Below are positions 1 through 64,000 of a DNA stretch of 64,000 nucleotides, piece after piece. The DNA comes from Jezberella montanilacus. GTDB lineage: Bacteria > Pseudomonadota > Gammaproteobacteria > Burkholderiales > Burkholderiaceae_B. The notes under the pieces are model-generated. The model did no database searches and was not told the origin of the DNA. It worked only from the letters and a program-made list of their open reading frames with translations. The stretch covers positions 496,001 to 560,000 of the forward strand of contig NZ_PVTV01000011.1 of the NCBI RefSeq assembly GCF_003003055.1. The letters run 5' to 3'. Position 1 is the first letter of the stretch. Each line of letters begins with the position of its first letter. Both the position numbers and the translations under genes were made by a program.

Positions 1-279
1 CTGTTTGAGGATCCGCATCTTTTGGCCACGGGAGGCTTAGCTCCTGTGACTATTGCAGCTGACAACACGGGGGCAGGTAAAGCAATCGAAACCCGTGTGG
101 CGCTGCTGCCTCTAGCACTGAACGGAGAACGTCTGGGGGTGCGCTGTCCTCCGCCTAGCCTGGGTGCAGACACGCGAGATCTTTTGAAAGGAATCGGCTA
201 CAGCGAGGCCGACATTAACACTCTGCTCGCCAATGGCGTGATAGGGGCATTGACTAACCACGACGAAGGAGAGAACTGA
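1..279 (+). CDS. CaiB/BaiF family CoA transferase, C-terminal fragment (partial, 5' end outside window)
   Basis: The reading frame is open from base 1 and ends at TGA 277-279, giving the last 92 residues of a protein whose start lies upstream of the window. The segment (LFEDPHL near the start, then TGGLAPV, and a tail with RCPPPSLGADT and a GYSEADI helix) matches the C-terminal region of class III (CaiB/BaiF) CoA transferases, in which 'P.lG.hT..iL..lG.s..ei..L...gvi' is the usual ending. These enzymes move CoA between carboxylic acids; the substrate cannot be told from this fragment. The next gene starts two bases after the stop, so the two are probably co-transcribed. Confidence 0.8.
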   Translation: MFEDPHLLATGGLAPVTIAADNTGAGKAIETRVALLPLALNGERLGVRCPPPSLGADTRDLLKGIGYSEADINTLLANGVIGALTNHDEGEN

Positions 280-280
280 C

Positions 281-1081
281 ATGGATTTACACCTTAACGA
301 CAAGCATGTTTTGATTACCGGCGGTAGCAAAGGAATAGGCCTTGCTTGCGCACGCGTCTTTTTGCAAGAAGGCGCAAAGGTAAGTCTGGTATCAAGAGAT
401 CAAGCCAACCTGGATCTGGCCAAACAGACACTCAGCAACGAAATGCCGTCTTGGGCAAACCGGATCGCTGTATTTTCTGCCGACCTTGTGAACGCGGACT
501 CTGCCTTGACGGCCATTGATGCCGCTGAAGCCGCGATGGGCTCAATTGATGTGCTGGTCAACTCTGCTGGGGCCGCAAAACGTGTCATCGCACCCGAACT
601 AAGCCCTGCCCGCTGGCGCGATGCCATGGACGCAAAATTCTTCACCTACATTAATGTCATGGATCCCGTCATCAAACGAATGGGCGAGCGTCGCTCGGGG
701 GTTGTTGTCAATGTGATCGGTGCCGGCGGCAAAGTCGCTTCAACGGTTCATATCTCTGGTGGCAGTGCCAACGCGGCCCTGATGCTCGCTACTGCTGGAC
801 TCGCAGCGGCCTATGCCCCAATGGGTATCCGTGTTAATGCTGTCAACCCCGCATCGACCTTGACCGAGCGTTTGAAAGAAGGGATCAAAGTCGCGGCAGC
901 CAACGACAATGTCTCTGAAGAGCAGGCCTTAAAAGACGCAACCAAAAAAGTACCTTTAGGTCGGTTGGCAACACCCGAAGAAGTCGCTGACACGGTGGTC
1001 TATCTGGCCTCGGATCGCGCCAGTTACGTCACGGGTACCATCATCACGATGGACGGCTCACAAACCCCGCTGGTGGTTTAA
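281..1081 (+). CDS. SDR-family protein lacking the usual catalytic Ser-Tyr-Lys
   Basis: This is a 266-residue Rossmann-fold protein of the short-chain dehydrogenase/reductase superfamily. The nucleotide-binding TGGSKGIG motif is at residues 13-20, NSAG at 94-97, and the late VNAVNPA strand at 185-191. The catalytic region is abnormal. Where classical SDRs have Ser, then YxxxK about 13 residues later, this protein reads NVIGAGG (144-150) and SGGSANAAL (159-167). The Ser position is Ile/Gly, the Tyr position Gly and the Lys position Asn164. Cofactor binding therefore looks retained, but ordinary SDR catalysis looks unlikely. ATG 281 lies two bases after the CoA transferase stop, with GAAGGAGAG as ribosome binding site inside the upstream gene. 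A role in acyl-CoA or carboxylic acid catabolism is inferred from that neighbour only. Confidence 0.85.
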   Translation: MDLHLNDKHVLITGGSKGIGLACARVFLQEGAKVSLVSRDQANLDLAKQTLSNEMPSWANRIAVFSADLVNADSALTAIDAAEAAMGSIDVLVNSAGAAKRVIAPELSPARWRDAMDAKFFTYINVMDPVIKRMGERRSGVVVNVIGAGGKVASTVHISGGSANAALMLATAGLAAAYAPMGIRVNAVNPASTLTERLKEGIKVAAANDNVSEEQALKDATKKVPLGRLATPEEVADTVVYLASDRASYVTGTIITMDGSQTPLVV

Positions 1082-1092
1082 GCGTCGTCTGG

Positions 1093-2073
1093 CTATGAAC
1101 TAAGTTGCATATGCTGGCGGATGATATCCTCGTAAGAGGCATCACCCGTCAGACCAAAATCCCGAGTGCGCTGGCATTCGAACCGAGCTGGCCAGCCACC
1201 GACGATTTTTGCAATCGCCGGATTGGATTCCATCGTGACCAGCGCGCGCACCTCTTTGCCAGCAACCGTTTCAAGTGCATCCAGCATTTGCCCAACCGTC
1301 ACAGTCAACGCAGGTAAATTAATCGCCGTGCGACCCGCAAATTGATCGCGAGAAGCATTCATGACTGCCAAAATGCCTTTCACCGTATTTTGTGGTGACG
1401 CCAACGCAACCGCTGTACTTAAGTCGACCGGGCAAACCGTCTCGACGCCCGCTAAGGGTTCACGCACAATCCCTGACAAGAAGCTCGACGCCGCACCATT
1501 AGGCCGACCGGGTCGTACTGACACGGTCATCAACCGTGCTACACGGCCATCAACATAACCCTTACGGGTGTAATCCGCGACCAACTGCTCGCAAATAAAC
1601 TTCTGAATCCCGTAACTCGACTGAGGGGTAGGTAAGGTGGTGTCAGTGACGACTTCGGGCAACGGCAGGAGCGGATCTGAACCAAAGACCGCGACTGAAC
1701 TTGAAAAGAAAAACAACGGTGCAACGCCGGTTCTAGACTGTTGCGCGCGCAGACCGTCGAGCAATTGACGAGTCGAATCGAGATTGGATCGCAAACCCAG
1801 CTCGAAATCGGCCTCACACTCGCCCGATACTGCTGAAGCGAAATGAAAGACTGCATCGAAATCAGTTTTGAGCACAGACGGGATCCTCTCGAGCAACGAC
1901 CCCACATCGCTCGTCACAATGGGCGACTTCACTAAGTCGGGATGTGAAGGGGCAATCAAATCAGCCAGCATAATCAATTCAATGGCTTGCCCTTGCAAGC
2001 TACCCGTCTTCAATAACTCACGAGCAAGCAAACTACCCAAAAAACCTGCACCGCCAGTAATCAGTACTTTCAT
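1093..2073 (-). CDS. denD: D-erythronate dehydrogenase (NAD-dependent epimerase/dehydratase family)
   Basis: This 326-residue extended-SDR protein begins MKVLITGGAGFLG, with the NAD-binding GGAGFLG motif at the N-terminus and SYGIQKF providing the YxxxK catalytic pair. DenD oxidises D-erythronate at C2 to 2-oxo-tetronate. I chose ATG 2073 because an AAAGGA ribosome binding site precedes it and the NAD motif falls at the normal place; the frame stays open upstream to 2352 but that part overlaps the preceding ridA gene. It is the last gene of a minus-strand operon with otnK, otnC, a PLP lyase and ridA, which supports the tetronate assignment over other epimerase-family functions. It ends 11 bases from the convergent SDR gene. 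Confidence 0.85.
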   Translation of the reverse strand: MKVLITGGAGFLGSLLARELLKTGSLQGQAIELIMLADLIAPSHPDLVKSPIVTSDVGSLLERIPSVLKTDFDAVFHFASAVSGECEADFELGLRSNLDSTRQLLDGLRAQQSRTGVAPLFFFSSSVAVFGSDPLLPLPEVVTDTTLPTPQSSYGIQKFICEQLVADYTRKGYVDGRVARLMTVSVRPGRPNGAASSFLSGIVREPLAGVETVCPVDLSTAVALASPQNTVKGILAVMNASRDQFAGRTAINLPALTVTVGQMLDALETVAGKEVRALVTMESNPAIAKIVGGWPARFECQRTRDFGLTGDASYEDIIRQHMQLSS

Positions 2074-2110
2074 CTGAAAATCCTTTTCTAAACTGCTTTT
2101 TAATGGTTTT

Positions 2111-2503
2111 TTAAACCGGCTTTTTATAGGCGATGCAATCGATCTCAACTCGGCAATCAACAACCATGCTAGACACCACACACGCTCTGGCTGGTGGATG
2201 TTCGCCGAAATACGTTTTGAAGATACGATTAAACGACATGAAGTCACGCGGATCATCCAACCAGACCCCACAGCGCACAACGTGCTCGGTGCCGTAGCCT
2301 GCTTCTTGCAGAATAGCGATGAGGTTTTTAATCGCCTGATGTGCCTGGGCAACGATGCCGCCCTCGATCACCTCGCCGTTGACCATTGGCACTTGCCCTG
2401 AAACATGCAACCACCCATCCGCCTCAACCGCGCGGGCAAAGGGCAAGTTCTGCCCACCACTACCTGAGCCGCCTTCAATCCCGTAACGTTTAATGTCATT
2501 CAT
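2111..2503 (-). CDS. RidA family protein (enamine/imine deaminase-like)
   Basis: This is a 130-residue YjgF/YER057c/UK114 protein. It has the family signatures LHVSGQVP near the middle of the N-terminal half, the conserved Arg in PPARACVV, and a C-terminal VEIDCIAYK strand. Archetypal RidA hydrolyses reactive 2-aminoacrylate and related imines released by PLP-dependent dehydratases. It lies directly downstream of a D-serine-dehydratase-like PLP enzyme (54-base gap), so clearing the enamine product of that enzyme is a reasonable inference. It precedes denD by 37 bases. A second, more divergent RidA homologue is at 27396-27776. Confidence 0.9.
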   Translation of the reverse strand: MNDIKRYGIEGGSGSGGQNLPFARAVEADGWLHVSGQVPMVNGEVIEGGIVAQAHQAIKNLIAILQEAGYGTEHVVRCGVWLDDPRDFMSFNRIFKTYFGEHPPARACVVSSMVVDCRVEIDCIAYKKPV

Positions 2504-2557
2504 TTTGATTATCTTATTCTCATCAAATCTAATTCACCATTAGTCAATTTAAGCGAT

Positions 2558-3820
2558 TTAAAAGAGCGTTTCGATCGCCCCCACCACCTGATACTGATCA
2601 TCGATAAGCAGCAGTTGCCGCCATTTATCAAACGTTAGACAAGGATGGGACACGTCGAAGGCAATCATGTCACCCACCTTCAAATCGCTATCCGCTGGGA
2701 CCTGCATAAACGCATGCTGATCCATCATCGCGGTAATTTTCACGTCATTTGCGAGGATACAAGGCTTGGCTGAGCCGCCTGGCCGGAAGTGAAGCGCGGG
2801 CACGGGATACCCCGCGTCAAAAGCAGCATCGCGCTTACCTAACGCCATGATGGCAAGATCAGGCTCGGGACGCGACTGCACGTAGGCCCACAATTGCAAG
2901 GCAGGCAACAAGCTTTGCCCCATCTCTCGTGCTATTACGTTAGTGGCGTGAATGCGTTGCTCTGCCTCGCGGTAAATCCCGACATCGTGAGTCAAGTAGC
3001 ATCCTGGCCTCAAAATGACTTGCAGAGGCTGGCCGACCTCTTGATTCGAGAACTCTTCGGCCACCACGTCGTACCAAGCAGATCCGGCACCCGACAAGAT
3101 CACTTCAGGCTCGACGAACACAGATTGCTTCACCAGGACGCGAGTGCGATTGAGTACGTGACGCAAGAAGCTGCGAACGTCAGCATCTTGTTTTAAAACA
3201 CCTTCGTATAGTTCAATCCCAATCAGCTTGACCGATTGTGGCCAACGTTTTACTGCCTCGAGTATCGCGTCTTCTTGCTCTTGATGACGGATACCCGTGC
3301 GACCACCCGCAACACCATACTCAAGCAACACGCGAATCGCCTGACCTCGACTCAGGAAATAACGCCCTAGCGCATCGACATTCTCAGCAGAGTCAACAAT
3401 GCAACAAAAACTGAATTCATCATCCTTGATATCAGCAATGAGGGCCATATTGCCCTGACCAACCAGTTGATTGGCCATCAGAATTCGTTTAATTCCATTG
3501 CGCCACGCTGCCTGCACTTGCGATGCGGTTGCTAGCGTGATGCCCCAGGCTCCGTGATCAAGCTGCAAGTGAAACAAGGACGGGCTCATAGTCGTCTTGC
3601 CATGCGGGGCAAGCTGCACACCGTAACGCCCGATGAAGGTTTGCATCCAGCGCAAATTGTGCTGGAGGCGACTTTGACTCAAGACAGCAACGGGCAGACT
3701 GACATCCTCGTTGAGCAGATTCCAGCCCAAGCCAGCCACGTCTGCGTACCGGCAGCCTGCAGGCGCCGATCCCAAGCCTTTGCCCTCAAGACTTATCAAA
3801 CGCTGCTCAAGTTGCTTCAT
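2558..3820 (-). CDS. DSD1/D-threonine aldolase-like PLP enzyme ('amino acid deaminase')
   Basis: This 420-residue fold-type III PLP protein (alanine racemase N-terminal domain plus D-serine dehydratase-like C-terminal domain) carries the PLP lysine in APHGKTTM (Lys75) and the C-terminal SHPC motif (His392, Cys394), which corresponds to the metal-binding His/Cys pair of eukaryotic-type D-serine dehydratase and D-threonine aldolase. Such enzymes eliminate water from, or cleave, D-3-hydroxy-amino acids. ATG 3820 is preferred to the upstream TTG 3844 because AAAAGAG precedes it and the start matches family length. It sits between otnC and ridA in the tetronate operon, an unusual insertion. The substrate is not determined by sequence. 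Confidence 0.85.
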   Translation of the reverse strand: MKQLEQRLISLEGKGLGSAPAGCRYADVAGLGWNLLNEDVSLPVAVLSQSRLQHNLRWMQTFIGRYGVQLAPHGKTTMSPSLFHLQLDHGAWGITLATASQVQAAWRNGIKRILMANQLVGQGNMALIADIKDDEFSFCCIVDSAENVDALGRYFLSRGQAIRVLLEYGVAGGRTGIRHQEQEDAILEAVKRWPQSVKLIGIELYEGVLKQDADVRSFLRHVLNRTRVLVKQSVFVEPEVILSGAGSAWYDVVAEEFSNQEVGQPLQVILRPGCYLTHDVGIYREAEQRIHATNVIAREMGQSLLPALQLWAYVQSRPEPDLAIMALGKRDAAFDAGYPVPALHFRPGGSAKPCILANDVKITAMMDQHAFMQVPADSDLKVGDMIAFDVSHPCLTFDKWRQLLLIDDQYQVVGAIETLF

Positions 3821-3868
3821 GGTGTGGTTTGCTCTTTTTGCCAAAACGTTAGCTGATCAGGTTGACTT

Positions 3869-4564
3869 TCACCAGTTGAGATTGAATTGACGGCATAAGA
3901 CGTCAATCTCCACCGACGTCAAGGGCTTGGCGCGACATTCACCTCTGAGCCAAAGTTTTGCTGTCTCTTCTAGCTCTTCCAGCGTTGCCATGGCTGTTGC
4001 GGGTGTCTCACCCCATACCTGCGGACCGAGCCGCTCACACATGACAGCCCTCAAAATCAGGCCTCGTTGCTGGTGATTCTCAATCAACTGTTGCACACGA
4101 TCCGCAACGACGGGATCACCCGGGCGGCAGTAAGGAATCAACGGCGCGTGCCCCACTTTCATGACGTAGTAAGGCGTGATCGGGGGAACAATGTCGTCAG
4201 ATGACCAAACCCCACGCAACGTTAGATCCACTAGCCAGGATGAGTGGGTGTGGATCACGCAATGAGCCCAAGAGGCCGAGGTATAGATTCGCTGATGCAA
4301 AACTAGGGTTTTACTCGCACGCTCGCCTGCGACTTGTTGTCCTGATTGAGCAACTTGAGCCAAACGCTCTGGCTCTAAAAAACCAAGACAGGCGTCAGTC
4401 GGTGTAATCAGAAAACCGCCACCGGCTGACTCAGGCAAGCGCACACTAATATTGCCTGTCGTTCCGTGTACATAGCCTCGGTCGAACAAACTACGTCCGA
4501 CCCGGCATAATTCGTGAGCATGGTCCTTGAGAGTAATCAGGCCTTGACCGCTGGTATTTGACAT
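3869..4564 (-). CDS. otnC: 3-oxo-tetronate 4-phosphate decarboxylase (class II aldolase family)
   Basis: This is a 231-residue class II aldolase/adducin-domain protein. It has the early GTTGNISVR substrate loop and an HTHSSW zinc-ligand motif near residue 100, and a further His/Glu-rich region follows. OtnC decarboxylates 3-oxo-tetronate 4-phosphate to dihydroxyacetone phosphate. The assignment rests on the immediate coupling to otnK: the otnK stop and otnC start overlap by one base as TAATG at 4562-4566. Together with denD downstream this gives most of the bacterial four-carbon acid sugar pathway. An L-fuculose-phosphate or ribulose-phosphate epimerase-type aldolase is the alternative if context is ignored. 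Confidence 0.85.
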   Translation of the reverse strand: MSNTSGQGLITLKDHAHELCRVGRSLFDRGYVHGTTGNISVRLPESAGGGFLITPTDACLGFLEPERLAQVAQSGQQVAGERASKTLVLHQRIYTSASWAHCVIHTHSSWLVDLTLRGVWSSDDIVPPITPYYVMKVGHAPLIPYCRPGDPVVADRVQQLIENHQQRGLILRAVMCERLGPQVWGETPATAMATLEELEETAKLWLRGECRAKPLTSVEIDVLCRQFNLNW

Positions 4565-5832
4565 TACGCAAGGCGCTCAAAAGATTGAGTGAAAAAATCA
4601 ACAGAGCCAAAGTTGCCTGATTTAAGCGTGATATGCATCACAGCATCAATGGCTCGCGAGTAAGCTCCACACCACGGCACCCCCGGATCTATTTGCGAAC
4701 CAATCTGCAGTTGATCGATTTGTAGCGCTTGCACGACCGCACCTGAAGTCTCGCCCCCCGCGACGACTAATTGTTTAACACCCAGACGGCATAGTCCAAC
4801 CGCAATGCTTGCAAGCGTTTGCTCAACCAAGGCACCAGCTTGCTCGACCCCTAATTTCTGCTGAACAGTTTTCAAGTCATCAGGTTGCGCAGTCGAATAA
4901 ATCAGAATCGGTTGCTCGCCAAGCCGTTGTTCAGCCCAGGCCAACGCCTCGTTGATCACGGTTTCCGCCGCATCAAGTGCTAGCGGATTCACCATAAAGC
5001 ACTGCCCCCCTTTCGTAATGAATTCTGCCACTTGTGCGTTAGTGGCACGAGAGCAACTACCCGAGACGACGGCCTTGAATCCTGTCGCCTTTGGTAATGT
5101 GCCAGCCTGATCGTTAGGCGCAATATCAAAGTTTGTACCGAGGGCGATCGCGACGCCTGAACCAGCTGTTAAGAGCGGCATTTGCGCCAAAGCAGGCCCC
5201 AGTCGATACAAGTCGTCGTTGCTCACTGCGTCAACCACCGCAATTTTTACGCCTTGATCGGTGAGTTGAGCAATGCGAGCTTGAATCGCCGCTTTGCCTT
5301 GAGCGACACATTTGTAATCAATCAACCCAACCTGACACGAGACCTGTGCTTGCAGGACGCGAACAAGATTAGGATCAGTCATGGGAGTCAAGGGATGATC
5401 TTGCATGCCACTTTCGTTAAGTAACACGTCGCCCACGAACAGATGTCCCTTAAACACTGTCCGTCCCGCATCGGGAAACGCAGGCGTGGCAATTGTGAAA
5501 TCTGTTTGCAACGCCCCCATCAGGGCTTCTGCCACTGGCCCGATATTGCCCTGGGGTGTCGAATCAAACGTTGAGCAATACTTGAAATAAAACTGTTCCG
5601 CACCTTGTGTTTGTAACCAGGCCAGTGCTGCGAGCGACTGAGCGACGGCATCCTGAGGAGCAATCGTGCGTGATTTGAGAGAGACCACCACAGCATCGGC
5701 ATCAAGCTGCAAATCCTCGGTTGGCACGCCTATTGTCTGAACAACCCGCATACCTGAACGCACTAAATTATTTGCTAAATCAGTGGCGCCAGTGAAATCA
5801 TCAGCAATACAGCCCAGTCGTATTTTTTTCAT
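4564..5832 (-). CDS. otnK: 3-oxo-tetronate kinase (DUF1537/four-carbon acid sugar kinase)
   Basis: This 422-residue protein of the four-carbon acid sugar kinase family starts MKKIRLGCIADDFTGATDLA, where the IADDFTGA motif is the N-terminal signature. The C-terminal nucleotide-binding domain has VSGSCSRATNAQV and the VVAGGETSGAV glycine-rich motif. It phosphorylates 3-oxo-tetronate at O4 with ATP before OtnC decarboxylation. It is translationally coupled to otnC through TAATG. The upstream pirin gene stops 35 bases before its ATG on the same strand, so co-transcription with pirin is possible but not required. Neither the isomerase OtnI nor a transporter for the substrate is present in this window. 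Confidence 0.9.
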   Translation of the reverse strand: MKKIRLGCIADDFTGATDLANNLVRSGMRVVQTIGVPTEDLQLDADAVVVSLKSRTIAPQDAVAQSLAALAWLQTQGAEQFYFKYCSTFDSTPQGNIGPVAEALMGALQTDFTIATPAFPDAGRTVFKGHLFVGDVLLNESGMQDHPLTPMTDPNLVRVLQAQVSCQVGLIDYKCVAQGKAAIQARIAQLTDQGVKIAVVDAVSNDDLYRLGPALAQMPLLTAGSGVAIALGTNFDIAPNDQAGTLPKATGFKAVVSGSCSRATNAQVAEFITKGGQCFMVNPLALDAAETVINEALAWAEQRLGEQPILIYSTAQPDDLKTVQQKLGVEQAGALVEQTLASIAVGLCRLGVKQLVVAGGETSGAVVQALQIDQLQIGSQIDPGVPWCGAYSRAIDAVMHITLKSGNFGSVDFFTQSFERLA

Positions 5833-5867
5833 AGATCGTCATCTTATCGATTGTTTTGTTTGCAATA

Positions 5868-6569
5868 TTATTGAGCCAGATCAAACACCAGCACCTCGGC
5901 GTCGCGGCCCGAATCGAGGCTTAAATCGCTTTCGTGTTCAATCAAGGTAGCGTCACCGCCTGTCAAGGCAATCCCGTTCACCGACAAGTCGCCCTTAATC
6001 AGATGAACATAGGCAAGACGTCCAGCCGCAATTGGCAGTGTGGCTTGTTCTTGCCCATCGAACAAGCCGGCGTAAATTGACGCATCGGCGTGGATAGTGA
6101 CTGAATTTTTCGATCCCTCAGGTGAAGCGATCAGACAGAGTTTGCCGCGCTTGTCTGCCGCTGCAACCGTTTTTTGCTCGTAGCCGGGCTCAATACTTCT
6201 GACATTCGGTTCGATCCATATTTGCAAAAAATGGGTCGATAGCCCCTCTGCGTGGTTGAACTCGCTGTGTTGCACCCCGCGTCCAGCACTCATGCGCTGC
6301 ACATCGCCCGGCGGGATGCCCTTGACGTTGCCCATACTGTCCTGGTGCGCCAGATTGCCTTCAAGCACATAGCTGATGATTTCCATGTCGCGATGACCAT
6401 GCGTACCAAAACCAGTGCCAGGCGCGATGCGATCTTCATTAATGACGCGAAGATTGCCCCAGCCCATAAACGCTGGATCGTGATAGCCGGCGAAAGAGAA
6501 GCTGTGAAACGATTTCAACCAGCCATGGTCGGCATAGCCCCTGTCTTGCGAACGCCTGATTTTGATCAT
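5868..6569 (-). CDS. Pirin family bicupin protein
   Basis: This 233-residue pirin-type bicupin has the metal-binding GFGTHGHRDMEII motif (His/His) followed by VQHSEFNH and a Glu ligand, all in the N-terminal cupin. The N-terminal signature FHSFSFAGYHDP is typical. Bacterial pirins are described as quercetinase-like dioxygenases or as metabolic regulators; which applies here is not decidable. It is divergent from the old yellow enzyme gene, with a 147-base shared promoter region, and lies 35 bases upstream of otnK in the same direction. It may therefore lead the tetronate transcript or simply share a boundary with it. Confidence 0.88.
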   Translation of the reverse strand: MIKIRRSQDRGYADHGWLKSFHSFSFAGYHDPAFMGWGNLRVINEDRIAPGTGFGTHGHRDMEIISYVLEGNLAHQDSMGNVKGIPPGDVQRMSAGRGVQHSEFNHAEGLSTHFLQIWIEPNVRSIEPGYEQKTVAAADKRGKLCLIASPEGSKNSVTIHADASIYAGLFDGQEQATLPIAAGRLAYVHLIKGDLSVNGIALTGGDATLIEHESDLSLDSGRDAEVLVFDLAQ

Positions 6570-6716
6570 GGAAAACCCTAATAAAAATATAAGACTGTCA
6601 TAGTCGCTAGTTTACCCGGGTCAAGTCAGACTGCCGCCTCAACATTCCACCTTGCGAATCAGAGGTTCAGCCATTAGCATGGCGAGCACTACTTTCTTAG
6701 CCTCGAGGATATCCAG

Positions 6717-7826
6717 ATGAGTAAATTATTTTCGCCCATCAAGCTTGGTCAAGTGACATTGGACAATCGTATTGTCATCGCACCGATGTGCCAGTACTCG
6801 GCTAACAACGGCAATGCAACCGATTGGCACATGATTCATCTGGGTCAAATGGCACTGTCAGGGGCTGGTCTGTTAATTATTGAAGCGACTGCCGTTGAAC
6901 CCATCGGCCGGATTACCCATGGCTGTCTGGGGCTCTGGTCAGACGAAAACGAGGCAGCGCTCAAACCCGTCATGGCCGCGATTCGCAAATACTCCTCGAT
7001 GCCAGTCATGATCCAATTAGCACACGCTGGCCGTAAAGCCTCGAGCGCCCGCCCATGGGAGGGCGGGCAGCTGATTGCAATCAAGGACGGCGGCTGGCAG
7101 GTCGAAGGCCCGTCAGCGGTCGCACACGGCTCAAGCGAGTCAGACCCGTTGGCCATGGACGCAGCCGCATTGGCCCGTGTCAAACAAGCGTTTGTGGACG
7201 CTGCGCTACGCTCAGTGAGATTGGGTTTCGACGGAATTGAACTGCACGGCGCGCACGGCTACTTGTTGCATCAGTTTTTATCGCCAGTCTCAAACAAGCG
7301 AACCGACGAATATGGCGGCTCAGCCGAAAACCGCATGCGTTATCCTCTGGAAGTGTTTGAGGCCGTGAGAAAGGCAGTACCCCAAACCACACTCGGCATT
7401 CGCATTTCGGGGACAGACTGGGTAGACGATGGTCAACCGATGCAAGCCAACATTGATTTCGGCAACAAATTAAAAGCGCTGGGATGCGACTTTATACACG
7501 TCTCGACTGGCGGGGTCGCCGCTGCACAACAAATCCCCGTCGGACCAAAGTTTCAAGTCCCGTTTGCAACACAGATCAAGCAAGGCACCGGTCTGCCAAC
7601 CATTGCAGTTGGTTTGATCACTGACCCGAAAGAGGCCGAGCAAATCATTGCAGATGGCGAGGCTGACATGGTGGGTCTGGCTCGCGGCATGCTTTATGAC
7701 CCTCGTTGGCCCTGGCATGCTGCGGCTGAACTGGGTGCCAGCGTTGACGCAGCACCACAGTACTGGCGCTCGCAACCCCGTGGTTTGTCAACTCTTTTTC
7801 GCGACACAAAGTTTGGCGGTCGTTAG
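6717..7826 (+). CDS. NADH:flavin oxidoreductase of the old yellow enzyme family (NamA/YqjM-like)
   Basis: This 369-residue FMN-dependent TIM-barrel ene-reductase has APMCQYSA near residue 22 (the Cys of the YqjM-like class), an HGAHGYLLHQFLSP motif carrying the catalytic His pair, NKRTDEYGGS with FMN phosphate contacts, and GLARGMLYDPRWPWHAA near the C-terminus. The family reduces activated C=C bonds of alpha,beta-unsaturated carbonyls or nitro compounds with NADPH; the physiological substrate is unknown. The start is supported by GAGGA seven bases upstream of ATG 6717. It is divergent from pirin and converges on yajQ with a 16-base gap. Confidence 0.9.
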   Translation: MSKLFSPIKLGQVTLDNRIVIAPMCQYSANNGNATDWHMIHLGQMALSGAGLLIIEATAVEPIGRITHGCLGLWSDENEAALKPVMAAIRKYSSMPVMIQLAHAGRKASSARPWEGGQLIAIKDGGWQVEGPSAVAHGSSESDPLAMDAAALARVKQAFVDAALRSVRLGFDGIELHGAHGYLLHQFLSPVSNKRTDEYGGSAENRMRYPLEVFEAVRKAVPQTTLGIRISGTDWVDDGQPMQANIDFGNKLKALGCDFIHVSTGGVAAAQQIPVGPKFQVPFATQIKQGTGLPTIAVGLITDPKEAEQIIADGEADMVGLARGMLYDPRWPWHAAAELGASVDAAPQYWRSQPRGLSTLFRDTKFGGR

Positions 7827-7842
7827 CAACCGATGAATTGCC

Positions 7843-8325
7843 TTAGTCCCTGAAGTTATTGAACTGCAGGGGCAAAGGCACATCTACTTTTTTCAGGAGC
7901 GCGATGGCATCTTGCAAGTCATCGCGTTTTTTACCAGTTACGCGTAATTTTTCGCCAGTAATCTGATGTTCGACCTTGAGTTTGGCTTCTTTCATGGCAG
8001 CAATCAGCTTCTTTGACACCGGTTGCTCAATCCCCTGTTTGACGGTCACTTTTTGACGCGCGCCACCTAAGTTCTCGAGCGGATCTGCGACATCCAGACA
8101 GCGAACATCGATACCTCGCGCGCTCAAGCGGCTGCGCAAAATATCCAGCATCTGCTTTAACTGAAATGCGCTGCCAGCAACTTGAGTGACCACAAATTCA
8201 TCGAGCTCGAATTTTGCATCGCTGCCTTTGAAATCAAACCGTGTCGATAGCTCGCGATTAGCTTGATCAACTGCATTGGTCAATTCGTGTTTGTCTACTT
8301 CTGAGACAACATCAAAAGATGGCAT
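7843..8325 (-). CDS. yajQ: YajQ family nucleotide-binding protein
   Basis: This 160-residue protein starts MPSFDVVSEVDKHEL and contains the family's STRFDFKG motif, KQGIEQPVSKK in the second half, and the C-terminal LPLQFNNFRD ending. Length and ends match YajQ exactly. Members bind nucleotides and RNA, and a Xanthomonas homologue binds cyclic di-GMP; the cellular role here is not known. ATG 8325 is preferred over an upstream in-frame start at 8376 because AGGGG lies just before it and the protein then has family length. It is divergent from the MOSC gene with a gap of about 77 bases. Confidence 0.93.
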   Translation of the reverse strand: MPSFDVVSEVDKHELTNAVDQANRELSTRFDFKGSDAKFELDEFVVTQVAGSAFQLKQMLDILRSRLSARGIDVRCLDVADPLENLGGARQKVTVKQGIEQPVSKKLIAAMKEAKLKVEHQITGEKLRVTGKKRDDLQDAIALLKKVDVPLPLQFNNFRD

Positions 8326-8402
8326 GGCAAAACCCCTGATAAGATCACAACCAACTAGTTTAAGCGTTAGTTCCATTTTAAATTCTTTTAGAGACCCGAG
8401 TG

Positions 8403-9263
8403 ATGAGCGATTGCCACGGATTCGTCAGCCAGCTTTTTATTTACCCGATCAAATCTTGCGCGGGTATCGAAATCCAAACGACTTTGATTAAACCGACGGG
8501 GCTGGCATTCGACCGCGAATGGGTCATTGTTGACCAGAATGGGATGTTTCTTACCCAGCGACAGTGCCCTCACATGGTCTGGATCACGCCTGGCCTTACG
8601 GCGGAGCAATTGACCCTGTCGGCGCCCGATCAAGAGACAATCAGTGTTGATTTAGCTTATCGCGGTAAACCCATCATGGTGACGGTCTGGCGTGACACGC
8701 TACTGGCTGACGACATGGGTGATGAGGTCGCCGGGTGGCTCGATCGTTTTTTACAAGTTCCAGGTAAAAATTTTCGCTTGATGAGGTTCGGCAACCATTC
8801 GACACGCCTGTCAAACAAAGACTGGACTCAAGGTCTGGACAGACCCAATATGTTTAGCGATGGTTTTGCTGCCCTCGTCATCACACAAGCGGCCTTGGAT
8901 GAGCTCAATAGCCAGCTCGCCCAGCGAGGCCATGAGACGGTCGCAATGGATAGGTTTCGCCCAAACATTGTACTGACCGGCCTCGACGGACACACAGAAG
9001 ACCACCTGGATATCATCCGTTTTGATCCAATCGCCTGTGGTCCAGAACTGCAGCTGGTCAAACCGTGTTCTCGGTGCGCCATTATTGACATTGACCCCTA
9101 CACAGCGCAATCATCACCGACAGTCAGTGACCTGCTCAGCCCTTATCGGCGGCTCGCTATCGTGGACAACGCCATCTGCTTTGGTATGAACGCTGTCATC
9201 ACCGCCGGCGGGTCACAACAAATCAAGGTGGGAGACAACTTCGACGCAGATTACAAACTCTAG
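8403..9263 (+). CDS. MOSC domain-containing protein (YcbX/mARC-like, no ferredoxin domain)
   Basis: This 286-residue protein has an N-terminal MOSC beta-barrel (FIYPIKSCAGIE, then FDREWVIVD and LTQRQCPHM) and a C-terminal MOSC domain with FRPNIVL and the KPCSRCAIIDID motif, whose first Cys is the expected molybdenum ligand. The family carries molybdenum cofactor and reduces N-hydroxylated compounds; E. coli YcbX has an added C-terminal 2Fe-2S domain that is absent here, so an external electron donor would be needed. A GTG directly precedes ATG 8403 and could also serve as start. It converges on the DUF1854 gene with a 9-base gap. Confidence 0.88.
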   Translation: MSDCHGFVSQLFIYPIKSCAGIEIQTTLIKPTGLAFDREWVIVDQNGMFLTQRQCPHMVWITPGLTAEQLTLSAPDQETISVDLAYRGKPIMVTVWRDTLLADDMGDEVAGWLDRFLQVPGKNFRLMRFGNHSTRLSNKDWTQGLDRPNMFSDGFAALVITQAALDELNSQLAQRGHETVAMDRFRPNIVLTGLDGHTEDHLDIIRFDPIACGPELQLVKPCSRCAIIDIDPYTAQSSPTVSDLLSPYRRLAIVDNAICFGMNAVITAGGSQQIKVGDNFDADYKL

Positions 9264-9272
9264 AAGCTTGTG

Positions 9273-9737
9273 TCACAGAAATCGATCGAGAATTTTGCGA
9301 CTATTTTTATCCAGCGTTTGCATGTCTTTCAAATAAAAACGCAGACCGTGACTATCGGTGATGAGCAGCGTCCGAGTCGATAGCCGACGGATGTCCTCTT
9401 CGCCTTTGAGCGTAAATTTTGTGCGTCCCTTATCAGTTGTCACCTCCCAGTCACTGGGTGTTGAGAAGGTCGACACCGAAACAATACTGAGAATCTCGGG
9501 GATCAGCTCACGAGAAGCAATCTCATCTTGAATGTATTGCCTCGTATCTTCTGGCAGCTTTTGGAGGTCATCTATCCAGGCAATCTCCTTACCTTCGAGA
9601 CTCATGATGGCAACAAAGAAGTCAGGTGCAGCGACCGGGAAAGCTCTTACCGGCACGACGCCCTCGTGAACCATCCCGTCTGCTGTCGTCAAAACCAGTT
9701 TTCCTGCCAGGTTACGGGACAATTTGAACTCAAACAT
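9273..9737 (-). CDS. DUF1854 family protein, cyanophycin-locus associated
   Basis: This 154-residue soluble protein of the DUF1854 family has an N-terminal strand-rich region with VVPVRAFPVAAPD and SLEGKEIAWIDDL, and a C-terminal DSHGLRFYLKDMQTLDKNSR segment. Its biochemical function is unknown; in betaproteobacteria such genes are found beside cphA genes and a half-type ABC exporter. ATG 9737 lies inside the end of the upstream ABC gene (ATGTTTGA at 9730-9737, an 8-base overlap), which implies translational coupling and joint function. A longer N-terminus from 9767 is possible but would run further into the ABC gene. Confidence 0.85.
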   Translation of the reverse strand: MFEFKLSRNLAGKLVLTTADGMVHEGVVPVRAFPVAAPDFFVAIMSLEGKEIAWIDDLQKLPEDTRQYIQDEIASRELIPEILSIVSVSTFSTPSDWEVTTDKGRTKFTLKGEEDIRRLSTRTLLITDSHGLRFYLKDMQTLDKNSRKILDRFL

Positions 9738-12030
9738 TTGTCGCAGCCTGTTTCGCATCGGTATCAATGATCACGGCATGACCATCTGTTTCAGTCTGAC
9801 GCGCTTGAGCGAGATACAAGGCGTGATAGGCGCCTTGACGCGCGATCAGTTCGTCATGGGGGCCTATTTCGACCACCTTACCGCGGTCCAGCACGACCAA
9901 ACGATCTGCCTTCCGAAGTGTGCTCAGACGATGCGCAATAGCAATGGTCGTGCGGCCTTGAATCAAGTTATCCAAAGCCTCTTGAATCTCCATTTCGGTC
10001 GTGGTGTCGACTGACGAGGTGGCTTCATCAAGAATAAGAATTTTGGGATCAATCAACAGCGCACGGGCAATGGATATCCGTTGACGCTCGCCGCCTGAAA
10101 GTGCCTGGCCTCTTTCGCCCACAAGTGAGTCATACCCCTGTGGCAGTCTTAAGATAAATTCGTGCGCCCTCGCAGCCCTCGCAGCCGAGACTATTTCTTC
10201 GCGTGTGGCTTCTGGCTTACCATAGGCGATGTTTTCAGCAATGCTGCCAAAAAACAAGAAGGGCTCTTGTAGAACGAGCCCGATATGGCGCCGATAAGAG
10301 GCCAGCGAGTACGATCTGATGTCGACACCATCTACACGAATCCCACCTTCCGTTACATCGTAAAACCGACAAATCAGATTCACGAGCGAGCTTTTACCTG
10401 AGCCACTGTGACCCACCAAGCCGATCATTTCCCCGGCGCGTATATTGAGGTCAATTCCACGCAAGATCGTACGACTTCCATACCGAAAGCCCACGTTTTT
10501 GAGTTCGATCCGACCCTCAACTTTATCCAAAGGAACCGGCCTTGTCGCGTCCGGCACACTCGACACATGATCGAGGATGTCGAAGATTCGCTTCGCACCC
10601 GCCGCCGCTTGCTGGGTATGCGAAACAATACGGCTCATCGAATCCAGTCGTGTATAGAAACGACCGATATACGCTAAAAAGGCCGCCAGAACACCCACTG
10701 TAATACTGTGTGCCGCAACCTGAGAAATACCAAATATCCAGACCACCAACAAACCAATCTCGGTCAGAAACGTGACCGTTGGGGCAAACAAAGCCCAGAC
10801 TTTATTGATTCGGTCATTCACGCCAAGATAGCGGTTATTAGCTTCACGAAAACGTGCGACCTCGCGGTGCTCTTGTGCAAAGGCCTTAACCACGCGAATG
10901 CCCGGTATCGTATCCGCGAGCACATTGGTCACTTCGCTCCAGGCTCGATCAACTTTTTCAAATCCGTGCCGCAGACGACCTCTGACAGAATTAATCATCC
11001 AAACGATTATGGGCAACGGGATCAAGGTTGTCAGCGCCAACTTAGGGTCGATCGAAATCAGGATGCCAGCCGTCATCAAAATCATCAGCACGTCATTTGC
11101 AAAGTCGAGCAAATGCAACGACAGAAACAGATTAATGCGGTCGGTCTCGCTACCGATTCGAGCCATCAAATCACCGGTTCGCTTGCCACCGAAGTACTGC
11201 AGAGACAGCGTTTGCAGGTGCGTAAACGTAGCGGTTCGCAGATCAGCACCTATCCTCTCGCTGATCCAAGCTAATAAATATGTTCGTGCCCAACTGAGCA
11301 ACCACGCCAGAAATCCAGAAACCACCAGACCAGTCAAAAGCAGAGCAACCAGATCGTAATCAATTGGTTTGCCGTTCTGGAAAGGGATAAGGATCTTATC
11401 CATCAGTGGCATCGTCAAATAGGGCGGCACCAATGTTGCCCCGGTCGAGAGCAGCGTCAAGACCAATCCCAGAATCAACAGACCTCGGTAGGGCTTAGCA
11501 AAACGGATGAGTCTAAGCAACGCCCAACCGTTATTAGGGCCTTGAGCCTCGCCACTGCATACTGCGCACTCTTCTTGATCGGGCGCAAACGGCGTCCCGC
11601 AAGTTGGGCAGGTGGCAGGCGCGACATCAATTTGAGCGGACGCATCACCATGCAGCGTCTGACAAACCAGAAATGTTTCGCAAAGACGGCTGACGGCGGC
11701 GGCGAGACCTAAGGTATGGTGCCAGAGTGCTAAGCGCTTGCCCTCATCAAACAGCTCGACCACCCCAAGCCCTGCATGATCTCGGTGCTCAAGTGATTGT
11801 TTCGACGTCACGTCCCAGCAAACCCAGTCGGTCGAGCCGGCATAACGCGTCAGCAGACGCTTGTTAGTCAACACTAAAATACTTGCATTAAAGCGAAGAT
11901 CGTTGTCTAAATCGGGCTCTATCCACGCCTTGACTGCTTCACCGGGGACAAGAATGCCGTGCAGAGCGCTAGCCCACGCAGGCGGCAGCGTCAGTTTATG
12001 GTTAGATTGAACGTTCGAAGACAAACTCAT
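9730..12030 (-). CDS. ABC exporter-type transporter, cyanophycin-locus associated
   Basis: This is a 766-residue type IV ABC protein with transmembrane and nucleotide-binding domains fused. It begins with a soluble domain of about 150 residues, followed by a CPTCGTP...CAVC four-cysteine zinc-ribbon-like knuckle, then about six membrane segments (for example GLLILGLVLTLLSTGATLV). The nucleotide-binding domain has Walker A GHSGSGKSS, signature LSGGERQRISIARALL, Walker B ILILDEATSSVD and the AIAHRLSTL H-loop. The substrate is unknown. ATG 12030 is my choice; the frame is open to 12150. It is divergent from cphA' and coupled to the DUF1854 gene, a pairing recurrent at cyanophycin loci, which suggests a linked but uncharacterised role. 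Confidence 0.88.
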   Translation of the reverse strand: MSLSSNVQSNHKLTLPPAWASALHGILVPGEAVKAWIEPDLDNDLRFNASILVLTNKRLLTRYAGSTDWVCWDVTSKQSLEHRDHAGLGVVELFDEGKRLALWHHTLGLAAAVSRLCETFLVCQTLHGDASAQIDVAPATCPTCGTPFAPDQEECAVCSGEAQGPNNGWALLRLIRFAKPYRGLLILGLVLTLLSTGATLVPPYLTMPLMDKILIPFQNGKPIDYDLVALLLTGLVVSGFLAWLLSWARTYLLAWISERIGADLRTATFTHLQTLSLQYFGGKRTGDLMARIGSETDRINLFLSLHLLDFANDVLMILMTAGILISIDPKLALTTLIPLPIIVWMINSVRGRLRHGFEKVDRAWSEVTNVLADTIPGIRVVKAFAQEHREVARFREANNRYLGVNDRINKVWALFAPTVTFLTEIGLLVVWIFGISQVAAHSITVGVLAAFLAYIGRFYTRLDSMSRIVSHTQQAAAGAKRIFDILDHVSSVPDATRPVPLDKVEGRIELKNVGFRYGSRTILRGIDLNIRAGEMIGLVGHSGSGKSSLVNLICRFYDVTEGGIRVDGVDIRSYSLASYRRHIGLVLQEPFLFFGSIAENIAYGKPEATREEIVSAARAARAHEFILRLPQGYDSLVGERGQALSGGERQRISIARALLIDPKILILDEATSSVDTTTEMEIQEALDNLIQGRTTIAIAHRLSTLRKADRLVVLDRGKVVEIGPHDELIARQGAYHALYLAQARQTETDGHAVIIDTDAKQAATNV

Positions 12031-12239
12031 GACTTGACTAGTATAACGAGGCGGCAAGAGGAATTCGGAGGTAAAGATCGCCTCGGCACTCGCTAAGTGA
12101 GTTTTTGCTACGATAATGAAGCAATTCGCAACATTATTGCGCTGCGTCATGAACTTTTGCCTGTCAAATCAATCCATGTCAGTACTACCGCGATGTGTGC
12201 GCCCAAGAATCGATTTAAGAGGCAGGTCCCGATAAAAAT

Positions 12240-14408
12240 ATGAATAAACGCGACATCATCATTGAGCGCATCGCGCACTTGCGTGGCCCAAACATCTGGA
12301 CCGTTCTTTACGTGCCCGTGATCGAAGCCATCGTTGATATCGGCGACTTGGAGGACTGCCCCTCTGACACGGTACCCAGTGTTTACAAGCGTTTGACGGC
12401 CTGGATGCCTAGCTTGATTGAGCATCGGTGCAGCCCTGGCGTCCGTGGTGGGTTTTTAACTCGGTTAGAGCGCGGGACTTGGCCAGGCCACATCCTCGAG
12501 CACGTCGCGCTTGAGCTGCAAAATCTGGCTGGGATGAAAGGCGGCTTCGGTCGCACGCGCGAAACCTCAAGAAGGGGTGTCTATAAAGTCGTGATCACTG
12601 CCTGGAACGAGCAAGTCGCCAAAGCGGCGTTGCAAGCGGGTCGGGACCTCGTCATGGCAGCATATGAAGACAGGGACTTTGATGTGAACACTCAAGTCGA
12701 AGAACTCAAAGACTTGATGGAAACGTATTTTTTGGGACCGAGCACCGCCACGATAGTCGAGGCCGCAAAAGACCGCCGTATCCCAACCATCCGTTTGAGC
12801 AGCGGAAATCTGCTGCAATTGGGCTATGGATCCCGACAGCGCCGTATCTGGACGGCCGAGACAGAACAAACGGGGGCAATAGCTGAGACCACCTCGCGCG
12901 ATAAAGATCTGACTAAATCTCTGCTCGAAGCGTGTGGTGTGCCTGTCCCCAGCGGGCGGGCTGTCGAGAGTGCTGAGGACGCGTGGGATGCTGCACAAGA
13001 CCTCGGCATGCCTGTTGTAGTCAAGCCGGTTGATGGCAATCACGGACGTGGTGTCTTCACTAATTTAGTGTCACAAAGAGAAGTCGAAGCTGCCTACGCT
13101 GTCGCTCTACAAGAAGGGTCAGGTGTCCTCGTCGAGAAGTTCATTTTCGGCGACGAGCATCGCTTGTTGATTGTTGGCGGCAAAATGGTCGCTGCAGCAA
13201 AAGGTTCAACTGCCTTCATCACAGGCGACGGCAAATCAAGTGTGGCTGACTTGATCGAAAGCCAAATTAACGCGGATCCGAGACGCGGCCGTAACGAAGA
13301 TCATCCGCTGAACTTTATCAAGCTGGACTCAGCTAATCGTCTGGAAATCGAAAAACAAGGCCTCACACCAGAGTCGATACCTGACGAGGGTCGCATCGTG
13401 ATTATTCAGCGCAGTGGCAACGTGGCGATCGATTGCACTGATGACGTCCATCCAGACGTTGCTGATACCGCAGCCATGGCCGCCCGAATTGTCGGCCTGA
13501 ACGTCGCAGGCATCGATCTCGTGGCACAGGATATTTCTAAACCCTTAAAACAGCAGTCTGGCGCGATTGTCGAGGTCAATGCGGGTCCCGGTTTGCTCAT
13601 GCATATCAGACCAGCCGAAGGACAACCCCGGCCTGTGGGTCGTGCCATCGTTGACCACATGTTTGCTGCCGAAGAAAGTGGACTCATCCCCATCGTTGGC
13701 GTGTGCGGGACCGAAGGCGTTGATCAGGTCACGAGCCTGCTCTTTCATTTGATGAGTTTGAACGGCTGGGAAACTGGCATGGCAACCCGTTCGGGTCTAC
13801 AGGTAGGTCGTCGTCGAATTAGTTCAGAGGACAGCACAAATTTCGATCAAGCTCGTAAACTTTTACTTAATCGTGAAGTGCAAGCTGCTGTCATTGAAAC
13901 GACGGGGCATGAGATTCTTGCGAATGGTCTTCCCTATGAAGTGTGTGAAGTGGGCGTCGTGACTCGCGTGGAATGGTCAGAAGCGTTTCAAGTCTACGAC
14001 CTTCACAACCTTGAAGATAACGATGATTTGATCAAGGTTTATCGAACCCAAGTAGACGTTGTGTTGCCGACGGGTACCGCGGTACTCAATGCAGATGACT
14101 CGATCGTTGCCTCATTAGCCGCTTACTGCGAAGGATCGGTTACGTTTTACAGCTTGGATCCAACACACACCGTCGTCGTCGATCACCTTAAGCAAGGACA
14201 CCGAGCCGTGATCGTCGAACAAGGCCGCGTGGTGCTGGCACACGGTGCGTCTCGCACTGCTCTGATGTCTATCGACGCCTGCCCGACCGTCTCGCAAGCG
14301 TCCACTGACTCGACCCGCTCTGCCGTTCTGGCAGCAGCGGCAGCGGCTTGGGCGCTTGGCATGCCAACGGAACTCATTGAAGCTGGCCTGATCAGCCCAC
14401 TGGTTTAA
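12240..14408 (+). CDS. cphA': Cyanophycin synthetase-like protein CphA' with degenerate, truncated Mur-ligase half
   Basis: This is a 722-residue paralogue of the adjacent CphA. The N-terminal domain (HLRGPNIWT at the start) and the ATP-grasp half are well preserved, with DKDLTKSLLEACGVPVP, VVVKPVDGNHGRGV and EVNAGPGLLMHI. The C-terminal half is not: the Mur-ligase P-loop reads GTEGVDQ (residues 490-496) where CphA has GTNGKTT, ETARGGIL is replaced by ETTGHEIL, and the final Mur domain with DYGHNPDA is absent. The ATP-grasp half of CphA adds aspartate and the Mur half adds arginine, so CphA' might perform only the first step or act as a partner subunit. It is 36 bases upstream of cphA in the same direction. 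Confidence 0.88.
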   Translation: MNKRDIIIERIAHLRGPNIWTVLYVPVIEAIVDIGDLEDCPSDTVPSVYKRLTAWMPSLIEHRCSPGVRGGFLTRLERGTWPGHILEHVALELQNLAGMKGGFGRTRETSRRGVYKVVITAWNEQVAKAALQAGRDLVMAAYEDRDFDVNTQVEELKDLMETYFLGPSTATIVEAAKDRRIPTIRLSSGNLLQLGYGSRQRRIWTAETEQTGAIAETTSRDKDLTKSLLEACGVPVPSGRAVESAEDAWDAAQDLGMPVVVKPVDGNHGRGVFTNLVSQREVEAAYAVALQEGSGVLVEKFIFGDEHRLLIVGGKMVAAAKGSTAFITGDGKSSVADLIESQINADPRRGRNEDHPLNFIKLDSANRLEIEKQGLTPESIPDEGRIVIIQRSGNVAIDCTDDVHPDVADTAAMAARIVGLNVAGIDLVAQDISKPLKQQSGAIVEVNAGPGLLMHIRPAEGQPRPVGRAIVDHMFAAEESGLIPIVGVCGTEGVDQVTSLLFHLMSLNGWETGMATRSGLQVGRRRISSEDSTNFDQARKLLLNREVQAAVIETTGHEILANGLPYEVCEVGVVTRVEWSEAFQVYDLHNLEDNDDLIKVYRTQVDVVLPTGTAVLNADDSIVASLAAYCEGSVTFYSLDPTHTVVVDHLKQGHRAVIVEQGRVVLAHGASRTALMSIDACPTVSQASTDSTRSAVLAAAAAAWALGMPTELIEAGLISPLV

Positions 14409-14444
14409 CCTATAACGACTCGCTCGATACACTGAGGAAACAAC

Positions 14445-17015
14445 ATGGAAGTCTCACGTATTCGCGCCTTACGCGGCCCCAACCTGTGGAGCCGTCACAC
14501 CGCGATAGAAGCGGTGGTCACGTGCGAAGGCATTGAGTGCGATCTGGATCAAATCTCGGATTTCACTGTGCGTCTGCGCGCGCGTTTTCCTGATATCAGG
14601 CCCCTACGACCACTCGGTCACAAAGAGCCACTGTCGATGGCTCACGCCATTGAAGCTGTTGCGCTGGGTCTGCAGGCGGCAGCCGGATGCCCCGTTGCGT
14701 TTGGTCAAACGGTCGCAACGCCAGAGGCGGGCGTTTTTCAAGTAATTGTGGAGTACTCAGAGGAGAGTGTGGGTCGCTTGGCGATACAACTGGCCGAATC
14801 GCTCTGCCTTGCTGCACTCAATAATGAAGCGTTTGACATCAAATTATCACTGGACAAACTGAGAGAGCTGGACGAAGACATTCGCTTAGGGCCGAGCACA
14901 GGTTCAATCGTCCATGCCGCTGTCGCCAGAGATATTCCCTATCGTCGTCTGACGGAGGGCAGTCTGGTTCAATTTGGCTGGGGTAGTAAGCAACGCCGCA
15001 TACAAGCTGCGGAAACAGACAACACAAGTGCCATAGCAGAAGCGATCGCGCAAGACAAGGATTTAACCAAAATGCTCTTGGACGTGGCAGGTGTGCCAGT
15101 CCCGAACGGTTACGTCGTCTCTGATGAAGAACACGCGTGGGAAATCGCCAACAAAATAGGCTTGCCTGTCGTGGTCAAACCGCGAGACGGCAATCAAGGC
15201 AAAGGGGTTGCCGTCAACATCGAAACACGCGAGCAACTGGTCGCAGCGTTTGCGACGGCTTCGGACATCAGCCGCGACGTCATTGTCGAGCGGTATATCC
15301 CTGGCCATGACTTCCGTATGCTCGTGGTAGGTGACAGACTGATTGCTGCTGCGCGTCGCGACCCACCTCATGTGGTGGGTGACGGGATACACACGATTAG
15401 ACAATTGGTTGACCAGGTCAATCTCGACCCGTTACGCGGCGACGGACACGCTACGCCACTCACCAAAATACGCTTTGACGACATCGCCCAAGCTACCTTG
15501 GTCAAACAAGAGTTGACAGTCGATTCAATCCCGACCAAGGGTCGGCGAGTGCTATTACGTAACAATGCGAATTTAAGCACTGGTGGCAGTGCCACCGATG
15601 TAACAGACGAAGTTCATCCCGAGTTGGCGGCCCGAATTGTCACCGCTGCCAAAATGGTTGGTCTTGACATCGCTGGTGTTGACCTTGTCGCTGAAACCAT
15701 GCATAAGCCTATGGAGGAACAGCACGCCGGCATCGTTGAAATCAATGCGGCACCAGGCTTACGCATGCATATCAACCCATCGTTTGGGCATGGTCGTCCA
15801 GTGGGCGAGGCCATCATTTCGACCATGTTTAACGAACAGGAAAATGGTCGAATTCCTGTCATTGCCGTTGCCGGGACTAACGGCAAGACAACGACAGTGC
15901 GCTTATCAGCTCACCTGATGGCTGCGGCTGGCAACCGTGTTGGCATGACTAATTCTGATGGTGTTTACATTGAGCATCGCTGTATTGACACGGGTGATTG
16001 CAGCGGGCCACGCAGCGCTCGCAATGTGTTGATGCACCCTTATGTAGACGCCGCTGTGTTTGAAACTGCTCGTGGCGGCATCCTGCGCGAAGGCTTGGCC
16101 TTTGATCGTTGTGACGTGGCTATCGTCACCAACATCGGTGCAGGCGACCATCTTGGCATGAACTTCATCAACACGGTCGAAGGTCTGGCCTTAGTCAAAC
16201 AGGTCATCGTTCAATATGTAGCGCCCAACGGTACTGCCGTGCTCAATGCAACAGATCCGATGGTCTCTAAGATGGCAGCGAACTGCCCAGGTTCAGTCAC
16301 CTTCTTCTCGAACGACAACCATCATCCGGTTCTGCTAACACATCGAGCTCAAGGGAAACGAGTCGTCTTTAAAGACGATGCGCATATCGTCTGCGCGGAA
16401 GGCAGTTTCGAGCATCGCATTGCGCTGGCAGGCATACCATTGACACGTCATGGCACGATTGGTTTTCAAGTCGATAACGCCATGTGCGCGATTGCTGCAA
16501 CGTGGGCCTTAGGACTTGATTTCAAAATTATCGAGGCTGGTCTGTCGACCTTCATCAATGACGCTCAAACAGCGCCGGGCCGGTTCAACGTATTCGACTA
16601 TCGCGGGGCAACAGTCATTGCCGATTATGGTCACAATCCAGATGCAATTGAAGCGCTGGTGCCAGCGATTGAGAGCATGACAGCCAAACGTCGAACAGTC
16701 GTCATTAGCGGCGCAGGCGATCGTCGCGACGAGGATATTGTTCGTCAGACAGAAATCCTTGGCGAAGTATTCGACGCAGCGATTCTCTACCAAGATCAGT
16801 GCCAGCGAGGAAGAGAGGACGGTGAGGTCCTAAACTTGTTGCGCAAAGGCTTGGAAAACGTCTCGAGGACCAAAGAGGTTCAAGAAATCAGAGGTGAGTT
16901 TCTGGCGATCGATACCGCCCTGCAAGCATTACAGCCAGGCGATCTTTGTTTGATCTTGATCGATCAAGTGCAGGAGGCGTTGGATCATATCGCCGCCCGC
17001 ATCAAAGAGAGTTAA
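14445..17015 (+). CDS. cphA: Cyanophycin synthetase
   Basis: This 856-residue two-module enzyme builds cyanophycin (multi-L-arginyl-poly-L-aspartate), a nitrogen storage polymer. After the N-terminal domain comes an ATP-grasp module (VVVKPRDGNQGKGV about residue 245, EINAAPGLRMHI about residue 435) and a Mur-ligase module with an intact P-loop GTNGKTT (477-483), ETARGGIL, and DYGHNPDAIEAL in the last domain. All expected catalytic motifs are present and the length is normal for CphA. AGGAAACAAC precedes ATG 14445. It follows cphA' by 36 bases and ends 5 bases from the convergent phaR. No cyanophycinase gene lies in this window. Confidence 0.95.
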   Translation: MEVSRIRALRGPNLWSRHTAIEAVVTCEGIECDLDQISDFTVRLRARFPDIRPLRPLGHKEPLSMAHAIEAVALGLQAAAGCPVAFGQTVATPEAGVFQVIVEYSEESVGRLAIQLAESLCLAALNNEAFDIKLSLDKLRELDEDIRLGPSTGSIVHAAVARDIPYRRLTEGSLVQFGWGSKQRRIQAAETDNTSAIAEAIAQDKDLTKMLLDVAGVPVPNGYVVSDEEHAWEIANKIGLPVVVKPRDGNQGKGVAVNIETREQLVAAFATASDISRDVIVERYIPGHDFRMLVVGDRLIAAARRDPPHVVGDGIHTIRQLVDQVNLDPLRGDGHATPLTKIRFDDIAQATLVKQELTVDSIPTKGRRVLLRNNANLSTGGSATDVTDEVHPELAARIVTAAKMVGLDIAGVDLVAETMHKPMEEQHAGIVEINAAPGLRMHINPSFGHGRPVGEAIISTMFNEQENGRIPVIAVAGTNGKTTTVRLSAHLMAAAGNRVGMTNSDGVYIEHRCIDTGDCSGPRSARNVLMHPYVDAAVFETARGGILREGLAFDRCDVAIVTNIGAGDHLGMNFINTVEGLALVKQVIVQYVAPNGTAVLNATDPMVSKMAANCPGSVTFFSNDNHHPVLLTHRAQGKRVVFKDDAHIVCAEGSFEHRIALAGIPLTRHGTIGFQVDNAMCAIAATWALGLDFKIIEAGLSTFINDAQTAPGRFNVFDYRGATVIADYGHNPDAIEALVPAIESMTAKRRTVVISGAGDRRDEDIVRQTEILGEVFDAAILYQDQCQRGREDGEVLNLLRKGLENVSRTKEVQEIRGEFLAIDTALQALQPGDLCLILIDQVQEALDHIAARIKES

Positions 17016-17020
17016 GCGTT

Positions 17021-17590
17021 TTACTTTGAAGTGTCTTCTTTTCCCTTTGCACCAGGTGCGAAGGGAAAAGTACTGAAGATATTAAGGCTTTGGTCCTGCA
17101 TTTTGTCCTGCATTTGCGAGAACAAAGTCTTGCTCTGTTCAACATAGCCGTTCATCAAATTTTGCATCACTGGATTTTGAGCACTCATGAATTGAGCCCA
17201 AGTGTCAGGACCAAACTGATTACCGTAAACACCTTTGGAATGTTCGGCGATACGATCCTGGACATCCATGAAGGCCTGAATATTTTTCTCAAGATAGGAC
17301 CCCATGACGCTCTGCATAGCATGACCGTAAAAGCGAATCACATGGGCTAGCATCGTAGACGAGAACATGGGCACCCCACCGCTCTCTTCTTCAAGAATAA
17401 TTTGCAACAAGATGCTGCGCGTCAAATCCTCGCTCGTCTTAGCATCAACCACTTTAAACACGGCCTGATCCAGCACCAGCTGCTTGACGTCGGTCAAGGT
17501 GATGTAGGTGCTGGTCTGTGTGTCGTACAGACGGCGGTTCGGATACTTTTTGATTAACCGCACTGCGCTCGTGGTTGATGCTTCCGTCAT
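17021..17590 (-). CDS. phaR: PHB synthesis repressor PhaR
   Basis: This is a 189-residue regulator with the PHB/PHA accumulation DNA-binding domain (IKKYPNRRLYDT, then STYITL) at residues 13-65 and the PHB-accumulation regulatory domain (VPMFSSTMLAHVIRFYG) after it. PhaR represses phasin and pha genes and is released by binding nascent PHB granules. It is the third gene of a phaC-phaB-phaR run on the minus strand, 79 bases after phaB, with no phasin gene next to it. It converges on cphA with a 5-base gap. Confidence 0.93.
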   Translation of the reverse strand: MTEASTTSAVRLIKKYPNRRLYDTQTSTYITLTDVKQLVLDQAVFKVVDAKTSEDLTRSILLQIILEEESGGVPMFSSTMLAHVIRFYGHAMQSVMGSYLEKNIQAFMDVQDRIAEHSKGVYGNQFGPDTWAQFMSAQNPVMQNLMNGYVEQSKTLFSQMQDKMQDQSLNIFSTFPFAPGAKGKEDTSK

Positions 17591-17669
17591 CTGATTCTCA
17601 ATTTACTGTTTCAATAAGGTTTAAAACTCGACCCGCCAAGTGCCTCGGCTCTTGGTCGGAAACCGAGCT

Positions 17670-18407
17670 TTAACCCATGTGTAGACCACCATTCAATGAA
17701 AAGTCTGCGCCAGTAGAGAACCCCGCATCTTCCGAGGCAATCCAAGCACAAATCGATGCGATCTCTTCCGGCCGTCCCAGGCGCTTGACAGGAATCGTGG
17801 CAACGATTTTCTCGAGCACATCCGGCCTGATCGCCTTGACCATGTCCGTGCCAATGTAACCAGGGGAAACTGTGTTGACTGTGACCCCTTTGCTCGCTAC
17901 TTCAAGCGCCAGTGACATGGTAAAGCCATGAATCGCGGCTTTCGCAGTCGCGTAGTTCGTTTGACCAAACTGACCTTTTTGACCATTCACCGAGCTGATA
18001 TTGATGATACGCCCAAAGCCGCGTTCGACCATCGGATCAATCACTTGCTTAGTCACATTGAACAAACTAGTGACATTCGTATCCATCACTGCCTGCCAGT
18101 CCTGCACACTCATTTTGCGAAAAACACCGTCTCGCGTAATCCCGGCATTATTGATCAGCACATCAATCGGACCGTGCTCTGCAACCGCCTTTTTAAACGC
18201 CGCTTCAGTTGAATCCCAATCCGATACGTTACCAACAGAAACGTGAAAGGTGTATCCAAGCGCGGCTTGTTCATCGATCCACTGCTCAAAGTTACGCGTC
18301 GGACCGCACCCTGCAATCACCGTCATCCCTTCTTTAGCCAACCGCTGACAAATCGCAGTGCCGATACCACCCATCCCACCCGTAACATATGCAACTTTTT
18401 TACTCAT
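17670..18407 (-). CDS. phaB: Acetoacetyl-CoA reductase
   Basis: This 245-residue classical SDR has the NADPH-binding TGGMGGIG motif near the N-terminus, NNAGITRDGVFRKM (typical of PhaB), the catalytic Ser in INISSVNGQKG and Tyr/Lys in NYATAKAAIHG. It reduces acetoacetyl-CoA to (R)-3-hydroxybutyryl-CoA, the monomer used by PhaC. It starts 17 bases after the phaC stop, with AGGAGCAAAC before the ATG, so the two are one operon. No phaA thiolase is found here; acetoacetyl-CoA must come from a thiolase encoded elsewhere. Confidence 0.95.
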   Translation of the reverse strand: MSKKVAYVTGGMGGIGTAICQRLAKEGMTVIAGCGPTRNFEQWIDEQAALGYTFHVSVGNVSDWDSTEAAFKKAVAEHGPIDVLINNAGITRDGVFRKMSVQDWQAVMDTNVTSLFNVTKQVIDPMVERGFGRIINISSVNGQKGQFGQTNYATAKAAIHGFTMSLALEVASKGVTVNTVSPGYIGTDMVKAIRPDVLEKIVATIPVKRLGRPEEIASICAWIASEDAGFSTGADFSLNGGLHMG

Positions 18408-18424
18408 GTTTGCTCCTGTTTTTT

Positions 18425-20068
18425 TTAAACTGCTCTGACTTGCACGTACGAACCTGGTGCCGCTTCAATATCCGGATAATATTTATTTCCCGCCTGTGCA
18501 GAAACTTTGACCTTTCGACCAGACTGTTTGGCCAACCAGGTTGTCCAGTCGTTCCACCAGCTGCCGGGATTTTCGATGGCCTGATCAAACCATTGATTGG
18601 CTGTCGTGTGCTCTTGATCGTTTTGCGCCGTCCAGAAACTACGTTTGTTTTTAGCGGGTGGATTGATCACACCTGCGATGTGGCCTGACGCCCCCAGCAC
18701 AAATCGTTTGGCACCACCCAACACTTGTGTCGACAAGTAAGAAGTCTTCCAGGGAACAATGTGATCTTCACGCGAGGCATACAAATACGCCGGTATTTTG
18801 ATTTTGCTCAAATCGACCGGGACGCCGGCGCAGTCTAATTTGCCGGGTACGCGTAAATTATTCTCAAGATAGGTATTGCGAAAATACCAAGTAAAAAACG
18901 GACCGGGCAGATTAGTGCTGTCGCTGTTCCAGAACAGCAGATCAAAGGCAGGCGGGGTCTCGCCTTTCAGATAGTTAGAAACGACGTAATTCCAGACGAG
19001 TTCATTTGGACGCAGGAACGAAAACGTCGTTGCCAGTTCGCGCGCAGTCATGAGACCACCGTGCCCCATTTGTTGCTCGCGCATCGCAACCTGTTGGGGA
19101 TCCACAAAAACACCTAATACTCCCGTATCACTGAAGTCCAACATGGAGGTCAGCAAAGTCACTGAGGCAGCCGGCTCTTCTCCACGGGCAGCTGCGACAG
19201 CCAGCGCGGTAGCAAGCATCGTGCCGCCTACACAAAAACCGAGGGTATTTATTTTGCTCTGCCCGGAAATTGCTTGAACCACCGAAATAGCCTTCAGCAC
19301 GCCGTCTTCTAGATATTCATCCCAGGTTGCATGCTCAATGCCATCAGTATCCTCGGGGACTGGATTTCGCCAGGAAACTAAAAATACATTGAAACCTTGT
19401 GCTAGCGTGTGTCGAACGACAGAGTTCTCAGGCTGCAAATCGAGAACATAAAATTTGTTGATGCAAGGTGGTACTAATAGAATCGGTCGAGCGTAAGCCG
19501 TCGAGGCAGCAGGTTTATATTGAATCAGTTGGAAATATTTATTCTGAAACACAACACTGCCGGGAGTCGTCGCCACGTTTTCACCGACTTTGAATTTTGA
19601 CTCGTCCGTTTGAGTGATACGACCTTTTTGCACGTCGGCAAAAAAATTATTCATCCCAGCAACGATCGATTCACCACCCGTCTTCAATAAAGTCTCTTGT
19701 GCATCAGGATTGGTGATCAAAAAATTTGCTGGCGACATGGCGTCAAGCCACTGCATGATTGAAAACCGCAGACGCTCTTTCATGTCTTGATCGGCATCCG
19801 AAGCATCGACCATGCGCTGCATCGATTTGGCCGACAGCAAATAAAAATGAGCCATCATCAAGTAAGAAGGATTGGCTGACCACGCCGGACTGGCGAATCG
19901 ACGATCGGTGATAGCAGGCAGTTGCCGAGAGACTGCCGACTCGGTCAAATCCCGCCATTGTTTGATAAATTCGGAGCGGATTGAATCCAGGGCACCCTCA
20001 GGGATACCCGGTGGAGTCGCCCAACCAGTTGGCATTGATGCGTTCAAATTCAAACCCCTAAAAGACAA
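18425..20068 (-). CDS. phaC: Class I poly(3-hydroxyalkanoate) synthase
   Basis: This 547-residue PHA polymerase has the lipase-like box GFCVGGT with the catalytic Cys, the conserved WNSDSTNLPGP, a catalytic Asp/His region (SREDHIVPW, then GASGHIAGVINPP) and the family's PWWLAKQSGRK-like C-terminus (TWLAKQSGRK). Class I enzymes polymerise short-chain 3-hydroxyacyl-CoA without a PhaE or PhaR subunit. The longest start is TTG at 20068 and lacks a clear ribosome binding site; ATG 20035 (536 residues) is an alternative. It heads phaC-phaB-phaR and follows pgeF by 88 bases. Confidence 0.95.
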   Translation of the reverse strand: MSFRGLNLNASMPTGWATPPGIPEGALDSIRSEFIKQWRDLTESAVSRQLPAITDRRFASPAWSANPSYLMMAHFYLLSAKSMQRMVDASDADQDMKERLRFSIMQWLDAMSPANFLITNPDAQETLLKTGGESIVAGMNNFFADVQKGRITQTDESKFKVGENVATTPGSVVFQNKYFQLIQYKPAASTAYARPILLVPPCINKFYVLDLQPENSVVRHTLAQGFNVFLVSWRNPVPEDTDGIEHATWDEYLEDGVLKAISVVQAISGQSKINTLGFCVGGTMLATALAVAAARGEEPAASVTLLTSMLDFSDTGVLGVFVDPQQVAMREQQMGHGGLMTARELATTFSFLRPNELVWNYVVSNYLKGETPPAFDLLFWNSDSTNLPGPFFTWYFRNTYLENNLRVPGKLDCAGVPVDLSKIKIPAYLYASREDHIVPWKTSYLSTQVLGGAKRFVLGASGHIAGVINPPAKNKRSFWTAQNDQEHTTANQWFDQAIENPGSWWNDWTTWLAKQSGRKVKVSAQAGNKYYPDIEAAPGSYVQVRAV

Positions 20069-20094
20069 CTGCGTGGCACAAGCGACCTCATTAC

Positions 20095-20123
20095 ATCCTG
20101 CGCCAGCAAATCACGCCTGTCAA
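20095..20123 (-). promoter_or_regulatory. Possible phaC promoter
   Basis: A perfect -35 hexamer TTGACA reads on the minus strand at 20123-20118 in the pgeF-phaC gap. At 17 bp spacing the -10 position is only CAGGAT (20100-20095), which is weak. It could drive phaCBR independently of pgeF, but the weak -10 keeps confidence low. Confidence 0.3.
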
Positions 20124-20156
20124 TCAGGGTAAACAGTCTATCTAAATATTACTTTA

Positions 20157-20939
20157 TTATTGTTGCAACCATGCAATTGTTGCCATTCTTCCAGTGCTTT
20201 TATCGCGTCGATATGAAAAGAATCTTTGCCGAGAATCCGTCACCGTGCACAGGCCAGATTTTTCGACACTTGCAACACCATTTTGATTTAAACGATGTTC
20301 TGCTAAACCTGCCAAATCAGCATGCCATTTTTCAGGCTGGCCAGGATCAATCTTAAAAAACGTTTCGGTTTCAGGCTTACTCAACACGAAAGCATCAAAG
20401 ACATCGCTTCCAACTTGAAACGAATGCTGTCCGATTGCGGGTCCTATCCAGGCTCGGAAATGTTTTGCTTCAGGCCGCAGCGCTTTCATGCGTTCTACCG
20501 TTCGCTCTAATACACCAGCGGCTAACCCTCGCCACCCAGCATGCGCCACCCCTAAAACAGATGCTTGTTCATCAGCAACGACAACAGGCAGGCAATCAGC
20601 GGTCAAGACGGCGAGCACGCGACCAGGGCTTGTCGTGACGCTTGCATCCCCCTCTGGCATCGACCAGGTTGAGACCTCAGTCGTCATGTCGATCTGGTGA
20701 ACCACATCCCCATGCACCTGCTTCAGCCAATAGGGGTGATTCGGTATAAGCGCCCCGAGGCGGTCTCGATTTGCCTTGACCTTGTCGATATCGTCACCAG
20801 ATCGAAAACCGAGATTGAGACTATCAAAAGGGGGATGGCTGACCCCACCAAAACGAGTGGTACTAAAAAGCGAGACCCCCGACCACTGTTGCGTCGGAGT
20901 GACCACCTCTATCTGACGATCAAAATTCAGCGTGCTCAT
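20157..20939 (-). CDS. pgeF: Peptidoglycan editing factor / multicopper polyphenol oxidase family (YfiH, LACC1-like)
   Basis: This 260-residue protein of the DUF152/LACC1 family has SLNLGFRSGDD in the N-terminal part, the metal-site motifs QVHGDVV and TADCLPVV, and the AHAGWRGLAAGVLE motif. Family members act as purine nucleoside phosphorylase/adenosine deaminase enzymes, and E. coli YfiH (PgeF) prevents misincorporation of serine into murein stem peptides. The start ATG overlaps the rluD stop as ATGA (20936-20939), the common rluD-pgeF coupling in proteobacteria; a longer start at 20948 is less likely. Confidence 0.92.
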   Translation of the reverse strand: MSTLNFDRQIEVVTPTQQWSGVSLFSTTRFGGVSHPPFDSLNLGFRSGDDIDKVKANRDRLGALIPNHPYWLKQVHGDVVHQIDMTTEVSTWSMPEGDASVTTSPGRVLAVLTADCLPVVVADEQASVLGVAHAGWRGLAAGVLERTVERMKALRPEAKHFRAWIGPAIGQHSFQVGSDVFDAFVLSKPETETFFKIDPGQPEKWHADLAGLAEHRLNQNGVASVEKSGLCTVTDSRQRFFSYRRDKSTGRMATIAWLQQ

Positions 20940-21907
20940 GGGCGCCACTTCACCGCATCCAGCACAACACTCATGTCTGCCGGGATCGGCGCCGTAATCT
21001 GAACGAGATGCCCAGCTATCGGGTCATCAAAAGCTAACTCATAAGCATGCAACATCTGGCGTTGCGCTTCACCCAGAATACGTCCACCATAAAGCGTGTC
21101 GCCCAGCAAAGGATGCCCCAGACTCGACAGATGCACGCGAATTTGGTGAGTTCGACCCGTTTCGAGACGACAAATAATTTGAGATACGTTCGACTCGTAA
21201 TACTCGCCGGTGCGAGCCAGTTCGTAATGAGTCACCGCAGCCTTGGGCGCACTGGGCTTGTCTACATTCATCCGCACTGGCACTTTGGGATCACGGCCAA
21301 TCGGTTTATCGACGGTGCCGGCTGAAAGCATGCGACCGTGCGCGAGCGCCAAATAGCGACGACCCATGGTGCGCGCCTGTAGTTGTCTGACAAGATGTGT
21401 TTGCGCAATCTCGCTTCGGGCCACCACTAGCAAGCCAGAGGTATCCTTATCAAGCCGATGCACAATACCGGCTCGGGCGACATGCGAGAGTTCAGGGTAC
21501 CGAAAAAGCAGTCCATTGAGTAACGTGCCACTCCAGTTGCCGGCGCCGGGGTGGGTAACCAGACCGACAGGTTTATTGACCACGATCCAATCGCTACTCT
21601 CTGCCAGCACTTCAAATTCAACCGGTTCGGGTAAAAACGCCAAATCTTCAGGTGCCGGTTGCTCAAAAACGGTAATGAGATCATCTTCACGCAAGGATTG
21701 CCGGATTTTCGCTACTTTACCGTTAACTTGGACATGCCCAGCCTCAATCCAGGCCTGCAATCTGCTGCGTGAATGCTCAGGAATCAACTGCGCAAGCAGT
21801 TTATCTAATCGATCTAGTGGCATGCCATCGGTCACCGTAAATAACAACGGCTCATCGTCTGGCAAAGTATCAACAATTTCTACAGGTTGGATCATGAGAC
21901 TAGTCAT
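20936..21907 (-). CDS. rluD: 23S rRNA pseudouridine synthase RluD
   Basis: This protein of about 323 residues has an N-terminal S4 RNA-binding domain (LDKLLAQLIPEHSRSRLQ) and an RluA-family catalytic domain with HRLDKDTSGL carrying the catalytic Asp, followed by GRTHQIRVHL. RluD forms pseudouridines at 1911, 1915 and 1917 in helix 69 of 23S rRNA. Three in-frame starts (21934, 21907, 21895) compete; none has a strong ribosome binding site, and the two ATGs lie close to the divergent bamD promoter region. The stop overlaps the pgeF start. Confidence 0.9.
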   Translation of the reverse strand: MTSLMIQPVEIVDTLPDDEPLLFTVTDGMPLDRLDKLLAQLIPEHSRSRLQAWIEAGHVQVNGKVAKIRQSLREDDLITVFEQPAPEDLAFLPEPVEFEVLAESSDWIVVNKPVGLVTHPGAGNWSGTLLNGLLFRYPELSHVARAGIVHRLDKDTSGLLVVARSEIAQTHLVRQLQARTMGRRYLALAHGRMLSAGTVDKPIGRDPKVPVRMNVDKPSAPKAAVTHYELARTGEYYESNVSQIICRLETGRTHQIRVHLSSLGHPLLGDTLYGGRILGEAQRQMLHAYELAFDDPIAGHLVQITAPIPADMSVVLDAVKWRP

Positions 21908-21944
21908 ATAATGGAAAGCGAATGCTAACACCAAGGATCGTGAC

Positions 21945-22793
21945 GTGATCGGACAGACCCCTAATAACTTCTCTTACTCTCGCCTAAGCGTAGCTGCGCT
22001 GCTGAGATTGTTCGTTCTAGTATGCGCACTTGCTTTAGCAGGTTGCTCCAGCAAAGGGACAGAATACGACCCTACCGCCAATTGGGCAGCTGAAAAACTG
22101 TTGGCAGATGGCAAAACTGAAATGTCTTCTGGTAACTGGAAGCTCGCCAAAGAGCGGTTTAGTGCGATTGAGGCCCGCTACCCTTTTGGTATATTCGCTC
22201 AGCAAGCGATGATCGATCTTGCTTATTGCGAATGGAAAGATAAAGAAAGCGAAAAAGCGCTGGCCACTATCGGTCGCTTTCAGCAGCAATATCCTGCCCA
22301 CGCCAGCATGGATTACATGCTTTACCTGAAAGGCCTCATCACTTTCACACCACCAAGCGCTCTCTTTGCCAATCTCACCGGGCAAAATCCGGGCGAACGC
22401 GATCAGCGGTCGATGCGACAGTCGTTTGCTGCCTTTAACGATCTGATTACTCGCTTCCCCGACAGTAAATACGCCCCTGACGCTCGTAAACGACTCGTTT
22501 GGCTGGTTGATACGATGTCACAAAACGAGCTCTTTATTGCGCGCTACTACTACGAGCGTTATGCCTATGTGGCTGCTGTCAATCGCGCCCAAATTGTTTT
22601 GACCGATTTTGAAGGCGTACCGTCAGCTGAACCAGCGCTCTACATCATGATGATGTCCTACGAAAAACTGGGCATGACAGAGTTGCGTGATGATACTCAG
22701 CGTATTTTGTTAAAAAACTTCCCCAATACGCGTTTGATTGAAGAGGGATTCACTGACAAGCCTGCCTGGTATAACCCGCTGAGCCTATTCTGA
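21945..22793 (+). CDS. bamD: Outer membrane assembly lipoprotein BamD
   Basis: This 282-residue lipoprotein has an N-terminal signal peptide (hydrophobic LLRLFVLVCALALAG) ending in the lipobox LAGC, followed by TPR helices typical of BamD (WKLAKERFSAIEARYPFG, then the GERDQ and FPDSKYAPDARKR segments). BamD is the essential lipoprotein of the BAM complex that inserts beta-barrel proteins into the outer membrane. The GTG start at 21945 is supported by AAGGA at 21933-21937, seven bases upstream. Its last 9 bases overlap the convergent helicase gene. Confidence 0.93.
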   Translation: MIGQTPNNFSYSRLSVAALLRLFVLVCALALAGCSSKGTEYDPTANWAAEKLLADGKTEMSSGNWKLAKERFSAIEARYPFGIFAQQAMIDLAYCEWKDKESEKALATIGRFQQQYPAHASMDYMLYLKGLITFTPPSALFANLTGQNPGERDQRSMRQSFAAFNDLITRFPDSKYAPDARKRLVWLVDTMSQNELFIARYYYERYAYVAAVNRAQIVLTDFEGVPSAEPALYIMMMSYEKLGMTELRDDTQRILLKNFPNTRLIEEGFTDKPAWYNPLSLF

Positions 22794-24791
22794 GGATTCA
22801 GGTAGTGGCTTAGGCTCGCTACCTGAACCCGTTCGCTCAACCAGAAAATCGATTGCTGTTTGATGCTCTCGGGTCCTGGTAAACGGGGGTAGGCCTCGCC
22901 ACAATTGCTTTCCGTAGGGCTTATCCACGAGTCGCGTATCCCCAACCATCAGTACGCCCCAATCGGTTTCAGTCCTGATCAAACGTCCTGCACCCTGCTT
23001 GAGCGCAATAGCCGCCTCGGGCAATTGATATTCCATGAAGGGGTTGCCGCCCTGTTCACGACAGTGCCTTAAACGAGCCTCTAAGACGGGATCATCAGGT
23101 GGTGCAAAGGGTAATTTATCAATAGCAACCAAGGTTAGCCGCTCGCCCGCAATATCAATGCCTTCCCAGAAACTAGCGCTTCCGACTAACACGGCATGAT
23201 CCAGTGTCCGAAACTTTTCAAGCAGATCACGTCTAGTCCCAAACCCCTGACGCATGATCGGCCACTCAATCCCGTGTTTTTCGTACAGGTCGCCTAGTAG
23301 CTGGGCAACACGTTCAACCGCACGCAAGGTTGTGCATAGCACTAACGCCCCCCCCTGACTCGCCTGAATTAAAGGAAACAATAAATCCACAAACGCCGGT
23401 AAGAAATCGCTTGCCTGAGGCGATGGCAAATTCGTCGGCACATAAAGCAAGGCCTGCTTGGCGTAATCGAACGGAGATTCCATCCTCAGACTCGTCGCGC
23501 CCTCTAGCCCCAAGCGAGCAGTAAAGTGACCAAAATCGCCGTGAACCGACAAGGTTGCCGAGGTGAACACCCAGGCTTGCGACGTTTCGCGATACTTTGC
23601 GAAGGCTTCCGCCACTGACAAAGGCGCTGCGTGCAGGCGGACATGATGTAAACCAAGCTCAACCCACCGCACGATTTGCTGATCGACATCACTGACACGA
23701 TCACCTGCGGCATCCCAGTCATGCATGACTTGCTCTAACTCGTGACAAGTGCGGGCAGCTATTGCCAGGTCTGGATGCTTTTGCTCAAGCACTTTCAGCA
23801 TATCGCCGATTTCAGCAATCGCTTGTTTCAGTTTTGCGCGCGCCTCATCAAATTCATGACGATCAATAAAGGCGTCGTAGGTCACTTTACGAGATGGTAT
23901 TTTTTCAAGCGATGCACACGAAAGCCTCAAATCCTTAGCTGCCTGATCAATGCGGCGAGCCTGTTCAGACCAGTTAGTCGACTCACGCGCATGCGCCAAA
24001 CCCGAGGTTTCAACGAGTTTGGCCAGATCCAGAAATTGATGTGTCGAAATACTGGTGCCGAGAAACCGCGTTGCTGTATCGGGAAGCTGATGCGCCTCAT
24101 CAAAGATCACCGTATCAGCAGCTGGCAGCAGGTCAGTTACGCCTTCTTCACGAAGCACCACATCTGCCATAAAGAGAGCATGATTAATCACGACGACCTC
24201 TGCCTCTTGAGCCTGTCGACGTGCTTTTAAAACAAAACAATCTTTGACGTAAGGACAATCTTGGCCAAGACAGTTTTCTCGAGTAGAGGTGACACGCTGC
24301 CAGATATCAGCTTCTTCAGGGACGACAGCTAGGTCAGCTCTATCACCCGTTGTCGACTGCTTCATGAAGGTCTGAATTTGTCTCAACTGATGAACCTCGG
24401 ACCGAGATCTCAGTCCCCTATCCTCATTTTGCAGCTGCGCAAGATGATAGTGGCAGACATAGTTACCCCGCCCTTTTAGCAAGGCAATGGAAACTGGCAT
24501 AGATAACGCGTCTCTCACCCGCGGAAGGTCTCGGGTAAACAACTGATCTTGAAGGGTGCGGGTACCTGTGGAAATCAACACCTTACCGCCACTGAGCAAA
24601 GCTGGGACGAGATAGGCCCAGGTTTTGCCTGTGCCTGTTCCCGCTTCGGCGATCAAAGTACTGCGCGACGCAATGGTGAGTTCTACCGCTTCGGCCAACT
24701 CAATCTGGGCGGGGCGAAGCCGGTAACCGGGAGAGTGACGCGCAAGTGGGCCTTGCTCAGAAAATACTTCTTTAATCGACGAATTTTGCAT
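22785..24791 (-). CDS. ATP-dependent DNA helicase of the DinG/YoaA (XPD-like) family
   Basis: This 668-residue superfamily 2 helicase begins with RPAQIELAEAV (Q-motif region), then Walker A AEAGTGTGKTWAYL, and a cysteine group (CLGQDCPYVKDC together with NYVCHYH) consistent with the XPD-type 4Fe-4S domain. It has VIFDEAHQLPD as the DEAH box and C-terminal motifs LVGSASFWEGID and QGAGRLIRTETDWG. YoaA/DinG enzymes unwind 5'-overhang, forked and R-loop substrates in DNA repair. It converges on bamD with a 9-base overlap and is divergent from tex. No clear LexA box is seen upstream. Confidence 0.9.
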   Translation of the reverse strand: MQNSSIKEVFSEQGPLARHSPGYRLRPAQIELAEAVELTIASRSTLIAEAGTGTGKTWAYLVPALLSGGKVLISTGTRTLQDQLFTRDLPRVRDALSMPVSIALLKGRGNYVCHYHLAQLQNEDRGLRSRSEVHQLRQIQTFMKQSTTGDRADLAVVPEEADIWQRVTSTRENCLGQDCPYVKDCFVLKARRQAQEAEVVVINHALFMADVVLREEGVTDLLPAADTVIFDEAHQLPDTATRFLGTSISTHQFLDLAKLVETSGLAHARESTNWSEQARRIDQAAKDLRLSCASLEKIPSRKVTYDAFIDRHEFDEARAKLKQAIAEIGDMLKVLEQKHPDLAIAARTCHELEQVMHDWDAAGDRVSDVDQQIVRWVELGLHHVRLHAAPLSVAEAFAKYRETSQAWVFTSATLSVHGDFGHFTARLGLEGATSLRMESPFDYAKQALLYVPTNLPSPQASDFLPAFVDLLFPLIQASQGGALVLCTTLRAVERVAQLLGDLYEKHGIEWPIMRQGFGTRRDLLEKFRTLDHAVLVGSASFWEGIDIAGERLTLVAIDKLPFAPPDDPVLEARLRHCREQGGNPFMEYQLPEAAIALKQGAGRLIRTETDWGVLMVGDTRLVDKPYGKQLWRGLPPFTRTREHQTAIDFLVERTGSGSEPKPLPESSE

Positions 24792-24892
24792 TCAGAAACC
24801 TATCAGGTGCCTGATCATAACGCTTCAGGTCGGATCCAATCCCGGGATGTGGCAAAATCATCAGCTTCGCTTCAACCTTTTAAGTCCAATCA

Positions 24893-27265
24893 ATGAGCAT
24901 TGCTGAAAACCTGTCTGCCACCGCCCTGACTCGCATCATTAACCAATTAGCAAGCGAACTATCGATCCGCCCCAACCAGATTCAGGCCGTCATCGAACTA
25001 TTGGATGATGGCTCCACTATCCCGTTTATCGCTCGCTACCGTAAAGAGGCTACAGGTGGCCTCGATGACACCGTTTTACGCAATCTTGATGTTCGTCTGA
25101 TTTACCTGCGCGACCTTGAAGAACGGCGTGCAACCATCCTCGCGTCAATAACCGAACAAGACAAGCTGACGCCAGAACTTGGCGTGTTGATCGATCAGGC
25201 AGATACCAAACAACGCCTTGAAGATTTATATGCGCCGTTCAAGCCCAAGCGTCGCACGCGCGCTCAGATAGCCCGTGAAGCCGGTTTAGAGCCATTAGCA
25301 GATGCCATCCTCGCTGATCTGGCGTGCGATCCTGTAGCGATCGCTGCGAGTTATTTGAACGCTGAGGCCAATATCATTGATGCCAAAACCGCACTAGACG
25401 GTGCTCGTGACATCTTGGCAGAACGCTACGCAGAAAACGCTGACCTGCTCGAAGACATGCGCATGCATCTTTGGTCTACAGGTTATCTCTATTCGAAAGT
25501 CGCTGAAGGTAAAGAAGTCGAGGGAGAGAACTTTCGGGACTGGTTTGATTTTAATGAACCGTTGAGCACACTCCCATCTCACCGAATTCTGGCTCTCTTG
25601 CGTGGGCGCCAGCAAGGCATGCTTGAGCTTCGCATTGGCTTAGAGGCCTCTCTCGACGCACTCGTGCCTCACCCTTGTGTGGTCCGAATTGGTCAATTTT
25701 TAAAATTGGGCAAGGATCTATTTGAGCTATCTCCTTCACCTCGCGCAAAATGGTTAGCCGATGTCTGCCGCTGGACGTGGCGTGTCAAACTTCTGACTAG
25801 TCTCGAAAGCGAGATGGTGACGCGACTGCGAGAGACTGCTGAAGCAGAGGCTGTCAGAGTCTTTGCGGCAAATCTAAAAGATCTTTTATTGGCCGCACCA
25901 GCTGGACCGAAGGCCGTTTTAGGTTTAGACCCAGGCATTCGCACTGGAGTCAAAGTGGCTGCCATCGACAAGACCGGTAAAGTCGTCGAGACCCACACCG
26001 TCTATCCCTTTGAGCCTCGGCGAGATCGCGAAGGGTCGATTGCCATCCTGGCTGGTATCGCACGTAAACATCAGATTGAACTCGTCGCGATTGGCAATGG
26101 CACGGCCTCTCGGGAAACCGAGAAGCTGGTCGGCGACCTGATGGCGGCACATCCAGATTTGAAGCTCACGCGTGTCGTGGTGTCTGAAGCAGGTGCCTCG
26201 GTTTATTCCGCCTCTGAATTAGCAGCCCTTGAATTCCCCGAGTTGGATGTGAGCTTGCGTGGCGCCGTATCGATTGCCCGTCGCTTGCAAGATCCACTTG
26301 CCGAGTTGGTCAAGATCGATCCTAAAGCCATCGGTGTCGGCCAGTATCAACACGACTTGAATCAGCGCGAACTGGCTAAATCACTCGACGCGGTAGTCGA
26401 GGATTGCGTTAACGGCGTGGGGGTTGATGTCAACACGGCATCTGTTGCTTTGTTGGCCCGTGTTTCGGGTCTTAACAGCACCTTGGCTAAAAACATTGTG
26501 ACTCGCCGAGATGAAAAAGGTGCTTTTCAAAACCGTCGTCAATTGCTTGAAGTTTCACGATTCGGTGAAAAAGCCTTCGAACAGGCGGCTGGCTTTTTGC
26601 GAATTGCCAACGGTGACAATCCCTTAGATGCGTCGTCCGTTCATCCCGAGGCTTATCCTGTTGTCGAACGAATACTCAAAAAAATCGCAGCCGATGTCAA
26701 GGAAGTGCTTGGGCATCGGGAGAAACTACAAGGCTTGTCACCGTCAGAGTTCACCGATGAGAAGTTTGGTGTGCCGACGGTGCGGGACATTCTGAACGAA
26801 CTTGAAAAACCAGGCCGTGACCCACGCCCAGAGTTCAAGACCGCAACCTTTAAAGAAGGCGTCGAGACGTTGAAAGATCTGATGCCTGGGATGATTCTCG
26901 AGGGGGTTGTCACCAACGTTGCCAACTTTGGTGCCTTCGTGGATATTGGTGTGCATCAGGATGGCCTCGTGCATATCTCGGCCCTGGCGGATAAGTTTGT
27001 TTCTGATCCACGTGATGTGGTGCGTGTTGGTCAGATGGTGAAGGTTCGCGTGCAAGAAGTTGATGTGGCGCGCAAGCGGGTTGCGTTGACGATGCGACTG
27101 AGTGATGACACGCCGCCTGCGAGGTTGGGTGGGTCTGTCGTGAGTGCAGGTGGCAAAGGTGCTTCGGGCGCACGACCTGGTGCGGGCAAACCAAGATCAA
27201 TGAATCAGGCTGAGCCTGCGGCAGGTGGGGCGATGGCGGCGGCTTTTGCTAAGCTCAAGCGTTAA
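24893..27265 (+). CDS. tex: Transcription accessory protein Tex (RNA-binding, S1 domain)
   Basis: This 790-residue protein shows the Tex domain order: N-terminal helical domain ([19 protein letters not shown]), a YqgF/RNase H-like domain ([14 protein letters not shown]), a double helix-hairpin-helix region ([20 protein letters not shown]) and a C-terminal S1 domain near residues 660-730 ([27 protein letters not shown]). The tail is Gly/Ala-rich and basic. Tex associates with transcribing RNA polymerase and affects expression of virulence genes in Bordetella. It is complete and divergent from the helicase gene. Confidence 0.95.
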
Positions 27266-27395
27266 GAGGTCAGACACGACGGGCGGCCGTGGCTTTAATT
27301 GCACTCGAACGTCAACAAACAATCGGCTCGACATAAAATGCATCAATCCATAGATCAGCTTCACATCAAATCAACTCTTTTCACAAAATAAAGCC

Positions 27396-27776
27396 ATGTC
27401 TCGTCAAGTTATCAGCAGTGGTTCGCCCTTTGAAGAAAAGATAGCTTACTCAAGAGCAGTCGTCGCAGGCGACTGGATCTTTGTCTCGGGTACAACAGGG
27501 TTCGACTATCTATCAATGACGATTTCAGAATCGGTCATTGAGCAGGCAGATCAGTGCTTTAAGAATATTGAGCACGCACTGAAACAAGCGAACACATCGC
27601 TCGCCGATGTCGTTCGGGTGCATTACATCTTGCCCGCAGCTGAAGACTTTGAGGCCTGCTGGCCGGTGCTTCAACGTTATTTTGGTGAGGTGCGACCAGC
27701 AGCGACCATGTTTGTCGCCGGGCTAGCTGATCCAAGGATGAAAATCGAAATTGAAGTGACTGCGCTCCGCTCGTAA
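27396..27776 (+). CDS. RidA family protein, second homologue
   Basis: This 126-residue YjgF-fold protein has FVSGTTGFDY, a mid-region DVVRVHYILPAAEDF, and RPAATMFVAGLADPRMKIEIEV, where Arg of the RPAAT motif is the substrate carboxylate ligand of the family. It is divergent from the RidA at 2111-2503 and belongs to the group whose members often do not complement ridA. The cupin gene follows after 24 bases in the same direction, so the pair may form a small operon. The substrate is unknown. Confidence 0.85.
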   Translation: MSRQVISSGSPFEEKIAYSRAVVAGDWIFVSGTTGFDYLSMTISESVIEQADQCFKNIEHALKQANTSLADVVRVHYILPAAEDFEACWPVLQRYFGEVRPAATMFVAGLADPRMKIEIEVTALRS

Positions 27777-27800
27777 AACCGTTAACCAGGCAGGTGAATC

Positions 27801-28154
27801 ATGCGTGAAAGGATATTCAAAAGTAGCAATTTTCATCAACCGAACGTGGGCGAACCCATTCGATCAGTTGTGAGCGAGTCTGAAGATTCAGCGGTGATTG
27901 CCTGGTACGTGCAACCAGGGCAGCGCATTAGCGCTCACCTTCATCCGGTTGGGCAAGACACGTGGCTCATTCAATCAGGGATGGGAGACTATCAATTCGA
28001 TGCGTCTGGTTCGACTAAACCGATTCAAGCGGGAGACGTGGTGATAGCCCATCGAGGCGAAGTGCATGGCGTCCTAAATACCGGCAACGAGCCATTGATT
28101 TTTGTTTCAGTCGTATCGCCTGCCGCCGCTGGCTACGAACTGAAGACAGCTTAA
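27801..28154 (+). CDS. Cupin-domain protein
   Basis: This is a 117-residue single cupin. Metal-ligand motifs are visible: [19 protein letters not shown] (two His and a downstream acidic residue of cupin motif 1) and [19 protein letters not shown] (His of motif 2). Such small cupins serve as mannose-6-phosphate-isomerase-like sugar binders, dioxygenases or sensors; the function here is not known. CAGGTGAATC precedes ATG 27801. It overlaps the convergent trpS stop by 4 bases and follows the RidA gene closely. Confidence 0.8.
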
Positions 28155-29524
28155 TCAGTTGCGGCAGGCACCATCGCAGACTGCAAGGCGTGCAGCAAAG
28201 CGTCTCGTTCAGTCGCGGATGCTGTCACCGTGCCTGTCGCCACAGTTTGCCCATCGAGCGACAAAATAAAACCGGTCTCACCTTGCAGGCTGATGAAGTC
28301 ACCTGCATGACCTTGCTCAAGCTGTTTACGCACGGCACCTGCTTGTTTAGGATCAGCGTAAGCGATTGAACAGAACAACTCTTGCCCATCGGCTGCTAGA
28401 AATCTAAACCTGAACTGACCCGCCTCATCACGAAAGCTCACGTAGCGGGCAGTCTTACCGCCCTTGTTTGCCGAGCCACCTTGAACGGGCGCTTTATTCG
28501 CACTGCCTGCTAGTTTCCGAATCCCAACGGATTGTCGGAGGGTCTGCATAAAAGGGGTTGCTATCTGCCGCGCTTTCTGTGCGCCGACCGCGAGAGTCTC
28601 TTCAATCTGCTCAGGGTTTTGCATCAAGGCTTCATATTTTTCTCGCATGGGTGCGAGTTCGGCTTCAATCCGATCGCACAAACGCTGTTTGGCATCCCCC
28701 CAGCCAATACCTGCTGTCAAGTCTGCATGAAAGGCCTTGGATTCTTCTGAACGCGCAAACGCCTTGTAGATCAAATAAAGATGTGACGCGTCTGCATCTT
28801 TAGGTTCACCAGGACCCAGCGAATCCGTAACGATGCGCGCAACGGCCGCTTTCAAAGCCTTGGGTCCACCTTCGAACAGCGGGATCGTATTGTTGTAACT
28901 TTTGGACATCTTACGACCATCAAGGCCAGGCAAGGTTGCGACCTCTTCCGCAATGACGGCTTCAGGCAAGACAAAAAACTCCTTGCCCGCGCCGAACAAA
29001 TGATTAAACCGCTGAGCAATATCCCGTGTCATTTCGATATGCTGAATCTGATCACGGCCCACAGGCACATGATGTGCATTAAACATAAGAATGTCAGCGG
29101 CCATCAACACGGGATAGGAGAACAAACCCATCGTCACGCCGTCGTCCTCATCCACACCCTTGGCATGATTCTGATCCACTGAGGCCTTGTAAGCGTGCGC
29201 ACGATTCATCATGCCCTTGGCCGTCACGCAGGTCAGCATCCAACTGAGTTCGGGGATTTCGGGGATATCTGACTGGCAGTAGAAGGTCACGCGCGATGGA
29301 TCGAGACCACAAGCCAGCCAAGTCGCGGCAATCTCAAGTCGTGAGCGAGCAATGCGCTCTGGATCTTCACATTTGATCAGTGCGTGGTAATCCGCCAAAA
29401 AGAAGAACGCATCAACTGTTGGGCTTTGACTGGCCGTGATGGCAGGACGAATCGCACCGACATAATTACCCAGATGGGGAGTGCCAGAAGTGGTGATGCC
29501 GGTCAGGACGCGCGAATTCATCAT
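28151..29524 (-). CDS. trpS: Tryptophanyl-tRNA synthetase with C-terminal extension
   Basis: This 457-residue class I synthetase has the HIGH-like [11 protein letters not shown] near the N-terminus and [10 protein letters not shown] as KMSKS. Typical bacterial TrpS has about 330 residues; the extra C-terminal ~110 residues follow a Gly/Ala/Lys linker ([17 protein letters not shown]) and include [20 protein letters not shown], which resembles the YegP/DUF1508 repeat. An extended TrpS is, as far as I recall, found in other betaproteobacteria. It overlaps the convergent cupin gene by 4 bases and follows zapE by 17 bases on the same strand. Confidence 0.93.
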
Positions 29525-29541
29525 TTATTTGTCTTGAAGTA

Positions 29542-30633
29542 TTAAAGATCGACAGTATCACGTCGCTCGGACTCGAGATACTCTTTGGACTGCATCTCAA
29601 GAATCCGCGATACCGTACGGTGAAATTCGTTAGACATAGCACCCGTGGTGTAAAGCTCTTCAGGCTCGCCCTCTGCCGACATAATAAGTTTGACTTTATG
29701 ATCGTAAAACACATCGATCAGCCAAGTAAAACGACGTGCCTCCGATGCATTTCTGGGGCCCATGATCGGCACAGCAGATAAGATGACAGCGTGAAACCGG
29801 CTGGCTAATTCAAGGTAATCATTTTGCGATCTTGGCCCTCCACAGAGCGTGGCAAAGTCAAACCACACGACTGAACCAGCCAATTGCTTGGCGCGGATTT
29901 CGCGATGTTCAATCAGTAAGACAGGTTCAAGCGATGCCGTGTCTGCAAGCTGGTTAAACGTGTTTTGCAAAGCAAGCTCAGCCTCGGGCGTTAAAGGCGT
30001 GTGATAGCACTTAACCTGCTCTAAGGTGCGACGACGATAGTCGATACCTGCGTCGACGTTCAGCACATCCATCTTAAGTTTGATTAACTCAATGGCTGGC
30101 AAAATCCGGTCTCGATGCAGACCGTCTGGATACAGTGTCGAGGGTTCGTAATTGGACGTCATGATGAACGACACGCCGTTTTCGAATAGCTTCAATAACA
30201 GACGGTGCAAGATCATCGCATCTGCGACGTCAGAGACGTGAAACTCATCAAAGCAGATCAGGCGATAACTCTTTGCAAGACGCTTGGCCACTTCATCCAG
30301 GGGATCTTGCGTGCCTTTGACCTCGTCCAGCTGTCTGTGCACACTGCGCATGAACTCATGAAAATGCAACCGTGTCTTGCGTTTGACTGGCACATTTGCG
30401 TAAAACGCATCCATCAGAAAACTCTTGCCACGACCAACACCACCCCAAAGGTAAACCCCTTTAGGCACCTCTGGTCTAGATACGAGCTTTTTAAACGCGT
30501 TGGATCGCTTGGACATAAAAGCGACCCAGTCTTCGTAATAGCGCTGTAGCCGCTCGACGGCAGCCAATTGCGCCGCATCGGACTGATAGCCGCGTTCTTT
30601 CAGGACATTTTCGTAATATTCAACGACATTCAT
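29542..30633 (-). CDS. zapE: Cell division ATPase ZapE (AFG1/LACE1 family)
   Basis: This 363-residue AAA-type ATPase of the AFG1 family has Walker A GGVGRGKSFLMD and Walker B ICFDEFHVSDVADAMIL, then IMTSNYEPSTLYPDGLHRDR, all characteristic of ZapE. In E. coli ZapE associates with the Z ring under anaerobic or stress conditions. ATG 30633 (MNVVEYYENV) is used; an in-frame TTG lies 15 bases upstream. It sits 124 bases downstream of lpdA on the same strand, as in related Burkholderiales, so read-through from the sucAB-lpdA operon is possible. Confidence 0.9.
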   Translation of the reverse strand: MNVVEYYENVLKERGYQSDAAQLAAVERLQRYYEDWVAFMSKRSNAFKKLVSRPEVPKGVYLWGGVGRGKSFLMDAFYANVPVKRKTRLHFHEFMRSVHRQLDEVKGTQDPLDEVAKRLAKSYRLICFDEFHVSDVADAMILHRLLLKLFENGVSFIMTSNYEPSTLYPDGLHRDRILPAIELIKLKMDVLNVDAGIDYRRRTLEQVKCYHTPLTPEAELALQNTFNQLADTASLEPVLLIEHREIRAKQLAGSVVWFDFATLCGGPRSQNDYLELASRFHAVILSAVPIMGPRNASEARRFTWLIDVFYDHKVKLIMSAEGEPEELYTTGAMSNEFHRTVSRILEMQSKEYLESERRDTVDL

Positions 30634-30757
30634 ACACAGCTCGAACAACCATCAGACAAAATCAGACAAATCAAAGGGCGAACAACAAGTGCGCAGATAA
30701 ACAAAAGTCTGGATAGGCGCAGGCACCTAACCAGACCGTTGATCAAACCAACACCAA

Positions 30758-32185
30758 TCAGAAATTAAGCGTGCGCTTGTCGACGGCTAAAGCCGCTTCT
30801 TTCATGGATTCGGATAAGGTGGGATGAGCATGACAAATGCGAGCGATGTCTTCAGCGGCACCACGGAACTCCATGATGGTGACAGCTTCAGCAATCAACT
30901 CAGAGGCCATGGGGCCAATAATGTGAACGCCCAGGACTTCATCAGTCTTTGCATCTGCAAGAATTTTGACAAACCCTGTCGTATCTCCCAAGGCACGCGC
31001 ACGACCGTTTGCCAGGAACGGGAAGCTTCCTGACTTGTACTCGTGACCTGCTGCTTTAAGTTGCTGCTCGGTTTGACCGACCCAAGCAATCTCAGGTGAA
31101 GTATAGATTACCCATGGGATGGTATTGAAGTTGACATGTCCGTGTTGACCAGCAATACGCTCTGCTACCGCAACGCCTTCTTCTTCAGCTTTATGCGCCA
31201 ACATTGGACCGCGCACAACATCACCTACTGCCCAGACATTGGACAAGTTGGTTTTGCAATCGCCGTCTACTTCAACAAAACCCCGTTGATCCAGCTTTAG
31301 ACCTACTGACTCAGCGTTTAGACCACCGGTGTAAGGTACCCGACCAATCGATACGATCAACTTGTCGACTACCAGCTTTTGTTCGGTGCCCGCAGCATCC
31401 ACATATGGCACAGTGATTTGCTTGGCAGTCTTCTTGATCTCACCGATCTTGACGCCCATACTGATCTTCAAGCCTTGCTTGCTGAACAATTTATGAGCTT
31501 CTTTTGCAACCTGTGAATCGACAGCTGCCAGAAACTCAGGCATGGCTTCAAGAATCGTCACGTCAGCACCTAAGCGACGCCAGACGCTGCCCATTTCAAG
31601 ACCGATCACCCCTGCACCAATCACGCCCAGTGTCTTGGGCACCGATCCAATGTTCAGTGCGCCGTCGTTAGACAGGATCTGTTGCTCGTCAAAAGGCAAA
31701 CCGGGTAATTCACGCGCTGAAGAACCTGTCGCAATCACGACGTGGGTTGCAGTCAAGTCTGCTTCAGTCGTTCCGCTTACCTTGATCGCCCATTTGCCAT
31801 CAACCTGACCAGCAAAAGAGCCTTTGCCGTGAAAGAAAGCGATCTTGTTCTTTTTAAACAGATACAAGATTCCATCATTATTTTGCTTCACGACGTTATT
31901 TTTACGACCAATCATCGTCTCAAGCTTGAGTGATACGCCCTTAACCTCAATGCCATGCTCGGAAAAGTGATGGTTTGCCTGATCAAAGTGTTCGGACGAT
32001 TGCAACAAAGCTTTCGACGGAATACAGCCCACATTGGTACAAGTGCCGCCAGGTGCTGGACCGCCCTGACCGTTTTGCCAGGCGTCGATACAAGCGACCG
32101 ATTTACCAAGTTGCGCAGCGCGAATGGCAGCAATATAGCCACCTGGGCCCGCACCGATCACTACAACATCAAAATGATTCGACAT
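30758..32185 (-). CDS. lpdA: Dihydrolipoyl dehydrogenase (E3 of 2-oxoglutarate dehydrogenase)
   Basis: This 475-residue FAD-dependent disulfide reductase has the N-terminal VVIGAGPGGYIAAIRA FAD motif, redox disulfide GGTCTNVGCIPSK, an NAD-binding GVIGAGVIGLEMGSVW motif and the C-terminal HAHPTLSESMKEAA, which supplies the catalytic His. It reoxidises dihydrolipoamide on SucB with NAD+. It starts 12 bases after sucB in the sucA-sucB-lpdA order, so it is most likely the dedicated E3 of this complex. Confidence 0.96.
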   Translation of the reverse strand: MSNHFDVVVIGAGPGGYIAAIRAAQLGKSVACIDAWQNGQGGPAPGGTCTNVGCIPSKALLQSSEHFDQANHHFSEHGIEVKGVSLKLETMIGRKNNVVKQNNDGILYLFKKNKIAFFHGKGSFAGQVDGKWAIKVSGTTEADLTATHVVIATGSSARELPGLPFDEQQILSNDGALNIGSVPKTLGVIGAGVIGLEMGSVWRRLGADVTILEAMPEFLAAVDSQVAKEAHKLFSKQGLKISMGVKIGEIKKTAKQITVPYVDAAGTEQKLVVDKLIVSIGRVPYTGGLNAESVGLKLDQRGFVEVDGDCKTNLSNVWAVGDVVRGPMLAHKAEEEGVAVAERIAGQHGHVNFNTIPWVIYTSPEIAWVGQTEQQLKAAGHEYKSGSFPFLANGRARALGDTTGFVKILADAKTDEVLGVHIIGPMASELIAEAVTIMEFRGAAEDIARICHAHPTLSESMKEAALAVDKRTLNF

Positions 32186-32197
32186 AAATATCTCGTA

Positions 32198-33424
32198 TTA
32201 GATTTCGAGCAACATACGCTGCGGGTCTTCGAGCGCATCTTTCATCGCGACCAAGGCCAGAACTGCTTCGCGACCATCGATAATGCGATGATCATAAGAC
32301 AGCGCCAGATAGTTGATGGGGCGAATCACAATTTGCCCATTCTCAACGACTGGACGATCTTTGGTAGCGTGGACGCCTAAGATTGCGGATTGAGGTGGGT
32401 TGATAATTGGCGTAGACAACATCGAGCCAAACACACCGCCATTAGAGATCGAGAAGGTACCACCGGTCATTTCTTCAATGCCCAGTTTCCCTTCGGAAGC
32501 GCGTTTGCCAAAGTCGGCAATCGTTTTTTCAATATCTGCGATGGTCATTTGATCGGCATTTCGCAGAATTGGCACAACCAATCCGCGTGGGCTACCCACC
32601 GCAATACCAATGTCAAAGTAGCCGTGATAGATGATGTCTTTGCCATCAACCGAAGCATTGACAACAGGATAACGCTTAAGCGCCGCTACCGCAGCCTTCA
32701 CAAAGAAAGACATGAAACCGAGCTTCACGCCGTGTTCTTTTTCAAACTTATCTTTGTACTGATTACGCAGATCGATTACGCCTTTCATGTTGACTTCATT
32801 GAAGGTCGTCAAAATCGCGTTGTCTTGCTGCGATTGAAGCAAGCGCTCAGCAACACGAGCACGCAGACGGCTCATGGGGACACGTTGCTCAGGGCGACCA
32901 TCCAAAGACTGACCCAACGGCATAGCTGGATTGGCCAAGGGTGCAGCTTTGGCAGGTGCAGCGGCAGACACCGAACCCGCAGCGAGCGCATCGCCTTTGG
33001 TAACGCGGCCATCGCGGCCACTGCCTTCGATACCAGCAGCGGTCAGACCCTTGTCAGCCAAAATCTTTGAAGCTGCAGGTGAGGCGATCCCAGAGGTAGC
33101 CGGTGCAGCCACAGGTGCGGCAGCTGGAGCAGCCGCTGCGGCGGCAGGGGCAGCTGCGACAGGAGCTGACGCCGAGGCCTTGCCTTCTGTGTCGATCTTT
33201 GCAAGCACTTCGCCAGAAGTAACCATGCTGCCGTCTGGTTTGACGATTTCAGCCAATACGCCCGAAGCAGGCGCAGGGACCTCCATCACTACTTTATCAG
33301 TTTCAATTTCAATCAGGATTTCGTCAGCAGTGATTGCATCGCCTGGCTTTTTTTTCCAGGTCATCAAAGTTGCTTCTGCGACTGATTCGGACAATTGCGG
33401 GACGACAACGTCGGTGATAGCCAT
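32198..33424 (-). CDS. sucB: Dihydrolipoamide succinyltransferase (E2 of 2-oxoglutarate dehydrogenase)
   Basis: This 408-residue E2 carries a single N-terminal lipoyl domain with the lipoylated Lys in [11 protein letters not shown], an Ala/Pro-rich flexible linker, a peripheral-subunit-binding domain ([14 protein letters not shown]...[10 protein letters not shown]) at about residues 115-150, another Ala/Pro linker, and the acyltransferase domain with the catalytic [13 protein letters not shown] near the C-terminus. It transfers succinyl from SucA to CoA. It lies between sucA (43-base gap) and lpdA (12-base gap). Confidence 0.96.
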
Positions 33425-33467
33425 TATGTGGATTCCGTAGTTTTTAAACGATAGTTTGTAATTAATA

Positions 33468-36335
33468 TTATTTAGTCAACGCGAAGCTCTTGAACTTGCC
33501 AAAAGCCTGCTCTACCAGGGCTTTTTGCTGTTCTTGATGCTTGGCGAGATAACCGACAGCTGGTGACGCCGATGCAGGCCGGCCAGAGTATCCAAGCTTT
33601 TGTCCTTCGCTCATGTTTTCATACAAATGATGCTGAACGTAGTACCAAGGGCCTTGGTTCTGGGGCTCATCTTGCACCCAGACAACCTCGGTGGCTTTGG
33701 GGTATTTTTTGAGTTCAGTCTCAAAAGTCTTATGAGCAAACGGATACAACTGCTCCACTCGAACAATTGCCGTGGTTTTGTCCTCGCGTTCACGACGGCC
33801 ATTAACCAAGTCGTAGTAAACCTTACCCGAACACACCAGCACGCGTTTGACGTTAGCCGCGTTCACGCCCTCATCGACTTCGCCGATGATAGGTTGGAAA
33901 CGACCTTTGGCTAAATCTGATAATGGCGAGCTTGCATCTTTATTACGCAGCAGCGACTTCGGTGTAAAAATCACCAGAGGCTTCCGGAACTTGCGAATCA
34001 TCTGACGACGTAGCAAGTGGAAGATTTGTGAGGCGCTAGTCGGCTGAACGGCTTGAATATTGTTATCAGCACACAATTGCAGGAATCGCTCGATACGAGC
34101 AGATGAATGCTCAGGGCCTTGACCCTCGTAACCGTGCGGCAGCATCAGTGTCAAGCCGCTTTGACGGCCCCACTTCGCTTCACCAGAGACGATAAACTGA
34201 TCAATCACCACTTGCGCACCGTTGACGAAGTCACCGAACTGCGCTTCCCAGATAGTAAGGGTATTGGGATCAGCACACGAATAGCCATATTCAAAGCCCA
34301 ACACGGCCTCTTCAGACAAAACCGAGTCAATCACGACAAATGGTGCTTGGCCAGGGGATACGTTCTGCAGGGGAATATAGCTACCATCATCCCAACGCTC
34401 ACGATTTTGATCGTGCAAAACAGCATGTCTGTGGGTGAAAGTGCCACGGCCAGAATCCTGACCAGTGATGCGAACCGAGAAGCCAGAGCTAACCAAGGTT
34501 GCAAAGGCGAGGTGCTCGCCCATACCCCAATCCAGATTAAGTTCACCTCTCGCCATATTGCGACGGTCGTTGAGCAATTTGGATACTAACTGATGCGGTG
34601 TAAAACCGTCAGGTACTTGAGTAAGTTTTTCGCCGAGTCGCTTAAGCTCTGCAAGTGGCACGCCCGTATCCGCTTGGTCTGTCCATTTCGCCTCAAGGAA
34701 AGGCGACCAATCAATCGCGAACTTACTCTTGTAGTTAGTCAGGACAGGCTCAATGGTTCTCTTGCCGTCTTCCATGTACTGGCGGTAGTCTTTAACAAGC
34801 TGATCGCCCTCGCCTTCTTTCAGCACACCCTGAGCGGTCAGTTTGTCTGAATAGAATTTACGAGTACCAGGGTGGACGCCGATACGCTTGTACATCAATG
34901 GCTGAGTTAACGCAGGCGTGTCTTGCTCGTTGTGACCGAGCTTGCGGAAACAAACAATATCAACCACGACGTCGCGGCCAAACTGCATCCGGAAATCAAG
35001 CGCCACACGCGTCACAAAGGCAACAGCTTCTGGATCGTCGCCGTTGACGTGAAAGACTGGCGCTTCAATCATCTTTGAAACATCAGTACAGTAGATCGTC
35101 GAACGCGTATCCCGTGGATCTGAGGTTGTGAAACCAATCTGGTTGTTGACGACTAAGTGAACGGTGCCGCCGGTACCGTAGCCACGCGTCTCAGCCAGGT
35201 TAAGCGTCTCCATGACCACACCCTGACCGGCAAATGCAGCATCGCCGTGCACCAGCACTGGCAGCACTTGACGATGACCATCAGCACCACGTCGCTCTTG
35301 CCGTGCTCGCACACTGCCTTCAACCACAGGGTTGACGATCTCGAGATGCGAAGGATTAAAGGCCAATGACAAGTGAACTGGACCGCCCGGGGTGGACAGA
35401 TCACTCGAGAAACCATTGTGATATTTGACGTCACCATCGGTTAAACCATCCGCGTGTTTGCCTTCAAACTCGGCAAACAAATCACCAGGCATTTTGCCCA
35501 TGATGTTGACCAGCACGTTCAAGCGACCACGGTGAGCCATCCCTACAATGATCTCCTGGACACCGGAATCACCACCGTGATTGACCAGTTCATCCATAGA
35601 CACAATCAGGCTTTCACCCCCTTCGAGTGAAAAGCGCTTTTGCCCCACATACTTTGTGTGCAAGAAACGCTCGAGACCTTCGGCCTCGGTTAACTGCTGC
35701 AATAAGTGACGCTTACGTTCAGCGGTGACCTCTGGGGCGCTGCGGGTTGGTTCGAGGCGCTCGACAATCCAGCGTTTAATCGCGGGATCAGAGATGTGCA
35801 TAAACTCAGCACCCACTGAACGGCAATACGTATCGCGCAGGCATTTGAGAATCTCGCGCAAACTCATCGTCGTTGACGACGTGAAATTTGTGTTGGTCGC
35901 GGAGAACGTTTGATCGAGATCGGCTTCGGTCAACCCATAAAACGCAGGGTCGAGCTCAGGTATTGGCGGACGATCTTGACGCTTTAGCGGATCAAGATCG
36001 GCCCAACGCGACCCCAGTGAGCGATACGCTGCAATCAAAGTCTGGACGTGAACTTGTTTCATTGCCACAGCGAGGTCTGGTTCGCCACCGCGCTGTACAA
36101 AAGCATTCGCTTTCGCACGCTGGGCAAAGGACTCGACGATCGGGGCATGGGCTTGATCGCGGGTGGCTTCTCGGCCATCCGTTGCAGGCATATGCTGCAA
36201 CTGATCAAAGTAGTTGCGCCAGTTATCTGGCACTGAACCTGGATTATCCAGGTAAGCCTCGTAGAGCTCTTCTACGTAGGGAGCATTGCCCCCAAAGAGA
36301 TAGGAGTTTTGCAGGAAATCTAATTGCGATGACAT
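33468..36335 (-). CDS. sucA: 2-oxoglutarate dehydrogenase E1 component
   Basis: This 955-residue thiamine diphosphate enzyme decarboxylates 2-oxoglutarate and succinylates the lipoyl group of SucB. It has the N-terminal peptide [32 protein letters not shown], the ThDP motif [18 protein letters not shown], and [22 protein letters not shown]-type downstream sequence. ATG 36335 is chosen because AAGGTG lies ten bases upstream; a GTG four codons earlier is possible. It is preceded by a 323-base leader region after gltA and its terminator, so it has its own promoter. Confidence 0.96.
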
Positions 36336-36658
36336 ATGGCGCTTCACCTTGTCGAGTGCTTCACTCGTTACGATGCAGGGGTACCTTCCGCTTACTTGGC
36401 CAGACCAATTTGCGGATAGCGAGGCAGAAGGCGGTTTATAGGAGCCTTTAAAGCCGGCACCGAAGTATAACCTTTTAAGTAGAAATCACATCAGGCTTTC
36501 TGCAATACCGGCAATTATTTCGCGTCATTTTGTTTCAATAACCGTAATGTTTCATGGTGCGCTGCGGCATAAAAACTTCAAAAAGATCAGATTGATGGAC
36601 GAAGTGGTCAAAAAAAATGCCGCTCAAAGCGGCATTTTTTGCTTTCACACAAATCCAA
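36336..36658 (-). other. gltA-sucA intergenic region (sucA leader)
   Basis: This 323-base stretch holds no credible gene. Nearest gltA is the intrinsic terminator listed separately. Nearer sucA, the minus strand has a candidate -10 TATACT (36469-36464) without a convincing -35, which would give a leader of about 130 bases. CTTTAAAG just downstream is an 8-bp palindrome. None of the half-sites seen before mdh and acnB occurs here. The sucA promoter must lie in this stretch, but I cannot place it firmly. Confidence 0.5.
36611..36640 (-). terminator. Intrinsic terminator downstream of gltA
   Basis: Stem ATGCCGCT / AGCGGCAT with a CAA loop, flanked by an A7 run and a T6 run, so it can work in both directions. 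On the minus strand the T-tract follows the hairpin 18 bases after the gltA stop, ending the sdhCDAB-sdhE-gltA transcript before sucA. Confidence 0.9.
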
Positions 36659-37957
36659 TCAACGCTTCACATCACGAGCTGTTGACCCGACAAACAACTG
36701 CCGCGGACGGCCAATCTTGTACTCGGGATCAGAAATCATTTCGTTCCATTGTGCAATCCAGCCAACAGTACGCGCTAAAGCAAAAATTGCTGTGAACAGA
36801 GCGGTTGGCACGCCAATAGCGCGTTGCACAATGCCCGAGTAAAAATCGACGTTAGGATACAGCTTGCGATCAACGAAGTACTGGTCTTCGAGTGCAATGC
36901 GCTCGACTTCCATTGCCAGCTTGAACAACGGATCATTCTCAAGACCAAGCGATGCAAGCACTTCTTTGCACGTCTGTTGCATCAGCTTTGCACGGGGATC
37001 GTAGTTCTTGTAAACCCGGTGACCAAAGCCCATGAGGCGCACGCCCGAGTTTTTATCTTTAACTTGCTCCATGAACTGACCGACATAAGACATGCCGCCT
37101 TTGGCCTGGATCTCTTCAAGCATGTTCAAGCAAGCTTCGTTAGCACCGCCGTGTGCGGGACCCCACAAGCAAGCAACACCAGCAGCAATCGCAGCAAAAG
37201 GATTCGTACCAGAAGATCCGCACAAACGAACAGTAGAAGTCGAGGCGTTCTGCTCGTGATCTGCGTGAAGGATAAAAATACGATCCAGCGCACGCTCAAC
37301 CACTGGGTTGACGACGTAGTCTTCGCAGGGTGTCGCAAACATCATGCGCAGGAAATTGCCGGTGTAAGACAAGTTGTTTTGTGGATAGATGAAAGGCTGG
37401 CCTTGTGAATACTTATAGGCCATGGCAACGAGTGTTGGCATCTTCGCAATCATACGAATTGCTGAAACGTGGCGACTATGCTCATCAGTGATGTCAGTAG
37501 AGTCGTGGTAGAAAGCTGACATTGCACCAACCAAGCCAGTCAACACCGCCATCGGGTGGGCATCACGACGGAAGCCTCGCATAAAGAAGTGCATCTGCTC
37601 ATTAACCATCGTGTGATGGGTGATCAGATCATCAAAAGCGAGCTTTTCTTTTGAATCGGGTAAATCACCGTTCAAAATCAAGTAACAGATATCCATGAAA
37701 TCGCAGTTAACGGCTAACTGTTCGATTGGATAGCCACGATAAAGCAACTCACCTTTGTCGCCGTCAATATAAGTGATGCTCGACGAACATGAAGCTGTCG
37801 ACAAAAAGCCTGGGTCGTAGGTGAACTTACCGGTTTGGCCATACAACTTACGGATGTCGATCACCTGAGGACCAACTGAACCGTCATACATCGGAAAATC
37901 CACAGAAGGAGATCCGTCTGAAAACGACAGCGTGGCTTTATTGTCTGCTAGTTTCAT
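36659..37957 (-). CDS. gltA: Citrate synthase (type II, hexameric class)
   Basis: This 432-residue citrate synthase makes citrate from oxaloacetate and acetyl-CoA. Visible are the early [17 protein letters not shown] and [12 protein letters not shown], catalytic-region [41 protein letters not shown] (active-site His) and the C-terminal RPRQLFVG. It lies 21 bases after sdhE as the last gene of the sdh operon and is followed by a strong terminator. It differs from the second citrate-synthase-fold gene in the window, prpC. Confidence 0.96.
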
Positions 37958-37978
37958 TTTTGTCTATCCTGTTATTAA

Positions 37979-38239
37979 TCAAAGCCTGCGAATTTGCCCT
38001 AGGACATCATGCACGGCCTTTCGGTCAAGTGCACCTGTTGGTTCGAGTCTGCCCAACAGTAAATCAAGTAATTCGTTATCACCGAGATCGAATAACTGAG
38101 TCAATGCGCTGACGTCCTCATCACTCAGTTTGTCCTGATAAGCATCGAGATACTCGGTGAATATCAGATCGTTTTCAAGAAGCCCACGCCGGGCACGCCA
38201 GCGAAGCCTCGTTCTATCAAGATCTGTCAAACTGGTCAA
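37979..38239 (-). CDS. sdhE: FAD assembly factor SdhE
   Basis: This 86-residue protein (Sdh5/CptB family) has the defining RWRARRGLLENDLIF segment containing the RGxxE motif needed for flavinylation, and the typical helical fold ending in DVLGQIR. It assists covalent FAD attachment to SdhA. The gene lies 13 bases after sdhB and 21 bases before gltA within the operon, which supports the identity in spite of the small size. Confidence 0.93.
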   Translation of the reverse strand: MTSLTDLDRTRLRWRARRGLLENDLIFTEYLDAYQDKLSDEDVSALTQLFDLGDNELLDLLLGRLEPTGALDRKAVHDVLGQIRRL

Positions 38240-38252
38240 GGCTTATGTCCTG

Positions 38253-38969
38253 TTATACCGTGCGACGGACGAGCATCTCTTTAATCTTGCCAATTGCCTT
38301 CGAGGGGTTCAAGCCTTTAGGGCACACGTCGACGCAATTCATGATGGTGTGGCAACGGAACAAACGGTAGGGATCTTCAAGATTATCTAAGCGCTCGCCA
38401 GTAGCCTGATCGCGACTGTCAGCGATGAAGCGATAGGCTTGAAGCAAACCAGCGGGACCAACAAATTTGTCTGGATTCCACCAAAACGACGGGCACGAGG
38501 TCGAGCAACAGGCGCACAAAATGCACTCGTACAGACCATCAAGCTCTTCGCGCGCCTCTGGCGATTGCAGACGCTCTTTCTCTGGTGGTGGTGTGTCGTT
38601 AATCAGATAAGGATGAACCGAATGATACTGATTGAAGAAGTGTGTCATGTCGACCACCAGATCACGGATCACCGGGAGACCTGGCAATGGACGTAAGACC
38701 ACTGGCTCTTTCAATTCGAGCATGTTGGTCGTGCACGCCAAACCATTTTTTCCGTTGATATTCATCGCGTCAGATCCACAGACGCCTTCGCGACAAGACC
38801 GACGCAAAGTCAATGAATCATCCACGTCCAGTTTGATCCGCTGCAAAGCATCAAGCAACATCTTATCAGTAGGCTGCAGTTCAACTTCGAGTTTTTGCAT
38901 GTAAGGACGCTCATCCTTGTCAGGATCGTAGCGATAGATTTCAAACTTAACAATACGCTTTGTGCTCAT
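38253..38969 (-). CDS. sdhB: Succinate dehydrogenase iron-sulfur subunit
   Basis: This 238-residue subunit holds three clusters: 2Fe-2S ligands in [11 protein letters not shown] plus NGLACTT in the N-terminal ferredoxin domain, and the 4Fe-4S and 3Fe-4S ligands in [12 protein letters not shown] and [17 protein letters not shown]. It passes electrons from SdhA FAD to quinone at the SdhCD membrane anchor. It follows sdhA by 21 bases; order sdhC-sdhD-sdhA-sdhB is standard. Confidence 0.97.
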
Positions 38970-38990
38970 GATAGGTATCCTGATGCTGTC

Positions 38991-40769
38991 TTAGAATGTG
39001 CGGACTTTAGGCGGGAAACTCTCAACCGTCAGGGGTTTCAAGTTCACTGGCTTGTAATCCAAGCGGTTGCCTTCCGAGTACCACAAGGTGTGCTTAATCC
39101 AGTTCTCGTCGTCACGCTCGGGGTGGTCATCGAGTGCATGAGCACCTCGGCTTTCCGTACGAGCTGCTGCTGAGTGAATCGTGGAACGAGCCACTTCAAT
39201 CATATTAGACAACTCGAGCGCTTCAATACGAGCCGTGTTGAAGACTTTCGATTTGTCTTTGAACGCAATGTTATCCACTTTGTCGGCCAAAGCATCGATC
39301 TTGGTCACGCCTTCTTTGAGCGATGCAATGGTGCGGAACACACCGCAATGTTTTTGCATCGCATTGCGGATTTCGTTGCCAACCGCTTGAGTTTTCTCGC
39401 CATCGGTTCTGGTCTCCAGGGCATCAACCCGAGCCAGCGAGAAGTCTACTGACTCTTGCGGCAATGGTTGGTGATGATGCTGTTTCTCTGGATGAGCGTT
39501 GACAATATGATTGCCAGCTGCCCGACCAAATACGATTAGATCAAGCAGTGAGTTTGTACCCAGACGATTTGCGCCATGAACCGAAGTCGCCGAGCACTCG
39601 CCGATTGCGTAAAGTCCGTTTACAACGTTGAGTTCACCGTTTGCCCAATTGGTAACCTGACCGTTAATGTTGGTCGGGATACCGCCCATTTGATAGTGAA
39701 TCGTTGGGACAACAGGTATCGGCTCTTTAGTCGCATCGACGTTCGCAAATTTATGACCGATTTCAAGAATCGAAGGCAACCGTTTGTTGATGACATCTGA
39801 ACCAAGATGATCCAGTTTGAGATGGACGTAGGCGCCATCAGGGCCGCAACCACGGCCTTCTTTAATTTCTTGATCCATACACCGCGAGATAAAGTCGCGA
39901 GGAGCAAGATCTTTCATCGTTGGCGCATAGCGCTCCATGAAGCGCTCACCATCTTTGTTAAGCAGGATACCGCCTTCACCCCGAACACCCTCAGTGATCA
40001 ACACACCTGCACCAGCCACACCGGTTGGGTGAAACTGCCAGAACTCCATGTCCATCATGGGGATACCGGCGCGTGCAGCCATGCCCATACCGTCGCCGGT
40101 ATTGATGAAGGCATTGGTTGATGCGGCCCAAATACGACCAGCACCGCCCGTGGCGATCACGGTTGTCTTGGCTTCAAAAATAAAGATTTCGCCGGTTTCC
40201 ATTTCGAGAGCCGTGACACCCAGAACATCACCGGCTTCGTTGCGAAGCAAATCCAGCGCCATCCACTCGACAAAGAATTGTGTACGTGATGCAACGTTGC
40301 GTTGATACAGGGTATGCAGCAAGGCATGGCCTGTCCGGTCGGCGGCAGCACAGGCTCGCTGAACGGGCTTCTCGCCAAAGTTGGCGCTGTGGCCACCAAA
40401 AGGACGCTGATAAATTGTGCCATCCGGATTACGATCAAACGGCATACCGAAGTGTTCAAGCTCATATACGGCATTAGGCGCTTCGCGACACATGAATTCG
40501 ATCGCGTCCTGATCACCCAACCAGTCTGAACCTTTGACCGTGTCATACATATGCCACAACCATTTGTCCTCGCTCATATTGCCCAGCGATGCGCCAATGC
40601 CACCTTGTGCGGCAACCGTGTGCGAACGGGTTGGGAATACTTTTGACAGTACTGCGACTGATAAACCTGCGTTGGCAAGCTGGAGAGAGCAGCGCATGCC
40701 AGCACCGCCGGCACCCACAACCACCACATCAAACTGGCGGCGCGGAATAGAAGATTTGATAGCAACCAC
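38991..40769 (-). CDS. sdhA: Succinate dehydrogenase flavoprotein subunit
   Basis: This 592-residue flavoprotein oxidises succinate to fumarate. It has the FAD-binding VVVGAGGAGMRCSLQLA, the covalent-FAD His in SHTVAAQGGIGASLGN, the catalytic HPTGVAGAGVLITEGVRGEGGIL region with the active-site Arg, and GLYAIGECSATSVHGANRLGTNSLLDLIVFGR-type FAD contacts near residue 385. It starts 3 bases after the sdhD stop and is complete. Confidence 0.97.
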   Translation of the reverse strand: MVAIKSSIPRRQFDVVVVGAGGAGMRCSLQLANAGLSVAVLSKVFPTRSHTVAAQGGIGASLGNMSEDKWLWHMYDTVKGSDWLGDQDAIEFMCREAPNAVYELEHFGMPFDRNPDGTIYQRPFGGHSANFGEKPVQRACAAADRTGHALLHTLYQRNVASRTQFFVEWMALDLLRNEAGDVLGVTALEMETGEIFIFEAKTTVIATGGAGRIWAASTNAFINTGDGMGMAARAGIPMMDMEFWQFHPTGVAGAGVLITEGVRGEGGILLNKDGERFMERYAPTMKDLAPRDFISRCMDQEIKEGRGCGPDGAYVHLKLDHLGSDVINKRLPSILEIGHKFANVDATKEPIPVVPTIHYQMGGIPTNINGQVTNWANGELNVVNGLYAIGECSATSVHGANRLGTNSLLDLIVFGRAAGNHIVNAHPEKQHHHQPLPQESVDFSLARVDALETRTDGEKTQAVGNEIRNAMQKHCGVFRTIASLKEGVTKIDALADKVDNIAFKDKSKVFNTARIEALELSNMIEVARSTIHSAAARTESRGAHALDDHPERDDENWIKHTLWYSEGNRLDYKPVNLKPLTVESFPPKVRTF

Positions 40770-40772
40770 GGC

Positions 40773-41156
40773 TTAGTTTCTCCAGAGGATATTGATAAAG
40801 TACACGACTGATCCGACAAGCCACAGCAAAGTCATGACCATCAAAAACAGACGCACACCCACGTGACCGACATAATCCATCCAGATGTCGCGAACGCCAA
40901 TCCAGGCGTGCCAGGCAAGCGAGATCATCGTGAGCGACCCCAAGATCTGCCCGATAGGCATCATCACAACGGTGAAAGTAAACAGGTTGTGCCAGCCCTG
41001 GTAAGTGAAGCCAGACATCGTGAGGATGCCAACCAACAAAACCAGTGTGTACACAGCCATAATGATCGCGGTCACACGTTGAGCCAAATACTCAAAGGTG
41101 CCGTAATGCGCGCCTACAACAAGGCGCTTGGTGCCGATTTTTTCATTTAACGCCAT
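40773..41156 (-). CDS. sdhD: Succinate dehydrogenase membrane anchor subunit
   Basis: This 127-residue protein has three membrane helices (beginning near RVTAIIMAVYTLVLLVG, TFTVVMMPIGQILGSLTMI and LFLMVMTLLWLVGSVVYF). The segment HAWIGVRDIWMDYV holds the expected haem-ligand His and the quinone-site Asp-Tyr. With SdhC it binds haem b and ubiquinone. It lies three bases from sdhA and three from sdhC. Confidence 0.94.
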   Translation of the reverse strand: MALNEKIGTKRLVVGAHYGTFEYLAQRVTAIIMAVYTLVLLVGILTMSGFTYQGWHNLFTFTVVMMPIGQILGSLTMISLAWHAWIGVRDIWMDYVGHVGVRLFLMVMTLLWLVGSVVYFINILWRN

Positions 41157-41159
41157 GAT

Positions 41160-41573
41160 TTACCAAGCTCCGAATAATTTGAGCGCAAACACAAGCGTCA
41201 AGCCAAGGCTGACACCCATCACGATCCCAGCGCTTTTTTGAGCTGAATGCTTATCCATACCGATGTGCAGATCGAGCACGAGGTAACGAATGCCCGCACA
41301 GAAATGGTGCAAATAGCCCCAGATGAATGCCAGCAGTATCAGTTTGACAATCACGTAGCTCGTTGCTGCTGAGATCAGGTTGTATCCAGCCTCAGAAGTA
41401 AAGCTCATCGCGAACAACCCAATCAGCACCGGCAAAGCCAGAAACAGCAAGGCGCCACTGGCACGATGCAGAATCGACACTTTGCCTGCTAACGGCAGGC
41501 GATAGGCAAAGAGAATCTGAGGAACACTGATATTTTTGAACTGCGGGCGCGGTTTTTGCGCTGTATCTGACAT
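41160..41573 (-). CDS. sdhC: Succinate dehydrogenase cytochrome b556 subunit
   Basis: This 137-residue protein has three membrane helices. SILHRASGALLF carries the conserved Ser/Arg quinone-site residues and LHHFCAGIRYLVLDLH the haem-ligand His. It is the first gene of sdhCDAB-sdhE-gltA. The GntR gene ends 172 bases upstream in the same direction, so the operon may be read from gntR as well as from its own promoter. Confidence 0.94.
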   Translation of the reverse strand: MSDTAQKPRPQFKNISVPQILFAYRLPLAGKVSILHRASGALLFLALPVLIGLFAMSFTSEAGYNLISAATSYVIVKLILLAFIWGYLHHFCAGIRYLVLDLHIGMDKHSAQKSAGIVMGVSLGLTLVFALKLFGAW

Positions 41574-41745
41574 AACAACCTCAATGTGAGTGTTTTTACA
41601 CTAGGTGGAAACCACTATATTTTCGCCTATATACAACCCCTGTACAAGACGAACCTGCTGAATCCTACTTTCTATCTTAGATAGACTGCCTTCTCTCTCG
41701 CTTAAGCATCAGTGCATATGTACCACCAACTTTGGCGCATAGGTG
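41574..41745 (-). promoter_or_regulatory. sdhC upstream region with two inverted repeats
   Basis: The 172-base gap between gntR and sdhC contains an exact inverted repeat TCTATC-TTA-GATAGA (41671-41685) and, close to the sdhC start, a small hairpin AGTGT-TTTT-ACACT. On the minus strand TTGTAC followed at 17 bp by GAAAAT is a weak promoter-like pair. None of these matches the mdh/acnB operator. It presumably holds the sdh promoter, but I cannot define it. Confidence 0.4.
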
Positions 41746-42519
41746 TCAAATCAAACTATTCCTGTAGTAATAATGATCGGTCAGGTAGTGACCAGTTCGC
41801 AGTTCTACTGGCCGGTCGGCGTAAGTATACGAAATTCGATCCACCTTCAATAACGGCTTGTCTGGCTCGATTCCCAACAAAGTTGAAAACTCGGTTGTGG
41901 CAGCAACAGCAGTCAGTTTTTCGTCGGCACGAACCATGTTCACCCCGAATTTTGACTCAAGAAGCCCGTACAAAGGCCCTACATAAGATGTGAGTATGTC
42001 TGCAGACAGGCCATTGAAGAGCGCGGCCGGCAGGAAAATATCGTCAACGACTGCCGCTTTACCAGCAAAAGACAACACTCGTCTGATCGCAATCACCGAA
42101 TCGCCTGCCTTTAAGCCTAGAGACCGAGCCATTTCAGCACTCGCTCGTTGGCGTTTGCAACTCAACACTTTACTTTGAGGTGGCTGCTGTTCGCCACTAT
42201 TTGGGGCCAACCGCAAAAACCTGAACCGAATCTTAGGTTCGTGGTGGGTCGCAACGAAGGTACCTTTTCCTTGTCGTCTGACAAGAAGATGTTCAGCCGC
42301 GAGCTCATCGACCGCTTTGCGAACCGTACCTTGGCTGACTTGAAAACGAGTAGCCAGCTCTATCTCACTGGGAATAGCTTCGCCAGGCTTCCACTCGCCC
42401 TCATCCAACGCGCGAACCAGCATGCCTTTAATCTGCTGATAAAGCGGGCTGAATGCTGCGGTAGGCTTAGCGATACTTCCGAGGAGACGACTAGCGGTAT
42501 CGGACATAAACTTGGTCAT
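41746..42519 (-). CDS. GntR family regulator, HutC subfamily (UTRA domain); candidate TCA-cycle regulator
   Basis: This protein of about 257 residues has an N-terminal winged helix of the GntR type (LYQQIKGMLVRAL, GEAIPSEIELATRFQVSQGTVRKA and the RRQGKGTFV wing, about residues 15-85) and a C-terminal UTRA effector-binding domain typical of HutC members (SVIAIRRVL...FLPAALFNGL...DRISYTYADRPVELR). ATG 42519 and ATG 42507 are both possible starts. It is divergent from mdh and just upstream of sdhCDAB. A palindromic operator lies in the divergent region, and a second copy lies before acnB, so control of TCA genes in response to a small carboxylate is inferred. Confidence 0.88.
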   Translation of the reverse strand: MTKFMSDTASRLLGSIAKPTAAFSPLYQQIKGMLVRALDEGEWKPGEAIPSEIELATRFQVSQGTVRKAVDELAAEHLLVRRQGKGTFVATHHEPKIRFRFLRLAPNSGEQQPPQSKVLSCKRQRASAEMARSLGLKAGDSVIAIRRVLSFAGKAAVVDDIFLPAALFNGLSADILTSYVGPLYGLLESKFGVNMVRADEKLTAVAATTEFSTLLGIEPDKPLLKVDRISYTYADRPVELRTGHYLTDHYYYRNSLI

Positions 42520-42535
42520 AAGCAACTGTGTGCGT

Positions 42536-42565
42536 ATTGTGGCATACAAGCACTCACTCGTCCAA
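42536..42565 (-). promoter_or_regulatory. Candidate gntR promoter
   Basis: On the minus strand TTGGAC (42565-42560) and CACAAT (42541-42536) are separated by 18 bp and lie shortly before the gntR start. The three-half-site operator begins 8 bp upstream of this -35, so the same site could control both gntR and mdh. Confidence 0.45.
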
Positions 42566-42573
42566 CGCTCTTG

Positions 42574-42596
42574 TGTCTTATATAAGATATAAGATT
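42574..42596. promoter_or_regulatory. Three-half-site operator between gntR and mdh
   Basis: Three adjoining half-sites, TGTCTTAT (42574-42581), ATAAGAT (42582-42588) and ATAAGATT (42589-42596), form a central palindrome TCTTATATAAGA plus a direct copy of the right arm. The GT...AC-like dyad fits GntR-family operators. Nearly the same 23 bp occurs before acnB at 50648-50670. It ends 2 bp before the mdh -35 box. Confidence 0.75.
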
Positions 42597-42598
42597 AA

Positions 42599-42627
42599 TT
42601 GACGTTCATAGAAAATTATCCTAAGAT
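42599..42627 (+). promoter_or_regulatory. Candidate mdh promoter
   Basis: TTGACG (42599-42604) and TAAGAT (42622-42627) are separated by exactly 17 bp, a good sigma-70 pair. It sits about 110 bases before the mdh ATG and directly downstream of the operator, a geometry repeated at acnB. Confidence 0.65.
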
Positions 42628-42735
42628 CATGCTCGATTTCAATGAAGGTCGATACAGCTGATTGAGCCGAATAAAAAAGCTAAACTCGGTTTCCAAACTA
42701 TTGAATTCCCCTAAACAGCCCTCTCGGAGATTGTT

Positions 42736-43725
42736 ATGTCCAAACCCGCCATCCGCGTCGCGGTAACCGGTGCCGCCGGCCAGATCGGTTACGCCCTGCT
42801 GTTCCGTATTGCATCCGGCGAGATGCTCGGTAAAGATCAACCCGTTATTTTGCAACTGCTTGAAATCCCCGATGAAAAGGCGCAAAAAGCGCTGAAAGGC
42901 GTGATGATGGAGCTCGATGATTGCGCATTCCCTTTGCTGCAATCGATGTCAGCTCACAGCGATCCGCTCGAAGCATTCAAAGATGTTGAAGTCGCTCTGC
43001 TGGTTGGTTCGCGTCCTCGTGGCCCCGGCATGGAGCGCAAAGATCTGCTGACGATCAACGCACAAATTTTCACCGCTCAAGGCAAAGCGCTCAATCAGGT
43101 TGCGAATCGTCAGGTAAAAGTTTTGGTGGTTGGCAATCCTGCCAACACGAATGCTTACATCGCCATGAAATCAGCGCCAGATCTGCCAGCAAAGAACTTC
43201 ACAGCCATGTTGCGGCTGGATCACAACCGCGCCTTGTCGCAACTAGCGACCAAGATGGCCAAACCTGTTGCAGAAATTCAAAAACTGGCCGTTTGGGGTA
43301 ATCACTCGCCAACGATGTACCCTGACTATCGCTTCGCGACAATTGGGGGTCAAAGCGTGCCAGCGATTATCAACGACGAAACCTGGAATCGCGAGACCTT
43401 CTTACCGACCGTCGGTAAGCGAGGTGCTGCAATCATCGAAGCGCGTGGTTTGTCCTCAGCAGCGTCGGCTGCCAATGCCGCCATTGACCACATCCACGAT
43501 TGGGTGCTTGGTACGAATGGTAAGTGGGTCACCATGGGCATCCCTTCTGACGGTACCTACGGCATCCCCGAAGGCATCATGTATGGCGTGCCAGTGACCT
43601 GCGAAGGTGGCGAATACCATCGCGTCACTGGTCTCGAAATCGATGCTTACTCACGTGAACGCATGGACTTGACACTGAAAGAGCTCCTCGAAGAACGCGA
43701 CGGTGTCGCAGACTTACTGAAGTAA
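42736..43725 (+). CDS. mdh: Malate dehydrogenase
   Basis: This 329-residue NAD-dependent malate dehydrogenase interconverts malate and oxaloacetate. It has the [17 protein letters not shown] nucleotide-binding motif, [15 protein letters not shown] (substrate Arg loop), [10 protein letters not shown], and the catalytic-His segment [11 protein letters not shown]. Length and motifs fit the cytosolic-MDH-like type common in betaproteobacteria. GGAG precedes the ATG. It is divergent from gntR and ends in an intrinsic terminator. Confidence 0.96.
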
Positions 43726-43736
43726 ATTTTTAACCT

Positions 43737-43765
43737 AATGGGCCTGTGATCAGGTCCATTTTTTT
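43737..43765 (+). terminator. Intrinsic terminator between mdh and prpB
   Basis: A 10-bp stem AATGGGCCTG / CAGGTCCATT (one G-T wobble) with a TGAT loop is followed by a run of seven T (43759-43765). It lies 11 bases after the mdh stop and only about 6 bases before the prpB ribosome binding site AAAAGGG. Confidence 0.9.
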
Positions 43766-43784
43766 ATTCAAAAAGGGTATGTAC

Positions 43785-44678
43785 ATGTCAACCATCGTCA
43801 CAGCGGGACAGCGCTTCCGTCAAGCACTCGCCGAAGAGCAGCCTTTACAAATCATTGGTACCTTGAACGCTCATCATGCTTTACTTGCCAAACGCGCCGG
43901 CTTCAAAGCCATTTATTTGTCAGGTGGCGGGGTGGCAGCGGGCTCGCTCGGGTTGCCTGATCTTGGCATCAATACGCTAGATGATGTGTTGACAGACGTT
44001 CGTCGTATTACCGACGTCTGTGAGGTGCCGCTGATTGTTGACGTTGACACTGGGTTCGGGCCATCAGCGTTTAACATCGCGCGAACCACCAAGAGTCTGA
44101 TCAAGTTTGGCGCAGCAGGCTTTCATATCGAGGATCAAGTCGGCGCCAAGCGCTGCGGGCATCGCCCCGGCAAGGAGGTCGTATCACTAGAAGAAATGGC
44201 TGATCGCGTCAAGGCGGCCGCCGATGCTCGCACCGACGACAGCTTCTACATCATTGCGCGCACCGACTCGATTGCATCGCATGGTGTTGACCACGCCATC
44301 GACGTTGCCATTGCCTGCGTTGCAGCCGGCGCTGATGCCATTTTCCCCGAAGCTGCGTACGACTTAGCAACCTTCGAAAAATTCCGTAAAGCAGTCAACG
44401 CACCAATTTTGGCCAACATTACTGAATTTGGTAAAACACCACTATTTAGCGTGGCCGATCTCAAACCAACAGGGGTCGAAATGCTGCTCAATCCTTTGTC
44501 GGCTTTCCGGGCTTGCAACAAGGCTGCAGAAACCGTATACGAAGCCGTCCGTCGGGATGGCCATCAAAGAAACGTTATCGATCTGATGCAGACTCGTGAC
44601 GAACTATATGACCGGATTGGCTACCACGAGTTCGAAAGCAAGATCGACAAATTGTTTGCTGCTGGTAAAACAAAATAA
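43785..44678 (+). CDS. prpB: 2-methylisocitrate lyase
   Basis: This 298-residue member of the isocitrate lyase/PEP mutase superfamily splits 2-methylisocitrate into pyruvate and succinate. It has [22 protein letters not shown], the metal-site VDVDTGFG, and the catalytic [18 protein letters not shown] loop with the active-site Cys. ATG 43785 gives the usual MSTIV-type start with AAAAGGG seven bases upstream; ATG 43779 is also possible. It is the first gene of prpB-prpC-acnD-prpF. Confidence 0.95.
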
Positions 44679-44711
44679 CTGACCCAATACATTGACCGAG
44701 GAGTTCTCATC

Positions 44712-45941
44712 ATGGCTACGACAAAAAAAAGTCCCGCTAAAAAAGCCTCTGTGCCTAAAGCTGCAGCGCCTAAAGTTGTTGAGCAAGCAACTGAACAAAC
44801 TGCGCCTGCTTTCAAACCAAAGAAATCGGTTGCGTTGTCTGGTGTGACGGCTGGCAATACAGCTCTGTGTACCGTTGGCCGAAGCGGCAACGACCTGCAC
44901 TACCGTGGTTACGATATTCTCGACTTTGCAGATAGCTGCGAATTCGAAGAGATTGCTCATTTGTTGATTCATGGCAAACTACCTAATAAAGCAGAACTCG
45001 CTGCCTACAAAAAGAAGTTGAAAGCGCTGCGCGGTTTGCCAGCTAATCTGCAGGCAGTACTCGAATCCTTGCCAGCAGCCAGCCACCCCATGGACGTCAT
45101 GCGGACAGCTGCGTCGGTGCTAGGTTGCACGATTCCTGAGAAGGAAGATCACAATATCCCAGGCGCACGTGATATCGCTGACCGCCTGATGGCAAGTCTG
45201 GGCTCTGCCCTGCTCTACTGGTATCACTACAGCCACAATGGTCGCATCATCAATGTCGAGACCGATGATGACAGTATTGGCGGTCATTTCCTGACGCTGT
45301 TGCATGGGCAGAAGCCAAGCGATGAGTGGGTGCGTGCCATGCATACATCGCTGATTCTTTATGCTGAGCACGAGTTCAACGCATCGACCTTTACCTGCCG
45401 CGTCATCGCTGGCACTGGCTCTGATATGTATTCGGCAATTACCGGTGGTATCGGCGCCTTGCGCGGACCCAAACATGGCGGCGCCAACGAAGTTGCTTTC
45501 GAAGTTCAAAAGCGCTACGAAACACCGGATGAAGCTGAAGCAGATATTCGCGCCCGTGTTGAAGCGAAAGAAGTCGTGATCGGTTTTGGTCATCCGGTGT
45601 ACACGATCTCTGATCCTCGCAATCATGTCATCAAGGCCGTCGCGCATCGTCTGTCGAAAACTGCCGGCTCGACAAAAATGTACGACATCGCAGATCGTCT
45701 TGAGGCAGTGATGTGGGATGCGAAAAAAATGTTCGCCAACCTCGACTGGTTCTCGGCCGTGTCGTACCACGTCATGGGTGTGCCTACCGCGATGTTCACG
45801 CCGTTATTCGTGATTGCGCGCACCGCAGGCTGGTCAGCTCACATCATTGAGCAACGGATCGATAATAAGATTATTCGTCCCGCTGCGAATTACACAGGGC
45901 CTGAAAATCAAACTTTCGTGCCGCTTGCCAAGCGTAAATAA
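44712..45941 (+). CDS. prpC: 2-methylcitrate synthase with Lys/Ala-rich N-terminal extension
   Basis: This 409-residue citrate-synthase-fold enzyme condenses propionyl-CoA with oxaloacetate. From [20 protein letters not shown] (about residue 34) onward it follows E. coli-type PrpC closely, including [31 protein letters not shown] and [15 protein letters not shown] with active-site His. Before that is a 33-residue low-complexity Lys/Ala/Pro segment ([16 protein letters not shown] and onward). GAGGAG precedes ATG 44712 at a normal distance, so the extension appears to be translated. Confidence 0.95.
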
Positions 45942-45978
45942 GTCAATACGTCAACACAAGCACACCAATAAAGAAGAC

Positions 45979-48573
45979 ATGAACACAGCAAACCGCAAAC
46001 CCTTGCCAGGGACCAAACTGGATTATTTCGACACGCGTACAGCAGTCGATGCCATCAAGCCTGGCGCATATGACAAACTGCCCTACACATCCCGTGTATT
46101 AGCAGAGAATCTCGTGCGCCGCTGCGATCCTGCATCGTTGACGGCATCATTGACTCAGATTATTGAGCGCAAGCGTGATCTGGATTTTCCGTGGTTTCCG
46201 GCTCGGGTGGTTTGTCATGACATTCTGGGCCAGACTGCTCTAGTCGATTTGGCTGGTCTGCGAGACGCTATTGCCCTGCAAGGCGGTGATCCTGCCTTAG
46301 TCAATCCCGTGGTACCGACTCAGCTTATCGTCGATCATTCCTTAGCGGTCGAATGTGGTGGTTTTGATCCTGACGCCTTTGAAAAAAATCGGGCGATTGA
46401 AGACAGACGAAACGAAGATCGTTTTCATTTCATCAACTGGACTAAAAAAACATTCAAGAATGTCGATGTTATCCCGCCAGGGAACGGCATCATGCACCAG
46501 ATCAATCTAGAGCGCATGTCGCCTGTGGTGCATGCACTCAATGGCGTCGCTTTCCCCGATACTTTGGTCGGAACAGATAGCCACACGCCTCACGTCGATG
46601 CGCTTGGTGTCATCGCTATTGGTGTGGGTGGGCTTGAGGCGGAATCCGTCATGCTGGGCCGCGCGTCCTGGATGCGTTTACCCGACATCATTGGCGTTGA
46701 GCTGACCGGCAAGGTCCAGCCTGGAATTACTGCCACGGATCTCGTGCTTGCCTTGACAGAGTTTCTTCGCAATCAGAAAGTCGTGTCGTCTTATCTGGAG
46801 TTTTATGGTGAAGGTGTCGCTCAGTTGACCTTGGGTGATCGCGCAACCATTTCAAACATGACACCCGAATATGGTGCGACTGCTGCGATGTTCTACATCG
46901 ATCAGCAAACCATCGACTATCTCACCCTGACCGGCCGTGAGGATGAGCAGGTCAAACTGGTTGAGACTTATGCCAAGCAGACAGGTCTCTGGGCGGATAG
47001 CCTCAAGACTGCCGAGTACGAACGTGTGCTGCACTTTGATCTGTCTTCGGTCGTCCGTAATATTGCCGGCCCTTCCAATCCACATCGTCGTGTTTCAACG
47101 TCAGAGCTGGCCGCTCAGGGCATCTCTGGAGTGGTTGAAAACGAGGCAGGGAAAATGCCTGATGGCGCAGTGATCATTGCGGCCATCACTAGCTGCACTA
47201 ACACCAGCAATCCACGCAACGTGATTGCTGCTGGTTTACTGGCTCGCAATGCGAATGCTAAGGGCCTTACCCGTAAACCATGGGTCAAGAGTTCTCTTGC
47301 GCCCGGATCCAAGACTGTTGAGCTTTATCTTGAAGAAGCCAAGCTGATGTCGGAGTTGCAGAAACTTGGCTTTGGCATTGTTGCTTTTGCGTGTACGACC
47401 TGCAATGGAATGAGTGGTGCGCTAGATCCGGTTATCCAACAGGAAATCATCGATCGCGATCTCTATGCGACAGCTGTTTTGTCGGGCAATCGTAACTTCG
47501 ACGGTCGTATCCATCCGTACGCGAAGCAAGCCTTTCTGGCTTCGCCGCCGCTTGTGGTTGCATACGCCATTGCTGGCACGATCCGCTTTGACATCGAGAA
47601 AGATATCCTCGGGCACGACCCCTCCGGCAAGCCAGTGACGCTCAAAGATATTTGGCCAACCGATGAAGAAATCGACGCCATCGTCGCCTCAAGCGTCAAA
47701 CCAGCACAGTTCAGAAAAGTCTACGAACCCATGTTTGCCGCGACCGTTGAGTCTGCAGAGAAATTAAGCCCTCTATATGACTGGCGCGCAGAAAGTACTT
47801 ACATCAGACGCCCTCCTTATTGGGAAGGTGCGTTGGCCGGTGCACGCGCGCTGAAAGGCATGCGTCCGCTTGCGGTACTCGGTGACAACATAACCACCGA
47901 TCATCTCTCCCCGTCAAACGCCATCATGCTCGATAGCGCAGCCGGTGAGTACCTCGCCAAGATGGGTTTGCCCGAAGAGGATTTCAACTCTTACGCTACT
48001 CATCGCGGCGATCATCTCACCGCACAACGAGCGACCTTTGCTAATCCTAAGCTCATCAACGAGATGGCAGTGGTTGATGGCAAGGTTAAACAAGGTTCTT
48101 TGACTCGCATCGAACCGGACGGTCAAGTGACGCGCATGTGGGAAGCAATCGAAACCTATATGGATCGCAAACAACCCCTGATCATTATCGCGGGGGAAGA
48201 CTACGGTCAGGGCTCTTCGCGTGACTGGGCGGCAAAAGGTGTCAGGCTTGCGGGTGTTGAGGCAATCGTTGCTGAAGGTTTCGAGCGTATTCACCGCACC
48301 AATCTTGTTGGGATGGGTGTCCTGCCACTCGAATTCCAAGCGGGTGTGAACCGCAAAACGCTGAACATTGACGGGACCGAAATCTATGACGTGATCGGTG
48401 AGCGCACACCACTTGCTACCTTGACGTTACAAATCACTCGCAAGAACGGTGAGCGTGTCGACGTGCCAGTAACCTGTCGCCTTGATACCGCTGAAGAAGT
48501 ATCTATTTATGAAGCTGGTGGCGTTTTGCAGCGTTTTGCGCAGGATTTTCTTGAATCAACGACTGTGGCTTGA
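45979..48573 (+). CDS. acnD: Fe/S-dependent 2-methylisocitrate dehydratase
   Basis: This 864-residue aconitase-superfamily protein of the AcnA/IRP type has 4Fe-4S ligands in ITSCTNTSNPRN and ACTTCNGMSG, and GEDYGQGSSRDWAAKG in the swivel domain. AcnD dehydrates 2-methylcitrate to the methylaconitate isomer that PrpF then converts. Its placement between prpC and prpF distinguishes it from a housekeeping AcnA. ATG 45979 starts 37 bases after prpC; the frame is open further upstream but overlaps prpC. Confidence 0.95.
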   Translation: MNTANRKPLPGTKLDYFDTRTAVDAIKPGAYDKLPYTSRVLAENLVRRCDPASLTASLTQIIERKRDLDFPWFPARVVCHDILGQTALVDLAGLRDAIALQGGDPALVNPVVPTQLIVDHSLAVECGGFDPDAFEKNRAIEDRRNEDRFHFINWTKKTFKNVDVIPPGNGIMHQINLERMSPVVHALNGVAFPDTLVGTDSHTPHVDALGVIAIGVGGLEAESVMLGRASWMRLPDIIGVELTGKVQPGITATDLVLALTEFLRNQKVVSSYLEFYGEGVAQLTLGDRATISNMTPEYGATAAMFYIDQQTIDYLTLTGREDEQVKLVETYAKQTGLWADSLKTAEYERVLHFDLSSVVRNIAGPSNPHRRVSTSELAAQGISGVVENEAGKMPDGAVIIAAITSCTNTSNPRNVIAAGLLARNANAKGLTRKPWVKSSLAPGSKTVELYLEEAKLMSELQKLGFGIVAFACTTCNGMSGALDPVIQQEIIDRDLYATAVLSGNRNFDGRIHPYAKQAFLASPPLVVAYAIAGTIRFDIEKDILGHDPSGKPVTLKDIWPTDEEIDAIVASSVKPAQFRKVYEPMFAATVESAEKLSPLYDWRAESTYIRRPPYWEGALAGARALKGMRPLAVLGDNITTDHLSPSNAIMLDSAAGEYLAKMGLPEEDFNSYATHRGDHLTAQRATFANPKLINEMAVVDGKVKQGSLTRIEPDGQVTRMWEAIETYMDRKQPLIIIAGEDYGQGSSRDWAAKGVRLAGVEAIVAEGFERIHRTNLVGMGVLPLEFQAGVNRKTLNIDGTEIYDVIGERTPLATLTLQITRKNGERVDVPVTCRLDTAEEVSIYEAGGVLQRFAQDFLESTTVA

Positions 48574-48626
48574 GTTGTTTCGATTTAAATTCGACAGACA
48601 GACACCGTGAAAAAGGACACAATACG

Positions 48627-49817
48627 ATGACTTTCGCTCCTCAAATCAAAGTGCCGGCGACCTACATCCGAGGCGGTACAAGTAAAGGGGTTTTCTTCAA
48701 GCTTCAGGACTTGCCACTTGCCGCGCAAGTCCCGGGCCCGGCCCGCGACGCGTTGTTGATGAGAGTGATTGGCAGTCCAGATCCCTACGGTAAACAAACC
48801 GATGGCATGGGCGCAGCAACCTCAAGCACCAGCAAAACCGTCATCCTGTCTAAGAGCACGCAACCAGATCACGATATCGATTATTTGTTTGGTCAGGTTT
48901 CCATTGATAAGCCTTTTGTCGATTGGAGTGGGAACTGCGGCAATCTGACCGCTGCGGTCGGTCCTTTTGGTATCAGCAACGGCTTGGTTGATCCAAGCCG
49001 TATTCCGCAAAACGGGCACGCTGTCATTCGGATCTGGCAGGCCAATATTGGGAAAACGATCGTTGCGCACGTTCCCATGACTAACGGCGCTGTGCAAGAA
49101 ACTGGTGATTTCGAGCTTGACGGCGTGACATTCCCCGCAGCAGAGGTTCAACTTGAGTTTATGGATCCCGCGGCAGATGAAGAAGGCACTGGTGGGTCTA
49201 TGTTCCCCACTGGCAACGTCGTTGACGAACTCAATGTGCCAGGTGTGGGATCATTCAAAGTAACGATGATCAACGCCGGCATCCCGACCATTTTTGTGAA
49301 CGCTGAAGACATTGGCTATCGCGGGACTGAATTGCAAGACGACATCAACAGCGACCCTAAAGCGCTGACTATGTTTGAAACAATTCGTGCCTACGGTGCC
49401 GTACGGATGGGATTGATCTCTGACATCGCAGAAGCGGCAACAAGACAGCACACCCCAAAAGTTGCTTTCGTTGCCAAACCAGCGGACTACGTGTCCTCAA
49501 GTGGTAAGAACGTATCAACAAGCGATGTAAACGTATTGGTGCGTGCGATGTCAATGGGTAAACTCCATCACGCCATGATGGGCACCGCCGCCGTTGCCAT
49601 CGGCACTGCCGCTGCAATCCCCGGCACCCTTGTTAATCTGGCTGCGGGCGGAGGAAATCTTGAATCGATCCGTTTTGGACATCCCTCTGGTACGTTGCGC
49701 GTGGGCGCACAAGCCAGTCAAGTGGATGGCGAGTGGCAAGTCACTAAAGCAATCATGAGCCGTAGCGCCAGAGTTTTAATGGAGGGCTGGGTCCGGGTTC
49801 CCGGTGATATCCTCTAA
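48627..49817 (+). CDS. prpF: 2-methylaconitate cis-trans isomerase
   Basis: This 396-residue PrpF protein (diaminopimelate-epimerase-like fold) starts shortly before YIRGGTSKGVFF, the family signature, and has DGMGAATSSTSKT, the GNCGNLTAAVGPF motif, and a late GHPSGTLRVGA. It isomerises the AcnD product so that aconitase can rehydrate it to 2-methylisocitrate. AAAAGGA precedes ATG 48627; the frame is open upstream to 48570 but that part overlaps the acnD end. Confidence 0.95.
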   Translation: MTFAPQIKVPATYIRGGTSKGVFFKLQDLPLAAQVPGPARDALLMRVIGSPDPYGKQTDGMGAATSSTSKTVILSKSTQPDHDIDYLFGQVSIDKPFVDWSGNCGNLTAAVGPFGISNGLVDPSRIPQNGHAVIRIWQANIGKTIVAHVPMTNGAVQETGDFELDGVTFPAAEVQLEFMDPAADEEGTGGSMFPTGNVVDELNVPGVGSFKVTMINAGIPTIFVNAEDIGYRGTELQDDINSDPKALTMFETIRAYGAVRMGLISDIAEAATRQHTPKVAFVAKPADYVSSSGKNVSTSDVNVLVRAMSMGKLHHAMMGTAAVAIGTAAAIPGTLVNLAAGGGNLESIRFGHPSGTLRVGAQASQVDGEWQVTKAIMSRSARVLMEGWVRVPGDIL

Positions 49818-49902
49818 AGTCTGTCAGCTTGTGAGCGTTTACCGGCACAGCAGCATTTTTTACACACGTCAGCGTGTCAGTCCACCCACTACCAGAGCCC
49901 TC

Positions 49903-50298
49903 ATGCCAGACACCCTACCTGCCGCCTTGGTCACTTCTTTTAGTCTATTCATTGCCTGCGTTTTTGCGTTTTTTATTGCAGGAGGCTATTTACTGCTCTT
50001 CAAAATTAAGAAAGCGAACCACCTGTTCAAGCATCCTTACCTTGAGGGCCGAGCATACAGCCAGTACCCTCTCAATCTCCGAATGGAGATATTGCTGGAT
50101 TACTTTATCCGACTTGTATTCCCGAAGTCGACCGTCTGGCTTGCCGCCAACTCAAATCGTTTGCTGGCACACGTCAACCCTAAAGCCATTCCGATGGACG
50201 TTAAGTGGCCAATCGTCGGCTTGTGGGGCAGTTGCTTGATCGGCACGCCTGTTATGGTGATCCTTTGGATACTCTTAATGAGTAGCGGCTCAAAATGA
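49903..50298 (+). CDS. Small two-helix membrane protein of unknown function
   Basis: This 131-residue protein is not recognised. It has a first membrane helix at about residues 7-33 (ALVTSFSLFIACVFAFFIAGG), a basic loop with KHPYLEGRAYSQYP and an amphipathic middle containing DYFIRLVFPKSTVWLAAN, then a second helix at about 104-127. It lies 85 bases after prpF and shares ATGA with the acetyltransferase gene downstream, so translational coupling is likely. The link with propionate metabolism is positional only. Confidence 0.65.
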   Translation: MPDTLPAALVTSFSLFIACVFAFFIAGGYLLLFKIKKANHLFKHPYLEGRAYSQYPLNLRMEILLDYFIRLVFPKSTVWLAANSNRLLAHVNPKAIPMDVKWPIVGLWGSCLIGTPVMVILWILLMSSGSK

Positions 50299-50579
50299 AC
50301 CAAGACATCTCACACGACCGACTCAACAGCCGGTTCACCACCCTGGTGGATGGACATGCTTGTGTACTGACTTACACATTAAACGGTAGGACTGCCTCGT
50401 TTGATCACACGGGCGTGCCAGACGCAGTCGGCGGTCGAGGCATCGCAGCCGCCTTGACAAAATTTAGTCTTGATACTGCACGCGACGAAGGCTGGCAGGT
50501 CATTCCCAGGTGTTCCTATGTAGAAATTTACATACGAAGACATCCTGAGTACGCAGATCTGGTATTGGGACAAAACTGA
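50295..50579 (+). CDS. Small GNAT-like N-acetyltransferase (YjdJ/NATD1 type)
   Basis: This 94-residue single-domain protein has the short GNAT fold of the NATD1/YjdJ group: a strand-rich N-terminus, the acetyl-CoA-binding GGRGIAAALTKFSLDTARDEG loop-helix, and the terminal VIPRCSYVEIYIRRHPEYADLV, which is the group's hallmark ending. The substrate is unknown. ATG 50295 overlaps the upstream membrane-protein stop by four bases. Confidence 0.85.
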   Translation: MNQDISHDRLNSRFTTLVDGHACVLTYTLNGRTASFDHTGVPDAVGGRGIAAALTKFSLDTARDEGWQVIPRCSYVEIYIRRHPEYADLVLGQN

Positions 50580-50647
50580 TCTGTTTTTTGTAGAAAACGT
50601 TAAAACCAGCATCTTTTGAGTCGTATGTCATCGAGTGAAAGCATGCA

Positions 50648-50670
50648 AGTCTTATATAAGACATAAGACT
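50648..50670. promoter_or_regulatory. Three-half-site operator upstream of acnB
   Basis: Half-sites AGTCTTAT (50648-50655), ATAAGAC (50656-50662) and ATAAGACT (50663-50670) form a 14-bp perfect palindrome GTCTTATATAAGAC followed by a repeated right arm. It matches the gntR-mdh site in sequence, number of half-sites and spacing, and ends 1 bp before the acnB -35 box. Confidence 0.75.
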
Positions 50671-50671
50671 G

Positions 50672-50700
50672 TTGTTGTATGACAAGCAAAGCACTACAAT
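50672..50700 (+). promoter_or_regulatory. Candidate acnB promoter
   Basis: TTGTTG (50672-50677) and TACAAT (50695-50700) are separated by 17 bp, about 70 bases before the acnB ATG. The operator abuts the -35 as it does at mdh. Confidence 0.65.
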
Positions 50701-50770
50701 CGAATTATTATTTTTGCAGTCGCAGCCCTAATTTTCCTGTTCATCACATCCTTTTTTAAAAGGCGTCATC

Positions 50771-53356
50771 ATGCTCCAAGCTTATCGTCAACACGTCGCT
50801 GACCGTGCCGCACTTGGTATCCCTCCCCTGCCGCTATCCGCGCAGCAAACTGCTGACCTGATAGAACTGCTCAAGTCGCCACCTGCAGGCGAGGGTGAGG
50901 CGCTGGTTGAACTGATTACTCATCGCGTTCCCGCTGGCGTTGATGACGCGGCCAAGGTGAAGGCATCCTACTTGGCGGCTGTCGCACTTGGCAGCGAAAA
51001 GTGTCCACTGATATCACGTGCTAAGGCCACTGAGCTACTTGGCACCATGCTTGGCGGCTATAACATTGGCCCCATGGTGCAATTGCTAGACGACGCAGAA
51101 GTCGGTCAAGTCGCCGCTGAGGGCCTCAAAAAGACTTTGTTAATGTTTGATGCTTTCCATGACGTCAAAGAGAAAGCAGACAAGGGTAATGCCAACGCGA
51201 AGTCAGTCATGCAAAGCTGGGCTGATGCCGAATGGTTCACCAGTCGCCCTGAAGTTCCCCAGAGCCTCACTATCACGATCTTCAAAGTCACTGGTGAAAC
51301 CAACACCGACGATCTGTCACCGGCGCCAGATGCCTGGAGCCGTCCTGACATCCCTCTGCACGCCTTGGCGATGTTGAAAAATCCACGCCCCGGCATTGAG
51401 CCCCAGGAAGCCGGCAAAATTGGCCCGATTAAATTCATTGAAGATCTGCGCAAGAAAGGCAATCTGGTTGCTTATGTTGGCGATGTGGTTGGTACCGGTT
51501 CATCACGCAAATCAGCAACCAACTCAGTTCTCTGGTTCACTGGCGAGGATATTCCTTTTGTTCCAAACAAGCGCTTCGGTGGCGTGTGTCTGGGTAGCAA
51601 AATTGCCCCGATCTTCTACAACACCATGGAAGACGCAGGTGCCTTGCCAATCGAGCTGGATGTGTCGCAAATGAATATGGGCGATACCGTTGAGCTGCGT
51701 CCGTATGAAGGCAGAGCACTAAAAGACGGCAAAGTGATTGCTGAGTTTTCAGTGAAGTCAGAAGTATTGTTTGACGAAGTGCGTGCGGGTGGCCGTATCC
51801 CGCTGATCGTCGGCCGCGGTTTGACAGGCAAGGCTCGCGAGGCGCTCGGCTTGGCACCTTCAACACTGTTCCGCCTGCCACATGTGCCTGCCGCATCAAG
51901 CAAAGGCTTCACCCTTGCTCAAAAAATGGTTGGTCGAGCTTGTGGCCTGCCTGAAGGTCAAGGCGTTCGCCCTGATACCTATTGCGAACCCAAAATGACC
52001 TCAGTGGGCAGTCAAGATACAACAGGTCCCATGACACGCGACGAGCTCAAAGATTTGGCTTGTTTGGGCTTCTCAGCAGATCTGGTCATGCAGTCTTTCT
52101 GCCATACGGCCGCCTACCCTAAACCAGTCGACGTCAAAACCCACCACACCTTGCCTGATTTCATGAGCAATCGCGGTGGCATTTCGTTACGCCCTGGCGA
52201 TGGCATCATCCACTCATGGCTCAATCGCATGCTGTTGCCTGACACGGTCGGCACCGGTGGCGATTCGCACACCCGCTTCCCAATCGGGATTAGCTTCCCA
52301 GCAGGCTCCGGCTTAGTCGCTTTCGCTGCTGCCACAGGCGTGATGCCCTTGGACATGCCCGAGTCAGTCTTGGTCCGCTTCAAAGGCAAAATGCAACCGG
52401 GTGTAACCTTGCGCGACCTGGTTCACGCTATCCCTCTGTACGCAATCAAAGCTGGCTTGCTTACCGTTGATAAGCAAAACAAAAAGAATATTTTCTCTGG
52501 CCGTATCCTTGAAATCGAAGGTTTGCCCGACCTTAAAGCTGAACAAGCGTTTGAGCTGTCTGATGCATCTGCTGAGCGCTCCGCAGCTGGTTGCACCATC
52601 AAACTCAATAAAGAGCCCATCATCGAGTACATCACCAGCAATATTGTGATGTTGAAGTGGATGATTGCCAGTGGTTATGAGGACGAGCGTAGCATCCGTC
52701 GTCGTATCGCTGCCATGGAAGCCTGGCTGGCCAATCCACAGTTACTGGAAGCTGATGCTGATGCAGAATATGCAGCGGTCATCGAAATCGATCTGGCTGA
52801 GATCCACGAGCCTATCGTTTGCTGCCCGAACGATCCTGACGACGTCAAAACCTTGTCAGAAGTTGCCGGCTCGAAAATCGATGAAGTGTTTATCGGTAGC
52901 TGCATGACCAATATCGGTCACTTCCGCGCCGCATCGAAACTGCTCGAAGGCAAACGCGACATCCCAGTTAAGCTGTGGATCGCACCACCGACCAAAATGG
53001 ATGCTGCAAAACTGACCGAAGAAGGTCACTACGGCGTGTTCGGCTCGTCGGGTGCACGCACAGAGATGCCCGGTTGTTCATTATGTATGGGTAATCAGGC
53101 TCAAGTGCGCGAAGGTGCAACGGTCATGTCAACCAGCACACGTAATTTCCCGAATCGTCTCGGCAAGAATACCAACGTCTACCTCGGTTCAGCAGAGTTA
53201 GCCGCGATTTGTTCGAAGCTTGGTCGCATTCCAACCAAAGTCGAGTACATGGGTGATATGGGTGTCATTGCCGAAAGCGGGGACAAGATTTATCAGTACC
53301 TCAATTTCGACAAGATCGACGACTACAACGACGTGGCTAACGCCATCGACGCTTAG
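50771..53356 (+). CDS. acnB: Aconitate hydratase B
   Basis: This 861-residue bifunctional aconitase of the AcnB type has an N-terminal HEAT-like domain (first ~160 residues), a swivel domain placed before the cluster domains ([20 protein letters not shown]), [21 protein letters not shown], and the 4Fe-4S ligands in [12 protein letters not shown] and [11 protein letters not shown]. It interconverts citrate and isocitrate; AcnB can also hydrate 2-methylaconitate in the methylcitrate cycle. It has its own promoter and operator and ends in a strong terminator. Confidence 0.97.
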
Positions 53357-53401
53357 GTCCTTCCCTCTTGCCGCGATCATCGCGGCTTGAACGGTTGACT
53401 G

Positions 53402-53427
53402 GGCTGCCCTTCAGGGTGGCCTTTTTT
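53402..53427 (+). terminator. Intrinsic terminator downstream of acnB
   Basis: Stem GGCTGCCC / GGGTGGCC (with G-T wobbles) and a TTCA loop, followed by six T. A second small GC-rich hairpin, CCGCGAT-CAT-CGCGG-like, lies just before it. Together they end the acnB transcript about 45 bases after the stop. Confidence 0.88.
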
Positions 53428-53536
53428 CATTGCATGTTTTATATCGCGAAATAAATACCAGTCTGACAGAGCCAATAGAAGCCCATTCAACAGATTCTGT
53501 ACACTGTTCACTTGATTCCATCGATTGGCTGAGTTT

Positions 53537-54748
53537 ATGCCCCGTTCTCGTGCTTCGTTACCGTCCCGTCTAAGTCGTGAGTCTTCACGTCTTGTTGCAC
53601 TATCGCTGGCGTTGCACAGTTCGGGTAGCCGTGTCGAAGACTGCTTCTGGGAAGCCGAACTGGCAAAGCAGATCGGCAAAATGCTGGCAAACGGCAAAGA
53701 TCAGACCATAGACGACGCGCTCGACCATCTCTCGCAGCATCACATTGGTGGCTATGAAGTATTGATGGAGCAATCCGAAACGCTATCCGAGTCCTGCGTC
53801 ATGGAAAAAGACGGCGTCCGTTATGACGTGCTGCTTATCCTCGCCCCCTTAGTTGCCTGGACACGCTACAGCATCCCGACTCAAGTCATTTCAACCAATA
53901 TCCTGAGTGGGCTAACTGCTCAAATGCAACAGCACATTTTGGCCGCACATACAAAAATAGCGATGATGCACAGAATGGTCAGTCTAGATCAAATGCCGCG
54001 GGGGTTCTCAGAAACATGGCAATGGCTGCACAGCCTCGGCGCTAAGGCTCTTGACCTGCCAGCAGCTGAGCCAGTATTAAACGAAGTCCCTGACAGTTTC
54101 AACATGCTGGCGGATACACGTTATCTGGTAGGTGCAATCGCTGTCGAGCAAGGCAAAGCCTTATTTCGCTGGCAGGAAGAACCTGGCGAACTAGGAGAAG
54201 CGCGCGTCGGATGCCTTGAACGCTGGGCGGCAGACAGCAGTAAATACTTTGCAGATTTAGTTCCTGGTTGTGGTTTTGAAATTCTAGTACCAGACGCTTT
54301 TTATGTGAGCAACCGAGAAGCAGATCGCAGAGTGAGGCCGCTATCGGTAAAGGCGGCGATTGCCTGGCTGTGTGCTGCCCTGACGATTGAACCCGGGAAC
54401 TTGCGGGCAATCGTTGCTGGGTGTGGCGAACTAAGGGTTGAAGAATACCGGATCGGTTTTACTCAAAAAAATCAAAACGAAGTGGTCTACGGGTGCCTTT
54501 GGCCCATGTACGGCAGAGAGGATGATGCCCAGACGCCTGAGCCAGAAGCCTTGCCGCGGGATACTGCGGCAGATATCGTTGAATTAATCAAATCGTGCGG
54601 CGTGCAGGACATCAGACAGTTGCCCAACCTGTTGTCGCTTGATTTTTGCGACGACTGTGGTGCACCTTATTTCCCGAATCCAATCGGTGAAATGGTGCAT
54701 GCCGAACTACCTGAGGATGCGCAAACCGCGCCCGCCAAGTTTCATTGA
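53537..54748 (+). CDS. DUF2863 family protein
   Basis: This 403-residue protein of the betaproteobacterial DUF2863 family has an Arg/Ser-rich N-terminus (RASLPSRLSRESSRLVALSLAL, then GSRVEDCFWE) and a C-terminal CDDCGAPYFPNP motif with paired Cys that could bind metal. Its function is unknown. ATG 53537 is used; a TTG four codons upstream is the longest start. It overlaps earP by one base (TGATG at 54746-54750), so it probably heads a transcript with earP and efp. Confidence 0.85.
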   Translation: MPRSRASLPSRLSRESSRLVALSLALHSSGSRVEDCFWEAELAKQIGKMLANGKDQTIDDALDHLSQHHIGGYEVLMEQSETLSESCVMEKDGVRYDVLLILAPLVAWTRYSIPTQVISTNILSGLTAQMQQHILAAHTKIAMMHRMVSLDQMPRGFSETWQWLHSLGAKALDLPAAEPVLNEVPDSFNMLADTRYLVGAIAVEQGKALFRWQEEPGELGEARVGCLERWAADSSKYFADLVPGCGFEILVPDAFYVSNREADRRVRPLSVKAAIAWLCAALTIEPGNLRAIVAGCGELRVEEYRIGFTQKNQNEVVYGCLWPMYGREDDAQTPEPEALPRDTAADIVELIKSCGVQDIRQLPNLLSLDFCDDCGAPYFPNPIGEMVHAELPEDAQTAPAKFH

Positions 54749-55878
54749 TGCTGAGAGCAGATGTTTTTTGCCGTGTCATTGATAACTATGGCGACATAGG
54801 TGTAACTTACAGGCTAATCAGACAACTGTGCCGTGAACATGACTGGTCAATCAGACTTTGGGTGGATCAACTCGCAAGCTTCAAAAAGCTCGAGCCGCTC
54901 GTCGACTACCGAGTCGCTCGCCAGTCAATCAATGGGATTGACGTAATCCGGTGGGATGACAGGGCACCAGACCTTGATCCGGCAGATGTAACAATAGCTA
55001 GCTTCTCGTGTGATTTGCCCGCCTCTTATTTAGCTAAGCTTCATGCGAGCAAATCATTGTGGATCAATCTGGACTACCTCAGCGCAGAGGATTGGGTCGA
55101 AGGTTGCCACGGACTCCCCTCGTTGCGAAGCGACGGATTATCTTCGTATTTTTTCTTTCCTGGTTTTACAGAAAAGACAGGCGGACTGATACGAGAGGAA
55201 AACCTCATCTCGCAACGCGACCACTGGTGGACTGATCGCAACGAGCAATTCAATTTGCTCTGCGCGCTTGGGATTGATCAAAACACTTCTCTGGCTTGGC
55301 GAGATCAAACAGCAAACCAACCCTTCATTGTCTCGCTATTCTGTTACCCCCAGGCGAACGTGACTGGCCTGATCAATGCCCTGGCAACCCGCACTCAGCC
55401 TTCGCTCCTGCTCGTACCAGATGGCGTGGCCACCTACCTTCAATCAGGCAGGCAAGGGCAATGCCAAATACATCGCATCCCATTTGTCACGCAACCAGAT
55501 TACGACAAAATCCTCTGGACAGCAGATCTGAATTTCGTCCGTGGGGAGGATTCGTTAGTGAGGGCGATCTGGGCTGGTAAGCCGATGATCTGGCAAATTT
55601 ATCCTCAGGACGAAGGCACGCATTTCATTAAATTAGACGCCTGGATCAAGAAAGTGACGCCCGGCGATCGAGTGACCGAGCTTTTACGCGCCTGGAACGG
55701 GCATGGCGATGCCGCCGAGTTAGAAGAATCAGTCAACCTCGCTTTATCACCCGAATCGTTCGCTCGTTGGCGCAAAGCCATGTTTGAATTTTGCACTCAA
55801 CAAACGCGAACACCCGATTTGGCGAGTGCCTTGATCAAATTTTGTGAACTTTCAGCGTCAACGAGTCAGAAAGGCTAG
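54748..55878 (+). CDS. earP: EF-P arginine rhamnosyltransferase EarP
   Basis: This 376-residue GT-B glycosyltransferase (GT104) uses dTDP-rhamnose to rhamnosylate Arg32 of EF-P. The N-terminal VIDNYGDIGVTYRL contains the Asp pair (about residues 12 and 16) required for catalysis in characterised EarP, and the C-terminal donor site is represented by RGEDSLVRAIWAGKPMIWQIYPQ. The start overlaps the DUF2863 stop. efp follows after 71 bases, and its Arg32 is present, so enzyme and substrate are adjacent. Confidence 0.95.
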   Translation: MLRADVFCRVIDNYGDIGVTYRLIRQLCREHDWSIRLWVDQLASFKKLEPLVDYRVARQSINGIDVIRWDDRAPDLDPADVTIASFSCDLPASYLAKLHASKSLWINLDYLSAEDWVEGCHGLPSLRSDGLSSYFFFPGFTEKTGGLIREENLISQRDHWWTDRNEQFNLLCALGIDQNTSLAWRDQTANQPFIVSLFCYPQANVTGLINALATRTQPSLLLVPDGVATYLQSGRQGQCQIHRIPFVTQPDYDKILWTADLNFVRGEDSLVRAIWAGKPMIWQIYPQDEGTHFIKLDAWIKKVTPGDRVTELLRAWNGHGDAAELEESVNLALSPESFARWRKAMFEFCTQQTRTPDLASALIKFCELSASTSQKG

Positions 55879-55949
55879 AATAGAGGGCTAATTTCTATCA
55901 ACTTGGCGCGTCGAGTGCGCCAGATCTTCAGTTACCGGAGTTTTTACCA

Positions 55950-56507
55950 ATGAAAACCGCACAAGAACTGCGCGTCGGCAACGTGGTGATGGTCGGCAAA
56001 GACCCCCTCGTCGTGCAGCGCGCAGAGTACAGCAAGTCAGGCCGTAATGCCTCGGTCGTCAAACTCAAGTTCAAAAATTTGTTGACTGGCTCGGGCAGCG
56101 AGACTGTCTCAAAAGCCGACGAAAAATATGAAATCGTCGTACTGGATAAAAAAGAAGTCAACTATTCGTACTTCGCTGATCCCATGTACGTATTTATGGA
56201 TGCTGATTTCAACCAGTTTGAAATCGAAGCCGAAAGTATGGGCGATGCCTTGAACTACCTTGAAGAAGGTATGCCAGTAGAAGCCGTCTTTTACGACGGC
56301 CGTGCAATCTCGGTTGAACTGCCGACCATTGTGGTCCGCGAAATCATTTATACCGAGCCAGCTGTCCGCGGCGACACCTCAGGTAAAGTCATGAAGCCTG
56401 CCAAAATCAATACGGGTTTCGAGATGCCTGTGCCGCTCTTCTGCGAAATCGGTAACAAGATCGAAATCGATACCCGCACAGGTGAGTACCGTAGCCGAGT
56501 CATGTAA
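55950..56507 (+). CDS. efp: Elongation factor P, EarP-type (Arg32)
   Basis: This 185-residue three-domain EF-P relieves ribosome stalling at polyproline stretches. The loop of domain I reads YSKSGRNAS with Arg at position 32, the residue rhamnosylated by EarP; the lysine type would have Lys34. GGAG at 55937-55940 serves as ribosome binding site. The leader contains a short GGCGC / GCGCC hairpin at 55905-55921 of unknown meaning. An intrinsic terminator follows. Confidence 0.97.
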
Positions 56508-56554
56508 TGAGGCGGTGTGTCAATTCGCACACTGATCAGTAAGGCGCGTGAATC

Positions 56555-56588
56555 AAAAGCCCTCGGATGTCAGTTTGGGGGCTTTTTT
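56555..56588 (+). terminator. Intrinsic terminator downstream of efp
   Basis: AAAAGCCC and GGGCTTTT arms separated by about 18 bases, ending in six T. It lies between efp and the convergent YeeE/YedE gene and could serve both directions weakly. Confidence 0.75.
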
Positions 56589-56597
56589 ATGCGTGAT

Positions 56598-57029
56598 TTA
56601 AGTCGACTTTGGGTTAAAAATCGGTTTATACAAGTGATCGTGAAAGGCCATGCCTGCGCTCATTGCGACAACAAAAATCAGTGCACTGGTATTGCCCGAC
56701 CCAAGTGAGACCAGCGCAGGTCCGGGACAGAAGCCAGCCAACGCCCAGCCCGCACCAAAGATAAGACTGCCAACAACTAACGCTTTATTGAGATGCGTTT
56801 TACCGGATAGATGAAGTGGCTCGTTAAAAATAGTCGTGCGCTTTTTTTCAATAAAATTAAACCCAAAAAACGCCACGGGTATTGCACCAAGCATGACAAA
56901 CATCAGACTTGGATCCCAGCGACCAAACAAATCCAAAAATCCAATCACTTTGTAAGGATTAGTCATGCCCGAAACGATCAAGCCCAGCCCAAACAATAAG
57001 CCAGCGATAAATGTGAGAAGGTTTTTCAT
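56598..57029 (-). CDS. YeeE/YedE-type membrane protein, second half (DUF6691-like)
   Basis: This 143-residue membrane protein has about four helices, a start at MKNLLTFIAGLLFGLGLIVSGMTNP, and the conserved AGFCPGPALVSLGSG motif with a Cys in a membrane helix. The family (TsuA-like) takes up thiosulfate or related sulfur species. Many such proteins are a single chain; here the function is split over two genes, this one following the other by four bases. ATG 57029 is used since the longer frame would overlap the upstream gene. Confidence 0.88.
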   Translation of the reverse strand: MKNLLTFIAGLLFGLGLIVSGMTNPYKVIGFLDLFGRWDPSLMFVMLGAIPVAFFGFNFIEKKRTTIFNEPLHLSGKTHLNKALVVGSLIFGAGWALAGFCPGPALVSLGSGNTSALIFVVAMSAGMAFHDHLYKPIFNPKST

Positions 57030-57033
57030 GGCG

Positions 57034-57474
57034 TTACCTGAAAAGATGTAGGAAAACAAAGCAAGTCAAAAAGCCAGCCACCATAAAAGTGACCGTTGCA
57101 ACCAGCGATCGCAACGAGAGGCGTCCTAGACCACAGATGCCATGACCGCTCGTACACCCTGACCCCATCCTTGTCCCGAAGCCTACCAACAACCCGGCCG
57201 CAATTAATAAGTGAGGTCTTATATCTATCTGTACTTCTGGTAAGGTCCAAAACAAGGAGTAGACAAAACTTGCGCTGAGCAAACCGAGAACAAACAGAAT
57301 TCGCCAGAGGTAATGACCTTTGGGCGTGTTGTTAAATTGCATAAGTGACGCAACGATGCCGCTTATCCCTGCAATACGACCTTGAAAGGCGATCAAGATA
57401 ACGGTTGCACACCCAATGACCACGCCACCAAGCAAAGACGAAAAAGGACTGAAATCCTGCCAATTAATATTCAT
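57034..57474 (-). CDS. YeeE/YedE-type membrane protein, first half
   Basis: This 146-residue membrane protein contains GGVVIGCATVILIAFQGRIAGISGI and the GFGTRMGSGCTSGHGICGLGRLS signature, whose Cys residues are the hallmark of YeeE/YedE sulfur transporters. With the downstream partner it forms the two halves of one transporter. The divergent gene encodes a persulfide-dioxygenase-like protein, so export or uptake of reduced sulfur as part of sulfide detoxification is the likely role. Confidence 0.9.
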   Translation of the reverse strand: MNINWQDFSPFSSLLGGVVIGCATVILIAFQGRIAGISGIVASLMQFNNTPKGHYLWRILFVLGLLSASFVYSLFWTLPEVQIDIRPHLLIAAGLLVGFGTRMGSGCTSGHGICGLGRLSLRSLVATVTFMVAGFLTCFVFLHLFR

Positions 57475-57530
57475 GTTGCACCTACCCTCATCACTGAATG
57501 CCGCAAAAGCAGCAACAAGCTTCAGTATAC

Positions 57531-57555
57531 ATTATATATTTTTATAATATATAAT
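57531..57555. promoter_or_regulatory. AT-only inverted repeat, candidate BigR/SqrR-type operator
   Basis: Perfect 10-bp arms ATTATATATT and AATATATAAT flank a TTTAT spacer, in a 45-base almost purely A/T tract between the divergent YeeE gene and the MBL gene. The position and the ArsR-type gene two genes downstream suggest an operator overlapping the promoters of both transcripts. BigR boxes known in other bacteria are also AT-rich palindromes. Confidence 0.65.
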
Positions 57556-57581
57556 TTATATAATTTAACAGAGCAAACTTC

Positions 57582-58442
57582 ATGAGCGCATTTATTAAGA
57601 GCTTCTTTGATCAAGCGACTTGGACCTTTACCCACGTGGTTAGTAATCCTTCGACACAGCACTGCATCGTGATTGATCCTGTTCTCAATTACGATTCAAA
57701 AGCGGGTCGAACATCTACTGCATCGGCTGATGAACTCATTACATACATCACAAACGAAAAATTTAACCTTGACTGGATACTTGAAACGCATGCCCACGCA
57801 GATCATTTAACAGCAGCCCGCTATTTGAAAGATAAGCTTGGCGGGAAGATCGCCATTGGCGAACATATTTCAACGGTACAAGGTGTCTTTAAAAACATTT
57901 TTAATCTGGGGTTGGATTTTTGCGCTGACGGCTCTCAATTCGATTACTTGCTAAAGGATCAAGAAAGAATCAGCTTTGGAGAAAAAAGCGTCACGTGTCT
58001 ATTTGTACCAGGTCATACCCCCGCTTGTATGGCCTTTGAAATTGACGACGCGATCTTCGTGGGCGATACCCTCTTTCTGCCAGATGTCGGAACAGCGAGG
58101 TGCGACTTCCCCGGAGGCGATGCCGGTCAGTTGTATCACTCAGTTCAAAAGATCCTGAGCTATCCCAGTAACACCAAGCTATACATGTGCCATGACTATC
58201 CGCCCGTCGGTCGGTCGGCCCAGTGTCAAACCACTGTCGGGCAGCAGAGAAGCAGCAATATCCATATCCATGATGGGGTTTCAGAAGATGATTTTGTATC
58301 GATGCGAACCACTAGAGATAAAACGCTGGATATGCCTGCGTTGATACTACCCTCTATCCAAATCAATATCAGAGCTGGCGATTTGCCGGCCCCTGAAGAC
58401 AATGGCACGTCTTATTTGAAGATTCCTTTGAACGCGATTTAA
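57582..58442 (+). CDS. MBL-fold hydrolase, persulfide-dioxygenase/Blh-like
   Basis: This 286-residue metallo-beta-lactamase-fold protein has ETHAHADHLTAA (HxHxDH metal site), VPGHTPACMAFE with the next His ligand, VGDTLFLPDVGTARCDFPGGDA with bridging Asp and the RCDFPGG substrate loop typical of ETHE1/Blh proteins, and a final CHDYPP His. These proteins oxidise glutathione persulfide to sulfite. The regulator gene follows after 5 bases. Confidence 0.9.
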   Translation: MSAFIKSFFDQATWTFTHVVSNPSTQHCIVIDPVLNYDSKAGRTSTASADELITYITNEKFNLDWILETHAHADHLTAARYLKDKLGGKIAIGEHISTVQGVFKNIFNLGLDFCADGSQFDYLLKDQERISFGEKSVTCLFVPGHTPACMAFEIDDAIFVGDTLFLPDVGTARCDFPGGDAGQLYHSVQKILSYPSNTKLYMCHDYPPVGRSAQCQTTVGQQRSSNIHIHDGVSEDDFVSMRTTRDKTLDMPALILPSIQINIRAGDLPAPEDNGTSYLKIPLNAI

Positions 58443-58447
58443 AGAAG

Positions 58448-58762
58448 ATGAGTGAATTTAATCTTAAAGCGATGCTTTCCTCTGCGGACAAGGCTTGTCG
58501 TCTGATGAAAGTCTTATCGAACCGCGATCGCATGATGATCTTGTGCCAAATCAGTCAAGAAGAATGTTGCGTCAGCGAGTTAGAAAGTCGCCTCGAAATA
58601 TTTCAACCAACACTCTCGCAGCAATTGACTGTCTTGAGAAAAGAAAAATTGGTCCAAACGCGAAGAGAAGGTAAACAGATCTACTACTCTCTTGCCAGCA
58701 AAGAAGCGCAAGCGGTTATGGGAATTCTTTACGAACAGTTTTGCCAGACACAGTCTGAGTAA
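58448..58762 (+). CDS. ArsR-family regulator, BigR/SqrR/YgaV-like sulfide sensor
   Basis: This 104-residue winged-helix protein has ECCVSELESRLEIFQPTLSQQLTVLRKEKLV as the helix-turn-helix and GKQIYYSLAS as the wing. Cys in ECCVSEL (about residues 40-41) and the C-terminal Cys99 occupy the places of the two redox Cys that form a tetrasulfide or disulfide bridge in BigR and SqrR. It lies 5 bases after the MBL gene, so it likely autoregulates this operon in response to persulfides. Confidence 0.88.
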   Translation: MSEFNLKAMLSSADKACRLMKVLSNRDRMMILCQISQEECCVSELESRLEIFQPTLSQQLTVLRKEKLVQTRREGKQIYYSLASKEAQAVMGILYEQFCQTQSE

Positions 58763-58767
58763 CCGAG

Positions 58768-59790
58768 CTAAGGCACCAAACTCATAAAAAGATAAGCGGC
58801 AAAGACCACAAGATGCACAACACCTTGTAAAACCGTGGTCCGACCGATTGCTATCGTCAAACTTGCAAGCAAAAAAGTGAGCGCTAAGAATGTCATACCC
58901 AGCGCATCTAGGCCTAAGCTCAATGGCAAATGGAAAAACACTGACACGATGGCAACGGCAGGGATGGTGAGCCCGATACTCGCCAATGCAGAGCCCAGGG
59001 CCAGATTTAAACTGGTTTGCAAGCGTTTAGCCATGGCAGCTCTTACTGCTGATACCCCTTCAGGCAACAGTACAAGCGCTGCAATAACAATCCCTACAAC
59101 AGATCTTGGTGCACCGGCATGACTAATGGCATGCTCAATCGCAGGGCTTAAGGCTTTAGCCAGCGCTACCACGGCAACCAAAGACACTAACAGCAAGACT
59201 GCGCTCACGGCGGTTTTAAAATTCGACGGCGGTTCTGCGTGCACGTGGGGGTCATCACGATCATCCTCATCAAGAGGTAGAAAATACCCGCGATGGCGCA
59301 CTGTCTGAATAAATACATAAGTGAAATACAGCACTAGCGAAGATACACCTGCAAAAATAAGTTGCCCTTCCGTGAACGTCGGGCCAGGCGAGCTGGTCGT
59401 CACAACGGGCAACACCAGCGTCAGTGTCGCCAGGGCAATGAGAACTGCCAGACCAGAGTTAGTGCCTTCAACGCGAAAACGCAACTCATTGTGCTTTAAA
59501 CCACCAAAGAAAATCGAAGCACCGATCACACCGTTCGTGACAATCATGATTGCTGCAAAGACCGAGTCGCGAGCAATTAACTCGCTACCCTCACCTGCTG
59601 CCAGCATGATGGATACGATCAAAGCCACTTCAATGATCGTCACTGCAACGGCTAAAACCAAGGTACCGAAAGGCTCGCCCGTTTTGTGAGCGATTACCTC
59701 AGCCTGATGAACAGAATTAAGAACTGCCACGATGAGCAAGACGGCCATGACCAGAATGACCCAAACACTATCAAAATCAATCATGCCCAT
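58768..59790 (-). CDS. ChaA-like calcium/sodium:proton antiporter (CaCA superfamily)
   Basis: This 340-residue membrane protein with about ten helices in two homologous halves has the paired alpha-repeat motifs GEPFGTLVLAVAVTIIEVALI and ALVLLPEGVSAVRAAMAKR, each with the acidic residue for cation exchange. An acidic, His-containing cytoplasmic loop (DEDDRDDPHVHAE) separates the halves. ChaA exports Na+, Ca2+ and K+ at alkaline pH. AGGAAC precedes ATG 59790. It converges on the regulator gene with a 5-base gap. Confidence 0.88.
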   Translation of the reverse strand: MGMIDFDSVWVILVMAVLLIVAVLNSVHQAEVIAHKTGEPFGTLVLAVAVTIIEVALIVSIMLAAGEGSELIARDSVFAAIMIVTNGVIGASIFFGGLKHNELRFRVEGTNSGLAVLIALATLTLVLPVVTTSSPGPTFTEGQLIFAGVSSLVLYFTYVFIQTVRHRGYFLPLDEDDRDDPHVHAEPPSNFKTAVSAVLLLVSLVAVVALAKALSPAIEHAISHAGAPRSVVGIVIAALVLLPEGVSAVRAAMAKRLQTSLNLALGSALASIGLTIPAVAIVSVFFHLPLSLGLDALGMTFLALTFLLASLTIAIGRTTVLQGVVHLVVFAAYLFMSLVP

Positions 59791-59805
59791 CGTTTGTTCC
59801 TAAGC

Positions 59806-60783
59806 TTAAGACTTTTCGGCCATACCCAAACGCTCGATCGTTGCCTTTTCAGCAAAAAAGGTATCGCGAGCAAACTTTGTGTACTCTTCGGTCCCCATGT
59901 AAATCACAGGCTGATCGAGTTTATCGAAAGTGGCCAACACGCGGGGGTCATCAAGTGTCTTTTTAAACGCATCGTGCAGGATTTTTACTATTTCAGGATC
60001 CATACCCTTGGGGCCGCAGACGCCATACGGTGAATCTGAAACCGTGTCATAGCCCAGTTCAGTTAACGTGGGCACGGTCGGCCAGCGCTTGGTTCGCTTG
60101 CTGCCATAGGTTGCGAGCAGAATCATCTTGCCGGTGTCGACGTACTCTCCCCACAGCCCGGAATCGCTCATGGCCATCACGTGACCACCTAAAGTACCTT
60201 GCAGGTTCTGCGCGCTGCCTTTAAACGGGATATGGCTTAAGGTAATGCCTGCTCTTTGAGCGAACTCCTCGATTGCCAGATGCGGGCTCGTGCCAGTGCC
60301 CGGCGAACCGTAGGTAAATACACCAGGATTCTTTTTAGCGAACGCAACCAGATCAGCAATGCTCTTGACCGGTGAATCAGCCGATACGGCCAGTCCAAAG
60401 ATATAACCAGTCAGACAGATGATCCACGTAAAATCATGCAAGGTATCGTAATTGACCTTCTGCATATGGGGGATACGAAAGACACCCTGAGGCACCTGGG
60501 CAATCGTGTAGCCATCGGGTCTGTCGTTGACCAATTCAGTTGCCCCCAGGGTTCCCCCCGCACCGGGTTTGTTCTCGATCACCACGTTCTGGCCCAGAAT
60601 TTTGCTCGCGCTTTCAGCAAGCGAACGCATAATAAGATCAGTCGCACCGCCTGCTGGCCAGGGGCAAATATATTTGATCGGACGGGTGGGAAACTTAGCG
60701 GTCGCAGCACCCGCCAGCCCAGGGAGCATGGCCGTCGCCAGCACAGCCCCCGTAGATTGAATGAAATCTCTTCTATTTGTCAT
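59806..60783 (-). CDS. TctC/Bug-family periplasmic binding protein
   Basis: This 325-residue tripartite tricarboxylate transporter receptor-type protein has an N-terminal NRRDFIQSTGAVLATAMLPGLAGAA, a Tat-like twin-arginine signal or ordinary signal peptide. The mature part starts KFPTRPIKYICPWPAGGATDL, the family signature, followed by VIENKPGAGGTLG. It binds a carboxylate or related solute. No tctA or tctB membrane genes accompany it, as usual for the many orphan Bug proteins of Alcaligenaceae. ATG 60783 is used. It follows close on the antiporter on the same strand, and glcB is divergent. Confidence 0.88.
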   Translation of the reverse strand: MTNRRDFIQSTGAVLATAMLPGLAGAATAKFPTRPIKYICPWPAGGATDLIMRSLAESASKILGQNVVIENKPGAGGTLGATELVNDRPDGYTIAQVPQGVFRIPHMQKVNYDTLHDFTWIICLTGYIFGLAVSADSPVKSIADLVAFAKKNPGVFTYGSPGTGTSPHLAIEEFAQRAGITLSHIPFKGSAQNLQGTLGGHVMAMSDSGLWGEYVDTGKMILLATYGSKRTKRWPTVPTLTELGYDTVSDSPYGVCGPKGMDPEIVKILHDAFKKTLDDPRVLATFDKLDQPVIYMGTEEYTKFARDTFFAEKATIERLGMAEKS

Positions 60784-60886
60784 ATTTTTGTCTCTCGAAG
60801 CACCCTGATGCGGATTCGCACGGCTCTTCATTATAAGCAGTAGAATCAAGGGCTTGTCATTCACAATCTTTGCAAGGTAATCAAGC

Positions 60887-63118
60887 ATGACTGCACGCAC
60901 CACCGTTCATGGCCTCCAGGTCGATACCGTTCTCTACCGCTTTATCGAAGATCAAGTCCTACCAGGTACCGACATACATAGCGCTGCCTTCTGGCGTGGT
61001 TTTGATGCGATTGTGCGCGATCTGGCGCCAAAAAATAAAGCGCTGCTAGCTGAACGCGACCGCATTCAGACTGAAATGGACACTTGGCACGCAGCACACC
61101 CCGGACCAATTCAAGATATGCCGGCTTATCGTGCATTTCTCGAGCGAATTGGCTACTTGGTTCCCGTACCCGGGAAAGTCCAGGCAACCACGACCAACGT
61201 CGACGCAGAACTTGCTGTGCAAGCTGGTCCGCAATTGGTTGTACCTATTTTGAACGCTCGCTACGCCCTCAATGCAGCGAACGCCCGCTGGGGTTCACTG
61301 TACGACGCGCTTTACGGTTCTGATGCGATTGCTGAGACCGATGGTGCGACTAAGTCTGGTCCCAATGGTGAAGGCTACAACCCCGTTCGCGGCGCCAAGG
61401 TAATCGGCTTCGCGCGCGACTTGTTAGATCAGGCTGCACCCCTTGCTAACGGCTCGCATCACACCGCTACACAGTATTCGGTGCAGGACGGCAAACTTGT
61501 CGTTAAGCTGCAAGACGGCAGTATCACTGGCCCAGCGGATACGAACAAATTTGCTGGCTATCAGGGCGAGGTTGCAGCACCATCCAGTATTTTGCTCTGC
61601 AACAATGGCTTGCATATTGACATTCGCATCGATGCGAGCAAAGGGATAGGCAAAGACGACTTAGCTGGTGTGAATGACGTCGTGCTTGAATCCGCCCTGT
61701 CGACCATTCTTGATCTCGAGGACTCTGTCGCGGTAGTGGACGGTGCTGACAAAGTCATGGCCTACAGCAATTGGCTTGGGATTCTTAAGGGCACGCTGAC
61801 TGAGAGCGTAAGCAAAGGCGGCAAAACCTTTACCAGGGCGCTTAACGCAGATCGCGAATACACCGCAGCAGCAGGGGCCGTCGGCGCCAAGGATGGCAAG
61901 ATCAAGCTTCACGGTCGCTCAATGCTGTTCTTGCGCAACGTCGGTCACTTGATGACCAATCCCGCCATCATTGACGAGCAAGGTAACGAAATCTACGAAG
62001 GCATGCTGGATGCGATTGTCACGACCACCATCGCCCTGCACGATATCAAACGCCCGGCCAATCAGACCATCTGCAACTCGCGCACTGGGTCTGTCTATAT
62101 CGTCAAACCGAAAATGCACGGCCCTGCCGAAGTTGCGTTCGCTAACGAGTTGTTTGGCCGCGTTGAACAATTACTTGGTCTGCCTGCCAATACAGTCAAA
62201 CTGGGCATCATGGACGAAGAGCGTCGCACCAGCGTCAACTTGAAGGCGTGTATAAATGAAGCAACGGCTCGGGTCGCGTTCATTAATACTGGCTTTCTGG
62301 ATCGCACAGGCGATGAGATGCACACCGCCATGAAGGCCGGCCCCATGATTCGCAAAGGCGACATGAAGAGCAGCGAGTGGTTAGCTGCCTATGAGCGCAG
62401 CAACGTGCTGGTCGGCTTGTCGAGCGGCCTGCGTGGTCGAGCACAAATTGGTAAAGGGATGTGGGCGATGCCCGATTTGATGGCTGCGATGTTGCAACAA
62501 AAAATTGCTCATCCCAAGGCTGGTGCGAATACCGCTTGGGTACCATCGCCCACTGCTGCAACGCTGCATGCTCTGCATTACCATCAGATCAATGTTGCAG
62601 CGATTCAGCAAGAACTCGAAAAACTTGATGCCACGACAGAGATCGAAAAGCTCTTAAATGGGATCTTGCAAGTGCCTGTTGCAACTAAAGCCGCACAGGC
62701 TGCTTGGACTGCGGCCGACATCGCTCAAGAGCTCGATAACAATGCCCAGGGTATTCTTGGCTATGTCGTTCGCTGGATTGATCAGGGAGTCGGTTGTTCA
62801 AAGGTCCCAGATATCCATAACGTGGGCTTGATGGAAGATCGCGCAACCTTACGCATCTCAAGCCAGCACATTGCTAATTGGTTGTTGCACGGCATTGTGA
62901 CTGAAGCACAGGTCAAAGAGACGTTCGAGCGCATGGCTAAAGTCGTTGATGACCAGAACTCGGATGATCCTCATTACACGCCGATGGCACCAAACTTTAC
63001 GAGCTCGTATGCGTATCAAGCTGCGCTGGATCTCGTGCTAAAGGGGCTCGTCCAACCGAGCGGTTATACCGAACCTCTGCTACACGCGTGGCGTCTAAAG
63101 GTGAAAGCCCGGGGTTAG
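60887..63118 (+). CDS. glcB: Malate synthase G
   Basis: This 743-residue isoform G enzyme makes malate from glyoxylate and acetyl-CoA. It shows the G-type insertions, the [17 protein letters not shown] segment, [25 protein letters not shown], and the late [28 protein letters not shown], and [17 protein letters not shown]. It is complete. CAAGG precedes ATG 60887. No isocitrate lyase is present here, so the gene fits glycolate/glyoxylate use or a glyoxylate shunt with aceA elsewhere. Confidence 0.96.
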
Positions 63119-63140
63119 GCAAAGGACTTGGAGCAGTCTG

Positions 63141-63392
63141 TTACCGGGTGGCTTGTTCAAGGTCACCCAACCATTTGAGCGCGTACTCGCGACTGTGACC
63201 GCACATGTCAGGCGACGGTTTGAGGCCCGCACAAAAGGCGGGTCGCCTTGGATCGTTAAAGATCGCGCAGCTCATATCATCAAGCAACTGCACGCATGCC
63301 GTGCCGGCGGGTTTGCCTTTTGGCATACCGGGAATAGCGGAAGTAATGGATGGGGCGATGCAACAGGCCCCGCAACCAGTCCGACAGTTCAC
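63141..63392 (-). CDS. YkgJ-type cysteine-cluster protein
   Basis: This 83-residue protein has Cys-rich metal-binding motifs MNCRTGCGACCIAPS at the N-terminus, followed by CVQL, CAIF, FCAGLKPSPDMCG, matching the YkgJ/UPF0153 zinc/iron-binding family. Function unknown. ATG 63392 overlaps the DUF1178 stop as ATGA (63389-63392), so translational coupling is likely. It converges on glcB with a 22-base gap. Confidence 0.85.
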   Translation of the reverse strand: MNCRTGCGACCIAPSITSAIPGMPKGKPAGTACVQLLDDMSCAIFNDPRRPAFCAGLKPSPDMCGHSREYALKWLGDLEQATR

Positions 63393-63898
63393 TGCAGTCT
63401 GTCGGCATCCAGAAACTCAGGTAACGCAACGATAGCGATACCCTCTTCGATCAGCTCACGCTGCTCGTCAGGGCTGGCAACACCCCTGATGGGACGTTCA
63501 ACCGCGTCACCTTCGTGAATGGCGCGAGCCTCTTCGGCAAAACGAGTACCAACATTTTCGGTTTTTCGAACATACTCACGCATCTGTTGCATCACGGCAG
63601 CTTGCAATTGCATGATCTCATTCGAAATCGGCATAGGCGCCATCACTTGCCGAATATCTTGCCCGCCAGCATGCGTGACCTCAGCCTCGCGCCGGTTACC
63701 ACCTTGCTTGGCATCTTCGTGAAAATGCCCAACATTGAGACGAGGAGCAGAGAGCTTTTTGGTGATTTGATCATTCTGGCACATGGGACACGTCACCAGG
63801 CCACGGCTCTGTTGCGTGTCGTATTCTTCGTGCGAACCAAACCAACCCTCAAAGACGTGAAGATTGCCGCACTGTAAATCGAAAACTTTTAGTCCCAT
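63389..63898 (-). CDS. DUF1178 family protein
   Basis: This 169-residue protein begins MGLKVFDLQCGNLHVFEGWF and has the CPMC pair (about residues 37-40) after FGSHEEYD, the pattern of DUF1178 proteins with a small zinc-ribbon-like N-terminus. The middle is hydrophilic and the C-terminus contains RPIRGVASPDEQRELIEEGI. Function unknown. It is coupled to the downstream cysteine-cluster gene. Nothing recognisable is seen in the remaining 100 bases to the window edge. Confidence 0.85.
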   Translation of the reverse strand: MGLKVFDLQCGNLHVFEGWFGSHEEYDTQQSRGLVTCPMCQNDQITKKLSAPRLNVGHFHEDAKQGGNRREAEVTHAGGQDIRQVMAPMPISNEIMQLQAAVMQQMREYVRKTENVGTRFAEEARAIHEGDAVERPIRGVASPDEQRELIEEGIAIVALPEFLDADRLQ

Positions 63899-64000
63899 GG
63901 TTCAGGTATTGGGGCGAAGGCGAAAAAGACAAGAGGGCTAGTATACCCCTCAAGAGGCCTAGTCCCATCAAGCAAAGCTCAGACGAGGGACGGCCGCGAG

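Follow-up and report, generated by a model that had tools for sequence, protein, structure and literature searches.

Two arrays of short arms, one between gntR and mdh and one before acnB, were found in the analysed stretch of DNA (the window, 64,000 nucleotides). Their best reading is as predicted operators of SdhR that serve gntR-sdhCDAB, mdh(-prp) and acnB. Very probably both are operators of the HutC-type GntR protein encoded beside the mdh array (SdhR group), whose dimers would sit on the arms and repress from beside the -35 box. A TCA-cycle regulon under this GntR had been proposed in the initial annotation, and this interpretation is partly supported. The proposed members gntR, mdh and acnB stand. 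Arrays are found again before mdh and acnB across genera, and their motif is published as that of SdhR (PMC4494728). The assignment offers a likely identity for a plainly annotated GntR gene. It would explain why, in many bacteria of one order, succinate dehydrogenase, malate dehydrogenase, 2-methylcitrate genes and aconitase are under joint control. The addition of the present analysis is the variation in arm number and polarity, set against a conserved -35 register.

Arrays, promoters and genes in the window

The earlier observation of matching sites before mdh and acnB is partly confirmed (Table 1). Arrays are present at both places, although the coordinates first given begin one base too soon. 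The mdh site, described as three-armed, has four arms, since the outer arm with one mismatch had been overlooked; arm parsing gives (2,2) arms with 1 mismatch in total, and (1,2) arms with 0 mismatches before acnB. The 17-bp spaced pairs TTGACG/TAAGAT (mdh) and TTGTTG/TACAAT (acnB) were found where they had been claimed. Between the final ATAAGA arm and the -35 box there are 4 bp at mdh and 3 bp at acnB instead of 1-2 bp, as extra bases had been counted into the arm. The putative gntR promoter is a mirror image of the mdh promoter. At acnB the -35 is weak, TTGTTG here and TTGC in many relatives.

Table 1 Positions of genes, arrays and putative promoters in the window
Feature	Position	Strand	Basis and remarks
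sdhB	38253..38969	-	NCBIfam NF009225 above cut-off
sdhA	38991..40769	-	Pfam FAD_binding_2 and Succ_DH_flav_C
sdhD ORF	40773..41156	-	named by position only
sdhC ORF	41160..41573	-	named by position; co-directional with gntR; homologues beside gntR in 40/40 loci
gntR (SdhR-type, putative), HutC-subfamily GntR	41746..42507	-	PF00392 GntR wHTH and PF07702 UTRA
putative gntR promoter	42536..42565	-	-35 TTGGAC 42565-42560, 18 bp, -10 CACAAT 42541-42536; read from sequence
four-arm array TCTTGT-G-TCTTAT-ATAAGA-T-ATAAGA	42569..42594	+	between gntR and mdh; arms 42569-42574 (one mismatch), 42576-42581, 42582-42587, 42589-42594; sequence, kept in relatives
putative mdh promoter	42599..42627	+	-35 TTGACG 42599-42604, 17-bp spacer, -10 TAAGAT 42622-42627; sequence and consensus scan
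mdh, malate dehydrogenase	42736..43725	+	NCBIfam NF003916 above cut-off
prpB, prpC, acnD, prpF (2-methylcitrate cycle)	43746..49817	+	downstream of mdh; NCBIfam equivalogs above cut-off
three-arm array TCTTAT-ATAAGA-C-ATAAGA	50650..50668	+	before acnB; arms 50650-50655, 50656-50661, 50663-50668, no mismatch; sequence
putative acnB promoter	50672..50700	+	-35 TTGTTG 50672-50677, 17-bp spacer, -10 TACAAT 50695-50700; read from sequence
acnB, aconitase B	50771..53356	+	NCBIfam TIGR00117 above cut-off

The consensus promoter scan was of little use here, because 3 matches at mdh (the mdh promoter among them, and one an overlapping minus-strand match) stand against a shuffle mean of 1.5 and the putative acnB promoter was missed; the putative gntR promoter was missed as well.

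A HutC-type GntR gene divergent from mdh, as annotated before, is confirmed by the gene layout and by the GntR and UTRA domains, both above the Pfam gathering score. Its putative start is ATG 42507, codon 15 of an ORF opening at TTG 42549, picked from the limits of homologue alignments, the translation and the putative promoter. None of 23 listed NCBIfam models of named regulators reached its curated cut-off with the product; PhnF gave 114.3 bits (cut-off 156.8) and his_ut_repres 109.4 (cut-off 220).

Arm arrangement and mode of control

Arm parsing covered 48 of 80 gntR-mdh regions, roughly one for each genus, g24 and g34 being represented more often; the remaining 32 carry arrays with at most 1 mismatch. 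The acnB set comprised 53 regions of relatives and the window itself. With up to 1 mismatch per arm, at least three arms were present in 40/48 gntR-mdh regions and 48/54 acnB upstream regions. Locus L065 gave no array, and at L113 (G032, GntR present) none was parsed before acnB. With -35 motifs picked after inspection of the alignments, TTGAC lies 3-4 bp past the array on the mdh side in 36/47 parsed loci (3 bp in 26, 4 bp in 10), and the acnB -35 lies 3 bp past it in 35/51 parsed sites. On the gntR side TTGGAC, TTAGAC or TTCGAC was found 2-3 bp outside the array in 25/47 parsed loci and none of them within 20 bp in 21. Arm number and polarity differ by target and lineage, and the promoter-facing edge is 3-4 bp from the -35 in most loci.

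Of 25 order-level gntR regions without a strict array, 13 keep the two-arm core only and 4 show none (mononucleotide shuffles, 60 per region). At the gntR-mdh site of genus g34 two direct arms are kept and the palindrome is broken in 5/5 loci, which counts against a strict core-palindrome rule. In relatives, the core before acnA overlaps a TATAAG located 15-17 bp past a TTGAC box in 7/8 loci; this geometry is ambiguous, because another -10-like box can be read further downstream.

A dimer would bind the central palindrome TCTTATATAAGA, and further subunits would occupy the outer arms at 7-bp steps. The four-arm (gntR/mdh) and three-arm (acnB) arrays would then each hold about two dimers. The array edge lies 3-4 bp from the -35 box at each of gntR-sdhCDAB, mdh(-prpBC-acnD-prpF) and acnB, and protein bound at these promoters would stand in the way of RNA polymerase; release would follow when a small ligand occupies the UTRA domain. 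In this way the TCA and 2-methylcitrate cycles would respond together, and the regulator would control itself. Repression next to the -35 by more than one dimer per array appears the most likely mode. The near-consensus hexamers TTGACG (mdh) and TACAAT (acnB) would be expected of a repressed promoter more than of one that depends on an activator, and the acnA core overlapping TATAAG in relatives would also suit repression.

Against repression, the array flanks the -35 and does not cover the promoter, and the near-fixed offset would fit an activator as well. The same regulator might use the same operators to activate mdh and acnB by contact with RNA polymerase beside the -35, and perhaps repress itself or acnA. 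We consider this rather unlikely. The near-constant offsets counted above and the weak acnB -35 speak for activation, but the acnB -10 and the mdh -35 are close to consensus and at acnA the core possibly overlaps the -10. Furthermore, HutC-subfamily regulators are mostly known as repressors, and this usual role argues against an activator.

We tentatively suggest a further reading, of which we are far from convinced. SdhR-type proteins might line up on 7-bp units as chains of differing length, with the promoter end fixed at about 3 bp from the -35 and arms added or removed at the far end or strand-swapped (2+2, 1+2, 2+1, 1+3, 1+1). How strongly each target is controlled would depend on its number of arms, and the two-arm palindrome would be ancestral. 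The natural series of arm arrangements could serve to test how neighbouring half-sites are shared between GntR dimers.

Probable assignment to the SdhR group and linkage of array and GntR

The pair of motif and regulator is already published, as a prediction. SdhR is listed in the HutC subfamily with the operator TCTTATGTCTTATATAAGACATAAGA (Suvorova, Korostelev and Gelfand 2015, PMC4494728), and Suvorova, Ravcheev and Gelfand 2012 is cited there. The mdh array fits TCTTATGTCTTATATAAGACATAAGA in its four arms with one arm mismatch; in the acnB array the distal arm is missing, so that this operator is three-armed, unlike the one listed. In common with SdhR as described in PMC4494728, a HutC-type GntR protein is paired here with a non-canonical palindrome of extra symmetry. 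The gntR gene is linked to succinate dehydrogenase genes in the window, and the name of the SdhR group suggests such linkage as its defining trait. From motif and subfamily, the gntR product is probably a member of this group. SdhR targets, taxa, arm-number variation and -35 register are not given in the available part of PMC4494728; the 2012 source may contain them. A literature search returned the motif together with the regulator name only from PMC4494728. One motif fragment each occurs in PMC6421274 and PMC6616114 which, judging by their titles, treat other subjects.

The GT...AC dyad had been taken to fit GntR regulators, which is not supported. In most, not all, HutC sites GT and AC are 4 nt apart (PMC4494728), whereas the core dyad here is GT-N10-AC. 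A canonical HutC operator (GT-N4-AC) was rejected at this spacing of 10. The 4-nt spacing is no strict HutC requirement, because exceptions including SdhR are named in PMC4494728.

Relatives do carry the array, so the proposed regulon is not refuted from this side. The 19-bp pattern TCTTATATAAGAYATAAGA (at most 1 mismatch) is present in 134/151 family genomes and its reversed control in 0/151, which makes it informative. Across genera the arrays recur at orthologous places before mdh and acnB. The order gntR, sdhC and sdhA, divergent from mdh, was found in 40/40 family loci (38 genera; three loci from g34; two more genera, L132 and L133, with shorter stretches, left out). Array and strong GntR match (E 1.2e-74 or better) coincide in 130 of the 151 family genomes and are jointly absent in 10. 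GntR only was seen in 7, six of genus g34 and G027, which lack the strict array, and array only in 4 (G069, G079, G099, G133), all fragmented assemblies 83-95% complete.

Within the order 87/200 genomes bear the array. Homologues of the window GntR occur in 85 of these 87, in 59 of them at E<=1e-60 and in a further 26 at E<=1e-25. Since relatedness makes the genomes dependent on one another, the Fisher p at E<=1e-60 is descriptive only. Array and GntR lie within 500 bp in 50 of the 59 genomes with both at E<=1e-60. By coordinate comparison, an array is located no more than about 140 bp from each of the 26 further homologues (32-48% identity). The array adjoins GntR also in 2 genomes outside the order. 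For the reversed control there was one match among the 200 order genomes and one among 185 genomes of the class.

Binding of the arrays by some other, unlinked regulator, with the GntR gene a mere neighbour, is very unlikely. The GT...AC spacing unlike usual HutC sites and the four array-only family genomes would agree with it, but array and GntR are neighbours at identities as low as 32% in several families within the order, and also outside it, both are absent together in 10 family genomes, and the published assignment is to SdhR.

The arrays are real and more than chance. In the window, a three-arm scan (at most 1 mismatch per arm) matched at these two places only, in line with the initial annotation, and 1 of 200 dinucleotide-preserving window shuffles gave a match. 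The 14-bp core with up to 2 mismatches gave 4 strand matches at the 2 places, compared with a mean of 0.21 in shuffles, of which 1 in 100 reached 4. With up to 1 mismatch it occurs in the whole genome at these two places only; as the reversed control also gives 3 strand matches there, this short pattern alone is uninformative. An additional array between gntR and sdhC was rejected, since the window contains the 12-bp core (up to 2 mismatches) at no third place. Chance AT-rich or promoter-derived repeats, which the likeness of the unit TATAAGA to a -10 box and the control matches of the 14-bp pattern might suggest, are a practically negligible explanation, already contradicted by the 151-genome control and the shuffles and at odds with conservation at orthologous places.

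Extent of the proposed regulon and related systems

By operon position the regulon would extend to sdhCDAB. Close spacing suggests that prpB-prpC-acnD-prpF possibly belong to the mdh transcript. In some relatives acnA, aceA or acnD are predicted as extra targets. As a target in this genome acnA was rejected, its query matching acnD only (44% identity); the aceA query gave no match in this genome at E<=1e-50 in a search run without a positive control.

For NanR of E. coli, a GntR-family regulator, cooperative binding of several dimers to a short repeat array is described in PMC8012715. The NanR operator (GGTATA)3 differs by direct repeats without inverted core and by its ligand (PMC8012715); NanR is listed among the FadR/HutC exceptions (PMC4494728). 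DasR and YvoA/NagR of the HutC subfamily, matched as full-length structures, share the two-domain layout of the gntR product, but their similarity to it is low (E about 1e-18), and for most sites of their subfamily the 4-nt GT-AC spacing is given (PMC4494728), compared with 10 here. The chain of PDB 3cnv (putative GntR-family regulator, 162 residues; listed without ligand name) comprises the effector domain only and matches residues 107-266 of the gntR product with E 4.8e-58. By this similarity, 3cnv would be the solved effector domain of a close homologue.

Arrays and putative promoters in the window

Arrays of the 6-bp arms TCTTAT (left) and ATAAGA (right) precede mdh and acnB (table). The initial annotation described three arms at both sites, which holds for acnB; at mdh a further, distal arm (TCTTGT, one mismatch) brings the number to four. 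The hexamers and 17-bp spacers of the two proposed promoters were confirmed in the sequence. The statement that the window has no further three-unit array was also borne out, as a scan allowing one mismatch per arm returned just the mdh and acnB places, and 1 of 200 dinucleotide shuffles of the window gave a match. The 14-bp core was found nowhere else in the 3.16-Mb genome (≤1 mismatch). Its reversed control gave 3 strand matches there at the same stringency, so conservation and the longer pattern carry the weight. With a putative gntR promoter in mirror image to that of mdh, the mdh array lies between two outward promoters.

Arrays and putative promoters beside mdh and acnB
Feature	Position	Strand	Description
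mdh array	42569-42594	+	four arms, TCTTGT G TCTTAT ATAAGA T ATAAGA, read from sequence
Putative mdh promoter	42599-42627	+	TTGACG, 17 bp, TAAGAT; 4 bp beyond last arm
Putative gntR promoter		-	TTGGAC, 18 bp, CACAAT; other side of mdh array, -35 3 bp off distal arm
acnB array	50650-50668	+	three arms, TCTTAT ATAAGA C ATAAGA, read from sequence
Putative acnB promoter	50672-50700	+	TTGTTG, 17 bp, TACAAT; 3 bp beyond last arm

Downstream of gntR, on the minus strand, come the ORFs sdhC, sdhD, sdhA and sdhB, sdhC and sdhD being named from position. The plus strand carries mdh, prpB, prpC, acnD and prpF in this order, and after them acnB, preceded by a separate array. An ORF of 94 aa (50295-50579) sits after the prp genes and ahead of acnB; its sequence is reminiscent of small GNAT acetyltransferases. 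The GntR protein contains GntR and UTRA domains and falls below every NCBIfam cut-off. Its nearest solved relative is the effector domain PDB 3cnv (E 4.8e-58); a ligand, if bound there, might hint at the signal of this regulator. Candidate gntR starts span 42507-42549 on the minus strand. The longest ORF begins at TTG 42549. This codon lies ahead of the putative -10, before the transcript would begin, and a start at ATG 42519 (codon 11) or ATG 42507 (codon 15) is more likely. Internal stop codons were found in the gntR match of locus L053 (genome G014), with similar flags for G196, G239, G306 and G108. The alignments begin ahead of the likely start codon, so the stops may sit upstream of the gene. 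G014 has the arrays before mdh and acnB.

Conservation of array and regulator

A search among relatives had been proposed as a check on the array. Of 151 family genomes, 134 contain the pattern TCTTATATAAGAYATAAGA (≤1 mismatch) and none contains its reversal. The GntR protein matched in 143 of the 151 at E≤0.001, strongly in 137 (E 1.2e-74 or better); the 6 weak matches (E 7e-8 to 2e-18) are probably paralogues. Array and strong match occurred together in 130 genomes. Seven had the strong match without the pattern (six of genus g34, and G027), and four the array without a strong match (G069, G079, G099, G133; fragmented assemblies, 83-95% complete). Neither was found in ten, six of them genomes of genus g8 of roughly 0.8 Mb, the others G039, G023, G058 and G149. 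In 40 of 40 loci (38 genera; stretches up to 20 kb) sdhC and sdhA follow gntR on the same strand with mdh divergent; prpB lies within 32 and acnB within 21 of these stretches.

Among 200 order genomes, the array was detected in 87 (control pattern once), GntR at E≤1e-60 in 85 and both in 59 (Fisher p 2.5e-10, shared ancestry ignored), at most 500 bp apart in 50 of the 59. At E≤1e-25 a GntR homologue was present in 26 of the 28 array-only genomes, each time adjoining an array by coordinates; G294 and G320 have none at this threshold. For 25 of the 26 GntR-only genomes the upstream region was scanned, the last (G034) being the g34 locus L072. At least two arms were present in 21 of 25, a score reached by 0 of 60 shuffles each; three genomes of genus g47 and G296 showed no such array. 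The inverted core occurred in 19 of the 25, with nothing beyond it in 13. As many of these regions keep just the core, the palindrome TCTTATATAAGA is the widest common part, and the outer arms are additions or losses. Of 185 genomes sampled from the class, 5 matched (control once), two of them within the order, including the window's own. A GntR homologue adjoins the array in G503 and G486, and none was found in G383 at E≤1e-10.

Arm arrangement and promoter register

Regions were chosen by gene position, not by motif: 48 gntR-mdh regions (of 80 at hand) and 54 acnB upstream regions, window included. At least three arms were found in 40 mdh regions (two in 7, none in 1) and 48 acnB regions (two in 3, none in 3). 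The (left, right) arrangements before mdh were (2,2) in 29, (1,2) in 5, (2,0) in 5, (1,3) in 3 and five others once each; before acnB they were (1,2) in 26, (2,2) in 10, (2,1) in 9, (1,3) in 3 and (1,1) in 3. Among 47 mdh arrays the -35 starts 3 bp past the last arm in 26 and 4 bp past it in 10, and no -35 was identified in 7; among 51 acnB arrays the distance is 3 bp in 35, and 5 have no identified -35. In loci L084, L086, L110 and L112 the right outer arm is missing, the left one is present and the core ends 3 bp from the -35; an extra right arm in L095, L096 and L118 ends likewise. Thus, the promoter-facing edge is nearly fixed and the remainder variable. This is the only part which we did not find described in the literature examined.

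Some loci speak against a simple rule. In g34 all five mdh regions (L072, L073, L074, L137, L139) keep two direct left TCTTAT arms with a damaged right half, and GntR has 52-55% identity. Four of its five acnB regions (L115-L117, L138, L140) carry an altered operator TCCTATATCATATATAAGA, which arm parsing also recovered in L115; a change of specificity is possible. By arm parsing the array is absent from L065 (G027). It is also absent from the acnB region L113 of G032, although this genome has GntR, and from the acnB regions L101 (G023) and L102 (G058), whose genomes lack the pattern anywhere and gave weak GntR matches only (3.0e-13 and 6.1e-13).

Regulator, mode of action and further targets

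The proposed outline, a GntR regulator with TCA-cycle operators, was a correct guess: the sites are real, well conserved and in print as SdhR. For SdhR, assigned to the HutC subfamily, Suvorova, Korostelev and Gelfand (2015, PMC4494728) give a 'palindrome with additional symmetry TCTTATGTCTTATATAAGACATAAGA' and refer to earlier work from 2012 on the catabolism of malonate and propionate. Hence, the regulator-operator pair is already known, as a prediction. The same study notes that many GntR sites have additional, weaker half-sites at 7-12 nt from their centre, and suggests further subunits. NanR shows that one short array of repeats can be shared by GntR dimers (PMC8012715).

The preferred reading is a self-controlling repressor, which would bind the core as a dimer, with added subunits on the array, and would sit beside the -35 boxes. 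Given that the regulator binds here, we regard repression as fairly probable, because the hexamers are near consensus, repression is the usual habit of the HutC subfamily, and, at 7 of 8 acnA loci of relatives, the core overlaps a TATAAG that follows a TTGAC box at 15-17 bp (spacings measured by eye). The acnA argument is ambiguous, since a further -10-like box lies downstream. Activation by the same regulator has its strongest argument in the near-fixed offset between array and -35, but is less likely in view of these three points.

Twenty further loci from relatives were hand-picked among the matches listed for the family pattern, so that proportions are meaningless. Eight of them have the array before acnA, ten before aceA (isocitrate lyase) and one before acnD, and in L151 the core was not found by the script's pattern. 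Five proteins were identified by family scans, the others by matching N-termini. At E≤1e-50 the homology searches for acnA and aceA in the window's genome found acnD only, so its regulon may comprise no more than the two sites. At the aceA loci L144-L150, L152, L156 and L157 a GC-richer stretch separates the array from a -10-like box. Several of them share a recurring TGC..(T/C)GCAGCA-like word, not fitting plain -35/-10 spacing, which is perhaps a second regulator site.
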